This document shows, one piece after another, positions 1 through 64,000 of a DNA stretch of 64,000 nucleotides. Made by a program: the position numbers and the translations under genes. The DNA lies in contig JADZFK010000097.1 of NCBI GenBank assembly GCA_020849945.1, positions 1 to 64,000 of the forward strand, read 5' to 3'. Source of the DNA: Pirellulales bacterium. GTDB taxonomy: Bacteria; Planctomycetota; Planctomycetia; Pirellulales; Lacipirellulaceae. The first letter of the stretch is position 1. Each line of letters starts with the position of its first letter. The notes beneath the pieces were generated by a model. It saw only the letters and a program-made list of their open reading frames with translations, was not told where the DNA came from and made no database searches.

Positions 1-2
1 AC

Positions 3-116
3 GCCGCCCTCAGCCTCCTCCGCCTCGCCAACATCCAAGAAATCGCACCCACCCTCCGCGAATTCGCCTATCAACCCCGGAAACTCTTACGCTTCCTCGG
101 CATTATGAAAAACTGA
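3..116 (+). CDS. C-terminal fragment of a probable transposase (ISAs1-like), truncated by the window edge
   Basis: Open frame from the window edge translates to AALSLLRLANIQEIAPTLREFAYQPRKLLRFLGIMKN*. The stop codon overlaps GATCGGCCCTGGT, which matches a MITE end at 38058-38070. Confidence 0.45.
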   Translation, partial: AALSLLRLANIQEIAPTLREFAYQPRKLLRFLGIMKN

Positions 117-232
117 TCGGCCCTGGTTGTATCCCTGTGCGAGTTGGCACTTGTGGTGTCGGGTGGCTACAATGCGGCTTCACGGCAACAGGTTATCGAT
201 TAGGAGCACGTCGCATGGGTGCTTGCGGATGC

Positions 233-1159
233 ATGGTTATCGATACGGTTATCGACTGGTTTTGGAGATCGACACATGTGGTGTTGGCTTTGTTTGCCGT
301 TGGAGCCTTGTGCGATGATCGGGCAATTGCCGCGGAGCCGATAACGATTCCACTTTGGGAAGAAGGCGCTCCAGGCTTTCCGGCGACGAAGCCATCGGAC
401 GAACCCGTCCTCTTTGTGTCGGCACCTGCTGGCAAGCAATTGGCCGTTCCCACGGCCGTGGTTGTCCTTCCTGGCGGGGGCTATGGCCACTTGGCGATGG
501 ACCATGAAGGCCGCCAGATAGCCGATTGGTTCAACTCGTTTGGTGTCACGACCTTCGTGCTCAAGTATCGGATGAAGGCCACCGGCCACAGGCACCCCGT
601 GCCGATGCTCGATGGCCAACGGGCGATTCGGCTCGTCCGCGCTCGTGCCAAAGAGTTCCACGTTGATCCCGCGCGGATCGGCGTGATGGGGTTCTCGGCC
701 GGCGGGCATTTGGCGAGCACGCTCGGAACCCATTTTGACGAGGGTCAGCCCGAGGCCGTCGACCCGATCGACCACGCCGGTTGCCGCCCCGATTTCATGA
801 TCCTTTGCTACCCGGTCATTTCGTTCGAGGCGGAGTACGCCCACAACAACTCGGCCAAGAACTTGCTGGGCAATTCGCCAGAAAAGTCGCTGCTTGCGAA
901 CCTTTCGAATGAAACGCAAGTGACCGGCAAGACGCCTCCGACATTCCTCTTCCAAACGACAGAAGACAAAACGGTGCCGGCGGAGAACGCCGTGTCATTC
1001 TACCTGGCGTTGCGCAAGGCGGGGGTTTCGGCCGAGCTTCACGTATTTCAGCGCGGGCGGCACGGCCTGGGGCTTGCGGAAAACGAGCCTGCCACCTCGG
1101 CATGGCCCGGGCTTTGCCAACAGTGGCTCGATCAGCGTGGGCTCCTCTCACCCCCATGA
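233..1159 (+). CDS. Alpha/beta hydrolase (esterase/acetyl xylan esterase-like), probably secreted
   Basis: Motifs VVVLPGGGYG and GVMGFSAGGHLAST; C-terminal TEDKTVPAENA and GRHGLGL. Start placed at MVIDTVIDWFW, before a hydrophobic leader. Confidence 0.8.
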   Translation: MVIDTVIDWFWRSTHVVLALFAVGALCDDRAIAAEPITIPLWEEGAPGFPATKPSDEPVLFVSAPAGKQLAVPTAVVVLPGGGYGHLAMDHEGRQIADWFNSFGVTTFVLKYRMKATGHRHPVPMLDGQRAIRLVRARAKEFHVDPARIGVMGFSAGGHLASTLGTHFDEGQPEAVDPIDHAGCRPDFMILCYPVISFEAEYAHNNSAKNLLGNSPEKSLLANLSNETQVTGKTPPTFLFQTTEDKTVPAENAVSFYLALRKAGVSAELHVFQRGRHGLGLAENEPATSAWPGLCQQWLDQRGLLSPP

Positions 1160-1192
1160 TGCTCGCGCGGCGAACTAGCCCTTGCCGCACGT

Positions 1193-1531
1193 TCAACTCG
1201 TGCGGATGCGTGTGCCGTACACGACGCTATTCTGAATCTCTTGCGGAGATACATTCTTCGGAAAGTACACGCCGCTGATCTTGGCGTTGTGTAGCGAGCA
1301 GCCTTCCAGGTCGAGGTTCCGCAAGTCGAGTCCGCGGAGGTCGGCGTCGCGAAGGTAGGCATCGCGAAGAACGAGTTTGGAGACATCGACCTGGCTAAGA
1401 TCGACGGCTCGCAAGTCGGTGCCCGAGAAATCGATCGTTTCGCGGCCTTGGGTGTGTTCGACGAAATGCTTGATGTCGTACTCGCGCAATTCGCGAAATG
1501 CCGGGTCATCTAGTAGTATGGGTTTGGGCAT
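1193..1531 (-). CDS. Small pentapeptide-repeat protein
   Basis: 112 aa from MPKPILLDDPAF; repeats such as DLRAVDLSQVDVSKLVLRDAYLRDADLRGLDLRNLDLEG. Confidence 0.75.
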   Translation of the reverse strand: MPKPILLDDPAFRELREYDIKHFVEHTQGRETIDFSGTDLRAVDLSQVDVSKLVLRDAYLRDADLRGLDLRNLDLEGCSLHNAKISGVYFPKNVSPQEIQNSVVYGTRIRTS

Positions 1532-1629
1532 AAGCACGGTCTCCCTAATCAAAGGATAGCACGGGAAACACATTAGAAAACGCCCTGAAAACAGGGCTAT
1601 TTCTCGCGGCAACCTGTCGGCCGGGACGG

Positions 1630-2928
1630 TTATGCCAGTTGCGACGCACACCAGGGGCAGTGGGTCCAGAATTCGCTCAGCACCCCCCAGCCGCACTTGC
1701 CGCAGCACTCCTTGCTGCCCTCGATCTTCCACGGTGTGCGCACCTTGGTGTGGCACCACGGGCAGTATCGCATGAAGGGCATGAGCACCTTCCGCTTGCA
1801 TTGAGCGTTGCGGCACTCGCCCTCGTAACGTCGATCAGTATACGGCCGTTCGGTGGCGTCTGAGAAGCCTGGCCCATAGCACCAAGGGCAGTATTCCCAG
1901 TCGAGCTTCGTGCCGCGATTGCATCGCGGGCAGACGGCCGGAAATGCCGACTCCTCGCGCAGGACGGATCGGTCGTCGCCGCACCAGGGGCAAGCCACCA
2001 TCGTCTCCGAAACCGGTCCGCCGCACTGGCGACAACTGAATTGCGTTTCGAGCGAGCGGCCGAACTGCCGCTCGAATTGTTGCAAGCGGATGGCTTTCCA
2101 ATCGCGCTTGGTGGTCCGCTTGATTGTTTTTGGCCGCTTCGTTCGTTGGTAGAAGCGAAGCACCTTCGGCTTGGCTCGCAGGTAAGCGGTCAGCATCTGG
2201 CCGGCGTCTAGAAAGCGTTTGGTGGGCTTCAATTCCAACGCGCGCTGCAGGATCGCAATCATATCGGGGTGCACGGCGCGGCGTAGCCGCGTGTAGCCGG
2301 CCAACGGCCGGTCGAACGGCCACTCGGGAAGATGGCCGGAAAACATCTGCCACAACACCAGGCCAACCGCAAACACATCCGATCGACGCGAGGGCCTGCC
2401 CATCGCTTGCTCGGGGGCCATGTAACCCACCGTGCCCGCCCCCGAGGCCGAGATCGTGCGATGCGCGACTTTCGAGATACCGAAGTCGGTAAGTCGCAGC
2501 CGGCCATCGGGAAATAGGAGCAGGTTGTCCGGCTTCACGTCGCAGTGGATCACATGCCGCTCGTGCGCGAATGCCACCGCCCGCAACAGTTGCTCGCCAT
2601 ATTCCAGGGCCGTTCGCAACGAGAGCCTCCGCGCAAGCCGCTCCTCGAGCGATTCCTCGCCGAGCGGTAGCGCGATCACAAGGTGCCCATCGATGAAATC
2701 GGCGCTCTTGAGCGGCAAGATGTTCGGGTGGTCGAGCTTGGCGGCCAACCGAACTTCACGCGAGAAATCGTCGAGCGCTTCTTTCGTAATGAAGCCCTTG
2801 TGCGGAATCTTGAGCGCGACATGAACGCCTTCCAGCGTATCGAGCGCGCGAAAAACCGCCGCGTAGGGCCCGTTGGCCAATCGCGATTTTAGCTTGTATT
2901 TCCCGATCTTTTGGCCAGGCTTCAGCAC
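1630..2928 (-). CDS. Serine/threonine protein kinase with C-terminal CPWC zinc ribbons
   Basis: Kinase motifs HVIHCDVKPDNLLL, DFGISK and GTVGYMAPEQ, followed by several CxxC...CPWC modules. Confidence 0.9.
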   Translation of the reverse strand: MLKPGQKIGKYKLKSRLANGPYAAVFRALDTLEGVHVALKIPHKGFITKEALDDFSREVRLAAKLDHPNILPLKSADFIDGHLVIALPLGEESLEERLARRLSLRTALEYGEQLLRAVAFAHERHVIHCDVKPDNLLLFPDGRLRLTDFGISKVAHRTISASGAGTVGYMAPEQAMGRPSRRSDVFAVGLVLWQMFSGHLPEWPFDRPLAGYTRLRRAVHPDMIAILQRALELKPTKRFLDAGQMLTAYLRAKPKVLRFYQRTKRPKTIKRTTKRDWKAIRLQQFERQFGRSLETQFSCRQCGGPVSETMVACPWCGDDRSVLREESAFPAVCPRCNRGTKLDWEYCPWCYGPGFSDATERPYTDRRYEGECRNAQCKRKVLMPFMRYCPWCHTKVRTPWKIEGSKECCGKCGWGVLSEFWTHCPWCASQLA

Positions 2929-3060
2929 GACAGGCTCAAGAACAGCAGGGGGTCCACCTTCCGCGGAGACTCACCCTCTACTGTACCTTACGAACGCCAG
3001 CTACGGGAGCGACCTTGGAAAAAGTCCACGGCCGTTCCGTATTTCACTTTGGGGCGAGAA

Positions 3061-3146
3061 GTAGGTGCCGCGAGCTGAGCGGCACAATTCGAGAACGTGG
3101 ATACAGAGTCGGTCATTCCGTGTCCCCCTCGGCTCGCGGGACCTAC
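3061..3146. repeat. Imperfect inverted repeat (26-bp arms, 34-nt spacer)
   Basis: GTAGGTGCCGCGAGCTGAGCGGCACA versus the reverse complement of TGTCCCCCTCGGCTCGCGGGACCTAC; about 22 of 26 positions pair. Confidence 0.75.
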
Positions 3147-3311
3147 CTGCTCGTCTACCCAGGCTAAATAATGGCTCGGTCCGGAGAAAGAAGTCGTTGC
3201 CCGGCGGTTGCCGCGTTGGCCGGAGCGGTCATTCGCTGGTGTACTCGCCCTCGTTCGTCCGGCCGGCTTGGCAGTGTGCCCGATCCAGAATGCCTTGCAA
3301 CGGCAAGGGCT

Positions 3312-3611
3312 TCAATCCCGAGTGCTGCTGATCCCCACCGGGCTGGCCACGTCGATTCGGTTGTCGATGCGGCACACGCCGGGAACCTGGCGGAGCGATT
3401 CTTGCACTAGCTGTTTCAGGTAGAAAGTGGGCAGCTTTCCCGTAACGAACAGGGTGCGGCCATCATGGTCAATCGCCACATCATCGACACGCCCACGAAA
3501 ATGGGGGTGTTTCGCCAAGTGCCCGCGCGCCATTTGGCTGAGATCGTTTTCGCCCTGCTTCAGAGCGGTGGCAGGGTAAGTCTCTGCAAGTACAGACGAT
3601 TGCATCTTCAA
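3312..3611 (-). CDS. BON-domain-like small protein
   Basis: GRVDDVAIDHDGRTLFVTGKLPTFYLKQLVQESLRQVPGVCRIDNRIDV resembles a BON domain. Confidence 0.6.
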   Translation of the reverse strand: MKMQSSVLAETYPATALKQGENDLSQMARGHLAKHPHFRGRVDDVAIDHDGRTLFVTGKLPTFYLKQLVQESLRQVPGVCRIDNRIDVASPVGISSTRD

Positions 3612-4005
3612 TGGCTCCCGATCCTATCCGTTGAATGGAATGCTTATCCGCTTGGGCGGGCAATGCTACGCGAGAAGAGCGATTGCATCAACCGATACTT
3701 CGTGCCAAACGCCGCCCCCTTGAAGGCGTCGGGCACACCGGGTGATAGCACGCAAGCTGCTAGATTCCACCATATCGACAAGCCGGCAAGCGAACCGCAC
3801 TCATGGCGGCCCCGCCGAGCGGTCTGCAACGACCGCAGCCTGTATATCGGCATTCGGAACAGCCGACTCTAGCCTAGCCCGACAAGAGATGGGAGATTAG
3901 AGCCTTGCCCGGCGGCTCCGCCCACAAAAACACCGGGGCATTCACTGTGCAGTTAGTTATCAATAGGTCGATTCAACCGAAGAGCGAACTCAAGCAAGCA
4001 CCACA

Positions 4006-5379
4006 ATGGCTGAAACGTCACCACGAAAAACCTACGACCCACTGCCAGATGCCATCGCTGCCAGCGATCGGCAAGCAATCGCCGATTTTCTGAGCGAGGC
4101 CGAGCCCTCGGAGGCCGTTCATGCGTTCGCCTCGCTCTCGGAAACCGAGCGCTCGAAGCTCTTGGAATCGGTGTCGTTCGAAGACTTGGCCAGTTTCATG
4201 GGCGATCTTCACGACGCTCATGCAGCCCAGTTTATCGAAGGATTGCCTGCCGAGCAGGCCGCCGCCATTGTCGGCGGCATGCCGAGCGCATCGCAGGCAG
4301 ACGTAATATCGCGGCTGCCCGAGAGCGAAGCAGAAGCCATTCTGAAAGCGATGCCCGCGGGGGATGCCCACCATGCTCGCCGACTCCTCGCCTACCCGCA
4401 CGATACGGCGGGTGGATTGATGATCACCGAATTCCTGTCTTACGGCGATACCCTTACCGTGGGCGACGTGCTGGACGACCTGCGAGCCAATGCCGAACAT
4501 TACCGTAAGTTCGAGGTGCAATACGCCTACGTCGTCTCGAATGGCGGCCAATTGGTCGGTGTGCTCCAGCTTCGCGATCTGCTCTTGTCGTCGCCAGCCG
4601 AACGCGTTTCGGCCGTCATGATCCACGAACCGCTTAAGGTCCGCGATACGGCCGGGCTGGAGGAACTCGAACGTTTTTTCGACCACTACGCCTTGCTCGG
4701 CGTGCCGGCCGTGGATGCCCAGGGCGTGCTCGTCGGGGTCGTCCGCGGCGTCGATGTCGAAGAGGCCGCCGAAGAGCGCTCGCAACGCAGTTTCCTCAAG
4801 TTCATGGGCATCGTGGGTGGCGAAGAACTTCGCACCATGCCGCTGAAAGCGCGAACTTTGCGCCGTTTGAGTTGGCTGACGGTCAACATCTTGCTCAACA
4901 TGATGGCGGCCAGCGTGATCGCCTACCACCAGGATACCCTCTCGGCCGTCATCGCCCTGGCCGTCTTTCTGCCAATTATCTCCGACATGAGCGGTTGCTC
5001 GGGCAATCAGGCGGTTGCCGTAAGCATGCGCGAACTGGCGCTGGGGGTGGTGCGCCCACGCGAGCTCTGGCGCGTGTTGCGTAAGGAGGCTGCCGTGGGA
5101 ATCGTCAACGGAATCGTTTTGGGGGTCCTGCTGGGGTTGGTCGGCTGGCTGTGGAAGGGCAACGTTATGCTGGGGGTGGTCGTTGCCAGCGCCCTGGCGA
5201 TCAATACCTTGGTGGCCGTGTGCTTCGGCGGCACAATTCCACTCGCCTTGCGAGCCTTGGGCCAAGACCCTGCATTGGCCTCCGGTCCGATCCTCACCAC
5301 AATCACCGATATGACCGGCTTCCTGCTCGTCCTCTCCATCGCCAATGCCGTGCTGCCTTGGCTAACCTTGAACTCCTGA
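4006..5379 (+). CDS. mgtE: Magnesium transporter MgtE family
   Basis: MgtE N-domain repeats, CBS region (AYVVSNGGQLVGVLQLRDLL), C-terminal membrane domain with MSGCSGNQAVAVSMREL. Confidence 0.92.
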   Translation: MAETSPRKTYDPLPDAIAASDRQAIADFLSEAEPSEAVHAFASLSETERSKLLESVSFEDLASFMGDLHDAHAAQFIEGLPAEQAAAIVGGMPSASQADVISRLPESEAEAILKAMPAGDAHHARRLLAYPHDTAGGLMITEFLSYGDTLTVGDVLDDLRANAEHYRKFEVQYAYVVSNGGQLVGVLQLRDLLLSSPAERVSAVMIHEPLKVRDTAGLEELERFFDHYALLGVPAVDAQGVLVGVVRGVDVEEAAEERSQRSFLKFMGIVGGEELRTMPLKARTLRRLSWLTVNILLNMMAASVIAYHQDTLSAVIALAVFLPIISDMSGCSGNQAVAVSMRELALGVVRPRELWRVLRKEAAVGIVNGIVLGVLLGLVGWLWKGNVMLGVVVASALAINTLVAVCFGGTIPLALRALGQDPALASGPILTTITDMTGFLLVLSIANAVLPWLTLNS

Positions 5380-5389
5380 CTTCGACATT

Positions 5390-5500
5390 TGCACATTATT
5401 TGGAACCACGAAAGGCATGAAAGGCACCAAAACCCCGTCCCGTAAGTTGAATTTCCGCCATCCCAGGTTGATGGCTTGGTCGTCGAAACCCACGGCTCTA
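5390..5500. repeat. Dispersed intergenic repeat, copy 1 (paired with 22930-23036)
   Basis: Gapped alignment by eye: GCACATT..TTTGGAAC.ACGAA...GTAAG..G.ATTCCG.CA.CCC.GGT.GATGGC.TGGTCG..GAACCC. Confidence 0.65.
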
Positions 5501-5604
5501 GATGGAGAAACTCAAATCAACTTACGTTCGTGCGATTTTGTGCTTTTCGTGGTTCCCCCGAAAAGTGCAACAAAGTCGAACCTACTCGGAAACGCAGCCA
5601 TTCC

Positions 5605-6042
5605 TTACGGAACGTCGTAATTCCACACGACATCGGCGTTGGGAAATTCGTGGGAAAGCCGAACTGTCGGAAATAGTTCCTTGCCATCCGGAAGGTCCTC
5701 GCCGTTCGCTTTCGTTGGTATGCCATCCAGGCCAACAATTTCCACCAGGTAGTGTCCGCCGAGGACTCCTTTCTTGGCTTCGGCCGAGAACTTGCCCTGA
5801 ACGATGGGGGCACCACCGCCGGGGCCGCTCTGGCCTTTGGCCGTATCGGGGCTAAAGCGGATGAAGCCCTTGGGGACCGGATTGCCGCGATGTGTAATCG
5901 TGCCGCTGACAGAATGGCGGCCAAGTGGATCACGCGAACCACAACCGCCGACCGATATCATCGCGACCAATACAGGCAGGGCGAGTAGCATGCAGACTGC
6001 GAAGTTTGTGCCGCTCGTTCGAGCCATCAGCCGGTGTATCAC
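5605..6042 (-). CDS. Small lipoprotein-like exported protein
   Basis: Lipobox-like VGGCGSRD and the planctomycete-type [23 protein letters not shown] region. Overlaps the upstream gene stop by 4 bp (ATGA). Confidence 0.65.
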
Positions 6043-7034
6043 TCCACATTCCCTCCGGTGGGCAGGCCGTCTTCGCGTTGTGCCAACTGCTGGTAGGCGG
6101 CAAGGTCCATGGTTTCAGAAATAAAATGCCCCGAGGCGTCGGACATCATCGCATGGCAGCCCCCCGGGTGATGCGAACTAAACCCGCGCATCGAGTGAAC
6201 GCCGGTATCGTCATAAAGATTGATCGGGTCCAACGCGCCGACAAGGCAGGAAGAAAAAGCACAGGAATCTTGCTTGGCACTCGCAGCCCACGGATTCCAC
6301 GTATAGCGGCTCTCACCAACCATGAACACTTTGGAAGAACCGTCTTGAATATCCGAAAAACGAGTATTGGAACCCGAGTACATGACCCCGTTATGGAACC
6401 ACGTGCGTATGAGCGGCGGGCAACTAGTGTTGAGGCACTGCTTCGAGGTTTCATTGGAAGCCCCGCCACCCTGAACGCCCAAGTAACTTAAACCGATCGG
6501 GCTTTCGACTAGCTCACGGTGAGACGGGCATGAATACACCTTGAGAGGAACCAGATACTGCGAATTGATCCCTTCAATGCGAGTACTGATTTCCATGAAG
6601 TTTGCGTTCATGTCGAACAGTTCAAATTGGCTCCCTTCCTCAAGGAACTGTAAAATGAGTACGCTCCAAGGCGCGCCTTGGCCACTTCGACCACTACTTA
6701 CATGTAGGTTGCACCAGTTGCTTGGCGGATGCTTACCAGGAGGCTTGTTCGATACAAACCCCGCCGGAAGGTACTTATGCGAAGACTCGTAGTTATGCAT
6801 GGCAACGCCGATTTGCTTGAGGTTGTTCAAGCACGACGACCGCCTCGCCGCTTCGCGCGCCGCTTGGATCGCGGGCAACAAAAGCGCCACCAAAATACCG
6901 ATGATCGCAATCACGACCAACAGTTCCACAAGGGTGAAACCATGTCGGCCAGTAGGTCCGCCGAGCCGAGGCGGACGAGAATGACGAATTCCCGAATGAC
7001 GAATGTCGAATGACGGAATTCGGTCATTCGTCAT
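6039..7034 (-). CDS. DUF1559 domain protein with type II pseudopilin N-terminus
   Basis: [52 protein letters not shown]. Confidence 0.9.
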
Positions 7035-7052
7035 TCGTGCTTTGTCATTCCG
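6978..7052. repeat. GAATGACGAA-type iterated and inverted repeat spanning the DUF1559 gene start
   Basis: gaatgacgaattcccgaatgacgaatgtcgaatgacggaattcggtcattcgtcattcgtgctttgtcattc. Confidence 0.75.
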
Positions 7053-7817
7053 CAGGGCTCCCTCCTCGCCAATTCCACCTCGGCAATCAATACCATGTGG
7101 CCGCGCCTCTCCGAGACGCGAATACGCGTTTTCTCCACGGCGAATCTTCGATCGGAGAGACTCGACCACATCGCTCTTGCCAATCGGCAACCCTGCATGG
7201 TACGGAGAGAACATCACCTTGTTCCTCACAACGATCCGAGAAAGATACAGAGAACCCAACTTGAAACAACAGTGAACCCCATGCACTTTCAAACCCTTGC
7301 AGCAAGGGTTCGACCCAACACATCTGCTTCACCACGTCCAGGTTGTGTCGAGTCGAACCCGAAGTTGGCGTGCCGCCAAGGCACTAAGAAAATGCGATAG
7401 CTGTTCGAACCACAACACCAGCGTTGCACCGGGTGCCCCTTCTGACGCTCCCAGCAAAGCCGATGTGTGGCTGATAGTCACTCTACTGATAACGCAAATC
7501 CACGTCACGGAAGATATTCGGCATTTCCCTAAACATTTTCGTCATCCAGAGTCTCTCCGAACCCTCCCTCTCCAAAAACTAACACTCGGCCCTGCCCGTG
7601 CCTGCATGGTTGAACCAGCTTGGGGAGATCGATACAGCCCAGGCAACGTCGAATTCCGTTTACTCGGTTCCCGGGCGGTTCAATGTCAGGTAAATTGTGG
7701 CAACTTGACTTGCTCGCTTCGCTCTGGCGACGAGTTGTCTCCTCCCCCACGTGCCGTGGTCGGCGTGGTTACGCCATTGCGTGGGGCCCTCTCCGGTACT
7801 TGTTATTATTACTCGAT

Positions 7818-8720
7818 ATGCTTAGCTTCATCGACCAACTGGCGGCCGCTCTGCGGCGACTCGGGAACCCCGTCTGTGTCGGGCTGGACCCGCGCGCGGC
7901 CAACTTACCACCCGGGTTCATGCCTGCCGGTTCGCCTTCTCGTGAAGCGGTTGCCCTGTCGTTCGCCAAGTTCTGTAACGAGGTGACCGACGTGGTCGCC
8001 CCGCTCGTTCCCGTCGTTAAAGTTCAGGCTGCTTTCTTCGAGGAGCTAGGGCCAACCGGCATGGCGGCAATGGCCCGCGTGATCGATTACGCCCAGTCGC
8101 GGGGCTTGCTCGTGATTGTCGATGCGAAACGAAACGACATCGGCAGCACGGCCGAGGCCTACGCTCGCGGCTTCCTAGGACGCTCCCAAAGCGCCTGGCA
8201 CGCCGACGCACTCACCGTCAGCCCCTACCTGGGCGACGATAGCCTCCAACCCTTCGTCGATGTGGCTCGCGAGCGGTCGGCGGGTGTCTTCGTATTGGTG
8301 AAAACCTCGAACCCTGGTGGGCGGTTCTTGCAAGATTTGTCGTGCGACGGTCGCCCAATGTACTCCCACGTGGCCGACCATGTGGAAGCACTCGCCGCCG
8401 CGACGATCGGCAGCAACGGCTATGGCGCGATCGGGGCCGTCGTCGGCGCAACCTACCCAGGCCAACTTGCCGAACTACGCCATGCCATGCCTCACACATG
8501 GTTTCTAGTACCCGGGTTCGGCAGCCAAGGAGGAACGGCAGCCGACGTTGCCCCCGCTTTCGACCCTGCGGGCCTGGGGGCGGTCGTCAATAACTCTCGC
8601 GGAATCATCTTCGCCTACGAACGGCCAGAACATGCTGCCCATGCGGCCGCCGGCAACTGGCAGGCGGCCGTCGAAGCCGCCACGCGCGATATGATCGAAT
8701 CGCTGCAATTTGGCCAATGA
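7818..8720 (+). CDS. pyrF: Orotidine 5'-phosphate decarboxylase
   Basis: VGLDPR, VIVDAKRNDIGSTAEAYA and VPGFGSQGGTAADV motifs. Confidence 0.93.
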   Translation: MLSFIDQLAAALRRLGNPVCVGLDPRAANLPPGFMPAGSPSREAVALSFAKFCNEVTDVVAPLVPVVKVQAAFFEELGPTGMAAMARVIDYAQSRGLLVIVDAKRNDIGSTAEAYARGFLGRSQSAWHADALTVSPYLGDDSLQPFVDVARERSAGVFVLVKTSNPGGRFLQDLSCDGRPMYSHVADHVEALAAATIGSNGYGAIGAVVGATYPGQLAELRHAMPHTWFLVPGFGSQGGTAADVAPAFDPAGLGAVVNNSRGIIFAYERPEHAAHAAAGNWQAAVEAATRDMIESLQFGQ

Positions 8721-9109
8721 CTCGCCCACACCGCCAAGGGCTGCCGCCGCTTGTGCACGATAACTTCTTGAATCTTGGGTCGAGGGCCAGAGCGGATGTT
8801 GTGTTTAGGTTAGGTGTTTAGCCGCGACGCGGAGCGGAACGCGGGCAGTGGGGTAGTGGGGTAGTGGGGTAGTGGAGCCGTTGCGATGGCTTCTGGCCCT
8901 CGCCCCTCGTCCCTCGCCCCTTCAAGTGGCCAAGAATTTTTGTGGAATCTGGTACCGCATTCTGCTAGGATGCCCACGGTTGATTTGCAGGTTGATTTGT
9001 GGGAGGGGGCTCTGACCCCGATGAACCGTCGCGCATCGTACCTTGTTCGATGTCCGCGCGAAATCGGCGTCACAGACGCCTCCCATATTGCCCCCCCTAC
9101 GTCCCATTT

Positions 9110-9134
9110 AGCCCCCGGTCACTGACCGGGGGCT
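9110..9134. repeat. Perfect 12-bp stem hairpin
   Basis: AGCCCCCGGTCA-C-TGACCGGGGGCT. Confidence 0.7.
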
Positions 9135-9488
9135 GTACGGAGCACCCGCCCAACGACCATCATCCGCCCCCCCGCGCAAAAAGGTGCGCGGGCACGAGCA
9201 AAAGCGTCGATTAATGCCACGCCCCCACCCCAGCAAACACTTGGAATTCCGGCGAAAATGCACAATACCCGTCGCAATAATCGCCGATTTTTGCATCCAA
9301 AAACACGTTTCCACACCCGTTGCAATAGTTGCAATACTCCCGGCCTGCCTTCGAGCCTATCCCAACTACCATCGCGGGCTGGCTCATTTTTCAAAGTCTT
9401 CCGAGCATCATGTGCCTGATCCCCTCTCGGTGAACCGTTCTGGGAAAGGCCCAAAACAGTGACTCCCCTTTTTCCCTTCGAGGTAACC

Positions 9489-10880
9489 ATGTCTCAACCA
9501 AAACAAGTTGAGCCTGCCGTTCGACTCTCGCGCCGAGGTTTCTTGGCGGCAACCACTGCGGCAGGAACCGCCCTGGCCTTGCCAACCCTGGTTCCAGCGT
9601 CTGCCCTGGGGGCCGGGGGAAACACTGCGCCCAGCGAGCGTATCGGCGTCGCGATCATCGGCCTGGGCCGGCAGTGCGTCGCACGCAATCTGCCCGTATT
9701 CATGCGCTCCGCCGATTGCCAGGTCGTCGCCGTTTGCGACGTGGACCGTTGGCGGCTGGATATCGAAGGGAACCCCGCAATCAAACAGAGCACAAAACGC
9801 GACAAGTGGAGTGTTGACCAACTGAAAGGCTGTTTCCGCACAACCGACTTTCGCGCGGTGCTGGCTCGCGACGACGTCGATGCCGTCATGATCAGTACGC
9901 CCGACCATTGGCACGTACCGATCGCCTTGGCGGCGATCAAGGCCGGCAAGGATGTCTGCTGCGAGAAGCCTCTGGCACTGTCCATCGCCGACGGCCGCGC
10001 ACTGGCCGACGCCGCCGCCAAATCCAAGTGCGTCTTCCGCACCGATAGCGAATTCCGCTCCATTCCCCACCTGTTCAAGGCCGTCAGCCTCGTGCGAACG
10101 GGGAAGATCGGAAAGTTGCACACCATCCGGATTTCGGTCCCAATCTATTGGGATTCGCTGCCCATGCAGCCAGCCATGCCCGTACCCCCGGACCTGGATT
10201 ACGACATGTGGCTTGGCCCCGCCGCACAGGCAGCCTACACGGAGAAACGCGTGCATCCCAACAGAACCTACGGGCGACCCTACTGGTACTCGAACCGCGA
10301 TTACTGCGATGGCATGATCTGCAACTGGGGCTACCACCCGACCGACATCGCCCAATGGGCCAACAATACCGAGCACACAGGCCCGGTGGAAGTCGAAGGC
10401 CACGGCGAAATCCCCCCGGCCGATTACCTGTGGAACGTGATGCTGGGATTCCAACTTCGATACCGTTACGCCAACGGTGTTGAAATGTTTTTCGAAGGAC
10501 GCAAGGAGTACAGCGACGGGCAGTCGTACATGCGCTTCGAGGGATCGGAAGGCTGGATATGCGGTTGGTATGGACCAGATCGGCTCGAGGCCGAGCCAAA
10601 GTCGTTGCTCTCGGCCGAGGTCAAACCGGAAGACTTTCCCTTCCCGCTTAAGAACGAGAAACGCGATTTCATCGATTGCGTCAAGTCACGCGGCCGGACA
10701 TTGCAGGACGCCGAAGTGGGGCACCGTACCGGCACCATCGGACAACTGGGCTGGATCGCGTGCCAACTCGGTCGCAAGCTCTCGTGGGATCCTGTCCAAG
10801 AACAGTTCGTGGGAGACGAAGAAGCGAACCGCCTCGTGCGAGGCAACCCCGGTCGGGCACCGTGGAGCATTTCTGATTGA
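9489..10880 (+). CDS. Gfo/Idh/MocA family oxidoreductase with TAT signal
   Basis: SRRGFLAATTAAGTALALP leader; IGVAIIGLGRQ; DVDAVMISTPDHWHVPIALAAIKAGKDVCCEKPLAL. Confidence 0.9.
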   Translation: MSQPKQVEPAVRLSRRGFLAATTAAGTALALPTLVPASALGAGGNTAPSERIGVAIIGLGRQCVARNLPVFMRSADCQVVAVCDVDRWRLDIEGNPAIKQSTKRDKWSVDQLKGCFRTTDFRAVLARDDVDAVMISTPDHWHVPIALAAIKAGKDVCCEKPLALSIADGRALADAAAKSKCVFRTDSEFRSIPHLFKAVSLVRTGKIGKLHTIRISVPIYWDSLPMQPAMPVPPDLDYDMWLGPAAQAAYTEKRVHPNRTYGRPYWYSNRDYCDGMICNWGYHPTDIAQWANNTEHTGPVEVEGHGEIPPADYLWNVMLGFQLRYRYANGVEMFFEGRKEYSDGQSYMRFEGSEGWICGWYGPDRLEAEPKSLLSAEVKPEDFPFPLKNEKRDFIDCVKSRGRTLQDAEVGHRTGTIGQLGWIACQLGRKLSWDPVQEQFVGDEEANRLVRGNPGRAPWSISD

Positions 10881-11008
10881 GTCGGGAGACACTCGCCTTC
10901 CACATAATCAATAATACATTTAGGCGAGATCGGAAACGGTACGCGGACCGGTGGCGAATCGAAATGCGAACCCCCAATGGTTGGGCATCCACGTTTGTGG
11001 CGAATGGC

Positions 11009-12244
11009 CTAGCTGATTCCGCCGAGGGTGGCGGCGCGGGCCACGCGGCCAATGCCAAGCATGAATGCGGCCGTGCGGAGCGATACTTTCCGTTCCCGCG
11101 AAAGGTTCCACGTGTGCTCGAAAGCGTTCGAGAGTGTCTTGTCGAGTTCTTGCCGCACGCGGTCAAGGCTCCACTGGTAGTATTGCCGGTTTTGCACCCA
11201 CTCGAAGTAGCTTACCGTGACGCCTCCGGCATTGGCGAGGATATCTGGCAAGATGATGATGCCTTTCTGGTCGAGAAGCTTGTCGGCGACCGGTTCGATC
11301 GGCGAGTTGGCAGCTTCGAGGATGATCGGCGCGCGGACACGTGCGGCGTTCGTGGCGTTGATCGCGTTGCCGATGGCCGCTGGGATCAGTATGTCCACAT
11401 CGAGTTCGAGAAGTTGTTCGTTGGAGATTCTGTCGGCTTCGGGGTACTCGTGTAGGAGACGATTGTGATCGATGGCATAGCGAAGGGCGTGCGGCACATC
11501 GATGCCAGCGGCGCGGTAGTAGCCGCCGCTTGTGTCGCTGATCGCAACGATCTTACACTCGGCTTCATGGAGAAACTTAGCGGTATGGGTTCCGACATTG
11601 CCGAACCCCTGGATGGCAACTCGCGTGCCGGCCACTTTGCGCCCAAGTCGGCCGAGGAGTTTCATCGCCAGCAGGCCGACGCCTCGGCCGGTCGCTTCCT
11701 CGCGGCCTGGGATTCCGTAATGTTCGACCGGTTTTCCCGTCACCACGCCGGGGTTGAAGCCGTGGTACTTGTTGTACTGATCCATGAGCCAGGCCATCAC
11801 GCGGTGATCGGTGCCCATATCCGGGGCGGGGATATCAGAGTCGGGGCCGATCATATCGTGGATTTCATCGACGAACTTGCGCGTGATGCGTTCGAGCTCG
11901 CGTTCGCTGAGTTTGGAAACATCGACCGTGATGCCTCCCTTGGCACCGCCGTAAGGGATGTTCACGACGGCCGTCTTCCAGGTCATGAGCGAAGCCAGGC
12001 TGCGGACCTCGTCCAGATCAACCTCGGGATGGTAACGCAAGCCGCCCTTCATCGGCCCGCGCGACCGATTGTGCTGCACCCGGTAACCGATCAGCGATCG
12101 CAACTGGCCGCTATCCATTTCGACCGGTATCTGCACTTGCAGTTCGCGGCGTGGCGTGATGAGGTAAACTCGCAAGCTCTCGGCCAATTCGAGCTGGTCG
12201 GCCGCGCGATGAAAATACTGTTGGGTTGCTTGGAAAGCGGGCAT
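11009..12244 (-). CDS. Glu/Leu/Phe/Val dehydrogenase (glutamate dehydrogenase type)
   Basis: RSRGPMKGGLRYHPEVDLDEVRSLASLMTWKTAVVNIPYGGAKGGI; VAIQGFGNVG. Confidence 0.93.
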   Translation of the reverse strand: MPAFQATQQYFHRAADQLELAESLRVYLITPRRELQVQIPVEMDSGQLRSLIGYRVQHNRSRGPMKGGLRYHPEVDLDEVRSLASLMTWKTAVVNIPYGGAKGGITVDVSKLSERELERITRKFVDEIHDMIGPDSDIPAPDMGTDHRVMAWLMDQYNKYHGFNPGVVTGKPVEHYGIPGREEATGRGVGLLAMKLLGRLGRKVAGTRVAIQGFGNVGTHTAKFLHEAECKIVAISDTSGGYYRAAGIDVPHALRYAIDHNRLLHEYPEADRISNEQLLELDVDILIPAAIGNAINATNAARVRAPIILEAANSPIEPVADKLLDQKGIIILPDILANAGGVTVSYFEWVQNRQYYQWSLDRVRQELDKTLSNAFEHTWNLSRERKVSLRTAAFMLGIGRVARAATLGGIS

Positions 12245-12537
12245 GGGCTACTGGTCGTATCGTAAGATGGGTAAGTGTTAATAGTGGAGGGGGGAGGGGG
12301 GCGATGGAGCAAGCCGGGCGTTGGTGGAACTCCTGTAGCGGATGATAATGCGGCGGTGGCACACGGGGCAAGCCGAGCGCGGCTGGCGGGGGTCTTATTC
12401 TGAACACGTTCTCAAGGGAAAACTGCTGGAAAGCCAAAGGTATGCTTGCATGGTATGATAGAGAATAGTCGTAGCATGGTATCCGAATAGAATGTCGACC
12501 AGCGGTTATTGCGTGGAAGATAACAGAAGAAACCAAG

Positions 12538-12562
12538 AGCCGCCGGTTTCCGCTGGCGGCGG
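12538..12562. repeat. GC-rich hairpin similar to 20024-20048 and 52105-52129
   Basis: AGCCGCCGGTTTCCGCTGGCGGCGG, inverted orientation relative to the other copies. Confidence 0.5.
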
Positions 12563-12699
12563 CCCGATGGATGAGGCTTGTATCAAACCGAGTTCTGGAT
12601 CGAGTAGCGGTTCAAGCAAGGCCAAGAATCCAGCGGTCCACGAACCCTCCCCCAACCCCTCCCTATAAGGGAGGGGAGTTCTGATAGGTCGGTCATCGC

Positions 12700-15045
12700 G
12701 TGCAACCATTTCGCGTCAGTTGTGAAACGTGCCACTCGCGGTTGAAGGTCCGCAGTGCGGAAGCGATCGGCGAGATTCATGCATGCCCCAAGTGCGGCAG
12801 CATGGTTCTCATTGCTCCGCCCGCCGGTTGGGTGCCTGGCACTGCCGAAGACGCCGAAGCCCCGGCTTCTCGGGCGCTGCATCAGGAGTTGGGTGGGCCG
12901 ACGGAATCGCCGCTTTCTCTCTCTACGACTGCGAGCACGATTGTGCCGGCCGATTTCTCGCTGGACCTTTCCGCCGAGCCTGTGGAAGCCGCCCCCGCGG
13001 CAACCCGGCTGGTGGAAACCTTGCCCGCGAACATTTCGCCCGCGAACATTTCGCCCGCAAGCGTTTCGCCCGCAAGCGTTTCGCCCGCAGAAGTTTCGCC
13101 TGCAGGCATGACGCCCGCGTTGTGGTGCCTGGTGGGCGGTGCGGCGTTGTTTGTAACGGTTGGGCTGGCTTACGCGCTTTGGCCTTCGCAAGATGGAAAA
13201 GCCCCGCCCCCTTCCGCCACCGCCGCCGCGAACGATCCGCCAACCGCGGATTCGAGCGATCCACGCCCAGCAGAAGCACACACTCCATCGGCACCGCCAT
13301 CGCTTCCATCACCGCAGGCGGAGCCGAGCGCCCCAAGTGATTTGGCGGGGCAGCCGATGCGTGGCGTCGAGCCGAATCGTGCGGATCCCCAGGCCACTAT
13401 TGCGGCAGAAAGTCCAGGCCATCGTGTTGAGGCTACGCCCGTGGGGCCGTCGGAAGCCGTTCCGATTCCCCAGGAGTCCTCTGAGAATCGCGAGCTTGCA
13501 AAGACGACCGATGCGAATGCCCCTGGTGCGACGACCACCGCTGCGGTCAGAGTCAACGATCGCGCCGTCAGTACCAACCATCTCCAACAACTGCCGGAAA
13601 AGCAACAGCAAGATGCAAATGTTGGTGAGGCAGCGCTTGCTGTGAAGCCCGTGTTGCAGTTCGACCCGTTGGATTTCGATCCGGAGCGGTTGAGCCTGGC
13701 AACCGAGTCGAGCCGTGCGCCTGCGGCAGGATCGGCGGCAGTAAACGAGGCGGCTGCGGGGCCTGCAGCGGGAGTGTCTGCGTCGGCAGAATCGGGTAGC
13801 GAAAAGGAATTCACGAAAGGTTCGGCCAGCGTTGGCGGAACCGCGGCCAACCCGGCCGGTGGAGAGGTCGCCATCGAGGGTGAAAAGGATCCGCCGGCCG
13901 TTCCGGCGGCAGTGGGGCCACCGCCGGCGATTGTCGTGCAGCGTGGGCCGGTCGTTCCCGACAACATGCAACCGCTCGATACGGCGCAGCACTTGTCGCT
14001 GCAAGTGCAGTCGCTTCAGGTGCCTGAGGTTTCGTTGGCGAAGTTCGCAAGCATGATGGGCGATCTGGCGGGCGTTCCGATTACGCTCGATCCGCAGGTG
14101 CTGGAACTGAATGGCCAGACGGCTCGCACCACGATTTCGATCGGTCTTGAAAAGGCGACGCTCGATCAGGTTCTTCGGCAGGCGCTGGCCTCGCGGCGGC
14201 TCGAGCTTGTGGATCGGGACGGGCAATTGTCGATCGGCCTGGCGGGGGCCGAGGAACGGAAGGATGTCGATTTTGAAGTGAGCGATTTGGTTGAGGGCGA
14301 TGCGGATGCCAGCGCGATCGCGAAATTGATCGAGCAGTTTGTAGCCCCGACGACTTGGAAGCCAGCCGGCGGCGAGGGAACGATGGTCGTGGAAGGGAAG
14401 GCGCTGCACGTCAACAACTCTTTAACGGCCCGCCGCGAGGCGCTGATCTTCTGCGAGCGTCTACGGTTGGCCCGCGGCCGTGTGCAGCGTAGCAAGTACC
14501 CGGCCGAGTTGCTTCGGATGGATTCGGCGCAGATTCGGCTGAGGGAGAAACTGAGCCAACCCACAACGTTTACGTTTTTGGCCTGGGCGCGCTTCGGCGA
14601 TGTGGTACGGCAGTGGGAGGAGATGTCGGGGCTGACGATTCTGGTGGATTGGTCGGCGTTGAGTGAGGAGGATATGTCGCCAGCGACCCCCGTGGCGTGT
14701 GCCGCGAACAATCGGCCATGGGGCGAGTCACTCGATGGCATCTTGGCCCCCCTGGACCTGGGTTGGCGGGGCGTAGATGAGCAAGCCATCGCAATCTCTT
14801 CGCAGCGGGCAATGAATCGAATCGATCAAGTGGAATTCCATAACCTTCCAACGGCCGCGGGGACCGGGCCTGCCAATGCCGAATCGTGGATTGCGAAGCT
14901 GCAGAAGGAGATCGCGGAGAGTGGTGGGGAATCTTCGCCTGAAAGCGAGCCGTTGTTCTACTTTGATCGCCCCAGTAGCAGGCTGATCGTTCGCGCGACG
15001 CCTGCCGTGCAGCGGATGATCCGCCAACGATTGGCATCGCAATAA
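12700..15045 (+). CDS. Membrane-anchored protein of unknown function with N-terminal zinc ribbon, low-complexity linker and C-terminal globular region
   Basis: CETCHSRLKV...CPKCGSMVLI zinc ribbon; TM segment LWCLVGGAALFVTVGLAYALW; long A/P/E-rich linker; folded-looking region from about 14000. Confidence 0.7.
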   Translation: MQPFRVSCETCHSRLKVRSAEAIGEIHACPKCGSMVLIAPPAGWVPGTAEDAEAPASRALHQELGGPTESPLSLSTTASTIVPADFSLDLSAEPVEAAPAATRLVETLPANISPANISPASVSPASVSPAEVSPAGMTPALWCLVGGAALFVTVGLAYALWPSQDGKAPPPSATAAANDPPTADSSDPRPAEAHTPSAPPSLPSPQAEPSAPSDLAGQPMRGVEPNRADPQATIAAESPGHRVEATPVGPSEAVPIPQESSENRELAKTTDANAPGATTTAAVRVNDRAVSTNHLQQLPEKQQQDANVGEAALAVKPVLQFDPLDFDPERLSLATESSRAPAAGSAAVNEAAAGPAAGVSASAESGSEKEFTKGSASVGGTAANPAGGEVAIEGEKDPPAVPAAVGPPPAIVVQRGPVVPDNMQPLDTAQHLSLQVQSLQVPEVSLAKFASMMGDLAGVPITLDPQVLELNGQTARTTISIGLEKATLDQVLRQALASRRLELVDRDGQLSIGLAGAEERKDVDFEVSDLVEGDADASAIAKLIEQFVAPTTWKPAGGEGTMVVEGKALHVNNSLTARREALIFCERLRLARGRVQRSKYPAELLRMDSAQIRLREKLSQPTTFTFLAWARFGDVVRQWEEMSGLTILVDWSALSEEDMSPATPVACAANNRPWGESLDGILAPLDLGWRGVDEQAIAISSQRAMNRIDQVEFHNLPTAAGTGPANAESWIAKLQKEIAESGGESSPESEPLFYFDRPSSRLIVRATPAVQRMIRQRLASQ
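13024..13113 (+). repeat. 15-bp in-frame tandem repeat, about 6 units (PANIS/PASVS/PAEVS)
   Basis: cccgcgaacatttcg x2, cccgcaagcgtttcg x2, cccgcagaagtttcg, cctgcaggcatgacg. Confidence 0.9.
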
Positions 15046-15129
15046 CGGCATGGCCGAGGCCATCTTGTAAGTTGCCTATCCGAGAACCCTCTCGCTTTGG
15101 GCATTGATATCTACACAAGTTGAACTGTT

Positions 15130-15190
15130 CAAAGTACTCCGCTCTTTCCTCGAGCGGAAATTCATCTCGCGGAGCGAGATGAGTACATTC
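15130..15190. repeat. Two-hairpin intergenic repeat, copy 1
   Basis: Contains TTCATCTCGCGGAGCGAGATGAGTACATTC, identical over 30 bp to 17918-17947. Confidence 0.85.
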
Positions 15191-15445
15191 GGATTGAACC
15201 ACCGCCCTCCCATCGCGAGTTCATCGAGTCGTTCAACTGGTGTAGATACCAATGTCCTTTGGAAGTTGGAGCATTTGGATAGGCTCTCTCAACCGCTGGA
15301 TTTGTCGGGTGGCTGGTTGAAAAACGCTAAGCTAAGATTCCCAGACTCGTTTGTTTGGAGGTTGCCGGGTGGGCCTTTCTTGGTATGCTGTCATGCTTCA
15401 AGACGGTCGTATCTTTTTTTCGACAGCAGCACTTTGGGCGACGCC

Positions 15446-15865
15446 ATGTCTTCCGCGGAACCTTGGTATCGAGATGGACTTCGTTTTCAATGCACGGGTT
15501 GCGGCAATTGTTGCACGGGCGCGCCCGGATTTGTTTGGGTGAACAAGGAAGAAATTGCCACGCTGGCCGCCGAAGTGGGGCTGAATGTGGAGGAGTTTGA
15601 AACGCGCTACATTTCGAAGGTGGGGGCACGAAAGTCGCTTAAGGAAATGAAGAACTACGATTGCGTGTTCTTCGACAGCGCGGCGCGCCGCTGCAAGGTG
15701 TACCATGCCCGTCCGCGGCAATGCCGCACCTGGCCGTTTTGGGATTCCAACCTTCGCACGCCCGAGTCGTGGGCCGCCACGTGCGAAGCGTGCCCAGGCA
15801 GCGGCACCGGCAAGTTGTACCCGCTCGAAACCATCGAAGCCCAGCGGGCACAGATCCGCATTTAG
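15446..15865 (+). CDS. YkgJ-family cysteine cluster protein
   Basis: FQCTGCGNCCTGAPGFVWV ... CKVYHARPRQCRTWPFW ... CEACPG. Confidence 0.85.
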   Translation: MSSAEPWYRDGLRFQCTGCGNCCTGAPGFVWVNKEEIATLAAEVGLNVEEFETRYISKVGARKSLKEMKNYDCVFFDSAARRCKVYHARPRQCRTWPFWDSNLRTPESWAATCEACPGSGTGKLYPLETIEAQRAQIRI

Positions 15866-15978
15866 CTTGGGCCGCGGATTTGCATGCGAGGTGCGGTCCA
15901 TGTGCGGGGGAGCCGCAAGGATTTGGCCGCCAGTTGGTCTTTTCGACGACCCCGGTTCTGTGCAACAATCGCCACACC

Positions 15979-16914
15979 ATGTTGCGTACCACGATCGATT
16001 TCAGCGTGTACTTGCTCGTTCGGATGGCAATTGCCTTGGTGCAGGCCGTGCCGCTTTCGGTGTGTGAAAAGGGAGCGGAGCTGCTTGCCACACTGATGGG
16101 CCAGGTGCTGCGCGTGCGAGGAAATGTCGTTGATCAGAACCTGCGGATCGCCTTTCCCGAGCTGACGGCGGAGGACCGCGATAAGATCGCATGGCAGATG
16201 TGGCGTCACCTGATCCTGATGGTTGCCGAAATCGCGCAGACGCCGCGCAAGGTTCACGAAACGAATTGGCGCGAGCATTCGCAGGTTGTCAATAAAGAGC
16301 CGTTTGTGCGAACGTTGCTTGCCGGGCGACCGCTCGTGGTTATCTCGGGCCACTTCGGCAACTTTGAGTTGGGCGGCTATCTGTTGGGCCTGTTCGGCTT
16401 TCCGACCTACACCGTCGCCCGCACACTCGACAACCGTTTCCTCGACCGATTCATCAACGATTTCCGCAGCCGCACGGGCCAGTTCATCTTGCCGAAGAAG
16501 GGAAGTGGCGAGGATATTCAGAGAATATTGGAGCAGAACGGGGTACTAACGTTGCTGGGCGATCAGTCCGCCGGGCAGCGTCAATGCTGGGTCAACTTTT
16601 TCGGCAAACCGGCTTCAACCCACAAGGCGGTCGCCATCTTCTCGCTTGCCAACAGCGCGCCGACGATGGTTAGCTACGCGCGGCGGCTGGATCGAGCATT
16701 GCACTACGAGGTTGGGCCGATCGCCATTTGCGATCCAGGCGAACCCAACTTCGAATACGGCTCGGTGCCGCTTTTGGCTCAATGGTACACCGACAACCTG
16801 GAGAAGCTCGTTCGCCAATCGCCCGCGCAGTATTGGTGGGTCCATCGCCGTTGGAAAGGCGAGCCTGGCGTGCGTCGCAAACGCGATCTGCCCGAGCATC
16901 GTGAAGTGGCTTGA
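15979..16914 (+). CDS. Lysophospholipid/lauroyl acyltransferase family (LpxL/HtrB-like)
   Basis: VVDQNLRIAFPE; VISGHFGNFELGGYLLG; LLGDQSAGQ; PAQYWWVHRRWKG. Confidence 0.88.
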   Translation: MLRTTIDFSVYLLVRMAIALVQAVPLSVCEKGAELLATLMGQVLRVRGNVVDQNLRIAFPELTAEDRDKIAWQMWRHLILMVAEIAQTPRKVHETNWREHSQVVNKEPFVRTLLAGRPLVVISGHFGNFELGGYLLGLFGFPTYTVARTLDNRFLDRFINDFRSRTGQFILPKKGSGEDIQRILEQNGVLTLLGDQSAGQRQCWVNFFGKPASTHKAVAIFSLANSAPTMVSYARRLDRALHYEVGPIAICDPGEPNFEYGSVPLLAQWYTDNLEKLVRQSPAQYWWVHRRWKGEPGVRRKRDLPEHREVA

Positions 16915-17009
16915 ACGGGCCTCATAGCGGCGGGTTTGCTTGTTGTTGGCAGTATTGTGCCGCAGGATGGTACGTCGTCGTACGTGGCGGGCGTTGCTAT
17001 AATTTTGTC

Positions 17010-17867
17010 ATGACGAACGGTGAACCCTTGCAACTCGATGCCAAGCGGGAACGATTACTTTCGGTGATCGCGGGATACGGGCCGTGCGCGGTCGCGTTTT
17101 CAGGCGGGGTGGATAGTGCGGTGGTTGCCAAGGCGGCCCAACTTGCGTTGGGGGATGGGGCCATCGCTGTAACAGGCACGAGCGCGTCGCTGGCGGCTGG
17201 AGAGCTGGAGGCGGCCACCGATCTGGCAAGGCTTATCGGCATTCGCCACCAAGTGGTTCCTACCGAGGAATTTGCCGACCCCAATTACGTGGCCAATAGC
17301 CCAGACCGCTGTTATCACTGCAAGAGCGAGTTGTACACGCAGATGGGGCGATTGGCCGAGCGACTTGGCGTGCCCGTGGTGCTGAATGGGGCGAATGCGG
17401 ACGACCTGGGCGATTTTCGGCCTGGGATGCGTGCGGCCGATGAGCATGCGGTGCGAAGCCCGCTTGCCGAATGCGGCATCACGAAACAGGAGGTTCGAGT
17501 GTTTGCGGCCGCGTGGGGGCTACCGGTGGCCGAGAAGCCTGCCATGCCGTGCCTATCCAGTCGCGTAGCCTACGGTTTGGAAGTGACTCCCGCGCGATTG
17601 GGGATGATCGATCGCGCCGAGCAGGTTTTGCGAGCGCTTGGTTACCACGAGTTGCGAGTGCGTTTTCACGAGGGCGACCTTGCGCGAATTGAAGTACCTT
17701 TCGAGCGAGTGGCAGAGGTATGCGAACCCGCCGTTCGCCAGAAGATTTGCGAGGAACTATCGCGAGTGGGCTTCAAGTTTGTGACGCTCGATCTTGGCGG
17801 CTTGCGTTCGGGTGGATTTGCAAAGCTGGTGCCACTGGAAGTGAGGCAGCAGTTCGCGGCGAGGTGA
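17010..17867 (+). CDS. larE: ATP-dependent sacrificial sulfur transferase LarE
   Basis: AVAFSGGVDSAVVAKAA; SPDRCYHCKSELYTQM; PCLSSRVAYG. Confidence 0.9.
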   Translation: MTNGEPLQLDAKRERLLSVIAGYGPCAVAFSGGVDSAVVAKAAQLALGDGAIAVTGTSASLAAGELEAATDLARLIGIRHQVVPTEEFADPNYVANSPDRCYHCKSELYTQMGRLAERLGVPVVLNGANADDLGDFRPGMRAADEHAVRSPLAECGITKQEVRVFAAAWGLPVAEKPAMPCLSSRVAYGLEVTPARLGMIDRAEQVLRALGYHELRVRFHEGDLARIEVPFERVAEVCEPAVRQKICEELSRVGFKFVTLDLGGLRSGGFAKLVPLEVRQQFAAR

Positions 17868-17888
17868 GTGGGGCATTTCGAGAAAGCG

Positions 17889-17947
17889 AAGTATTCCTCT
17901 CGCTACGCGAGAGGACTTTCATCTCGCGGAGCGAGATGAGTACATTC
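17889..17947. repeat. Two-hairpin intergenic repeat, copy 2
   Basis: CCTCTCGC-tac-GCGAGAGG followed by CATCTCGC-gga-GCGAGATG; 30 bp identical to 15161-15190. Confidence 0.85.
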
Positions 17948-18017
17948 AAACTGCCCCGGATTTTGTGGTGGTGCGTGGGGGGGTGAGGTAGTGGGGTATT
18001 GGGGCAGTTGGGCGGGA

Positions 18018-19754
18018 TCAGTTGTCGCGTGGTTTGAGGCCGAGGTTTTCTTCCCAAGCTTTGAAGAGGTCCTCGCGCTTCTCGACCTTGCCGGACATGA
18101 TTTTGTCGCCGAGCACTTGCACGGGCAAGCCGAACGTCTTGGGGTTTGCGCTAGTTCGTTGCAGCTTGTCGAAAAGAGTGATGTAACCGTCGAGTTGTTT
18201 CTTCACTTCGTTGCTACGAGCGAGGGAGAACAGTTCGGTGCCATCGACATAGCTGAAGGCTTTGGGGATGATTCGCTCCATGGGAGGCGGTTTGTCGCCG
18301 CCCGACATGAGGAACTCGTGAAACACGCGAAACCGCTCGGGGTTCAAACGAGCAAAGCCGAGCACCGTGCGGGCCGTGCCGCAAGCGCCGCGGTGAGCGA
18401 GTGTGGAATCCTTCAAGAGTTTGTTGCATTCGTAATCGAGGGGGATAGGCATGACGATCAGCGCGACTTCATTGCCGTATTGCGTCATCGCTTGTTCGAC
18501 CATCGAGTGCATCTGGCGGCAGTGAAGGCAATCGTACGATACCATTTCGATCGCCACATGGGGCGCATCGGGCGAGCCGATCAGTGGGTGGCGGTAGACA
18601 TCGAGCGAAAGCTTTCCACCGAGGAACTTAACGAATCGCTCGGGCGATTTTGGGGGTTCGGCGGGAGAGTTGTCGGCTTTCTCGCCTTGCGGGGGTTTGT
18701 TGGCTGAATCTGCCGAGGGTGAAGCCTTGGTGTCTTCACGGGACGTTTCGGCCGGGGCGGCAGGCACTGCGGGTGTCGGCACGCGTAGGGTATAGCGGGA
18801 GGCGGCATCCGCGGATTCCGATTCCGGCTCTGTTTCGCTGGCAGCCGTTTCACCCTCTTTGGTGTTGCTTGATTCGGCGTTTGCTTTACTGTCTGCTTCA
18901 CTGCCTGCTTTTCCGCCGGGTTCCGTTCCGTTCGCTTCCGCAGAGGGCGTGTTTCTACCGGAATCGATATCGATCGATTCCGTCAGTGCGACTTTCTCCA
19001 CTTGAAAGTTTTTGGAAGGGAAGAGCAATTGCCCGCCGATGAGCATTGCGAGTGGCAGCAGAGCACCGCCCAAGGCGATCAGCAAGGAAGGGGGCTGGGC
19101 CTCGTAGCCGAGGGTGCCGCTCGTGGGGCGGCCCATTGTAGGCGAGGCGATGCCTGGCACGCGTGGGGCCGTTGCCGGTCGCAAGGCCACGGCGGCTGGT
19201 TGCGAGGCCATGCGCGCGGGCCCGGTTGTGGAGCGGTTGGCCATCCGGCACTGCAAGGCGGCGGCAACTGCCAAGATACCGAGCGTGATGCCGCAGGCAT
19301 CGGTCGCGAGGCAGAACTTGCAGAACTTGCCGATCGCCAGCGCTTGCACGCCGACAAACCAAACGCTTGCCGTTGCCGCGATGACGGCCAACAACACAAA
19401 GGCGGTTGTGACGGTGCGATTGGCGGAGTCGCGGCGGATGCCCAAGAACAATCCGAGTACGGCAAGCGAGGCGTAAACGCACAGGCCAATTATAGCTACT
19501 GGCAAGCCGAGCCATTTTGACCAGGAACTCGAGAGGACGGCATCGCAAGGGTTCTCGGTTCCGACGCCACAACCGGCAATCGCCCCGCCGGTCATCGAGA
19601 GATAGGCCAGGTACCCTGTGACCAGGAAGGCCGCCCACGCTAGCAGCGTGAGCAACCAGCGCACGGGGGCGGGAAACGCGGGCTTAGCCCCCGCACAGGG
19701 GGGGCGTGTGGCCGCGCGGCCAGGTAGCGGGATGTGCATCTTTTCGGTGGCCAT
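18018..19754 (-). CDS. VKOR-family membrane protein fused to a DsbA-like thioredoxin domain
   Basis: Multi-TM N-terminus with GCGVGTENPCDAVLSSSWSKWLGLPVAIIGL; C-terminal SYDCLHCRQMHSMVEQ. Confidence 0.85.
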   Translation of the reverse strand: MATEKMHIPLPGRAATRPPCAGAKPAFPAPVRWLLTLLAWAAFLVTGYLAYLSMTGGAIAGCGVGTENPCDAVLSSSWSKWLGLPVAIIGLCVYASLAVLGLFLGIRRDSANRTVTTAFVLLAVIAATASVWFVGVQALAIGKFCKFCLATDACGITLGILAVAAALQCRMANRSTTGPARMASQPAAVALRPATAPRVPGIASPTMGRPTSGTLGYEAQPPSLLIALGGALLPLAMLIGGQLLFPSKNFQVEKVALTESIDIDSGRNTPSAEANGTEPGGKAGSEADSKANAESSNTKEGETAASETEPESESADAASRYTLRVPTPAVPAAPAETSREDTKASPSADSANKPPQGEKADNSPAEPPKSPERFVKFLGGKLSLDVYRHPLIGSPDAPHVAIEMVSYDCLHCRQMHSMVEQAMTQYGNEVALIVMPIPLDYECNKLLKDSTLAHRGACGTARTVLGFARLNPERFRVFHEFLMSGGDKPPPMERIIPKAFSYVDGTELFSLARSNEVKKQLDGYITLFDKLQRTSANPKTFGLPVQVLGDKIMSGKVEKREDLFKAWEENLGLKPRDN

Positions 19755-20023
19755 TACTTCAATCTACGCTTTCTTTTGCGGCGAGGCGAGTGCTTCGCGG
19801 CATCTCGCTCGATACGGGGGAGTTGGCGAGGGGCTGGGGCCGAAACTCCGCTTGCCGACTCGACGCTACCATCGCTACGATCCGGTTGCTTCGATCAACC
19901 CGCGCGGCCGAACGACCCTCGTAGCCGGGCGTTGCGAGACGGTTCTGCCAATGAAAGCGGGATGCCGGATGGCCGGTAGGCATCGGCGGAAGGCGATGGT
20001 GATGCGACGTGAAGCGATGGTGA

Positions 20024-20048
20024 AACCGCCGTCTTCCGCCGGCGGCTA
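20024..20048. repeat. GC-rich hairpin repeat copy
   Basis: AACCGCCGTCTTCCGCCGGCGGCTA; near-identical to 52105-52129. Confidence 0.65.
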
Positions 20049-20190
20049 GATGGCTCGATATTGTTCGCTCGTGAATATCTGGACGGCTTCAGATTGAGGT
20101 GGGGCGGGTTCGCGGAGTTTCCGTATGCGGTAGGGATGAGCAGGTGTTTGGAAGACCGGTTCGTTGCTGTTGCGGGAGAAGTGCCACGGG

Positions 20191-21111
20191 ATGAAAGTTG
20201 TACGCGGGAAGAAAGCGTTGGTTTCGGGCGCGGCCTCGGGAATTGGGCGTGCGATTGCGCTTCGTTTGGCGGCCGAGGGCGTGCATCTGTTTCTAATCGA
20301 TGTGGACGATGCTGGGCTCGCGCAAGCGGCCATCGAAGCAAGTGTGGGGGGCGTGGAAGTTATCACGCGTCACTGCGACTTATCCGAGCGACACGACATC
20401 AGCGCCACGGTGTTTGAGGTACTGGAACGGTGGGGAGGTGTTGATATCCTTGTGAACAACGCTGGGATTACCTACTTCGGCAAGACCGATCACATGGCTG
20501 CGGAGCATTGGGACAGGCTGCTTCAGATCAATCTGCTGGCCCACGTGCAAATGACCCGCGAGTTGCTTCCTTCGCTTCTCGAGCGTCCCGATGGCCACGT
20601 GCTGAACGTGTGCAGCATCTTGGGGCTAGTAGGGATGCCGATGGTGACGGCTTACTGTACCTCGAAGTTTGCGATGGTGGGTTTTAGCGAATCGCTGCGA
20701 AGTGAGTTTGGCCGGCAGGGCCTTGGCGTAACGGCCTTGTGCCCGGGGTTTGTTAACACGAAATTGTTTACGAGCGCGCCTCTGGAAGGCGAAGCCAGCG
20801 AGCACAAGGTACCGCCGCAGTCGATTACGACGACGCCCGAACGCGTGGCGGAGGCGGCGTTACGGGCCATTTATCGGAACCGGCGAATGGTGGTGATGGG
20901 GCCGTTTGCCCGGTTTTTGCACGGGATCAAATGGCTTGCTCCGTGGTTGCTCGACGCGGTATTTCATCGGGGTCGCCGCAAGTGCATTGCACGGAAAGAA
21001 AAAGAAGCTGCCGCGGAGGTGGCTCGGCACCGCATTTCATCGCCGAGTTGCGATTGCCCTGGTTCAAGCGTTCCGCTTGCTTTGAATGAACTGCCCCGAA
21101 TCTCCGCATGA
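20191..21111 (+). CDS. SDR family NAD(P)-dependent oxidoreductase
   Basis: ALVSGAASGIGRAIALRLA; LVNNAGITYFG; YCTSKFAMVGF. Confidence 0.9.
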   Translation: MKVVRGKKALVSGAASGIGRAIALRLAAEGVHLFLIDVDDAGLAQAAIEASVGGVEVITRHCDLSERHDISATVFEVLERWGGVDILVNNAGITYFGKTDHMAAEHWDRLLQINLLAHVQMTRELLPSLLERPDGHVLNVCSILGLVGMPMVTAYCTSKFAMVGFSESLRSEFGRQGLGVTALCPGFVNTKLFTSAPLEGEASEHKVPPQSITTTPERVAEAALRAIYRNRRMVVMGPFARFLHGIKWLAPWLLDAVFHRGRRKCIARKEKEAAAEVARHRISSPSCDCPGSSVPLALNELPRISA

Positions 21112-21267
21112 TCGTTACGACCGGCACTATCGAAAATCCTTGTAAGGTTCGGTTGCTGTTCTTGCGGCAAGACCTATCTTTGTCGAGCGAAAGCCGACGA
21201 TTCTGGGATTCGCCAAGTGGCGAACGTCGTGGGCTTATCCATGCGTATGCATAGGGAGTTAGAAGTC

Positions 21268-21696
21268 ATGGGATATTTTCGGATTGCGTTGATCGTGGCC
21301 GCGTTGGCAGTTCCCGCCACAGCAAAGGCTACCTTGTTCGCCGGTCGCGGTTGCTGCGGCGGTGATTGCGGTTGCTGCGCCGGTTGCGGCGCGCATGGCT
21401 GCTGCGGTTCGTTTGGCGGCCTCTTCCACGGCTGCCGCAACACGTGTGGCTGCGGCCTGTTGGGTCGTTGCCATCGCGCTTGGTGCTGCGGTTGCGAAAG
21501 CTGCTGCGGTTGCGATTCCTGCTGTTCCTGCTGCGGTTGCACGACCTGCGAATGCGGTTGTGGCTGCGGTGGCAGTGGCGAAGTTGCGCCGAGCCAATCG
21601 GCTGCCGCACCGGCGACCCCCGAGGTTGCTCCCGCGACGACCGACGAACAGAAGGCCGCCGAGAAGGCTGCCAGCGAAGCGGCTCCGAAGAAGTAA
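21268..21696 (+). CDS. Secreted cysteine/glycine-rich small protein
   Basis: Signal peptide MGYFRIALIVAALAVPATAKA followed by a tract with about 27 Cys in about 80 residues. Confidence 0.7.
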   Translation: MGYFRIALIVAALAVPATAKATLFAGRGCCGGDCGCCAGCGAHGCCGSFGGLFHGCRNTCGCGLLGRCHRAWCCGCESCCGCDSCCSCCGCTTCECGCGCGGSGEVAPSQSAAAPATPEVAPATTDEQKAAEKAASEAAPKK

Positions 21697-21777
21697 GGCA
21701 TTTAGGGCCATTGCCTTGTCGGAGCGTTGGGGGATTGAATCCCTGCAACGACCGGCATCAACAGCCCTCAAGCTCAT

Positions 21778-21813
21778 CAGGCCCGCAAGGTCATCTACGA
21801 CCTTGCGGGCCTG
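21778..21813. terminator. Strong 15-bp perfect stem-loop after the Cys-rich gene
   Basis: CAGGCCCGCAAGGTC-ATCTAC-GACCTTGCGGGCCTG followed by TTTGAGTTT. Confidence 0.65.
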
Positions 21814-21924
21814 TTTGAGTTTGCCCCGCAACCATTGCATGGCCTGCGAATGCTTGTTGGCGAATGCACGACATAGGAACTCGCGCCATTGCCAAGCGAG
21901 CTAATGGGGTTGCAGCTGTTCGTC

Positions 21925-22890
21925 CTACTGTTTGTTGGCGTAGTCGTTCGATGCCTTCTTCAAACGTTCGGTCTTCCAGATACCCGGATGAACGATGAGC
22001 CGATAGCGGAGCCGAAACTCGTCGTGTGCCTTGAGCGAGTAGGGTTTGTCGGCGAGGAAAGCGGGATTCAGGTACGACATGTTGGAACGAATGGCGTACC
22101 ACGGGGTTGGGGCTCGCGGGTTTTCGGAATGGGCGAGAATGGCGATGCCTGCCGGTTGATTGTTGAGTTTGCCGTGATAATCGAATGCCTGGCCCGCAGA
22201 GCGATGAATGCCGTCTTTATCGTAGGAGGCCGGCCCGCGTTCGGTGACGGCTTCTCGCTCGGAAAGGTTTTTGGCAAAACGGACCGACAAGCCCGCATAG
22301 CCGCCCCAGGGCACGCCATTCGGATCCGGGGGAATCGGAGTGCGATCGAAGACGACATCTTGCTCCCCGGCTCGAAACGTTGCGTCCCAGTCGAAATGGT
22401 ACTGCCCATCGCTGTTGGGGGATGAAACCTCGATGATCCGCTTCTCGTAAACGACCGGATCGGCGCCCCCCACGGTGTAGAGGATATCCATTTCGATCCT
22501 TGCGGAGCCGTCTGGGCTCGTCGCCACTTTCGGAGCATTCCAAGTCGTTTCTCCCAGTTTCGGGTTGGTTCGATTGACGGTCTCCCAGTAATGCGTACCG
22601 TTGATGGTCTTCCACGAGAACCATAGGCCATGATGCCAAGCATGGTCGGGAGGTTCGTTCCAAGTCAGCGATTCTCCGGAGACGAGGGCCACGGGATCAA
22701 AGAAAGGCTTGGGCCGCTCGCTCGAAAAATTGAACTTCCAGACGATGCCATGCTCGCCGATCAATGCCAGGGAACTTCCAGGGGCCGTTTCCCAGCGGAA
22801 TTGGCTTTCCGCAAAGCTTGCCAAGGCGAAGCTGCCTACGAGGAGCAGCGTTGCAATCGTTACGAGGGATCGAAAGGCTTGACTTGTCAT
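21925..22890 (-). CDS. DUF6807/PmoA-like family exported protein
   Basis: PDHAWHHGLWFSWKTINGTHYWE; YAGLSVRFAKN; leader peptide at N-terminus. Confidence 0.75.
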   Translation of the reverse strand: MTSQAFRSLVTIATLLLVGSFALASFAESQFRWETAPGSSLALIGEHGIVWKFNFSSERPKPFFDPVALVSGESLTWNEPPDHAWHHGLWFSWKTINGTHYWETVNRTNPKLGETTWNAPKVATSPDGSARIEMDILYTVGGADPVVYEKRIIEVSSPNSDGQYHFDWDATFRAGEQDVVFDRTPIPPDPNGVPWGGYAGLSVRFAKNLSEREAVTERGPASYDKDGIHRSAGQAFDYHGKLNNQPAGIAILAHSENPRAPTPWYAIRSNMSYLNPAFLADKPYSLKAHDEFRLRYRLIVHPGIWKTERLKKASNDYANKQ

Positions 22891-22929
22891 GCTGGGTACG
22901 TCTCCATGAAGGGAGTTAAGTATAACGGT

Positions 22930-23036
22930 TGCACATTTTTGGAACTACGAACAACGCAATGGGCATGAATACCCGAAGTGTAAGATGGAATTCCGTCAAC
23001 CCCGGTAGATGGCATGGTCGGTGAACCCGCTGGTTA
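22930..23036. repeat. Dispersed intergenic repeat, copy 2 (paired with 5390-5500)
   Basis: See the copy 1 alignment. Confidence 0.65.
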
Positions 23037-23068
23037 GGATACGGTAAGAACAACCAGAGGGCCATCCG

Positions 23069-24511
23069 TTAACCGGTGGAAGCTTCGAGAGCATGGCCGC
23101 CCGTTTCACGAATACATTTCAAGACGAAGAAGAACGATATGGCGGCAAACAGGGAGAACACAAAGTAAGCATTGCCAAGTCCGAAGGTTTTTAGCAGCCA
23201 AGGAAACGACATGGTGATTGCGAAATTGGCCATCCACAGGGCAAAAGTTGCCAGTGCCATTGCGCTGCCCCGGATTTGGTTCGAAAACATTTCGCTGAGG
23301 ACGACCCAAGCGCAAGGTCCCCATGTCGATCCGAAAGCGAGAATAAAGGCGTGGGCGGCAACGAGGGCAATTACAGCTTGATTCATGGTGAGGGTAATAT
23401 GGCCTGCCGCGTTATTGGTGCTGGCAGCAAAAGTGAAAGCGACCGTGGATAGGCACACCGTCATGGCGGCAGCGCCCCATAACAAGAGTGGGCGTCGCCC
23501 AATCTTGTCGATGAGGGCCATCGCAAGAAAAGTCGAAGCGATATTGATCACGCCGCTAATCACGTTGATCAAAAGGGAGTTGTTTTCGGAGAAACCAGCC
23601 GCCTGCCATAATGTTGCGCCATAATAGAAAATGACGTTGATGCCGGAAAGTTGTTGCAGAGCCGCCAGCAAGATGCCGATCCACACAACGCCACGGAGGC
23701 GGTGCGTTTTGGGATCAAGAAGATCATGTAGGTTAGGTTGTTTGTGCTCGGTAAAGCTTTGTCGGATGGAATCCAGTAGAGACTGGGCTTCCGTAGGGGT
23801 GGCCAAGCGGCTGAGCACTTGCCGTGCTTCGTCGTCGCGGCGTTGAGCAGCTAAGAACCGCGGCGATTCTGGGACAGCCATAAGAAGAAAGAAATAAAGA
23901 ACGCATGGAACACATTCGGCCCAGTACATCCAGGACCAGGCAGGCTGCCCCAATAGCCAGATATTTTTTGCCCCGCCAGAAGCAGCGGCGATGGCAAAGT
24001 TGCTAAAAAAGGCAACGAAGATGCCAAGCACAATCGCGAGTTGCTGCAGCGAGGTGAGACGGCCTCGCAACTTTGCCGGAGAGATTTCGGCGATGTAAGC
24101 GGGAGCAACGACGCTCGCCGCGCCAACCGCCACACCGCCGATGAGGCGGTAGATTACGAACTCGGGTGACGTTTTGGACCACCCTGAACCAAGTGCGCTG
24201 ATGAAGAATATGACGGCCGAAATGAGCAATACCGGGCGACGGCCGATCCTGTCGGCAATCGTGCCGGACGCTAGCGCACCTGTGGCGCAGCCCAGTAACA
24301 TCGAGGCAACTGAAAAGCCGGATCCGATCGAGCTTGAATGAAAAGCCGCCTGAATTGCTTCGACGGTTCCATTGATTACTGCGCTATCGAAGCCAAACAA
24401 AAACCCACCCACTGCCGCCACGACGGAGAAGAAAATTACGTGGTTGATCCTGTCGGTCGTGTGAACAGCATTCAGCGACGAACCTGCGTCGTGATGAGGA
24501 GGATCGTTCAT
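23069..24511 (-). CDS. Sugar porter family MFS transporter
   Basis: GFLFGFDSAVINGTVEAIQ; DRIGRRPVLLISA; VPESPRFLAAQRR; QQLSGINVIFYYG. ATGA overlap with the upstream gene stop. Confidence 0.92.
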   Translation of the reverse strand: MNDPPHHDAGSSLNAVHTTDRINHVIFFSVVAAVGGFLFGFDSAVINGTVEAIQAAFHSSSIGSGFSVASMLLGCATGALASGTIADRIGRRPVLLISAVIFFISALGSGWSKTSPEFVIYRLIGGVAVGAASVVAPAYIAEISPAKLRGRLTSLQQLAIVLGIFVAFFSNFAIAAASGGAKNIWLLGQPAWSWMYWAECVPCVLYFFLLMAVPESPRFLAAQRRDDEARQVLSRLATPTEAQSLLDSIRQSFTEHKQPNLHDLLDPKTHRLRGVVWIGILLAALQQLSGINVIFYYGATLWQAAGFSENNSLLINVISGVINIASTFLAMALIDKIGRRPLLLWGAAAMTVCLSTVAFTFAASTNNAAGHITLTMNQAVIALVAAHAFILAFGSTWGPCAWVVLSEMFSNQIRGSAMALATFALWMANFAITMSFPWLLKTFGLGNAYFVFSLFAAISFFFVLKCIRETGGHALEASTG

Positions 24512-25287
24512 GGCACGAAGTCCTTCCAAAATGTGGCGGCGAGCGCGGGCTGGGGGACAAAGTCGAACCGGTTATGCTGCTCGATGAATTGTCGGTAAAT
24601 CGGGGTGCCGCGTTGAAGCCCCAAGTATGAGTAGTCGGCCGGGGCCTTGGTGCACAAATCTTGGGAGGAAAAGGTCGGATTTTGCTGCCATTGAATTCGG
24701 CCAGAAGGCCCCAAGATTGGAAACCAGGCGAGTCCGCCGTGTGCACGAACGCCTTCGTAGACAAAGCCGTAATCGCGGTCACACCACGCCCCGAACACCA
24801 AAGGTTGTTCTGAATCAGCGCTGATGGTTGCATGGGCCCAGCCTGGCGGAACGATGACAACATCTCCGCGACCGGCCTCAACGGCAAAACAACGACCGGG
24901 GTCATCTCGGTCGAACTCTTGCATGAGAACGACGGCCTGGCCACTCCAAATCTCGTACACCTCCGGTGTCGACCAACCGTTGCGTGGAGACGGTTTGTGG
25001 ACATGCCCTTGCGACCGCACCGGCTCGTATCCCAATCGACCGGCCGCGTACGCGACGGCCCCAAACAAGAGGTTGCGTTCGACCAATTGCTGGCGATCTT
25101 CGATTCGGCCCACATCCATCGCGATGGCATAGACAGGATCGGGACCCATGCAGTTCGGGTCGAGCAAACTTTGACGAATGCTGTCGAGAGACCGAAGTTC
25201 GATCTTGGGACCGAAGCAGCCAGGCCCATACGAGAAGCCCAGAGGCAAGGTCGATGGCACGATATTGAATCCTGGATCGACTTCCAT
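24508..25287 (-). CDS. Cupin-type glucose-6-phosphate isomerase family protein
   Basis: QGHVHKPSPRNGWSTPEVYEIWSGQAVVLMQ...VVIVPPGWAHATIS. Confidence 0.75.
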   Translation of the reverse strand: MEVDPGFNIVPSTLPLGFSYGPGCFGPKIELRSLDSIRQSLLDPNCMGPDPVYAIAMDVGRIEDRQQLVERNLLFGAVAYAAGRLGYEPVRSQGHVHKPSPRNGWSTPEVYEIWSGQAVVLMQEFDRDDPGRCFAVEAGRGDVVIVPPGWAHATISADSEQPLVFGAWCDRDYGFVYEGVRAHGGLAWFPILGPSGRIQWQQNPTFSSQDLCTKAPADYSYLGLQRGTPIYRQFIEQHNRFDFVPQPALAATFWKDFVP

Positions 25288-25297
25288 CGTTGTGCCT

Positions 25298-27055
25298 TCA
25301 AGTGCGAACGTAAGCTTTGATCGTAGCGTATTCCGATCCGGCCGACGGACCGGACGGGCGGATGGAATACGCTCCGACCCCAGCTGGGACGATGAACGTT
25401 TCGGCATAATGGACGATAAACGGATCGAACGCGGCGCTGGGGCTTTCGACCACAATCTCCTCACCTTCAACAAGGTTGAGGACATTGACGCCGCCCCGCG
25501 TGTCGTGACGAACCGGACCAGTGAACCAATGACGGCGGGTTTCAATGAACTCGCATTCATGTAGGCCCGTGCGTTCTTCGCGCCAGCCGTCTCCGGCGGC
25601 AACTACTTCGACACGATTGATGAGGTTCTTCCTGACCCAGTCGGCCGTTCGATTCCATTGGACGTTTGCAATCGCGTGGTCCAGATGAACGGGCCGAGGT
25701 TGGCCATCGAGGCCGAGGCGGCCCCAGTCCCACATTTTGAAAGTGAAAATGTACGGGGTTGCGCTGACCTCGAGCACCATGCAATTTTTTCCGGAGCAGT
25801 GGACCGTGCCCGCTGGAATCAGAAAGTGGTCATGTTTTTGTGCGGGCCATTGTGCCACATACTTCTCGGCCGGGAAGGGGCGGTCGGCCGATGCTTGAGC
25901 GGCTCGAAGGTCGCGCACGACGGCAGCCGGGTCAACCTCATTGTTGAAACCCAGGAACACGGAGGCGGCATCGCCGGTATCGAGCATGTAGTAGCTTTCA
26001 TCCTGCGTGTAGTGCATGCCAAAAGCCTGCCGGATGTACTCGGAAAGCGGATGCACCTGGAAGCTTAAGTTGCCGCCGTCCATTGTATCGAGAAAGTCGA
26101 ACCGGATGGGGAATTCGCGGCCGAACCTGGCGTGAACCTTTTCTCCAAGTAGTTCGATTGGATGTTGGTGGACCAGGTTGATGGAGGGGACTTCAAAGTG
26201 AATACCCCCCATATCGAACAACAAGCTGTTTTCTTCCGGAACGCAATCGAAGCACCAGCCGAAATTAGCAACACCACGGTCTAAGTCGCAAACTTCTTTC
26301 ATCCACTGCCCACCCCACGGCGCGGGGTCGAAGAAGGGAACAACCCGAAAGGGCCGGTTGGCAGTGCGTTGAAGGCCTTTGCGCAACGAGTGGCCGGCGA
26401 GCAGTTTGGGCGAATTAGCCGTGTTCGTATCGAGAAAGAAGTCCACATCGTTGAACAGTTGCGCTTTGTGCCGATCGGCAACGCGCCATTCGATAAAGTA
26501 ACTTCGTTTGTACTTCCGAAAGAAATCTTCGTCGCTATTCTCGGCACCCCAGTTGCTGAGTCCCCTTCGATAGCGGAGTTGAATTTCCCAGCGGGCCATA
26601 TCGGCAAAGACGAGGCACGCCCCCCGGGCGACCAGCGACGCACCGACGCCGCAAATCAGCAATAAACCGTCCGACCACGATTCCGCAATTCGGCGAGCTT
26701 CATCGAGTTTTTCGGCATCGAAGAACTCGACAAGTTCGTGGCAAGTAAGCACGCCAAAGATGCGATCGTCCGTCAGGTAACGCTCGATCAGTGACCGCAC
26801 TTGTACTTCGCTCTTTTTGATGTCGAGCGTATTGATAACGTGTGCGGGGTTCAGATAGCGGACTAATTCCTTCAGCACTTCGCGGTCATCGACACCTGGA
26901 TACGTGTCGACTGTTAGAATGTTCCGCCGGCGATCGGCCTGCCGAAGGAACTCTTGCAGATGGTTGGCGATGGCCGCGTAGCCACCGTGCAGTTGATCCG
27001 CCTGGTCGTCTAGGCGAATCGTTGGGAATTTGTCGTAGTTCGATTTGCGCGGCAC
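25298..27055 (-). CDS. Class I mannose-6-phosphate isomerase-like protein with N-terminal extra domain
   Basis: C-terminal GGNLSFQVHPLSEYIRQAFG...DESYYMLDT...HDHFLIPAGTVHCSGKNCMVLEVSATPYIFTFKMWDWGR. GTG start inferred, 1 nt after the ROK gene stop. Confidence 0.75.
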   Translation of the reverse strand: MPRKSNYDKFPTIRLDDQADQLHGGYAAIANHLQEFLRQADRRRNILTVDTYPGVDDREVLKELVRYLNPAHVINTLDIKKSEVQVRSLIERYLTDDRIFGVLTCHELVEFFDAEKLDEARRIAESWSDGLLLICGVGASLVARGACLVFADMARWEIQLRYRRGLSNWGAENSDEDFFRKYKRSYFIEWRVADRHKAQLFNDVDFFLDTNTANSPKLLAGHSLRKGLQRTANRPFRVVPFFDPAPWGGQWMKEVCDLDRGVANFGWCFDCVPEENSLLFDMGGIHFEVPSINLVHQHPIELLGEKVHARFGREFPIRFDFLDTMDGGNLSFQVHPLSEYIRQAFGMHYTQDESYYMLDTGDAASVFLGFNNEVDPAAVVRDLRAAQASADRPFPAEKYVAQWPAQKHDHFLIPAGTVHCSGKNCMVLEVSATPYIFTFKMWDWGRLGLDGQPRPVHLDHAIANVQWNRTADWVRKNLINRVEVVAAGDGWREERTGLHECEFIETRRHWFTGPVRHDTRGGVNVLNLVEGEEIVVESPSAAFDPFIVHYAETFIVPAGVGAYSIRPSGPSAGSEYATIKAYVRT

Positions 27056-27056
27056 G

Positions 27057-28001
27057 CTAACTGCCCTTCCATTCGGCCAATAACGCTTCGCAGCCAAGCA
27101 GAGCCATGTGATCGGGATGGTGGGCGGCCACGATCTCAACTCTTCCCCATGTGGCGAACACATTCTCTTCGACGTAACCGCGAACGCGGGGGAGTATCAT
27201 GTCGGCACTTGCCATGACACCGCCACCGATGACGATGCGGTCGAGATCGAACGCTTGGATCATATTGACGCACATAGCGCCCCAAGTGTTGCACGCATGA
27301 TTTACCATGGCGATTGCCAAGTCGTCTTCGGCGGCGGCACAACGAAATACGGATTCATAATTCACTTCTGGTTCCGCAGCCAACTTGCTCGTTTCAAACT
27401 CGCGTGATTCGCGAGCCCGCGCCGCCAGCCCAATGCTACCCGTTTCGGCTTCCACGCAACCGTGCGCGCCACACACACAGCGATATCCCCCGATGCGAAT
27501 GATCATGTGGCCACAGAGATTGCCTGCTTGAAAGTGCGGGCCTCGCAAGAGCTTCCCCTGCGACATCACGCCAGAGCCGATTCCCGTTCCCAAAGTAATG
27601 ATGGCCACATTGTTCGATCCGCGGGCCGCGCCGTAGCTCCACTCACCCAAGAGAGCCAATCTCGCATCATTTTCCAACGCGACAGGGAGTCCGAATCGGG
27701 CGGTTCCCCAACGCTGCAAATCAATCCGCGGAGCGTCGGAGTATCGACCGTATTCGTTGAGCACGCGCCCGGAGGAGCCATCGACAAGCGCGGGGAAACC
27801 CATTCCAATGCCACGGCAACGCTGTGGCGTGGTCCCGACCGAGTTGCACAAGCGCACCAATCCGTCGGCGATTCTGTCTAGAGCTTGGCCGAGGCCCTGG
27901 TCGGATTGCGATGTGAGAACTTCGCTGGCCAGTAGGCGACCGTTTTCGACGACTCCGAGCTTGATCCGGGTGCCGCCCAAATCACAGGCCAGAACACTCA
28001 T
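27057..28001 (-). CDS. ROK family protein (sugar kinase)
   Basis: LACDLGGTRIKLGVV; IITLGTGIGSGVM; CVCGAHGCVEAE; IVIGGGV. Confidence 0.92.
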   Translation of the reverse strand: MSVLACDLGGTRIKLGVVENGRLLASEVLTSQSDQGLGQALDRIADGLVRLCNSVGTTPQRCRGIGMGFPALVDGSSGRVLNEYGRYSDAPRIDLQRWGTARFGLPVALENDARLALLGEWSYGAARGSNNVAIITLGTGIGSGVMSQGKLLRGPHFQAGNLCGHMIIRIGGYRCVCGAHGCVEAETGSIGLAARARESREFETSKLAAEPEVNYESVFRCAAAEDDLAIAMVNHACNTWGAMCVNMIQAFDLDRIVIGGGVMASADMILPRVRGYVEENVFATWGRVEIVAAHHPDHMALLGCEALLAEWKGS

Positions 28002-28030
28002 GGTTTCGCTCGCTGGAATTCGGATAGGCT

Positions 28031-28597
28031 TTACAACTCGCCGACTGGGATGAGTTGCGGAACACCGGCGAGTTCGCACAGGCGTGCTGAAAACCCGCGT
28101 TGAGCAATTGATTCGTAATCGTGGCCGGCATCGGCTGGCCAACATGCCCCAACGGCGAGGGTTGCGTTTCCGGTGTTGGCTAAGCGATGGGCCACTCGCC
28201 CAGGAACATAGTGGAGCGATCCTGGCATCAGGTGCTCGGCCCAACAGCGGCGGGTCTCGTCCATGAGAATCAATACCCCTTCACCGGTGATTCCCCAATA
28301 ATACTCGCCGCACTCGCGCTTGGCATGGAAGTGACCTTTGGTCATGAAGTATTCGTTGCCAACGCGCCCTGGCTGGAGAAATGACGTGCCAAAAAGCAGC
28401 CCACCGGTGGTGGACTCTGGCACACAAGTGTGCATTTCAACCCGGTAAACGACTTGGCCTTGATCGAGTTGTTGGCGGGCTTGTTCATCCGCATAGAGTC
28501 CGACCAGATCACCCACCCGCCGTTCGGTTCGGACTACATTCTGTCCGGAGAGAACTCCAGTCGACAACTCGACAAATGTTGAAGGTTGTGAAATCAT
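28031..28597 (-). CDS. Cupin-type glucose-6-phosphate isomerase family protein
   Basis: FMTKGHFHAKRECGEYYWGITGEGVLILMDE...HYVPGRVAHRLANTGNATL. Confidence 0.8.
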   Translation of the reverse strand: MISQPSTFVELSTGVLSGQNVVRTERRVGDLVGLYADEQARQQLDQGQVVYRVEMHTCVPESTTGGLLFGTSFLQPGRVGNEYFMTKGHFHAKRECGEYYWGITGEGVLILMDETRRCWAEHLMPGSLHYVPGRVAHRLANTGNATLAVGACWPADAGHDYESIAQRGFSARLCELAGVPQLIPVGEL

Positions 28598-28819
28598 GAC
28601 GCCGATCTTGGTAATCATGTATGAACATTACCGCATTGTTTCCGCCCGTCAATGGGTTTGGAGAAGATACGTTGAGCGTGGTAGTCCCTTCCGACCCGAA
28701 ACGGGTCGGCTTGGATGTGCAAGAGACGTAGCCTAGCCATTCTGGCAGGGTAAGAACGGAGGAAGCACCACTTGCCTGCTGAGGCCCCACTTGTTTGCGG
28801 GTGGTCCATCGGTCGGGGT

Positions 28820-31150
28820 TCAAGCGGCAAATGCATCGCCAACGCCGTGGCTGCCTGGGGAATTGCCTGAACCGCTGTTCGATTTCGTATCGTGCTTGAC
28901 ATACACCGTTCTCGAGGGGAAGGCGAAGTCCACGCCGAGGCGGGCGAACTCCTCCATGATCCTGAAATTGACGGCTTCGCAGTGTTGCATGAAGGCCCAA
29001 CGATCGGCGGGCGCGTACCAGTAGAAGACAACGATATTCAGGCTCTCTGCATTGAAGTCGTTGAAGAACACGCGGGGCGGATACTCATCCAAACCCACGA
29101 TCGGATGAATCCGCTCGCGAATTCCTTTCTCTTCGAGAATATCGCGCACGGTCTGCACGGCCTCGGCCACCAGTTCGCGCGGGGTATCGTAGGTAATCGT
29201 AATGTCCATTTTCCGGCGGATCGTTCGCCGTCGATCGATGTTCTCGATTGATTCGTTTACGAGCATCGAATTGGGAATGGTCACCAAGTGGTCGGTCAAC
29301 GTCCGCAGTTTTGTGCAGCGGAAGCCCACCTCCTCGACGATTCCGTCGTAATTGCCAAACGTAACTCGTTCGCCCAGTCGCACCGGCCTTTCGGCCAGCA
29401 TGATGAGCCCGCTGATGAAATTGTTGATGAGCGCCTGGCTTCCGAAACCGACGCCGATGGCCAGCGCACCGCCCAAGATCGTAAAGGCCGTGAGGGGCAC
29501 ATTCACCGTGTTCAGCGCCGTGAGGGCCACCAGGGCGAGCATGCAGTAGAAGAGCAGGGTGCGGATAACGGATGTTGCGTCCTTGCTTAGGCGAAAACGC
29601 CGCAAGAACCAGTTGGCAACGACGCCGGAACAGAATCGGGCGGCAAACCATCCAATCACGAGGATGGCCAATCCTTTGAGGATCATGCCGAGTGTGATCG
29701 ATTGTTTCGCGATCTCGAATATCTCTTTGTTCCAAATCAGCTCGGCGTGGTACCACGCCCCCAGGGCGATCGTCTTCGGCGAGAAGCTTTCCACGGTCAG
29801 GCCGATCTCATCGAGCAGCTTTTCATGTACGCGCCGACTCGCTTCGATCGTTACCATGTTCCTCTCGAAGAGACGCAGTCGCTCTTCGAGCTGCATCTGT
29901 TGGTTTTTCAGTTGAAAGAGAACTTCGGTAGGCCCCTTGGCGGCTTCGTCGGCACGTTTGGTAACGCTCGTGAGCGAACCTCGCACGTCTCGCATCTTCA
30001 GAATGTTGGTGCGCAGGTCCGATTCCAGATCGTCCAGAACACCTTTCGTTTCTTTGTGGTGCTTCTTGAGTTGGCTCCACACTTCATGATCGGTGTCTTC
30101 GCGGCTTGTGCTGGCGATTTCGTAACGACGCCCCCACGCCACTCGTAGTTGTGCTTGATATTGTAGCCGCTGCGTGAGGGAGTCGATTTCATCGGAAAGC
30201 CGATCGCGGGTTCGCCGCTCCGTTTCCAATTCTTCGGTGGCGACAGCCTTGTCGCCCGTTTCAGCATCGAGCTTTTGTTGCGCCCGGCGAACCGACACTT
30301 CCGCGCGGTCAAGATTCGCTTGGGCTTTTGCCAAGGATCGAGAGATCGACTCTTCCTTCTTCTTGATCTCGGCGATCTGCTGCGCGTACTCGGCCTCGGT
30401 GAAAACGACGTGCGGGCTAACCGCCGCGATTTGATCTCGATGGGCCTGAATCGATAGGCGTTGGACCTCTCGTGAGAGTTGCTCGCGCTCGACCTCGCGC
30501 ATGCGCAGCAAAAGTGTTTCCTTCGCGAGTTCGGCTTCCTGTTTGGCCCGTTCGGCCGCGGCGGCAAGGCCTGCGGCGTTGGGAGTTTCCTTGCCCGCCT
30601 CGTGCGCACCGCGTGCCTGACGTTGCTTCACCTCGCTCTCATCAAGTGCCACGTGGGCCTTTTGCAAGCTGCCTTTGGCGATTCGCAACCTGTCGTCGGT
30701 CAGGTTTGCGCGCGATTCCTCGGCCGCAAGGTCGTCCTTCAACTGGTCCAGATCGTTGAACGTGTACGTTTTCTCCTCGCTCGCCTTCGGGTTGGCAGGC
30801 ACCTCCAACTCCGATTTGCTAGTTCTGAGCGCCGCAATCTGCTGTTCTACTGATTCCAACTGCGCAAGAACGCTTTCTCGCGTTTGGAAGTAGGCCACAT
30901 CTTGGGCTGCCACCGTATCGCTTGTTCCGTTGGTTTCCAGCTTGTTCGTCGCAATCCGCAGCTGCTGGGCGTTTTCGGCGCGGCGCTCGGCTACCGAAGG
31001 CCGTGGCGGTTCCGCGGGGGTGGCCGGCTCTACCGGGCTTACGGGTTCGGTTGGCGCGATGGTCAGCAGTTGGCCCACAGCAAGCCGCGGAACCGCAAAC
31101 ACAATCAACAAACAGAGGGGCAGAATTGCGTTCGTTTTCGTTGTTGCCAT
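28820..31150 (-). CDS. MscS-family mechanosensitive channel with long periplasmic coiled-coil N-terminus
   Basis: LGGALAIGVGFGSQALINNFISGLIMLAERPVRLGERV; VTIPNSMLVNESIENID. Confidence 0.9.
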   Translation of the reverse strand: MATTKTNAILPLCLLIVFAVPRLAVGQLLTIAPTEPVSPVEPATPAEPPRPSVAERRAENAQQLRIATNKLETNGTSDTVAAQDVAYFQTRESVLAQLESVEQQIAALRTSKSELEVPANPKASEEKTYTFNDLDQLKDDLAAEESRANLTDDRLRIAKGSLQKAHVALDESEVKQRQARGAHEAGKETPNAAGLAAAAERAKQEAELAKETLLLRMREVEREQLSREVQRLSIQAHRDQIAAVSPHVVFTEAEYAQQIAEIKKKEESISRSLAKAQANLDRAEVSVRRAQQKLDAETGDKAVATEELETERRTRDRLSDEIDSLTQRLQYQAQLRVAWGRRYEIASTSREDTDHEVWSQLKKHHKETKGVLDDLESDLRTNILKMRDVRGSLTSVTKRADEAAKGPTEVLFQLKNQQMQLEERLRLFERNMVTIEASRRVHEKLLDEIGLTVESFSPKTIALGAWYHAELIWNKEIFEIAKQSITLGMILKGLAILVIGWFAARFCSGVVANWFLRRFRLSKDATSVIRTLLFYCMLALVALTALNTVNVPLTAFTILGGALAIGVGFGSQALINNFISGLIMLAERPVRLGERVTFGNYDGIVEEVGFRCTKLRTLTDHLVTIPNSMLVNESIENIDRRRTIRRKMDITITYDTPRELVAEAVQTVRDILEEKGIRERIHPIVGLDEYPPRVFFNDFNAESLNIVVFYWYAPADRWAFMQHCEAVNFRIMEEFARLGVDFAFPSRTVYVKHDTKSNSGSGNSPGSHGVGDAFAA

Positions 31151-31200
31151 TCCCGCAATCCCTTTCGTCCTGGAGGGGGTCAATCGCTAGCCTGGAGGTT

Positions 31201-31325
31201 TTGCCACGGAGGCACAGAGACACGGAGGAGGGATTGATTTGCCATTGGTAATCGGCCATTTGAAGTATGGTCATTTTCTGAAATGGCCAATGACAAATGA
31301 TCAATTTGCAATGACCAATCTGCTT
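31201..31325. repeat. Composite intergenic repeat, copy A
   Basis: GCCACGGAGGCACAGAGACACGGAGGA followed by a CATTGGTAA..GCCATTTG..GGTCATT..GAAATGGCC.ATGACAAATGA..ATTTGCA.TGACC.AT block shared with 60920-61000. Confidence 0.8.
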
Positions 31326-31654
31326 TACTGCTTTCTTCGTGGCTTCGTGTGCTGCGTGGTAATGCTTATGCGAAAGTGCGGCTGGCGGGCACCGCGATAG
31401 GACACACGCGGCACGGTTGGGTTGCCAAGTATCGCAGTTTTCCTTCGCCCGTCAACACAAGAAACCGCTGCTAGCACGCGATCCCAGTGCGTGCGAGAAG
31501 ACTCGGAGAAACAAGAGCTTAAGAGGCTTGAGGAAATCGCTCGGTGGAACGGAACTCGCACAGCGCTGGGCAGAATCGCGGCACTCTTGGAGCCAGAGAG
31601 GTTTCCTGGTCGCGCGTGCAGATCAAGAGAGTCTTCGTTCGTAAGATGCCCGCA

Positions 31655-31716
31655 TGGCACGTGCGTCGTGCCCCGGACTTTAGTCTGTGGTAAAGGCGGA
31701 CTCAGTTCGTGCTCGG
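31655..31716. repeat. ACGGACT-type hairpin repeat, copy 1 (inverted orientation)
   Basis: CGGACTTTAGTCTGTGGTAAAGGCGGACTCAGTTCGTGC; resembles the reverse complement of 54730-54785. Confidence 0.55.
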
Positions 31717-34700
31717 TACTGCCAGGGTTTTCTGTTGCTGTGTTGTGACGGACCGATTGTGCAATTCAATTTGCTTGGCGATGGTGGTATCGAGAAATCT
31801 GGAATCGCTGTGCCCCAAGGGGTCCCAGGAGCCGCTGCTCCAGAGAAAGGCGGCCGTCACGGGTCGAGGCGCGGGCTGAGTTCGGAGGAATTCGAGGAGT
31901 GCATTGTGGAAGTTGCGGCGAAGCTGTTGCATGCCGGGCGATTTCCAAGGGGAGCGTTCTCCGTCGGAACTTCCCTCCCAGGGCGAGGCCGCCGCGGAGG
32001 CCGGGCTAACCTCTTCGCCGTGCGGATGGCCGCCACCGATTGCAATCTCGGAGAACTGCATTGGCAAGTCGGCGGGAACTGTCAGTTGAAAGGCCTTGAA
32101 TTCACCGAGATACTTTTCGATGCCTTTCACAAAATCGCTTGGCGAGGGCGTTTCACTTATGGCGGCATAGAACGACATGCCCAAGAAATCGCTTTCCTCA
32201 AGAAACGTCTGCAAGGCTTGGCGTTCTTGCTCGGGGAGGATGCTTTCCGGGGCACCGATCGGAATCTTTCGGCCCGCGATTCCGCCGTGATTCAGGCTAA
32301 CGCCAAGCTTCACGTTCTTTAAATCGGGGCGAGCGCGGAGTTTGCGGAGGATCTGAAGGTACTTTTCGGGGTGAAGAAACAAGCTGGTGCCCATTTCGCC
32401 AGAGAGGGCTATGTCGGCCCGAGAGTGTGGCTTCAACACCGCCCCCAACTCATCGGCGATCGATCGCAGCACAAGATCATCGTACGACCACTCGCCGCGG
32501 CGTTCGAGCGGGTCAAACGAGATCAGGTTCCGCCAAACGTTTACGCGGCCGCCCGAATCCACATGAGGCAAGATGTGAATCGCCAAGTCGTGATCGATCA
32601 TCAGTTTGAAGACGCGGCGCAAGTCGTTACGCAATGTAATGCGTTGTGTGGCGGAGTAAGGGCGGTACTTAGCGTATTGCCCCCAACGTGTTCCAAAACT
32701 ATTGATTTTAAAGTCGTCCGTAAGGTCTACAAGAACGGTGACAACGACATTCAATTGCTTTTCGCCCCGCTTGGCCGCTTTGTCGATCGCCGCGAGCGTG
32801 CTTTCAATCGAGGGGGCATTATCTCCCACAAACACGGTCGTGTTGAGCTGAACGGCGGGCGGAGAAGTTTTTCGCTCGCCGTGCTCCGCCGAGTCGTCGT
32901 TATGCTTGTTGAGGACAGCATCGAATTCAATTTCGATTCGGGAGAGTTCGATTGGCTCGACCACGGCTCGTTCGTCGGCCGCCGTGCTGGCACCAGCGGT
33001 ATCAGCGGTGGCCGTGTTATCGGCCGCTTTGCCGGCATCGGCACGTGCGCGGGTTGAGGCGTTGCCGTTGCTTGGCCGCGAGATTCGCAAGTATCTGGCC
33101 CCATGGCCGGTGCCACGATACAACACTGGCGTGAAATATCCGTAAACGCTTTGGTCAGACGTGTACGACCGCGATGCCGACTCGATTGGGTTGAAAGTCT
33201 TTCCATCGTAGGAAACCGCGAATCGTAACTCGGGCGATTGCTTTTCAAAGCTGTACACGGACCAGCGGTCGATGGGGCCTGCCGTGCAGTAGACGACGGA
33301 CGCACCCGGTGCCATGGCGAGCCGATGGCAATCCTCTTGGTACGAGCGGGCATTTTCGGAGGCCGGTGATACAGGGCCCGCCACGGCGTGAAGCAGCGAT
33401 GTATCGCGGCATTCATCGACGACCGTCCGGCAGCGAACGGCCACCGGTCCAACGATGTTGGAAGGCTTCGACTCTCCGGCGCGGTTGTGGGCCGTCACAC
33501 GGTACCAATAATCATTGCCAGGTTCGGCGTTCGTATCGTTGCACAAAGGGCGGTACTGCGTATCGGCATCGGAAACGCCTTTTGCGACGGGCGACCAAGG
33601 CCCGTTTGCATGAGTAGCTCGCCACACATCGTACGTGGTAGCCCCGGCCGAGCCTTGCCACGAGAGGGAACTCGCCTTTTCGATCGGCAGCAGGACGGGC
33701 GGCGCGGGTAGGGTTCGCGCGGGGGGCTCTTCGCCTCGGATTTCGTAGGCTTTTTCGCGCATGAGGGCCATCATCGCGCGTTCATCGTACCGGTCGCCCG
33801 AGGCGAAGCCGGGCCAATGAAACGCCTTGTAGATGTTGCGTCCCGTGCCAACTTCCATATGCCAATAGAATCCGCCCTCGCGGCGATGCATGCGCAAGCT
33901 CCACAGCAGCGCGCCAGAGACGCCGTCATCGATCACGGTTTGCATTAAGCCGGCCAGGCGTTTCGTTTCCACGAACCCAAACTCGCCGACAAAATACGCC
34001 TTCTTGCCTTGGGTAAGCTGATGAGCGGTTCGCACCTCATTTCCGAAATCGTTTTCCTTATCAAACGGGTAGTGGTGGGTCGTGATGACATCGATATTCG
34101 GGTCTTCGAGCGAGTCGGGCGGTACGCCCCGCAGCGACTTGCCATCGATGACCAGGTGCCGCGGGTCGAGTTGTTTGATGAACGCGGCGGTGCGCCGGGT
34201 CCACTCGGGCGTTGGGTCGATTTCGTTGCCCGTCTCCCAACCAAAGATTGCCGGTTCATCGCGATACTCGACCCCGGTGATGGTATTCTTGCGTAGGAGC
34301 ACATACCGGAGGGTGGCTTGGAAATCGGCCTCGACCTGGGGATCGGTCCAGAAGGCCTCGGGCGGTTTGCCGCGAAAGGCCGCGTACTCGCCGATGCCGC
34401 CCCACCACTTCCACTGGTCAACAAGGGGAATGATGACGCGAATTCCCTTGCGGCGGGCTACGGCAATCAGGCGGTCGAGCGAGCGGAAGGCTTCTTCGTT
34501 GAACTCACCCGGCCGCCGAACATGCACGAACTCGCCCATGTCGGAACCTTCGCGATGCACACTGATGACGTAGGTTCGCACGACCTGCCCGCCCTGTTGT
34601 CGTACCGATTCCAGTGCGTCTTCGATCTCGAACTCATCGGGCCACCGCCACGGGTTGGGACGCGTAAATTCGTAGGCATCTTCGATCACCATCAGGTTCG

Positions 34701-34869
34701 GAATATTGAAGGAGATGAAGCGGAATTCACGATCTCGCACGAAGAGTTGATCGCCCCGCCGCGTGATGAACGCCGGCGGCTCGTCGGCAGGCGATTTCAA
34801 AGGCTCGGCACCACACAATAACGTGCCGAAGAGCAACCAAGCAAATAGCGCGAGATATCGAGCCATCAT
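31702..34869 (-). CDS. Large secreted glycoside hydrolase-like protein (GH5/mannanase-like N-terminal barrel, Fn3-like module, second TIM-barrel-like domain)
   Basis: Signal peptide; FGWETGNEID and YFVGEFGFVE in the N-terminal half; SSLSWQGSAGATTYDVWRAT Fn3-like; C-terminal DIALSGEMGTSLFL and PMQFSEIAIGGG. Confidence 0.75.
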   Translation of the reverse strand: MMARYLALFAWLLFGTLLCGAEPLKSPADEPPAFITRRGDQLFVRDREFRFISFNIPNLMVIEDAYEFTRPNPWRWPDEFEIEDALESVRQQGGQVVRTYVISVHREGSDMGEFVHVRRPGEFNEEAFRSLDRLIAVARRKGIRVIIPLVDQWKWWGGIGEYAAFRGKPPEAFWTDPQVEADFQATLRYVLLRKNTITGVEYRDEPAIFGWETGNEIDPTPEWTRRTAAFIKQLDPRHLVIDGKSLRGVPPDSLEDPNIDVITTHHYPFDKENDFGNEVRTAHQLTQGKKAYFVGEFGFVETKRLAGLMQTVIDDGVSGALLWSLRMHRREGGFYWHMEVGTGRNIYKAFHWPGFASGDRYDERAMMALMREKAYEIRGEEPPARTLPAPPVLLPIEKASSLSWQGSAGATTYDVWRATHANGPWSPVAKGVSDADTQYRPLCNDTNAEPGNDYWYRVTAHNRAGESKPSNIVGPVAVRCRTVVDECRDTSLLHAVAGPVSPASENARSYQEDCHRLAMAPGASVVYCTAGPIDRWSVYSFEKQSPELRFAVSYDGKTFNPIESASRSYTSDQSVYGYFTPVLYRGTGHGARYLRISRPSNGNASTRARADAGKAADNTATADTAGASTAADERAVVEPIELSRIEIEFDAVLNKHNDDSAEHGERKTSPPAVQLNTTVFVGDNAPSIESTLAAIDKAAKRGEKQLNVVVTVLVDLTDDFKINSFGTRWGQYAKYRPYSATQRITLRNDLRRVFKLMIDHDLAIHILPHVDSGGRVNVWRNLISFDPLERRGEWSYDDLVLRSIADELGAVLKPHSRADIALSGEMGTSLFLHPEKYLQILRKLRARPDLKNVKLGVSLNHGGIAGRKIPIGAPESILPEQERQALQTFLEESDFLGMSFYAAISETPSPSDFVKGIEKYLGEFKAFQLTVPADLPMQFSEIAIGGGHPHGEEVSPASAAASPWEGSSDGERSPWKSPGMQQLRRNFHNALLEFLRTQPAPRPVTAAFLWSSGSWDPLGHSDSRFLDTTIAKQIELHNRSVTTQQQKTLAVPSTN

Positions 34870-34876
34870 GGGACCA

Positions 34877-36730
34877 CTATTCGGGTGAAGGTGCGAGTGG
34901 CTGGGGCGAAAAACCGCTGGGGTAGTCTTCTAACTGGTCGTACCAGCGGAACTTGAGCCACACGGTGCCTGCCACAACGATCGCCAGCGACCAAGCCACG
35001 CGAGGCCAATCTTGCAGCACGAGGTAGATGCCCGTCGTGGTGAGGGCCGTTTGCCAGGCGATGGCGACGACAACGTTTGTCATATCGCGCCCGAAGTGGG
35101 GGTTTGCCTTGACCTGCGGATTCTCGGCCACCAGTGCCTCGTGGACGGGCCGCCAAAAACCCCACGGACGAACCTGCAGGTAGAACCGCTTTAGAACTTC
35201 GAGGTCGTCGGGCGGCGTTAGCAAGCTGACGGCAACGCAACCCGTAAACGAAATCGCCAAGATCAGCGGGAAACTGTAAAGCTCGGGGAGATCGGGATAC
35301 AACTGCGGAACCACGGCCATCGCGACGAGGCCTGTCGCCATGCCGCCAAAGTACCCGTAGCTGTTGAAACGCCACCAGTACCATTTCAGCACATTCGAGG
35401 CGATGTAGCCGCCAAACAGGGCCGAGGTGATCCATTCAACCTGATTATCGAGCGAAGTGTTGCCGAACCCGATGACTGTGCCGATGATCACCACCACGAC
35501 AGAAACGACGTAGCTTAGCCGAACATAGGTTTTCTCATGGCCGTGCGGGTTGAAGTATCGCTTGTAGATATCGTTCACGATATAAGCCGGAGCCGCGTTT
35601 ACGGTGGCGGCGTAAGTTGACATGAAAGCGGCCAACAGGGCTGCAATCATTAGACCGAATAACCCGGGTCGAACAAAATCGCGCATGACAAGGGGCAACA
35701 CCTTATCGAAATCGACGACGCCATTTTGCGGCGTAAGTTGGCCTGTGAGAAATGCTAGGGCCAACACGGTAAGACCCGCGATGAGCATGTAACGCGGCAC
35801 GAGCAGCACCACGTTGACGAACCCGCTCATTTTGGCCGCCTCGATCGGCGAGCGAGCGGAAAGGACTCGCTGCATGTCGTAGTCGGGTCGTGGCCCGGCC
35901 ATGCTCAGCAACCACCCCTTCACGAGCAAGATGGACCAGAACAACGAGAACAGATTCCGCTCGTCTTTTTGGATTTGAACATTTGCGGCCTCAAAAATGC
36001 CGGTCCAATCTAGATTGAGAGTGCGGCCGAACCAAATGCTATCCCAACCGGCGGGGACCTTCGTTGCCAGCAACTCGGGCGACACCTGTTGCATTGCAAT
36101 CACGCCGATCCATACGCAGGCAATGGTCATCACGACGAACTGGAAGATTTCGGTGAAGATCACGCTCAACATCCCGCCCTTAACCACATAAACGGTGGTA
36201 ATCGCGATGATGATGAGGCCGTATAGGTTGTCGTTCATCGCCGGGGTCGCAGAAAGTTGCCACGGCAACATGGTAGCGGCGAACTTTCCGATGCCAAGAA
36301 AGCCATAAGCCAGAAAGCCCAGCACGATAAGCATCGCGTAGGCCACGACGATCAGGTGCGAGAGGTGCGAGCCTGGCCCCTCGCCAAAGCGAAACCGAAT
36401 CCACTCGGCGCCCGTCATTGCGCCAGATCGGCGGAGCCAGATGGAAAGGTAGACCATCATGAACACCTGGTTGAAGACGGGCCACATCCAGGGTATCCAC
36501 ACGCTCTTGAGGCCGTAGACGAACAGCCACGCCACCATGACCATCGTGCCGCTAACGTCGAACATGCCCGAGGCGTTCGAAAGCCCCAGGGCGTACCACG
36601 GGACTTTGTTGCCGCCCAAGAAGTAGTTGCGTAGGCTCTTCGAGGCGCGGCGCGAGATCCAAAAACCGGCGAAGAGCGTGATTGCGAAATAAACCGCTAG
36701 AATAGCGATGTCGAGAGTGGAAAGTTTCAC
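34877..36730 (-). CDS. Sodium:solute symporter (SSS) family transporter
   Basis: Multi-TM; FWISRRASKSLRNYFLGGNKVPWYALGLSNASGMFD; LMIAALLAAFMSTYAATVNAAPAYIVNDIYKRY. Confidence 0.92.
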   Translation of the reverse strand: MKLSTLDIAILAVYFAITLFAGFWISRRASKSLRNYFLGGNKVPWYALGLSNASGMFDVSGTMVMVAWLFVYGLKSVWIPWMWPVFNQVFMMVYLSIWLRRSGAMTGAEWIRFRFGEGPGSHLSHLIVVAYAMLIVLGFLAYGFLGIGKFAATMLPWQLSATPAMNDNLYGLIIIAITTVYVVKGGMLSVIFTEIFQFVVMTIACVWIGVIAMQQVSPELLATKVPAGWDSIWFGRTLNLDWTGIFEAANVQIQKDERNLFSLFWSILLVKGWLLSMAGPRPDYDMQRVLSARSPIEAAKMSGFVNVVLLVPRYMLIAGLTVLALAFLTGQLTPQNGVVDFDKVLPLVMRDFVRPGLFGLMIAALLAAFMSTYAATVNAAPAYIVNDIYKRYFNPHGHEKTYVRLSYVVSVVVVIIGTVIGFGNTSLDNQVEWITSALFGGYIASNVLKWYWWRFNSYGYFGGMATGLVAMAVVPQLYPDLPELYSFPLILAISFTGCVAVSLLTPPDDLEVLKRFYLQVRPWGFWRPVHEALVAENPQVKANPHFGRDMTNVVVAIAWQTALTTTGIYLVLQDWPRVAWSLAIVVAGTVWLKFRWYDQLEDYPSGFSPQPLAPSPE

Positions 36731-36754
36731 GCCGCCACGCGCTCCTCAAGGGGA

Positions 36755-37810
36755 TTAGAAGAGAACCGAATTCTTTTTTACGAACTCGACCAATTCGCTC
36801 AAGTGGGCGTAGGCCACACAACACGAAGTATCGGCGGCACCGTAGTACACCGCGAGCCGATCGCTCGCCCTGTCGTGCAATGCGGCACAGGGGAAGACGA
36901 CATTGGGCACATGGCCAAACACTTCATAGTCGGCCTCGGGCGTGAGCAAATGCTGGTTCACCCGGTAAAGCACGCGCCACGGCTGCTCGCGATCGAGGAT
37001 CGCCGCGCCCATGCTGTAAACGAAACCGTTGCAGGTATCCATTACGCCGTGGTAGATCATCAGCCAGCCGTCTTCAATTTCAATTGGGATCGGCCCCGCG
37101 CCGATCTTGGTGCGTTGCCACCACTGGCCCACTTCACCGCCACCGCGTCGCATGACGAGCCGATGCATGCCCCAATGGCACAGATCGGGGCTTTGGCTCA
37201 CGTAGATATCGCCAAACGGCGTGTGTCCGTCGTCGCTCGGACGGCTCAGCATGAAGTACTTGCCGCCAATCTTCCGCGGAAAGAGGACACCGTTGCGGTT
37301 AAACGGCAGGAAGGCATTTTCCAACCGTTCGTAGGTTTTGAAATCGCGTGTGGCAGCGATGCTGATCGTTGGGCCGTTGTGCCCGCCACACCATGTGATG
37401 TAATACGTTCCCTCGATTTCGCACAGCCGCGGGTCGTAGGCGTAGTCGGCCTGCGAATTCGGATCGCCTTTGGCGAACTTGATCGGTGCCGGATCGATCT
37501 CCCATGCAAGGCCATCGCGGCTCCAACCCACATGCAGGTGAGGAAAGCGGTCTCTCTTTTCCAACCGAAATACACCGACGAACGAATCGCCGAACCGGGC
37601 CACCGCGCTGTTGTACACGCCCTGAACGCCCGGCATGTGATGCCGACCAATCACCGGGTTGAGCGAGTGCCGCCACACGACCGAGTGATCCTGGGACGGG
37701 CGATCCTCCCACGGCATCGTGGCAGGTTCGAGCCTGGCCACGGGATGGGAATTCGTCGCATCCTGATCTTTCGCAAGCGGATTGCGAGCGGGGGCTGCTG
37801 AGGTTTTCAT
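36755..37810 (-). CDS. Glycoside hydrolase family 130 beta-mannoside/manno-oligosaccharide phosphorylase-like
   Basis: GVYNSAVARFGDSFVGVFR; GHTPFGDIYVSQSPDLCHWG; WWQRTKIGAGPIPIEIEDGWLMIYHGV. Confidence 0.9.
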   Translation of the reverse strand: MKTSAAPARNPLAKDQDATNSHPVARLEPATMPWEDRPSQDHSVVWRHSLNPVIGRHHMPGVQGVYNSAVARFGDSFVGVFRLEKRDRFPHLHVGWSRDGLAWEIDPAPIKFAKGDPNSQADYAYDPRLCEIEGTYYITWCGGHNGPTISIAATRDFKTYERLENAFLPFNRNGVLFPRKIGGKYFMLSRPSDDGHTPFGDIYVSQSPDLCHWGMHRLVMRRGGGEVGQWWQRTKIGAGPIPIEIEDGWLMIYHGVMDTCNGFVYSMGAAILDREQPWRVLYRVNQHLLTPEADYEVFGHVPNVVFPCAALHDRASDRLAVYYGAADTSCCVAYAHLSELVEFVKKNSVLF

Positions 37811-37925
37811 TTTGAAGTTTCTTTTGCAGTTTCTATGGAATTCTATCGAAGGAGAAATCGAACGGCTCAGGAACGACTGAGGATTCCATATTCCCCTTTA
37901 GGCCGATTGGACTTGGGCCATGCGG

Positions 37926-38070
37926 CAGGGCCGATCACTTTTTCAATTTGGGCGAGAGCATTGGAAACGAGCCGGAAGCGTCAGCGAGGGAAAGTTGCTT
38001 TTTCCCTCGCTGACGCTTCGGGTTCGTGAGTCCTCACTGCCCCGAACATGAATAACGGATCGGCCCTGGT
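37926..38070. mobile_element. MITE-like element, 145 bp, with TIRs and 8-bp target duplication
   Basis: Left end CAGGGCCGATC, right end GATCGGCCCTG(GT); flanked by CCATGCGG at 37918-37925 and 38071-38078; internal 27-bp arms at 37967-37993 and 38001-38027. Confidence 0.85.
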
Positions 38071-38127
38071 CCATGCGGTTCGCTGGTTGACATGGGATAA
38101 CGACGAGTGGATAATATCCCTAGTATT

Positions 38128-38139
38128 TAAACTAGTTTA
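38128..38139. promoter_or_regulatory. Candidate operator palindrome upstream of the LacI gene
   Basis: TAAACTAGTTTA, perfect 12-bp palindrome in AT-rich DNA between divergent genes. Confidence 0.35.
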
Positions 38140-38344
38140 CTAACACCGATTCGTATCGTAAAGAACTAAGGGGATATTCTCGAATAATTCCTGCCCCGGG
38201 CACCCACTGCGGGCCGAATGATCTTAACCGGCATCACTCACTGCGTGAACCACTTTGCAGTGACCCGTTTTCGCCTTACCACGTGTAGCGATTCAATTTG
38301 CGTGGTGAGAGCAGTTCGAACAGCCATCGGTTCAACAAAGGCTT

Positions 38345-39403
38345 ATGTCCTCCTCTCAGGTTCCTCGATTAAAAGACGTTGCCCGCGCCGCCAATGTGTC
38401 GCTGGCTGCGGCATCGCGTATTTTGCGCGGAGATCGGAAGCGATTCGGCGAGGAGACGTGCCGCCGCGTTCTGGAGGCCTCACAGAAACTCGGTTGGCGA
38501 CGAAATCTACTTGTCAGCGGCATGCAAACGGGGCGCACGCAAACCGTCGGCGTATTGATACCGCCTTTTGATTCCTACTGGATAAGTGTTCTCTCGGGAA
38601 TTCATGAAGCCCTTACCGAGTCGGAGTACCTGCCCATTACCGTTTGGGTTGGCAGCTTGGGCGATATGCCCCACTTTGAAACCGAGGAAGCTCGGGGGCT
38701 GGAGCTGATTAACCGCCTGCTCGATCGCCGAGTTGATGGGCTGATCATGTGGCCGCCTTTCGGGCTGAACTACTATCACCACTTTCCCGAGTTCGTCAAG
38801 CGCCGCGTTCCGGTTGCTGTGATCGATCATTATTCCTCGGTAGCCGATTCTGTCGAAACCGATGAAAAACAGGCCACCGCTTTGGTGGCCGAGCATCTGC
38901 TAAGCCTTGGGCATCGCCGCATTGCCTGTCTTTCCAGCCGCGAAGCTCCTTCGCAAACGTGGGCCATCAAACGCCGCGCATCATTTGAAGAGGCGCTCCG
39001 AAACAGCGGCACCGTTCAGTTTCAAAGTTGGCACCTCAATCAGCAGGGAACCGATGGCCCGGAGGTTGCGCGATCGTTACTGACGAGCGGCTTGAAGCCC
39101 ACCGCCGTCTTTACCGTTTCCGACCACGAAGCGGCCTTCGTGTATTCGGCAGCAAAGGAGCTTGGGCTTTCGATTCCCGGCGACCTCTCTGTGGTGGGCT
39201 TCGCCGATCTCGATTTCGCGGCGACCCTTGTGCCGCCGCTCACGACCATCCGCCAGCGACCGGAGGAAATCGGCCGTCTCTCGGCCAAGCTGATTATCGA
39301 TCGCATAGAAGGTAGGATTGCCGACGAAGCTGCCCCCACGACCGTTTGCGTGCCGGCCGACTTGGTCGAACGTGCTTCAACGGCCCGTGCGCCCTCGAGT
39401 TGA
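38345..39403 (+). CDS. LacI family transcriptional regulator
   Basis: RLKDVARAANVSLAAASRILRGDRKRFGEETCRRV; periplasmic-binding-like C-terminus. Confidence 0.93.
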   Translation: MSSSQVPRLKDVARAANVSLAAASRILRGDRKRFGEETCRRVLEASQKLGWRRNLLVSGMQTGRTQTVGVLIPPFDSYWISVLSGIHEALTESEYLPITVWVGSLGDMPHFETEEARGLELINRLLDRRVDGLIMWPPFGLNYYHHFPEFVKRRVPVAVIDHYSSVADSVETDEKQATALVAEHLLSLGHRRIACLSSREAPSQTWAIKRRASFEEALRNSGTVQFQSWHLNQQGTDGPEVARSLLTSGLKPTAVFTVSDHEAAFVYSAAKELGLSIPGDLSVVGFADLDFAATLVPPLTTIRQRPEEIGRLSAKLIIDRIEGRIADEAAPTTVCVPADLVERASTARAPSS

Positions 39404-39413
39404 AGGCGGCGGT

Positions 39414-40466
39414 TTATCGTTCGCGCGTACTCGTGGGCACCAGCTTGCAGAGGGCTTCGCTCGCCAGCTTTACTTGTTCGCGTGAAACATCGAGGTGCGT
39501 TACGGCGCGGATGCGTTGTGGGGCGGTCGCATTCATGAGGATGCCTGCATCACGAAGTCGAGCCACGAGCGTGGCGGCCGTGCCAAGTTCGGCATCGATC
39601 TGGAAGATCACGATATTCGTGTCGATCGGATCAGGATCGAGCCGCAAGCCTGGGATCGAGCGGATCGACTCAGCCAGCAGCCGGGCGTTTGCATGATCCT
39701 CGACGAGTCGATCGATGTGATTCTCTAGGGCGAACAGCGCACCGGCCGCGATGATGCCCGTTTGCCGCATCGCGCCGCCGAGAGCTTTGCGATGCCGCCG
39801 CGCTTGGCGGATAAGGTTGGCAGGCCCGCACAGGGCCGACCCGACCGGCGCGCCAAGACCTTTCGAAAAGCAAACGCTTACTGTGTCGAAGTGGCTGGCC
39901 CAATGGGCAGCCGGGATTCCGGTCGCCACCACCGCGTTGAAAAGCCTGGCACCATCTAAATGCCGAGCGAGCCCGTTATCGGCTGCCCAACCGCAGATAT
40001 CGACCACCGTATCGTAGGGCTGGACGCGCCCCGCTCCGCGATTGTGTGTATTCTCTAAACACACGAGCCGTGTACGAACACAATGATCGTTGGCCGGCCG
40101 AATCCGGTGCGAGAGCTGCTCCACTCGCAGCACGCCATGCTCGCCTTCCACCGGTTGAGCAGCCAGGCCGAAGAGCTGAGCGTACGCGCCTTGCTCGTAG
40201 CACAGGATGTGGCAGTTCGCTTCGCAAAGAAACTCATCGCCCGGCTGACAGTGCACGCGGAGGCCCAGTTGGTTGCTCATCGTGCCCGAGGGAACGTATA
40301 GGGCTGCCTCCTTGCCCAGCATGTCTGCCACCCGCCGTTCGAGACGAAGGACGGTCGGATCGTCGCCAAACACGTCGTCTCCCACCTCGGCGGAAGCCAT
40401 CGCCGCCCGCATCGCTGCCGTCGGACGAGTTACCGTATCACTTCGCAGATCGACGGGCAGTTCCAT
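39414..40466 (-). CDS. Threonine aldolase family protein (PLP)
   Basis: DLRSDTVTRPTAAMRAAMASAEVGDDVFGDDPTV; HLDGARLFNA; VSVCFSKGLGAPVGS. Confidence 0.92.
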   Translation of the reverse strand: MELPVDLRSDTVTRPTAAMRAAMASAEVGDDVFGDDPTVLRLERRVADMLGKEAALYVPSGTMSNQLGLRVHCQPGDEFLCEANCHILCYEQGAYAQLFGLAAQPVEGEHGVLRVEQLSHRIRPANDHCVRTRLVCLENTHNRGAGRVQPYDTVVDICGWAADNGLARHLDGARLFNAVVATGIPAAHWASHFDTVSVCFSKGLGAPVGSALCGPANLIRQARRHRKALGGAMRQTGIIAAGALFALENHIDRLVEDHANARLLAESIRSIPGLRLDPDPIDTNIVIFQIDAELGTAATLVARLRDAGILMNATAPQRIRAVTHLDVSREQVKLASEALCKLVPTSTRER

Positions 40467-40682
40467 TTCGGGTTTTCTTCGGCCAGGTTTGCGGTGAGAA
40501 TAGCTAGGAGTAGGATATCAACATCCGCGAGATTTACAAGTTAATCGAAGGAGTGCGGAAACTCGTTGAGTTTCATTCCCTCGTCGCGTTCATTAGTTCG
40601 TCGTGGTGAAACGTGAGAAGCGAAGATTGCCGAATGCAGTCGGTCGTTCAGAACCAGTTGTCCTGTCCATCCTTGCTGTCCC

Positions 40683-42050
40683 ATGCCGCTCAACATTCAA
40701 GTTATCGATACACGCCAGGCTGGATCGGCTGCCGCGATTGAAGCACTCCGCTCCAAACTGGCCCCGAGCGGCAACTTGGTGAGCGAGGCGGGGCGGAGGA
40801 AAACAATCGAGGTTTTCGGCGAACCGCTGACGCCGGCCGAGGTTGTCGAACGCATTTGTAGCGACGTGCGGACCAACGGCCTTTCGGCCGTGCTGGGTTA
40901 CTCGGCCCGGCTGGATGGCAAGCAGTTATCGCGTGAAACTTTGCGCGTGCCGGCCGAAGACCTTGCGGCGGCCCATGCCGCGATTGATCCCGCGTTTCTG
41001 GCCACGATTCGTCGTATTCGAGAAAGCATCTTGCGGTTTCAAACGGCGATTCTGCATCGTGATATCGAAGTGCTTGGCCCGCGTGGCAGTGTGTTGCGTC
41101 AGCGTTACTTGCCGCTGGGGCGAGTTGGGATCTGTGTGCCGGGCGGGGCGGCCGCTTACCCGTCCACGGTCCTGATGACGGCCGTGCCAGCCCAGGCGGC
41201 CGGCGTGCGTGAAATCGCGGTTGTCTCTCCTCCTACTACCACGGGAGCGTACAACCGAGATGTCCTCGCGACGTGCCACGAACTTGGCATCCGCGAAGTG
41301 TATCGTTTGGGCGGAGCCCAGGCGGTGGCCTCGCTTGCCTATGGTGTTGAAGGCCTTAATGACGGTCCTCTCTGGAAGGTCGACAAGATTGTTGGGCCTG
41401 GCAACCAATTTGTCGCACTGGCCAAGAAATTCGTATTCGGCGATGTGGATATCGATTCCATCGCTGGGCCAAGCGAGGTCGTCGTGCTTGCCGACGAAAC
41501 CACACGGCCCGATTTTGCGGCTGCGGACCTCATCGCCCAAGCCGAACATGCGCCTGGTTCCAGTGTTCTGATCACATGGCATGAACCGACACTTGCCGCG
41601 GTAGCGGCCGAGCTTGATCGCCAATCGGCCGCCGCCGACCGCGCCGAACTCGCTCGGCAATCGCTCGAGTCGTTTGGGGCGTTGATTCTGGTCGCCGATC
41701 GCCGCGCAGCCGCCGCGCTAGCCAATGACTTGGCTACTGAGCACCTTCACATCGCCTGCCGCGAGCCTGAGGAAATGCTCGCCCAGGTTCGTCACGCTGG
41801 CGCTGTGTTTGTCGGCCCGTTCAGCCCCGTGGCGTTGGGCGATTATGTGGCCGGGCCATCGCACGTTTTGCCCACCGGCGCGACTGCACGTTTCGCAAGC
41901 GGCCTTTCCTCCAACGACTTCTTGCGGTCCAATAGCGTGATTCGTTTTACCCAACAAGGCCTCAACGAGGTGGCCGCCGATGCCATCCTGCTGGCTCAGC
42001 GCGAAGGTCTGACCGCCCACGGCAATAGTGTGAGAATACGAACTCAGTAG
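40683..42050 (+). CDS. hisD: Histidinol dehydrogenase
   Basis: [59 protein letters not shown]. Confidence 0.95.
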
Positions 42051-42124
42051 CGAAATAGGCACGCAGTCTTCAGTTTTCAGCCCTCGACCCTCGACCCTTC
42101 CGCACTCCCTCCCCCTCGCCCCAC

Positions 42125-43180
42125 ATGCCTTCCGTCCGCCCTAACATTGCTGAAATGAAAGGCTATACCCCTGGCGAACAGCCGCAGGGCGTGGAGAAAT
42201 TCATCAAACTCAATACGAATGAGAATTCGTACCAATGTTCGCCGAAGGTGAAAGCGGCGATTGGCCATGTGGTGCAGGCGGGGTTGCAGAAGTACCCCGA
42301 CCCGTTCGCCACCGCTTTCCGCATTCGCGCGAGCGAACTGCTGGGCATTGCCCCCGATTGGATTCTCTGCGGCAATGGTAGCGATGACATTTTAACGATT
42401 GTTACCCGCGCGTTCGTCGGCACCAGCGACATGGTTCGCTTTGCTAACCCGAGCTATTTGCTTTATCGCACGATGGCCGAGTTGCAGGGGGCGGCCTGCG
42501 ATATTGTGAACTACAACCCGGATTGGTCGCTTCCCCCCGAGTTTTCGCAAGGCAACGACTGGCTGCGGCTCGTTTACCTGGCGAACCCCAACAGTCCGTC
42601 GGGCACGATGATTGCGCCTGCCGAAATCGCGGCGATTGCTGATGTCTTGCCTTGCCCGCTGCTCGTGGATGAAGCTTACGTCGATTTCGCCGAAACGAAT
42701 TGCATCTCGCTTGTAGCCGAGAACGAGAAGGTCATGGTCGCCCGCACGTTGAGCAAGTCGTACGCGTTGGCTGGATTGCGTTTTGGGTACTTGGTGGCCC
42801 AGCCACAGGTTATCCAGGAGCTCAACAAAGTGAAGGATTCGTACAACTGCGATTCACTCTCCATTGCTGGCGCAACGGCGGCGATTGATGACCAGGGGTG
42901 GCTCGCGGAAAATCGTGCCAGGATACTTGCCACACGTGCCCGCATGACCGCTTCGCTCCGCGAGATGGGTATGCAAGTCGTCGATTCGCATGCCAACTTT
43001 GTTTGGTGTACCCATGAGAGCATCCCGGTCGAACCCATCTATCGCCAACTGAAGCAATCTGGCGTTCTGGTTCGGTACATGCTTTACCCTGGGTGGGGAG
43101 ACGGCCTTCGGATTACCGTCGGCACCGATGAGCAAGTCGATGCTTGCCTCGCGCTGCTGAGTGGCCTGGTGGTATCTTGA
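42125..43180 (+). CDS. hisC: Histidinol-phosphate aminotransferase
   Basis: LNTNENSYQCSPKV; NPNSPSGTM; DEAYVDFAE; RTLSKSYALAGLRFGY. Confidence 0.95.
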   Translation: MPSVRPNIAEMKGYTPGEQPQGVEKFIKLNTNENSYQCSPKVKAAIGHVVQAGLQKYPDPFATAFRIRASELLGIAPDWILCGNGSDDILTIVTRAFVGTSDMVRFANPSYLLYRTMAELQGAACDIVNYNPDWSLPPEFSQGNDWLRLVYLANPNSPSGTMIAPAEIAAIADVLPCPLLVDEAYVDFAETNCISLVAENEKVMVARTLSKSYALAGLRFGYLVAQPQVIQELNKVKDSYNCDSLSIAGATAAIDDQGWLAENRARILATRARMTASLREMGMQVVDSHANFVWCTHESIPVEPIYRQLKQSGVLVRYMLYPGWGDGLRITVGTDEQVDACLALLSGLVVS

Positions 43181-43531
43181 TTTGACCAGCCTGCCAGTTT
43201 CCAACACTTTGCCGCCGGTTGCTAGCAGTGGTGGCGGTTCAAGATGGGCATGATGCGCAAACACTGTGTGTTGCATCTGTTGTTGTGGCGCGGTGCGAGT
43301 GCGATAACCGATCCAAACCTTACGGACCGCAAAACCGGTCTGCGCGGCACACCTTCGCGCTCGCGCGGCCTGGGGTGCCAGAACGGTCTGCATGTTGTCG
43401 TTCCTAGGGGGAAGCCCGTGGCTTTCTCCGCAGAATTCGGCCTGGGGCGTAGCGGAAAAGCTCGGCTTTTCGCGGTACGCCGGAACGAAAATGCTTGAAC
43501 GCGCGAACGGTGAATCGCGAAACATGGGGGA

Positions 43532-45013
43532 GTGGGCGTGCTTCAACGCAACATAATACAGACTGCTTGGTGGGGCGCAACAGCCTTAGCAATGCTCTGC
43601 GGCCTTAGCGTTTCGGCAACCCCACCTGTCGTCGCGCAATCGACAGCAGGGCAGATTCTCGAACCGACGATTTGGCAGGGGCCGGAGATGGGTTCGTCCC
43701 AAGCCAGCGGGGTTATCGATCCGTCCGCGACTTCCAATTCCAATCGGTCGGGGTACGCGCCGATACACATGGCCGTTCAACCACCCCCGATCACGCCTCA
43801 GGCACTCGAAGTTTCACCACCCAACCCCGCTGCGATGCCCGACCGATCGCTACTCGAAGCGGGTTCGCTGCAGAGCGGCGGGTCTTCGCAACCACCGCAA
43901 GATGCGAGCATGTCAAGCTCGTCACTGATGTTGCCCGAGGATGAAGCGGCGGTCGTGCCTGGCCAGCGAGTGGGTGTGCGACCTTACGGTGGTGGCCACC
44001 CCACCGATTGGTCGTGGGGCTGTGGCGGCTCGCCTTACCAGAACGGCCCCGGCATGTGCGATGACTACCGCGTCGGCCCACGCTGGCATGTGACGGCCGA
44101 CGGTTTCATCATGTCGCGCGATGAAACCGATCTGACCGCGCTCTCCGATCAGATGATCGCCAACGACCCGACCGGCACAGCGGGCGATCCGCAACTGGAA
44201 AATTTCGATTACGGCCCCGGCGGTCGCATCACGTTCACCAGTCAGGTTCCGAGGTGCATTGGCTATCAGGTGCAGGCCGTATACGAAGGAATCATCGATT
44301 GGGACGCGGCCATCGTGTATCCCAAAACGTCGCCGGTAGCTGGCGCGGGGGCCACTTCCACCCAGCAGCGCAGCCTGCATTACACGTCCGACTTCAACTC
44401 GGCCGAACTGAATTGGCTCACTTCGTACAACGATAACTGGCACCCGTTCTTCGGTGTCCGCTACATCCAGGTGGCCGATCGACTCAACGACTTCCTGAAC
44501 CAAGAAACGCCGTCGCCCTTGGCCGGGGACCCGCCTCAAGGACCGTTCACCGTTACCGATACGAAAAACCTGTTTGATATTGATAACAACCTGATGGGAT
44601 TCCAAATGGGTATCTTGCGGCAATCCTGGTGTATCACGAGGCGATGGAGCATCGAAGGCTTTGCCAGTGGCGGCGTGTATTACAATAAGATCAATTACTT
44701 CAACAAGATGGGCACCTACACCACGCAACAAATTGCCGACGACACATCGACCGCCACGACCGATGAGTCTCGCACCGATTTTGCGGATACCGTCAACAAC
44801 GATGCCTCGGACCTTTCGGAAATTGCCTACGTGGGTGAAGCATCCATCACCGGCGTGTGCCAGCTCAACAAGTGCTGGGCCCTGCGCGGCGGCTACCAGG
44901 TACTATGGATCGACCATGTCCACCTTGCCGACGCCGCCTTCCTCGGCGACCCCGAACAAAGCGATAGCCTCCTCTTCCACGGCTGGCACGCAGGTATCGA
45001 ATGCAGGAGATAG
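43532..45013 (+). CDS. BBP7-type outer-membrane beta-barrel protein
   Basis: N-terminal leader, Pro/Gln-rich linker, then beta-rich region LNWLTSYNDNWHPFFGVRYIQVADRLNDF...CWALRGGYQVLWIDHVHLA. Confidence 0.7.
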   Translation: MGVLQRNIIQTAWWGATALAMLCGLSVSATPPVVAQSTAGQILEPTIWQGPEMGSSQASGVIDPSATSNSNRSGYAPIHMAVQPPPITPQALEVSPPNPAAMPDRSLLEAGSLQSGGSSQPPQDASMSSSSLMLPEDEAAVVPGQRVGVRPYGGGHPTDWSWGCGGSPYQNGPGMCDDYRVGPRWHVTADGFIMSRDETDLTALSDQMIANDPTGTAGDPQLENFDYGPGGRITFTSQVPRCIGYQVQAVYEGIIDWDAAIVYPKTSPVAGAGATSTQQRSLHYTSDFNSAELNWLTSYNDNWHPFFGVRYIQVADRLNDFLNQETPSPLAGDPPQGPFTVTDTKNLFDIDNNLMGFQMGILRQSWCITRRWSIEGFASGGVYYNKINYFNKMGTYTTQQIADDTSTATTDESRTDFADTVNNDASDLSEIAYVGEASITGVCQLNKCWALRGGYQVLWIDHVHLADAAFLGDPEQSDSLLFHGWHAGIECRR

Positions 45014-45332
45014 CATGGCTGGCATGGCTCTTGGTGAAGGCGGCCGGCGAACGATTGGATAGAGTTCGGATCCAGCAGGGACAATCTGTCTTTCGCGTTG
45101 TGAAGCCCCCGGCTCCGAGCTTGTGATGAAATATCAATTCGAGTTAGCGGCGGCCGCAAGGCCGCTGTTATAACCGTCTATTTCCACCACTTGTTTCCAC
45201 CACTTGTGCCGATACCGGTTGCCTACTTTTCAAAAAGTTTCAGCCTCGCTGCCAGAGGCTGAGCCATATTCACTTGAGAATAACCGACCGGGCTGTCGGT
45301 TTCCGAACGTCTCCCGCGGCTTATTGGGAGTG

Positions 45333-46754
45333 CTACGCCCGTGCGTCTGCCAGTCGTCGCGGGTCGGTGCGTGCGATGATCTCGCTGATACCGGTTTGGT
45401 TGAATCCTTTGTAACCATCATTGCGTTCGAGGATTTCGAGGTGCGAGCCAACCGCTCCGTCGCGGCGAAAGCGGTCTGCTTCATCGGTGGAAATGCTCCC
45501 CTCGGCCACCAGTTGGTCGATACGCTTCGGGTCAACCCGCCACATTTCGCCTATTGTGAATGCCTGACGCAAGTAATCGAAGTCGGTGAAGGGTGCCATC
45601 GACGCCACGCCCGTGGCGGCAAGCTGGTCGCGGGCCGCCGCGAAATCGAATTGGCACTCCAAGTGATGCATGCCGGCTTGCAGAAAGGCCTCGCCATGCA
45701 GCGCGCACCACAGCCCCACGGTGCCAAGCTCTCGTCGCTCGGGCAACGTGCCGTGAGCGAAATCGCCGGCCACTTCCTCGGGTGAAAGGTCTACGTCGGC
45801 AAAGATCGTAATCCGCGCCTGCGGCTGTTCGAGCACTTGCGCGCCCCAACCGGCCTCGCGGCCGGCGTAGAACCGTTCGCGGCAGCGGAAGCCCATGAGC
45901 TCCAGCGTGGCGATCAAGTGTGGAAACGCCGCCCGGCTCGAGCGAAATGTGTGATGATCGTGATTCGCCCACCCCAACCCCAATTGGTTCTGTCGCCCGT
46001 ACTGCACTTGCCCTGCTTGGTTTCGCGCCATCCAGTACTCTCGCTCGGCAACAAAGAAAAGGTCGCAAGCCCAATCGGCGCCAATCTCGGCGATGGCCGC
46101 GCGAATCAACCGTTGGGCGTCGTCAAACCCGTTTTCTAGTGTTTCGAAGTGTCGCTCGCGGTGGCGAAATGCATCCAGGTGGCGCACCGCCGCGTCGAGT
46201 TGTTCGGCCGAGTGTTCCATTCCATCGAAGCCATCGTAGCCATGCCGTTCGACCAGTAGCAGCGCGACGCCGTGGCTAATGTCGAGCACCACCCGCCGAA
46301 ACATGCCGCCACGAGGCCCCACGATGGCCGCGGAATCGACCACCGGAAGATCGAGCACGGTCGGCAGCACGGCCAGCGCCGTTTCTGCCGCATCGCAACG
46401 AATCGCCACCGACTCGCAAGCTTCATCAACTTCTTCGACCAGGATCGGCGGAAACATCCCTTGCAAATGACGCAACACGGCACGACTGCGGGATCGGTCT
46501 CGTTCGTATCCGACCGACTCCAATTCATCCACCAACGCGCTCGACCGCGTCGCATCGAGCACGAGGTGATCGATCCAATCCACCATCCTCGTGCCTGTCA
46601 CCAGAAGCATCTGTTCGGAAAGCTGATGGAGGGGCAAGCTGCGCTCGATGAGCGAGTTGAGTGCTCGCTTAACCCACTTCGCGGCCAGCGGCTGAACCTG
46701 CCAGGCAAATCGGTTGTCTGAACTCGATCCAGAAGAGGGGGGGGTGGCAGCCAT
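45333..46754 (-). CDS. Conserved protein, possibly DUF1338/HglS-like (VOC-type) enzyme
   Basis: NHDHHTFRSSRAAFPHLIATLELMGF and SHLEILERNDGYKGFNQTGISEIIARTDPR suggest this; context is next to lysine-catabolism-type genes. Confidence 0.4.
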   Translation of the reverse strand: MAATPPSSGSSSDNRFAWQVQPLAAKWVKRALNSLIERSLPLHQLSEQMLLVTGTRMVDWIDHLVLDATRSSALVDELESVGYERDRSRSRAVLRHLQGMFPPILVEEVDEACESVAIRCDAAETALAVLPTVLDLPVVDSAAIVGPRGGMFRRVVLDISHGVALLLVERHGYDGFDGMEHSAEQLDAAVRHLDAFRHRERHFETLENGFDDAQRLIRAAIAEIGADWACDLFFVAEREYWMARNQAGQVQYGRQNQLGLGWANHDHHTFRSSRAAFPHLIATLELMGFRCRERFYAGREAGWGAQVLEQPQARITIFADVDLSPEEVAGDFAHGTLPERRELGTVGLWCALHGEAFLQAGMHHLECQFDFAAARDQLAATGVASMAPFTDFDYLRQAFTIGEMWRVDPKRIDQLVAEGSISTDEADRFRRDGAVGSHLEILERNDGYKGFNQTGISEIIARTDPRRLADARA

Positions 46755-46880
46755 GCGTAATGCCTCCGCGATGAACGGGTGCTGAATCTCGCGGCCATAT
46801 CAATTATACTGAGCGCGGGGCACTCCAGGCAGGAAAATCGAGTTGAATTCGGTTGGTTTAAAATCTTGGGAGTTGATCCG

Positions 46881-48008
46881 ATGCATCGTGTTTTGCTGTT
46901 GGGGGCGGGGAAAATTGGCCGCATGATCGCCAGGTTCCTCATGGACTCGGTCGATTACGATCTCCTCATCGGCGATGTGAACGAGTCGGCGATCGAGCGC
47001 ATCTCGAAGATGACCGGCGCGGCCGCCCGCCGCGTGGATGCCACGAACCCGGCCGATTTGGCGGCCGCCCTGCAGGGGCGAGATACCGTGCTTTCGGCGC
47101 TCAGTTTTCATCACAACGCCGCGGTGGCCAATGCCGCGCTCCATGCCGGGGCCAGTTACTTCGACCTCACCGAGGATGTTGCAACGAGCGATGCCGTCGC
47201 GGCGATTGCCGAGCACGCGGCCGAGGGGCAAGTCTTTATGCCGCAATGCGGGCTTGCCCCCGGGTTCATTTCCATCGTCGCCAACGATCTCATCAACTGG
47301 TTCGAGCGTGTGGAAACCGTCAAGATGCGAGTCGGCGCTTTGCCGCAGTTCCCCACGGGCGAGTTGAAATACAACCTCACCTGGTCTACCGACGGCCTCA
47401 TCAACGAATATTGCAACCCTTGCGAAGCCATCCACGAAGGGCGTCGCATCGACCTGCTGCCACTCGAAGGCCTTGAACAGTTTTCACTCGACGGCGTTCG
47501 CTACGAAGCTTTCAACACCAGCGGCGGCCTTGGCACCCTCTGCGATTCGCTCGCCGGAAAGGTCCGCGAACTCAACTATAAGACGGTCCGCTACATCGGC
47601 CATCGCAACCTCATGAAGGTCTTTGTCGATGAATTACGCCTTAGCGAACACCGCGAGCAGTTCAAGCAGCTTCTGGAGCGGGCGGTTCCCATCACGTTTC
47701 AAGACGTGGTTGTCACTTTCTGCACCGTCACCGGTTGGCGAAAAGGCCTGCTGGTGCAGAAAAGCGATGCCCGCAAAATCTATCACCAACAAATTGGCGG
47801 CGAAATATGGAGTGCAATCCAAATCACCACAGCCGCTGGCATCTGCGCGGTGCTCGACCTTCACGTTGCCGGCAAGTTGCCTCATCGCGGGCTTCTTATG
47901 CAAGAGCAGGTGGGTCTCGGCGACTTTTTGGCCAACCGATTCGGCAAATTCTACCAATCTCAAATGGCGACTCGGTTTAGCGCCGGCGTCGTTGGCGAGG
48001 AAGATTGA
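46881..48008 (+). CDS. Saccharopine dehydrogenase family protein
   Basis: MHRVLLLGAGKIGRMIARFL; DLTEDVATSDAV; MPQCGLAPGFISIVANDL. Confidence 0.88.
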   Translation: MHRVLLLGAGKIGRMIARFLMDSVDYDLLIGDVNESAIERISKMTGAAARRVDATNPADLAAALQGRDTVLSALSFHHNAAVANAALHAGASYFDLTEDVATSDAVAAIAEHAAEGQVFMPQCGLAPGFISIVANDLINWFERVETVKMRVGALPQFPTGELKYNLTWSTDGLINEYCNPCEAIHEGRRIDLLPLEGLEQFSLDGVRYEAFNTSGGLGTLCDSLAGKVRELNYKTVRYIGHRNLMKVFVDELRLSEHREQFKQLLERAVPITFQDVVVTFCTVTGWRKGLLVQKSDARKIYHQQIGGEIWSAIQITTAAGICAVLDLHVAGKLPHRGLLMQEQVGLGDFLANRFGKFYQSQMATRFSAGVVGEED

Positions 48009-48011
48009 TTC

Positions 48012-49541
48012 ATGGATCGAACTCTAGAACGAGTATTGGACGGGCTCGGAGTGTCGGAAGCCCTCCGCAAACTTGTTTCGCTTACACCAAACGCAGGTGC
48101 GCCGGTTCTTTCGGTCCGCTCGCCGATCGACGGGAGTACTCTCGCCGACGTGCCATCGGCGTCGCCGCAAGAGGCGGAGCGCGAAATCGAGGCAGCCTCA
48201 GCCAACTTTTCCGCCTGGCGAGATACCCCGGCCCCGCGTCGCGGCGAATTGGTTCGTCGCGTGGGTCAAAGGCTGCGTGGGTGCCAGCAGGAACTGGCAA
48301 CCTTGGTCGCCTGGGAGTCCGGCAAAATCCTCTCCGAAGCTCGCGGCGAAGTTCAGGAAATGATCGATATCTGCGACTTCGCCGTCGGCCTCGGTCGGCA
48401 ATTGTACGGCAAGACGATCGCCAGCGAACGCCCCGCCCACAGGCTCACCGAACTGTGGCATCCGCTCGGGCCCATCGGCGTCATTTCCGCCTTCAACTTT
48501 CCCGTTGCCGTTTGGGCGTGGAACGCGATGATCGGCCTCGTTTGTGGTGACCCTATCGTTTGGAAACCCTCTGAAAAAACTCCGCTTAGCGCGATGGCTT
48601 GTCAGGCGATCATGGAAGCGACGATCGCCGAATGCGTTGCGCCCGCCGGCATTTCGCGCCTCGTCCTCGGCGGTCGAGAGGTCGGCCACGCACTCGCCGC
48701 CTCGCCCATGCTGCCGCTCATCTCGGCGACAGGCAGCGTGGCGATGGGCCGTGCCGTGGCCCAAACCGTCGCCGCCCGGCTTGGCCGATCGCTTCTCGAA
48801 CTCGGCGGCAACAATGGGATGATCGTCGCCCCCAGTGCCGATCTGAACCTGGCCATTCGATCGATCGTGTTTTCCGCCGTGGGCACCTGCGGCCAACGAT
48901 GCACGACACTCCGACGCCTGATCACGCACGAATCGATAGCCGACACCCTGCGCGATGGCATCCTGGCCGCCTTCGCCCAACTTCGGATGGGCGACCCCAC
49001 CGCGCCCGATACCCTCGTGGGGCCGCTCATCGACGAACAGGCTTTCACCGCGATGCAAACCGCGTTGGCGGCCGCTCAGCAGCAAGGTGGGATCGTCCAC
49101 GGTGGAAGCCGTGTGACCCAGGGCGTACCGGCAGGCGGATATTATGTGCAACCGGCCCTCGTCGAAATCGAACCCGAGGCCCCCATATTGCAGCAGGAAA
49201 CTTTCGCACCGATTCTCTATTTCATCCGTTACCGCGAGTTAGAGGATGCCATTCGTATCCACAATGCCGTGCCGCAAGGCCTTTCCTCGGCGATCCTGAC
49301 GCGCGAGCTGCTCGAAGCCGAACGCTTCGTTTCGCCCACCGGTTCGGATTGCGGGATTGTCAACGTGAACCTTGGCACGAGCGGTGCCGAAATCGGTGGT
49401 GCTTTTGGCGGAGAAAAAGAAACCGGTGGCGGCCGCGAGTCGGGCAGCGACGCCTGGAAAGCCTACATGCGTCGCGTCACCAGCACCGTCAACTACTCGA
49501 ACGACCTGCCGCTCGCCCAAGGCATTCGCTTCGAGGTGTGA
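48012..49541 (+). CDS. Aldehyde dehydrogenase, ALDH7-like (aminoadipate semialdehyde dehydrogenase type)
   Basis: PLGPIGVISAFNFPVAVWAWN; LLELGGNNGMIV; GTCGQRCTTLRRLI; GGAFGGEKETGGGRESGSDAWKAYMRR. Confidence 0.9.
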   Translation: MDRTLERVLDGLGVSEALRKLVSLTPNAGAPVLSVRSPIDGSTLADVPSASPQEAEREIEAASANFSAWRDTPAPRRGELVRRVGQRLRGCQQELATLVAWESGKILSEARGEVQEMIDICDFAVGLGRQLYGKTIASERPAHRLTELWHPLGPIGVISAFNFPVAVWAWNAMIGLVCGDPIVWKPSEKTPLSAMACQAIMEATIAECVAPAGISRLVLGGREVGHALAASPMLPLISATGSVAMGRAVAQTVAARLGRSLLELGGNNGMIVAPSADLNLAIRSIVFSAVGTCGQRCTTLRRLITHESIADTLRDGILAAFAQLRMGDPTAPDTLVGPLIDEQAFTAMQTALAAAQQQGGIVHGGSRVTQGVPAGGYYVQPALVEIEPEAPILQQETFAPILYFIRYRELEDAIRIHNAVPQGLSSAILTRELLEAERFVSPTGSDCGIVNVNLGTSGAEIGGAFGGEKETGGGRESGSDAWKAYMRRVTSTVNYSNDLPLAQGIRFEV

Positions 49542-49656
49542 GGCGAGCTAACGGAGGTGATCTGGGAATTCGCCGAGAATCGATTGGCAGCTGCCGGCGC
49601 AGGCGGCACGCGAACTAGCGATTGCAGTATCTGCTCTTCCGAGAACAGCCAGCCCA

Positions 49657-50820
49657 CTACGCCGCCAAGCGTCGCGGATTTGCCTGTTCGTTTGCGGTGG
49701 ATTCGAGCCGATCGGCGAAATCCTCGGCGGGACGGAGACTGTGGCGATTGCGAATGGCCTGGGCCGCGAGCTGGCCCATCCTCTGCCAGTCGTTTCGATG
49801 TTGCCAGGCGCGTTCCAGCACCTCGTCTAGTAGCTGCGCGGTGGCTGCCGGCGCGATGAATCCGTTTTGGCCGTCGTCGATAAGTTCGCCTGCCCGCCCC
49901 ACATTGGTTGTGATCGGCATGCGACCACAGAGCATGGCTTCGATCAAAGAAAGGGCGTTGCCCTCGGCACGGGAGGGAAGGAGCAGGGCGTGATGCTCGC
50001 TCCAAAGCTGGGCAATATTGTGCGAGACGCCGCCGTACGAAATCTGCCGATGCAAACCGTGGATATCGAGCATCCGCCGCAGTTGGTTGAGGTTCCCATG
50101 ATCGGCCCCCCACAGCGCGATGTGCAAAGGGCGAGTACGCCATTTGGGTTGCCGCATCACGCGCACGATCAGGTCTTGGCTTTTCGTGATGAAATGAACC
50201 CTTGCCACGCATGCCAGTTTCCAGGGGTGGGTGGCCTCGGGCCAGGCGGGCACCGCATCCGCGCTCACCGAAAATGGGTTGTCCACGATCTCGTAGCGTG
50301 GCAACTGCGCCGCCAGGTTCGATTCGATTGTTTCCCGATTCTCCTCGGAAACGAAATAGCATTGCCGCGCGTTCAGGTAGGCCGCGCGAAAGTCATCCAG
50401 CGAGCGGGGGTCGAGCCAGTGGTGCGGTCCGGCGGCCTGCAACACGATCGCATACGGTATCCCCATCGCCTGGCACGTGATGGCGATTTGCGGGTCGTCG
50501 GTATGACACGAAAACGAGATCACCACCAACTCGGGCCGCTGCTGCTGAAGCCACGAACGATACTTCAGCCGGGTTAGTTTCAGCTCTTGCAAGATGCGCG
50601 TGAGTGTTCGCCCCAACCGACGCCGCGATCGGTACACTGCCACCGCTCCACGATTCGCCAGTTCCTGAAGCGGAGTCGCAATCGTTGGCCACTTGATCGA
50701 ATTAAACGAAACCTGGTGCCCCCGCTCAAGCAGTACCGAGGCCGCACGACACCACAGTTCTTCGCTCCCTCCCCAAGGAAGCCCGGCCATCGTGGAAAAG
50801 AAAGCGATGCGCATTGTCAC
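49657..50820 (-). CDS. Glycosyltransferase family 4-like
   Basis: MRIAFFSTMAGLPWGGSEELW; LLLPSRAEGNALSLIEAMLCGRMPITTNVGRAGELI. Confidence 0.88.
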   Translation of the reverse strand: MTMRIAFFSTMAGLPWGGSEELWCRAASVLLERGHQVSFNSIKWPTIATPLQELANRGAVAVYRSRRRLGRTLTRILQELKLTRLKYRSWLQQQRPELVVISFSCHTDDPQIAITCQAMGIPYAIVLQAAGPHHWLDPRSLDDFRAAYLNARQCYFVSEENRETIESNLAAQLPRYEIVDNPFSVSADAVPAWPEATHPWKLACVARVHFITKSQDLIVRVMRQPKWRTRPLHIALWGADHGNLNQLRRMLDIHGLHRQISYGGVSHNIAQLWSEHHALLLPSRAEGNALSLIEAMLCGRMPITTNVGRAGELIDDGQNGFIAPAATAQLLDEVLERAWQHRNDWQRMGQLAAQAIRNRHSLRPAEDFADRLESTANEQANPRRLAA

Positions 50821-50843
50821 TTTACCAATCGGACAATAAGGGC

Positions 50844-51695
50844 TTAAGCCGCGTGTTTAGCGCGGTCGTCGGTGTCTGCCGTTTCTAGTCGCACCAACCC
50901 GTTTGCGCAACGAATCGGTCGTTCCCAAGCCAGCAAACGACCAACATTGGGGCCATCGTTCCAACGGGCCGGGCGCGAAGGCTCGGTCGGATGCCACAAG
51001 TGGAAACCATGCGTATAACCCAGCGACGAGACGATTCGCCGGCCAGCTCTTCGCAGTCGATAGGCCAGGTCGTCATCCTCGCAACCCCAGCCGACGTAGC
51101 TTTCATCGAAACCGTTGACGGCTTCGAGATCGACCCGCGAAATGCCGATGTTGTAACCGGTCAGTTTGGGTTTTGTCGTGTGTCGCATCAGTTGGTAGTA
51201 TTGCTCTTTGATTCGCTTTTCGAACAGCCGCCACCAATCGGCCCGGGGCACCCATTTGCGATAAGCGCCAGAATCGATCGCCGCAAGATCGATCCGGTCG
51301 GTAACCTCGCGCGAGAACCGAATGCAATCGCCCGCCCGAACCACGAGTGGCCTGCGAGCCAGCAGGTGCTTTTGCAGGTGGTCTTCCGGAAAGATGCAGT
51401 CGCTATCGCTAAACAAGAAGTAGGAAGCGGTGCTTGCCCGAACGCCCTCGTTACGGCACAACGCCACTCGAAAACCTTGATGCTCGTGCGTAAGGAATTT
51501 GACCGGGAAGCTTACCGTGCGGGCAAACTCGCGCACGATTTCCGGCGTTCGATCCCGGGAGCCGTCATCGGCGACAATCACCTCGAACCGGCCGTTCATG
51601 CCGCGTTGCAGCGCCAGCGATCGCAACGAGCGCACCAGGTGAGCCGGCCGGTGGTACGTGGTCAGAACAATTGCTAATTCAAGCTCGTTAGCCAT
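50844..51695 (-). CDS. Glycosyltransferase family 2 with galactosyltransferase-like C-terminus
   Basis: LAIVLTTYHRPAHLVRSLRSL; VIVADDGSRD; FDESYVGWGCEDDDLAYRLRRAG. Confidence 0.9.
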   Translation of the reverse strand: MANELELAIVLTTYHRPAHLVRSLRSLALQRGMNGRFEVIVADDGSRDRTPEIVREFARTVSFPVKFLTHEHQGFRVALCRNEGVRASTASYFLFSDSDCIFPEDHLQKHLLARRPLVVRAGDCIRFSREVTDRIDLAAIDSGAYRKWVPRADWWRLFEKRIKEQYYQLMRHTTKPKLTGYNIGISRVDLEAVNGFDESYVGWGCEDDDLAYRLRRAGRRIVSSLGYTHGFHLWHPTEPSRPARWNDGPNVGRLLAWERPIRCANGLVRLETADTDDRAKHAA

Positions 51696-52104
51696 CACTT
51701 CGGTACCGCATTCCATTGCGTGCAAGCCCCGCAGAGAACCGCACCCATCTGCATTCGCATCCCAGCCAAGCAAATAGGTGCGTGGAGTCTACCTGAGATT
51801 CTTGTCAATCGGCAACACGAATCTCAATTGGAACGCTATTATTGAAAGGAGCCGTACTTTCCACGAAAAATAACACCTCGTGCGACAATCCGGCGCGCCA
51901 GCCATGCTAGCACCCTCGGTTGGTCCGACAAAAAGTGGATCTGGCCCCCGCAAGTTTTCTCAGTCGCTATTCCCCGAAATGCGCGGTAGTTCTAAGTTAA
52001 GCGCAGGCAACTGAGCAGCCTTAGATCGATGGATAGGAACAACCACCGGCGGTAGCCGATGGTTCAGGTTGGCGAGTTGCAATCGTCGGTTCACAATTAT
52101 ATCA

Positions 52105-52129
52105 ACCGCCGACTTCCGTCGGCGGCTAT
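52105..52129. repeat. GC-rich hairpin repeat copy
   Basis: AACCGCCGACTTCCGTCGGCGGCTA. Confidence 0.65.
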
Positions 52130-52237
52130 CACCAACATGGCGCACGAATTGCCCGTTTGTTGATTTTCCATTCAGTTATTCCAGTCTGATGCCGCAGCTC
52201 GGTTACTGCGTCGCTACGCGGTCTTGCTTACTCAACC

Positions 52238-53473
52238 ATGCCCGATAGTTCCACCCCATCCATTGAGCTGCGGAACGAGGCTGTGAACGAGCAGCAGAAG
52301 CGGCGTCGGATGACCCTGCCAGCCGGCGGCGAGGGCAAGCTGTTTGCCGAGCCGCTGCACGTTGGCCGACCGAACCTTGCCGACCGCGAACGACTCCTCT
52401 CGCGATTCTCAGCCGTTCTCCAGCGACAATGGCTTTCCAACAACGGCCCCTGTGTTCAGGAGTTTGAGGCGGCCATTGCGGAACGGCTTGGCGTGCGGCA
52501 CTGCGTCGCGGTCGCCAACGCCACGTTGGGGCTGCAGTTGGCCGTTCGCGCACTCGGCCTCGGCGGCGAGGTGATTGTCCCCTCATTCACCTTTCCCGCG
52601 ACCGTTCACGCGCTCGCCTGGCAAGGCATTCGGCCGGTGTTTGTGGATGTAGACCCAGTCACTCACAACATTGACCCCGAGCAGGTGGCGCTTCTCGTCG
52701 GCCCGCAAACCACCGGCATCCTCGGCGTTCACCTTTGGGGAAACCCTTGCGACACACAGGCCCTGGAGCGTATCGCGTCGCGGCATGGCCTTGCGCTGCT
52801 TTTCGATGCCGCGCACGCTTTCGGCTGCGCGCATCGCGGCAGAATGATCGGCAGTTTCGGCCGCGCCGAAGTCTTCAGTTTTCACGCCACGAAGTTTTTG
52901 AGCTGCGGCGAAGGTGGTGCGGTTACCACCAACGACGACGAACTCGCCAACTCGCTCCGGCGACTCCGCTCGTTTGGCTACGAGGGCGATCAAGTCGCCG
53001 AACTTGGCATCAATGCCAAAATGAATGAACTTAACGCGGCTATGGGGCTCTGCTCGCTCGAATGTTACGACAGGTTCGTAGCCCGCAACGCCGCTAACCT
53101 TACGGCCTACCGAGACGTGTTAGCGGAAGCACGAGGCCTTTGCCTGTTCGCGCCACCCACCGCCGATCTCCGTAATCATCAATACGTTGTTGTCGAAGTG
53201 AATTCCCAGGAAGCCGGCATCACCCGCGATGCCGTCCTCGCGGCTCTCCACGAGGAAAACGTCCTGGCCAAGCGGTACTTCCACCCCGGTTGTCATCGAC
53301 TCGCTCCGTATGCCGCCCTTTACGATCGTCAACGAACCCCGCTGCCACACACGGAAGAACTTTCCCAACGCCTGCTGCAATTCCCCACCGGCATGGCCGT
53401 AACGCCGGCCGATATCCACCGCATCGGCGAGTTCCTGCAACACCTTACCTCTCTCCACAAACACGCAGCCTGA
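52238..53473 (+). CDS. DegT/DnrJ/EryC1/StrS family aminotransferase
   Basis: VIVPSFTFPATVHALAWQGIRPVFVDVDP; FDAAHAFGC; FSFHATKFLSCGEGGAVTTND. Confidence 0.92.
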   Translation: MPDSSTPSIELRNEAVNEQQKRRRMTLPAGGEGKLFAEPLHVGRPNLADRERLLSRFSAVLQRQWLSNNGPCVQEFEAAIAERLGVRHCVAVANATLGLQLAVRALGLGGEVIVPSFTFPATVHALAWQGIRPVFVDVDPVTHNIDPEQVALLVGPQTTGILGVHLWGNPCDTQALERIASRHGLALLFDAAHAFGCAHRGRMIGSFGRAEVFSFHATKFLSCGEGGAVTTNDDELANSLRRLRSFGYEGDQVAELGINAKMNELNAAMGLCSLECYDRFVARNAANLTAYRDVLAEARGLCLFAPPTADLRNHQYVVVEVNSQEAGITRDAVLAALHEENVLAKRYFHPGCHRLAPYAALYDRQRTPLPHTEELSQRLLQFPTGMAVTPADIHRIGEFLQHLTSLHKHAA

Positions 53474-53643
53474 TGCAAGAAGCAGCCCCGGCCGATGCGA
53501 GCGGTTACATGAAGCGTCTCACCTTCCATTTCAGTACGCGCTCCCTACGATTCGTTCCTCACGTCGTGTCTGTCGTGTCGTTGTGGTGAAGTGAAATCCA
53601 TTCTGTAGCGAATTCAATAGAGAAGTTTTCCAAGGATGGAAGC

Positions 53644-54711
53644 ATGGCGAACACGGTACTCATCACGGGCGGGGCCGGCTTCATCGGCAGTTGCCTTGTG
53701 CGACAACTTCTCACGGAAGATCGCACCACACATGTCGTCAATCTCGATAAGCTCACCTACGCCGGCAATCTCGATTCCCTGGAATCGCTCGTCCACCACC
53801 CGCGCCACCAATTCGTCCACGGCGATATCGCCGACTGCCAACTCGTGGCCGACGTGCTGCGCACAAAACGCCCCACATCGATCGTTCACCTGGCGGCCGA
53901 GTCGCATGTCGATCGATCCATCGACGGACCCGCTGAATTCCTTCACACGAATGTCGTCGGCACGTTCACCCTGCTGGAAGCCGCCCGGCACTACTGCGCC
54001 ACGTTGGCCCCCGCCGAACAACGTCGATTCCGATTCCTCCACGTCTCCACCGACGAAGTGTTCGGCACACTCGGCCCCATCGGCACGTTCCACGAACAAT
54101 CGCCTTACGCACCGCGATCGCCCTACTCGGCCACCAAAGCCGCGGCCGATCACCTGGTTCGCTCCTACCATGCCACCTACGGCCTGCCGACTTTGATCAC
54201 CAATTGCTCGAACAACTTCGGACCGTACCAGTTTCCCGAAAAACTGATCCCGCTCATGACGCTCAACGCGCTGGAGGGGAAACCGTTGCCCGTTTACGGA
54301 GACGGCCTGCATGTGCGTGATTGGCTGTATGTCGAGGACCACTGCCGCGCGCTGCGGATCGTGCTCGACCGCGCGGTGCCCGGCGATACTTACAACATCG
54401 GCGCTAATTGCCAGCTTTCAAACTTGGAAGTCGTGCGGCGCATCTGCCAGCTCGTCGATGTTGCCCGCCCATCGAAGTCCGCTCGATCGAGTGCCCGACT
54501 CATCCGCCATGTTGCCGACCGCCCCGGCCACGACCGCCGCTACGGCATCGATGCCACGAAACTTCAGCGAGAACTCGGCTGGAAACCTGACTTCGATTTC
54601 CAAACCGCTCTAGCTCATACCGTTCACTGGTACCTCGAAAATGGCGAGTGGGTCGAACGAGTTACCACTGGGAAATACCAACGAGAGCGCCTTGGTTTGC
54701 AAGCCGCCTAA
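53644..54711 (+). CDS. rfbB: dTDP-glucose 4,6-dehydratase
   Basis: VLITGGAGFIGSCLVRQLL; HLAAESHVDRSIDGPAEFLHTNVVGTFTLLEAAR; SPYSATKAAADHLVRSY. Confidence 0.95.
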   Translation: MANTVLITGGAGFIGSCLVRQLLTEDRTTHVVNLDKLTYAGNLDSLESLVHHPRHQFVHGDIADCQLVADVLRTKRPTSIVHLAAESHVDRSIDGPAEFLHTNVVGTFTLLEAARHYCATLAPAEQRRFRFLHVSTDEVFGTLGPIGTFHEQSPYAPRSPYSATKAAADHLVRSYHATYGLPTLITNCSNNFGPYQFPEKLIPLMTLNALEGKPLPVYGDGLHVRDWLYVEDHCRALRIVLDRAVPGDTYNIGANCQLSNLEVVRRICQLVDVARPSKSARSSARLIRHVADRPGHDRRYGIDATKLQRELGWKPDFDFQTALAHTVHWYLENGEWVERVTTGKYQRERLGLQAA

Positions 54712-54729
54712 AGCGGCCCGCGACTGCAC

Positions 54730-54785
54730 CACGTAGCGCAGACTTAAGTCCGTGCCTACCACAGTCTGAAGTTCGTTCCACGAAA
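54730..54785. repeat. ACGGACT-type hairpin repeat, copy 2
   Basis: CAGACTTAAGTCCGTGCCTACCACAGTCTGAAGTTCGTTCCACG. Confidence 0.65.
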
Positions 54786-55038
54786 AGCTTGAAATGCTAT
54801 TGCCACCGAACAAATATCGCTGAACCGCCCTAATAAAGGTTTAGCCGCGACGCGGAGAGGTTGGGATGTATTGGAAAGTGAGCAACCGATTTCGGCACCC
54901 GTGGCGAAGATGTCCGTTGCAAACGGCGGCCCGGCGGCTGCCACTAATTGGAATTCGCATTTAGGCACCAACTCGGATGATGTCGCCCCGTCGTTTCCCG
55001 CTTGCGTCCCGCCCCAACTTTCATCCCCCCCACATCCC

Positions 55039-55992
55039 ATGTCCGTGATTAATCTACAACTCAAGGGAATCCTGCTGGCCGGTGGGGCCGGGAGTCGCCT
55101 GGCGCCACTGACCCATGCCACCAGCAAGCAGTTGCTGCCGGTGTTTGATAAGCCGATGATCTACTACCCCCTCGCCACGTTGATGCTTGCCGGTATCCGC
55201 GAGGTGCTCATCATCTCCACGCCTCACGATCTTCCCGCGTACCAACGCCTGTTCGGCGATGGCCAGCAGCTCGGCTTGACCCTTCAATACGCCTCACAAC
55301 CCAGGCCCGAGGGCCTCGCCCAAGCATTTCTCCTTGGCCGATCGTTTGTGGGCACGAGCCACTGTGCGCTCGCCTTGGGCGACAACCTGTTCGATGGCCT
55401 AAGCCTTCGCGGGCAATTGCTGAAGGCCGCCGACCGTTCCACGGGGGCCACTGTGTTTGGCTACCCCGTCGCCGATCCTCGCCAATTCGGCGTCGTCGAG
55501 TTCGACGAGACGGGCCGTGCCTTTTCGATCGAGGAAAAGCCGGTCAACCCCCGCTCTCGATATGCGGTGCCTGGCCTCTATTTCTACGATAACCAGGTGC
55601 TCGAAATAGCCGCCAGGCTGAAGCCTTCGCCCCGCGGCGAACTTGAAATCACCGATGTCAACCGCGCCTACCTCGAACGCGACCAGCTCCACGTCGAAGG
55701 GCTTGGCCAGGACATCACCTGGCTGGATGCGGGCACCCCCGAGCGACTGCTTCAAGCGTCGCAATTCGTTTGCGAACGAGAACGCCTGCGAGGCAAGAAG
55801 ATCGCCTGCCTCGAAGAGATCGCGTACCGCCAGGCATTCATCGGCGCGGAGCAACTCGAATGCGTCGCTCGGTCATACACAAACAACTATGGCCAATATC
55901 TACTCAACCTCCTCAACGACAGCAGCCTTCCCAGTAACCAACTCCAGTCATTTGAAGACCTTCCCAAGGTGAGGGCTAACTTTGCGGCGTGA
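55039..55992 (+). CDS. rfbA: Glucose-1-phosphate thymidylyltransferase
   Basis: KGILLAGGAGSRLAPLTHATSKQLLPVFDKPMIYYPLATLMLAGIREVLIISTP. Confidence 0.94.
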   Translation: MSVINLQLKGILLAGGAGSRLAPLTHATSKQLLPVFDKPMIYYPLATLMLAGIREVLIISTPHDLPAYQRLFGDGQQLGLTLQYASQPRPEGLAQAFLLGRSFVGTSHCALALGDNLFDGLSLRGQLLKAADRSTGATVFGYPVADPRQFGVVEFDETGRAFSIEEKPVNPRSRYAVPGLYFYDNQVLEIAARLKPSPRGELEITDVNRAYLERDQLHVEGLGQDITWLDAGTPERLLQASQFVCERERLRGKKIACLEEIAYRQAFIGAEQLECVARSYTNNYGQYLLNLLNDSSLPSNQLQSFEDLPKVRANFAA

Positions 55993-56030
55993 CCTTCCTC
56001 AACCAAACTAACACGGTTTGTGGCCAATAC

Positions 56031-56082
56031 ACGTGGCACGGACTTCAGTCCGTACCTACCACAGACTGATTTCCGTGCCACG
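56031..56082. repeat. ACGGACT-type hairpin repeat, copy 3
   Basis: GGCACGGACTTCAGTCCGTACCTACCACAGACTGATTTCCGTGCC. Confidence 0.65.
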
Positions 56083-56135
56083 ATACGCGCGTTATGCAAG
56101 TTGCCTGCGAACGAATATCCTAACTCGATTAACCG

Positions 56136-57095
56136 ATGGTGAACGAAGTGCGATCACTTGAAAGCCCATCCCCGGTGGCCGGCTATGCGAGCGCTCGGTA
56201 CGCCGCATCACTCTCCGAGTTTGGCACCGCTCGGCAACTTCCTGGCTGCCACGGCTGGCTCCTTGAAACCACGGTCGATTCCAAGATGGTTCCAGGAACT
56301 GTTTGGCACGATGCCGCGGGGTGTTACCCGCTGTTCTGTTGTGCCGATTGGGATCGGCTGCAAGACGACATCGAATCGCTGCCCCCCACCCTTGTATCGG
56401 TGCGAGTGGTCACCGACCCGTTTGCCGCGACCACGCCCGAACAACTGCGGGCCTCATTCCCCGATGTATGCCGTGAATTCAAGCAACACTTTATTACCGA
56501 TCTTTCCGCGCCGCTTGAACGTGCCGTCTCGAAGCATCACCAGCGGAATGTGGCCCACTCGCTCGAGTTGGTGGACGTCCGCATTTCGACTGACGGGAAT
56601 GAACTTCTTGCCGTATGGTGCCGATTGTACGATAACCTTATCGAACGCCACGGAATCACTGGCATTGCCCGCTTTTCCACGCGATCTTTTGCCGAGCAAC
56701 TGCAAGTTCCGGGCTTGGTCGCGTTCTGTGCGTACGAACGCGGCCCCCTCCATGCTCCGCCCTGCGGCATGACGCTTTGGTATCTCGATGGGAACCGCGC
56801 CTACTACCACTTGGCCGCCTACACCGATCTCGGCTACGAACACAAAGCCTCCTTCGCCCTGTTCTGGCAGGCCTTGAATTACTTTACCCAACAGGGGGTG
56901 CGATGGGCCGCGCTCGGCGCGGGGGCTGGCACGGTGAATGCCGAATCGGGCCTCACCCGCTTCAAACGCGGCTGGGCCACCCACACCCGCCCCGCCTACT
57001 TCTGCGGCCGCATCCTTAATCTCGAAGCCTACCGACAACTTTCAACCCAAGCCCCGAAAGATGCGAGTTTCTTTCCCGCGTATCGTGCTGCGTGA
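56136..57095 (+). CDS. GNAT/FemAB-like N-acyltransferase
   Basis: HHQRNVAHSLE; MTLWYLDGNRAYYHLAAYTDLGYEHKASFALFWQALNYFTQQGVRWAALGAGAG; LTRFKRGW. Confidence 0.7.
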   Translation: MVNEVRSLESPSPVAGYASARYAASLSEFGTARQLPGCHGWLLETTVDSKMVPGTVWHDAAGCYPLFCCADWDRLQDDIESLPPTLVSVRVVTDPFAATTPEQLRASFPDVCREFKQHFITDLSAPLERAVSKHHQRNVAHSLELVDVRISTDGNELLAVWCRLYDNLIERHGITGIARFSTRSFAEQLQVPGLVAFCAYERGPLHAPPCGMTLWYLDGNRAYYHLAAYTDLGYEHKASFALFWQALNYFTQQGVRWAALGAGAGTVNAESGLTRFKRGWATHTRPAYFCGRILNLEAYRQLSTQAPKDASFFPAYRAA

Positions 57096-57129
57096 GCATT
57101 TCCACAATCAGTGCAGTACTGCGATAGCA

Positions 57130-57435
57130 TTAGGGAATGACAAAACAAAAAGATCCCGAAACATCCAACACGTGTCCTGAATGAAACTTATCTGAGTTCA
57201 CATTGAAGACAATAATGACAACCTGCCCCTTCTCGCAGAAAGTATCAACTGTAGAGTTGCCGGGAAGTACATTTCGATGCTCGTTCAAATCATGTTGCCG
57301 ATGAGCCATGATAACTACACGAACAGTAAAGTCGTGGTCGTTCCGAAGTTGAATCGGTACGCTTGCGTTATAGGCAGGAGTAGATTCCACATTCAGGCTC
57401 AACCGCCCAACTTCGGTGTATCCTGTATCTTGCAT
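57130..57435 (-). CDS. Small hypothetical protein
   Basis: 101-aa ORF MQDTGYTEVGRLSLNVESTPAYNASVPIQL with ordinary composition; no family recognised. Confidence 0.45.
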   Translation of the reverse strand: MQDTGYTEVGRLSLNVESTPAYNASVPIQLRNDHDFTVRVVIMAHRQHDLNEHRNVLPGNSTVDTFCEKGQVVIIVFNVNSDKFHSGHVLDVSGSFCFVIP

Positions 57436-57601
57436 TGCCGGTCTCCTTGATAAGGTATTGATGGTCGCTTCCGCATCGCGCAGAGGCGGGAAGGGCGAGT
57501 TCCACGAAAGGCAAGCATAACCGGGCTGTCAACGAACAGCTTCTCACGAGCAGTTCTCAGACCCGGTCCTAAATCACCGTGCGTGATTGTGGTTGGTTCG
57601 T

Positions 57602-58228
57602 TTAAGCGTCAATTGCGTACTCTTGCTGTTTTCGCTGGTGGTGCTTTCGGAGGTAGCGGCGTACTTCGGACATCAGTTCGTTCATGGTGGTGTAGGTATG
57701 GTTGCGGGTGACGTTTGCATGAAGGTCTTGCCACGCGCGTTCGATACGGTTGTGATCGGGGCAGTACGGCGGTAGGAAGTGCAACTCAATCCGCCGGCCT
57801 TCCGGCGTTTCCAAGCTCAACTGCACCTGTTGGGTGAGGTGAATCGAGTAATTGTCGAGTATCTCATGGATTTTCTTGGCATTCCGATAGTGTTGCGTTA
57901 GTTCCCACAGCAGGCGAATGAACAACAGACTGTCTTTCTTGTCGCCCTCCACCCAAATCAATTGGTCGGTGACGGCGTCTTGAGCGCCGGCCAGGTATCG
58001 TTTATCATTTTGCCCGGGAGTCATCACCTCTTTTTGCTGCCCCTCGACCATCCAGTCCAAGCCGATCTTCGGGTTCAAATGAATGTCCACTTCGTCTTCA
58101 TACAGGACGACTTCATCCGCCGGCAAGTTGTCAATCAACTCGGCAATTTTTCGTAAACGCCTGTTTTTTTGCGGCTTTCGACGACGGGCATTCGACCGTC
58201 GGCTTGGGGCGTCCGCGGCGGGCCCCAA
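57602..58228 (-). CDS. IS630 transposase, DDE-type C-terminal ORF
   Basis: VVLYEDEVDIHLNPKIGLDWMVEGQQ; HEILDNYSIHLTQQVQ; LHFLPPYCPDHNRIERAWQDLHANVTRNH. Confidence 0.92.
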   Translation of the reverse strand: MGPAADAPSRRSNARRRKPQKNRRLRKIAELIDNLPADEVVLYEDEVDIHLNPKIGLDWMVEGQQKEVMTPGQNDKRYLAGAQDAVTDQLIWVEGDKKDSLLFIRLLWELTQHYRNAKKIHEILDNYSIHLTQQVQLSLETPEGRRIELHFLPPYCPDHNRIERAWQDLHANVTRNHTYTTMNELMSEVRRYLRKHHQRKQQEYAIDA

Positions 58229-58757
58229 TCTGCGCGAGCGCCCGACTCATGGTGCTGACGTCGACCGCGACGCCTGTTTTTCGTTTCAAAACTCGCACCA
58301 ACATCTCGCGGGTCCATGTCGGTCGCCGAAAGCCATGTTCTTGTGGAGAGCCGGCAACCACTTCATGCAGGATTGCTAGATACTCCTCGTCCAACTTGCG
58401 GTCGCCATTTTCCTCGCGTCGATCGACCAAACCTGCTTCGCCGCACTCGACAAATCGCTTGCGGACTCGGCGGACCGTCGATTCCGAACCCCCTAAAGCA
58501 CGAGCCGTATCGGCCACGGTTCGTCCCTCGTCCAGGTTCACGATGATCAAGTACCGTTTTGCTAGCTTCGGATCCTCACTCTCTCGTGCATTCTTTCTGA
58601 ATCTGCGATTGCCGCTGCGGTCGAAGCAGACCACAATACCATCCATGGGAACTCCCTTCTGCGGACTTCGTGTTCGTGGAAATCGTGAAACGGGGAGTTC
58701 CCATTTTTTGTCGATCCCTTGTGTTTGCGAAATACCAATCCGTGCAAAATCACGCAC
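58131..58757 (-). CDS. IS630 transposase, N-terminal helix-turn-helix ORF
   Basis: GRTVADTARALGGSESTVRRVRKRFVECGEAGLVDRREENG. Overlaps the DDE ORF in another frame across an A7 run. True start probably at MDGIVVCFDRSG. Confidence 0.88.
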   Translation of the reverse strand: MRDFARIGISQTQGIDKKWELPVSRFPRTRSPQKGVPMDGIVVCFDRSGNRRFRKNARESEDPKLAKRYLIIVNLDEGRTVADTARALGGSESTVRRVRKRFVECGEAGLVDRREENGDRKLDEEYLAILHEVVAGSPQEHGFRRPTWTREMLVRVLKRKTGVAVDVSTMSRALAQIGARRGRPKPTVECPSSKAAKKQAFTKNCRVD

Positions 58758-58763
58758 GGTGAT

Positions 58764-59228
58764 TTAGGGGCTAGATGTAGCATTTGCGCGACGATCGTTC
58801 GTTGACTCGGTAGAGTAACTGGACACTTTGGAAAAACAGGCGCAACAAACGTAGGTCCAGTTTTCATGTGGGTATCTGCGGTAGACCCTGAGGCAGGGAT
58901 TGCAAGGATCGTGGTGGCGACAGAACGCCCATTGAAAACAGGGGAAATCCGTTGGTCCAGTGAGTGAATGTTCGTGATAGTAGTAGAAATTGCAGTCCTC
59001 CCGGTCTTTGACAAGTGCCCAGTGCTCAACAATTCCAGAATGTTCGTGTAACACAACCCCGCTATTTCCATTTAGTGACCAAGCACCGCGCCCACATGCC
59101 AGGAACAAGTGCGGTCCTGGCCCGTACTGCTCGGAACTGCTTCGCTCGACTGGATATGACGGCTCTTGAGCAACCACTATTTCCGTCATGCAAGAGACTA
59201 AAGCGGCCAGCAATACATTCTTCCACAT
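58764..59228 (-). CDS. Secreted Cys-containing hypothetical protein; stop codon lies in the IS630 end
   Basis: Leader MWKNVLLAALVSCMTEIVVAQ; HHDPCNPCLRVYRRYPHENWTYVCCACF. Confidence 0.5.
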   Translation of the reverse strand: MWKNVLLAALVSCMTEIVVAQEPSYPVERSSSEQYGPGPHLFLACGRGAWSLNGNSGVVLHEHSGIVEHWALVKDREDCNFYYYHEHSLTGPTDFPCFQWAFCRHHDPCNPCLRVYRRYPHENWTYVCCACFSKVSSYSTESTNDRRANATSSP

Positions 59229-59547
59229 GGCTAATCCTCCCAGTTCAATTGTGAATCCTACCCGAAAGATCGACCCAATATGGCTGCCCAGCATCTTTGC
59301 CCAGGTAGCAAATCAATGACTACTTAACTAACCGGAATTTACGTCATAGCCCCGACGCCCGTGCGACAATAACTTCCAGTATCAGGTGTGAAACCAGCAA
59401 TGAGTCACCGCCTTGCCTGTCGCAATTCACTGCGCGAAAGCAGCCAATATTCTCTCGCAGATTGGATTCATGCCCCGTGAGCATGTGCCTCGACCTACAC
59501 TCCTCGGACTTCGCCATTGCCAAACTCGGCGAAATCGGGCATTGTGG

Positions 59548-60201
59548 ATGGCCGATATGACCACGGGTTACCACACGATTATCGACCACTACGAGCAATG
59601 CCTCGCGCGCCACGGCGATTCGCATCGGGGCGTCGATTGGCCCAACGCGGCCGACGCCGCGACCCGTTACCGCGTGATGCTCGAACTCTTGCGGCCCCAA
59701 CCGCTCGAAGCCCCCGCGCCACTCGAGCTGCTCGATTTCGGCTGCGGGGCTGGGCACTTGCTCGAACACATCCACGAGCACGGGCCACACGACCTCCGCT
59801 ATCGCGGCATCGATGTTTCGCAGCCGTTTATCGATCTTGCGAAGCGAAAGTTCCCGGGCATCGAGTTTCACTGTTTCGACGTGCTGGCCGACGATGCCCT
59901 GCTGCCGTCTGCCGATTTCATCGTGCTCAACGGAGTGCTCACCGAAAAACGCGGCCTTCCGTTCGAGGAAATGTTCGATTACATGGCCCGCCTGCTTCCG
60001 CGAGTCTTTGCGGCGGCTCGTCGTGGGATGGCGTTCAACGTCATGTCGCACCATGTCGATTGGCAGCGCGACGACTTGTTTCACGTTCCGTTCGACCAAA
60101 TGGCCGCGTTCGTTCGCACGAATCTCAGCCGCCACTTTCTCTTTCGTGCCGATTACGGCCTTTACGAATACACGACTTACGTTTACCGCGAACCGAGGTA
60201 G
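59548..60201 (+). CDS. Class I SAM-dependent methyltransferase
   Basis: LELLDFGCGAGHLLEHIHEHGPHDLRYRGIDVSQPFIDLAKRKFP. Confidence 0.85.
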   Translation: MADMTTGYHTIIDHYEQCLARHGDSHRGVDWPNAADAATRYRVMLELLRPQPLEAPAPLELLDFGCGAGHLLEHIHEHGPHDLRYRGIDVSQPFIDLAKRKFPGIEFHCFDVLADDALLPSADFIVLNGVLTEKRGLPFEEMFDYMARLLPRVFAAARRGMAFNVMSHHVDWQRDDLFHVPFDQMAAFVRTNLSRHFLFRADYGLYEYTTYVYREPR

Positions 60202-60205
60202 CCGC

Positions 60206-60868
60206 ATGGCCGATGTCGTCATCTTTGGAACCCGCGATTTCGCTTCCCTTGCGCATTTCTATCTCCAGCACGATAGCGAACATCGCGTCGTTGGGTTCAC
60301 GGTCCATCGCCAGTACGTGCCTGAGTCGGCAACGTTCGAGGGCCTGCCGGTTGTGCCGTTCGAGGAGTTGGAGTCGCACTTTTCGCCCGCCTCGGTACGT
60401 GCCTTCGCTCCGCTCTCGCCAAACCGTATGAATCGATTTCGTGCTGAAATCTTTGGCGAACTCAAGAGTCGCGGGTATTCGTGCATTTCGTACATCAGCA
60501 CGCGGGCAACACGCTTCCCCCAAACCCCTATTGGCGAGAACTGTTTCATCCTCGAAGACAACACGATTCAACCGTTTGTTTTGATCGGCCACAACGTCGT
60601 CCTTTGGAGCGGCAACCACATCGGCCATCACTCGACGATCCGCAACCATGCGTTCGTCACGTCGCATGTCGTCGTTTCGGGGCATTGCGTCGTGGGCGAG
60701 TATTGCTTCCTCGGCGTGAACGCCACGGTCAAGGACCATATAACGTTGGCCGAAGGCACGCTCGTCGGCATGGCCGCCAACATCGCCCGCGATACCGAAC
60801 CTTGGAGCCTCTACAAAGCCGACTCCACCCGCCCCTCCAAGGTCTCCAGCCAAGATATCAACTTCTGA
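60206..60868 (+). CDS. Left-handed beta-helix acyltransferase (PglD/NeuD-like)
   Basis: VVIFGTRDFASLAHFYL N-terminus; hexapeptide-like repeats GHNVVLWSGNHIGHHSTIRNHAFVTSHVVVSGHCVVGEYCFLGVNATVKDHI. Confidence 0.82.
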   Translation: MADVVIFGTRDFASLAHFYLQHDSEHRVVGFTVHRQYVPESATFEGLPVVPFEELESHFSPASVRAFAPLSPNRMNRFRAEIFGELKSRGYSCISYISTRATRFPQTPIGENCFILEDNTIQPFVLIGHNVVLWSGNHIGHHSTIRNHAFVTSHVVVSGHCVVGEYCFLGVNATVKDHITLAEGTLVGMAANIARDTEPWSLYKADSTRPSKVSSQDINF

Positions 60869-60919
60869 GCGAGGCATTCTATGAATAGAACAACCCAAAT
60901 AACAAGAATGCGCATTGCG

Positions 60920-61036
60920 CATTGGTAACGTGCCATTTGGAATTGGTCATTATAGAAATGGCCCATGACAAATGAGCCATTTGCAGTGACCGATGCTCCG
61001 CTCTGTTCTCCGTGATCTCTGTGACCTCTGTGGCAA
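60920..61036. repeat. Composite intergenic repeat, copy B
   Basis: CATTGGTAAcgtGCCATTTGgaattGGTCATTataGAAATGGCCcATGACAAATGAgccATTTGCAgTGACC followed by TCTCCGTGATCTCTGTGACCTCTGTGGCAAA. Confidence 0.8.
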
Positions 61037-61083
61037 ACAATCGCTGTGGCAAACGACCTTCGCAACACCTTGGGCCAAGCCTC

Positions 61084-62028
61084 ATGAACTGGCACAAGCT
61101 AGGCCTGGTGTGGGCCCCAACGGGCGAGTTACCTTGGGCGCAGTCGCATGCCACGCTGCCGGTCGTTCAGGTGGTTGGCGGCGATCGTTGGTGCGTCTTC
61201 GTCGGCTGCCGCGATGACCTCGGGAAAACACGCATCGCCCGCCTCGAATTGAATATCGCACCTTTGCCCAACGAATTGCCGACCGTGCTCAGTGTCGCCC
61301 CCAGCCCCATTTTGCCGCTCGGCCTGCCCGGCACCTTTGATGACAGCGGCATGATGCCCGGCTACCTCGTAGCCGATGGCGATTCGCTGCTCCTCTACTA
61401 CATCGGTTGGAATGTCAAGGCGACCGTGCCTTATCACACGTCCATCGGCCTCGCAATTAGCCACGACCGTGGCCACACGTTTCAGCGTCACTCGCTCGGC
61501 CCGATCCTCGATCGTTCCGCCGTTGATCCCTACTTCACCACGTCGCCCTGCGTTCTTCGCGAAGAAGACTGCTGGCGAATGTGGTACATCTCGGGCACCG
61601 GTTGGCGCGAAATCAACGGTCGATGGGAGCCTGAATATCATGTCAAGCTCGCCGAGTCGCCCGATGGTTATTCGTGGACCCCGACGGGCATCTCGTGCAT
61701 CGACCCAGGCCCCGGCTACGCGATTGGCCACCCCTGCGTCTTTCGCCACGATTGCCGCTATGCCATGCTCTATTCGATCCGTTCGACGACGGACTATCGA
61801 ACCGACTCTAAAAATAGCTATCACCTGGGCTACGCCGATTCCACCGACGGCATCCGTTGGAATCGACGCGATAAGCTCGCCGGCATCACGTGCTCCGCCT
61901 CGGGCTGGGATTCCGAGATGATCGAATACGCCTGGCTGCAACACCACAACGACCAAACGTACCTTCTTCATAACGGCAACGGCTTTGGCCGCTCCGGCTT
62001 CGGCATCGCTCATCTGCATGCCAGTTAG
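61084..62028 (+). CDS. Five-bladed beta-propeller glycosidase-like protein
   Basis: GMMPGYLVADGDSLLLYYIGWN; SIGLAISHDRGHTFQRHSLGPIL; VDPYFTTSPCVLREEDCWRMWYISG. Confidence 0.7.
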   Translation: MNWHKLGLVWAPTGELPWAQSHATLPVVQVVGGDRWCVFVGCRDDLGKTRIARLELNIAPLPNELPTVLSVAPSPILPLGLPGTFDDSGMMPGYLVADGDSLLLYYIGWNVKATVPYHTSIGLAISHDRGHTFQRHSLGPILDRSAVDPYFTTSPCVLREEDCWRMWYISGTGWREINGRWEPEYHVKLAESPDGYSWTPTGISCIDPGPGYAIGHPCVFRHDCRYAMLYSIRSTTDYRTDSKNSYHLGYADSTDGIRWNRRDKLAGITCSASGWDSEMIEYAWLQHHNDQTYLLHNGNGFGRSGFGIAHLHAS

Positions 62029-62090
62029 GCGTGAATCGTCCCCCAAGCCGGAAGCGTTAGTGCCCGAAACTTCCGGAACCCCCCGCGCGT

Positions 62091-63983
62091 TTACGCTACT
62101 CGCAACGTTTGTTCCACCGGCTCTAGCATCCCATGCTCGACCCGCACCACGCGGCTGGCCAGCGAAAGCGTGCTTTCCCGATGCGTGATCATGATCAGCG
62201 TGCGATGCTGGCCGTACTCGGCCAATGCGTCGTGAATCAACTTTTCGCTCTCGACGTCGATCTGGCTCGTTGCTTCGTCCAGGATCAAGATTTCCGCGTT
62301 GCGAAGAAACGCGCGGGCGAGGGTGATCCGCTGCCGCTGCCCGCCGCTGAGTCGATGCCCGTTGGGGCCCACCATCGTTTGGTATCCCTGCGGCAGTTGC
62401 GAGACGAATCCGTCGGCTCGTGCCAGCCGAGCTGCCGCCATGATTTCTTCTTCCGTCGCATCCCATCGCCCGTAGCGAATGTTGTGTAGGATCGATTCAT
62501 TGAAAAGCTCGGTCTGCTGCGTTACGATCGCGATGCGGCTTCGTAAGTCCTTTAGCGCGAATTCGCGGAGCGAAACCGAATCGATCGTCACCGCGCCTTG
62601 TTGTGGGTCGTAGAAGCGGCATAAGAGGTTGATGAGCGTGCTCTTTCCGCCGCCGTTCGGGCCGACAATCGCTAGGTGTTCGCCACGCTGGATAGACAGG
62701 TTCACCCCCTTCAACACCGGGTGCTGCGGCGTGTAGCCAAATAGCACGTCGCGGAAGTCGATCCGTTCGTGCGGCGTCGGCATCGCCTTGGGCACGGCAG
62801 GTTCCTCAAGCCGCGATTCACGTTCTAAAATCGGGTACAACAGCCCCGCGGCGGCCATCCCGTTATTCACCGCCGTCACTACGCTCGAAAGTTTCCGTAA
62901 TGGATCCGATGCCCCCACTAACAATGCAAAGAACACCGTCAACTGAGTCATCGTGAGCGGACGATCCGACATCGGAATCCCGAGAATGTGCGTTTGCTTA
63001 TTGATCACGAGGTAGCCCGAAACGATCACCCCGATGCACAAGATGCCCATCCCCAGCAGCTCGGTAACCGGGTGGCTTAGGCTGTTGTACAGTGTGGATT
63101 TCATCGCAAAACGGCGCATCTGGCCAGTCGAGTTTCGAAAGCGCTGACGTTCAAAATCCTCCATCGTGTTGGCCTGCACCGTCAGCAGTGAGTTGAAGAC
63201 TTCCAGCATCACATGATGGAAGTTCATCGAACGATCGAGCATTCGGACCGAAAGACCGCGAATCCGGCGGTTCAAAAACAGAATGAGAACCACCGCAACT
63301 GGTGCAAGCAGGAGCGAAGCCAGCGTCAGCCGCCACGAAATGAACCAAGCCCCACCCAAGCACGCCAGGATTCGTAGTGGTTCCGTCACGGCGCCGCCGT
63401 AGAACCCGGTGATGCCGTTGGCTAGCATGTCGGTCGTGTGCGTGATGTGGGCCGTGTAGCCGCTGATCCCCAGGGTGTCGAACGTGGGGCGATCTAGCGC
63501 GACTGCCTTGTCGAATAATCGTCCCCGCATGTTGCGGGCAATCGTTTGCGAGACATACGAAATCGTCATCGTGTTGACGAGCATCAGCACCTGCTTCAGT
63601 GCTGTGGCAACAGCCACAAACAAGGCGATCAGCGCCACGGTGGCAAATGGCTTCGAGGGCATGAACCGTTCGAAGTAAGGCTGTAAACGCTGGGCCGAGT
63701 AGATGCTGGCTCGCTCCACCTGGCATTGCGTTTGCGCCACCTCGCGCTCGAGTGTAACTATTGCACGTACTTCCTCGTTGGGCGATTTGGCAACGCGATC
63801 TTCAATTTCTCGTAGCTTGGCTTCGTGGGCCGCCAGGCTCTTCTGGTGCGATTCCAGCCGTGCCCGATTCCACTCTTGTAGCGATTGGCCGTGAAACGTC
63901 GTCTCGATGATCGGGTAGAGCGCCGCGATGTTCGCGCTCCATAGCGCGGCCACGCCGAGCGAGCAACCGATGGCCATTACCAA
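62091..63983 (-). CDS. ABC transporter ATP-binding protein/permease (MsbA-like), probably continuing past the right window edge
   Basis: GPNGGGKSTLINLLCRFYDP (Walker A); HRLSGGQRQRITLARAFLRNAEILILDEATSQID; N-terminal TM region. Confidence 0.92.
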   Translation of the reverse strand: MVMAIGCSLGVAALWSANIAALYPIIETTFHGQSLQEWNRARLESHQKSLAAHEAKLREIEDRVAKSPNEEVRAIVTLEREVAQTQCQVERASIYSAQRLQPYFERFMPSKPFATVALIALFVAVATALKQVLMLVNTMTISYVSQTIARNMRGRLFDKAVALDRPTFDTLGISGYTAHITHTTDMLANGITGFYGGAVTEPLRILACLGGAWFISWRLTLASLLLAPVAVVLILFLNRRIRGLSVRMLDRSMNFHHVMLEVFNSLLTVQANTMEDFERQRFRNSTGQMRRFAMKSTLYNSLSHPVTELLGMGILCIGVIVSGYLVINKQTHILGIPMSDRPLTMTQLTVFFALLVGASDPLRKLSSVVTAVNNGMAAAGLLYPILERESRLEEPAVPKAMPTPHERIDFRDVLFGYTPQHPVLKGVNLSIQRGEHLAIVGPNGGGKSTLINLLCRFYDPQQGAVTIDSVSLREFALKDLRSRIAIVTQQTELFNESILHNIRYGRWDATEEEIMAAARLARADGFVSQLPQGYQTMVGPNGHRLSGGQRQRITLARAFLRNAEILILDEATSQIDVESEKLIHDALAEYGQHRTLIMITHRESTLSLASRVVRVEHGMLEPVEQTLRVA

Positions 63984-64000
63984 CGCCGGCCAGTACCGCC

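Follow-up and report, generated by a model that had tools for sequence, protein, structure and literature searches.

A short element between a GH130 gene and a lacI promoter

The 64,000-nt stretch of DNA analysed here (hereafter the window) carries a GH130 gene and a divergently oriented lacI-family gene, and part of the region between them is occupied by a short element bounded by inverted and direct repeats. The locus raises the question of what this element is, how it came to lie there, and whether its arrival changed the control of a sugar locus. Our analysis indicates that it is very probably a non-autonomous MITE that was moved in trans by a resident ISAs1-family transposase, having captured a REP-like core, and that landed by the lacI promoter. 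The features of the locus are as follows.

36755 to 37810, minus strand: GH130 beta-1,4-mannooligosaccharide phosphorylase gene (Pfam Glyco_hydro_130)
37916 to 37925, plus strand: left 10-bp target duplication, GGCCATGCGG
37926 to 38068, plus strand: MITE copy of 143 bp; divergence from the genome consensus (144 bp), 11.2%
37926 to 37936, plus strand: left terminal inverted repeat (TIR), CAGGGCCGATC; pairing continues inward, imperfectly
37967 to 37993, plus strand: left REP-like arm of the core hairpin, a degenerate copy
38001 to 38027, minus strand: right REP-like arm, TTTCCCTCGCTGACGCTTCGGGTTCGT
38058 to 38068, minus strand: right TIR, GATCGGCCCTG
38069 to 38078, plus strand: right 10-bp target duplication, GTCCATGCGG, with one mismatch to the left copy
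38087 to 38115, plus strand: lacI promoter, TTGACA-17-GATAAT, of the same layout in relatives G001 and G085
38128 to 38139, no strand: predicted palindromic operator, TAAACTAGTTTA, kept in relatives
38345 to 39403, plus strand: gene for a LacI-family regulator

The preliminary description had proposed a 145-bp element with ends CAGGGCCGATC...GATCGGCCCTG, flanked by 8-bp direct repeats of CCATGCGG. Both ends and both 8-bp repeats were present, but the element measures 143 bp and the true duplication is 10 bp long, identical at 9 of 10 positions. The right end was placed at 38068 because other copies end at ...GATCGGCCCTG, and the GT at 38069 to 38070 belongs to the duplication. The TIRs of the window copy are 11 bp long and perfect. 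The two 27-nt arms reported earlier were found at their positions, 93% complementary around a 7-nt loop, and the absence of coding capacity was borne out by the size of the element. The whole 143 bp was predicted to fold into a single long hairpin; the z-scores relative to dinucleotide shuffles were -10.5 for RNA and -8.7 for DNA. Sub-threshold Rfam matches to miRNA-type hairpins were dismissed as chance matches to any long hairpin.

In all 11 relatives examined, the GH130 and lacI genes were adjacent. The MITE ends and arms were absent from the orthologous intergenic region in every one of these 11 genomes, which argues against a sequence conserved at this locus; the intergenic DNA even of the nearest relatives, G001 and G085, had diverged too far for an alignment over the insertion point that would show an exact empty site. 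Between the two genes, 9 of the 11 relatives also had the palindrome TAAACTAGTTTA, with at most two mismatches, and the arrangement TTGACA-N16/17-ATAAT followed by the operator was the same in G001 and G085. The palindrome probably serves LacI autoregulation and possibly also control of GH130.

Counted with its duplication, the MITE stops 8 bp short of the conserved lacI -35 box, on the upstream side. An effect on control of the sugar locus is possible, and could take the form of a longer or structured GH130 leader or of replaced sequence upstream of the -35 box; the element's position close to the promoter, with the GH130 start on one side and the conserved operator on the other, suits this idea. 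However, the lacI -35 and -10 boxes and the operator lie intact to the right of the insertion, with spacing as in relatives, and we regard altered control as a tentative reading that is on balance doubtful. What the insertion did was to separate GH130 from the operator.

The element is a dispersed MITE with a 10-bp target duplication

A search of the source genome for further copies, as the preliminary description had advised, returned many, and the element is therefore not confined to this locus. By blast, 40 places out of 190 candidates were scored, and a copy was present in 40 of 40. Perfect 10-bp ends at MITE spacing were found at 35 places, and the palindromic core, allowing up to three mismatches, was found 68 times (reversed-pattern control, 0); these counts and the folding z-scores speak against a chance resemblance. 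From the source-genome loci, 63 distinct TIR-bounded copies were collected. The majority (52) were of the hairpin type, with a consensus of 144 bp and a divergence of 2.1 to 20.3% (median, 5.9%; n = 52). The remaining 11 had the same ends around unrelated interiors, suggesting that it is the ends that are mobilised. Because the window copy is diverged, the insertion at this locus would be an older one, not a recent one.

When both flanks could be scored (45 copies), an exact 10-bp duplication was found in 12, and a duplication matching at 8 or more of 10 positions was found in 22; randomly paired flanks, self-pairs aside, almost never matched to this extent. Roughly half of the copies had no duplication that could be recognised. 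With the empty site reconstructed, the ORF running across it had a median length of 148 aa, compared with 332 aa at control positions, and insertions therefore favour non-coding DNA. The window element is short and non-coding, has TIRs and a target duplication, and belongs to a set of dispersed copies, which together are the features by which a MITE is recognised; copies, duplications and ends all upheld the earlier view of a MITE inserted in the GH130/lacI divergent region. No match was found in the viral contigs searched, and no direct case of excision or insertion polymorphism was seen. MITEs of three relatives, G001 (same genus; 157 bp), G062 and G046, had the same ends, different interiors and exact 10-bp duplications.

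Further variants were noted in the source genome. Type B MITEs (L032, L036, L066, L272 and L273) and type C MITEs (L033, L270 and L271) have ISAs1-type ends and interiors unrelated to the hairpin. Also, a 74-bp copy at L092:1149-1222 (G000:C232:5148-5221) retains both ends and has no hairpin, owing to an apparent deletion between repeated CCCGAA stretches; the core can thus be lost.

A candidate autonomous partner lies at the start of the window

The ends of the MITE had been likened to those of the ISAs1 family, and the window itself begins with a sequence that bears on this assignment.

1 to 125, plus strand: 3' end of a candidate autonomous ISAs1-family IS; the contig starts inside the IS

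Positions 3 to 113 correspond to the last 37 transposase codons (AALSLLRLANIQEIAPTLREFAYQPRKLLRFLGIMKN), followed by a stop and then by a terminal repeat, ...CTGATCGGCCCTG, that ends at 125. The right end of the IS (window positions 107 to 125, and also in contigs C55, C118 and C188) ends in AAAAACTGATCGGCCCTG, a terminus of about 20 bp that it has in common with the MITEs. Four contigs (C55, C97, C118 and C188) start with the same 124 to 125 bp, and this common start indicates an IS of several copies that interrupted the assembly, its body apparently having been collapsed as a repeat. A search of the source-genome contigs with the ISAs1 profile gave no match, because the body of the IS, for which left end and activity were likewise unseen, is not assembled.

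A remnant in G010 shared 88% identity with the 37-aa C-terminus; this remnant directly extends an ISAs1 profile match (NF033564 positions 271 to 314, E 5.7e-14) and has the same terminus, ending in CAGGGCCGATCAG. The peptide also aligned, at 50%, with the tails of G020 genes confirmed as ISAs1 by the profile. With the exception of the G010 remnant, the ISAs1 genes of relatives had other ends, and the exact IS pattern had no match in GTDB contigs. Members of the ISAs1 family duplicate 8 to 10 bp of target, and the 10-bp duplication measured on MITEs with these ends falls in this range. The preliminary assignment is thereby supported by the IS end in the window, by the common terminus and by a C-terminal peptide that continues the ISAs1 profile in relatives, and we judge the case for ISAs1-type MITE ends, built on these sequence comparisons, to be strong but not complete. 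Since the G010 remnant and the G020 tails match the peptide, mobilisation of the MITE by an ISAs1-type transposase is most likely. Like an ISAs1-family IS (NF033564), the MITE ends in the CAGGG-type terminus of the resident IS, whose transposase C-terminus in turn matches ISAs1 genes of relatives; unlike such an IS, the MITE has no transposase, and its full-length partner is absent from the assembly.

The REP-like core occurs between unrelated ends across Planctomycetota

The arm of the core, AACCCGAAGCGTCAGCGAGGGAA, occurs as an inverted pair that forms a hairpin doublet. When 118 arms were examined in the source genome, TIR-bounded elements accounted for 102; another 9 lay at the edge of a contig or locus, and 7 belonged to elements of which one end had decayed; free-standing arms numbered 0 of 118. 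In GTDB the arm was found in at least 85 stretches and, among the matches listed, 84 were titled as planctomycete lineages and 1 only as "bacterium". Of 392 genomes sampled from the phylum, 10 contained the exact 19-mer, which reached high copy number in three of them (107 in the source genome, 76 in G548 and 106 in G260); its distribution is therefore patchy, and the same count ruled out an arm ubiquitous in the phylum. Outside the source genome, inverted arm pairs lay between AGCAGGCTGCTGAAAAAGT-type ends in HKST-UBA26, between CCAATGGCACTCACTTTG-type ends in ZH-3NOV15-plancto2, and between CTGGACAGCGCCACTTT-type ends, adjoining CTAG-like flanks, in Aporhodopirellula, RI_301, casp150-mb.251 and G499. 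At least three MITE end types besides the ISAs1 type, and so at least four across the phylum, thus hold the REP-like doublet. In G548, arm pairs also occurred alone, around variable inserts.

Arms were found near Y1_Tnp genes at 2 of 5 loci in G548 and at 4 of 11 loci in G260. Some of these genes, in both genomes, had arms on both sides, and matched variant arms were seen at L299. The Y1 proteins near arms gave weak matches to IS200 and REP-transposase profiles, below the curated cut-offs, and fell far below the NCBIfam RAYT cut-off. Given the measured arm density of G548, the P value for arms at 2 of 5 loci was about 0.04; because this enrichment is modest, we treat the link between arms and RAYTs as suggestive only. 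In the source genome, none of the four Y1_Tnp genes had arms nearby and, since no arm-flanked RAYT gene was found there, membership among REPINs, which flank a cognate RAYT, is not claimed for that genome.

These distributions bear on what the mobile unit is. The doublet could be a mobile module that has joined MITEs of unrelated ISs again and again across Planctomycetota, giving dual-host elements that would spread through a DDE transposase at the outer ends and a RAYT-type transposase at the inner arms, or persist with the help of the hairpin; we consider this broader idea unlikely, though arguable. It is quite improbable that the mobile unit at our locus is the inner REP doublet itself, moved as a REPIN by a RAYT/IS200-like transposase, with the outer CAGGGCCGATC repeats as a recurrent target or decoration. 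The lone arm pairs of G548 and the Y1_Tnp genes with arms on both sides, including the matched variants at L299, would fit such a unit, but in the source genome all arms lie within the MITE and none of its Y1_Tnp genes is arm-flanked; moreover, the 10-bp duplication abuts the outer ends, and some MITEs that share these ends and show 10-bp duplications have no arms. Least credible of all is that the copies have ceased to act as transposons and are retained for a function, such as that of a hairpin that sits at transcript ends or stabilises mRNA, for although very strong folding, mainly non-coding locations and the divergence of the window copy would agree with this, dispersal is indicated by exact target duplications, by the many copies of little divergence (from 2.1%) and by an orthologous locus free of the element in 11 relatives, and a search for an intrinsic terminator at the window copy predicted none.

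Two further observations concern the arms. Head-to-tail arm arrays with a spacing of about 27 bp were seen at L172 and L178, in a Phycisphaerae MAG and a Planctomycetales MAG. At L286 and L292 of G548, predicted ORFs terminate in SPKRKRG or TRSVSEG, the arm read as protein, and such tails in planctomycete proteins may be marks of arm repeats.

Relation to known repeats and proposed history of the insertion

Like other bacterial MITEs, the element is short and non-coding, has TIRs and a target duplication, and is present in many copies at mainly non-coding sites; unlike them, its core is a REP-like doublet common to MITEs with other ends. A REPIN is by definition a doublet of short repeats in inverted orientation (Bertels and Rainey 2011, PMC3116915). 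The core resembles REPINs and their RAYTs in being such a doublet, in forming a hairpin and in deriving from a high-copy repeat, and other planctomycetes have the doublet in many copies, near some Y1/HUH transposase genes. It differs in that the doublet here lies within ISAs1-type ends with a 10-bp duplication, and in that single arms, judged by eye, pair weakly internally. Tagged REPs of the GTAG and CGTC superfamilies have been reported from Planctomycetes, some REP dimers lying inside longer palindromes (PMC3733652); the arm has a likeness to these, but no GTAG or CGTC terminal tag is established for it. None of the planctomycete genera looked for is named in that report, and the literal motif was not found in the papers searched. 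A MITE with a REPIN-like core is a variation on known kinds and not categorically new; what is new is the 10-bp duplication, the IS end within the window, which identifies the likely driver, and a REP-like core common to other MITE types.

In the history that we favour, a planctomycete REP-like inverted doublet (a REPIN-like hairpin) would have been captured between ISAs1-type ends. The ISAs1-family transposase of the same genome would recognise these ends in trans, and the MITE would have inserted mostly into non-coding DNA with duplication of 10 bp of target, so that in the source genome the doublet would now multiply only as a passenger of the ISAs1-type ends. At the present locus, an older copy would then have come to lie between GH130 and the promoter of lacI.

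MITEs and REPINs usually count as distinct kinds of passive repeat, each with its own transposases. With the same REP-like hairpin in several MITE end types, a single phylum offers a natural collection in which to ask whether REP doublets owe their capture to chance, through their abundance, or are kept for spread, tolerance or expression. These repeats also explain many contig breaks in the source assembly, and the window documents an insertion at the promoter of a sugar regulator.

A minor observation at the same locus concerns the GH130 gene, of which the first ~30 codons (37717 to 37810) were not conserved in most relatives. The Pfam match began at residue 31, and the true start may be Met32 (37717).
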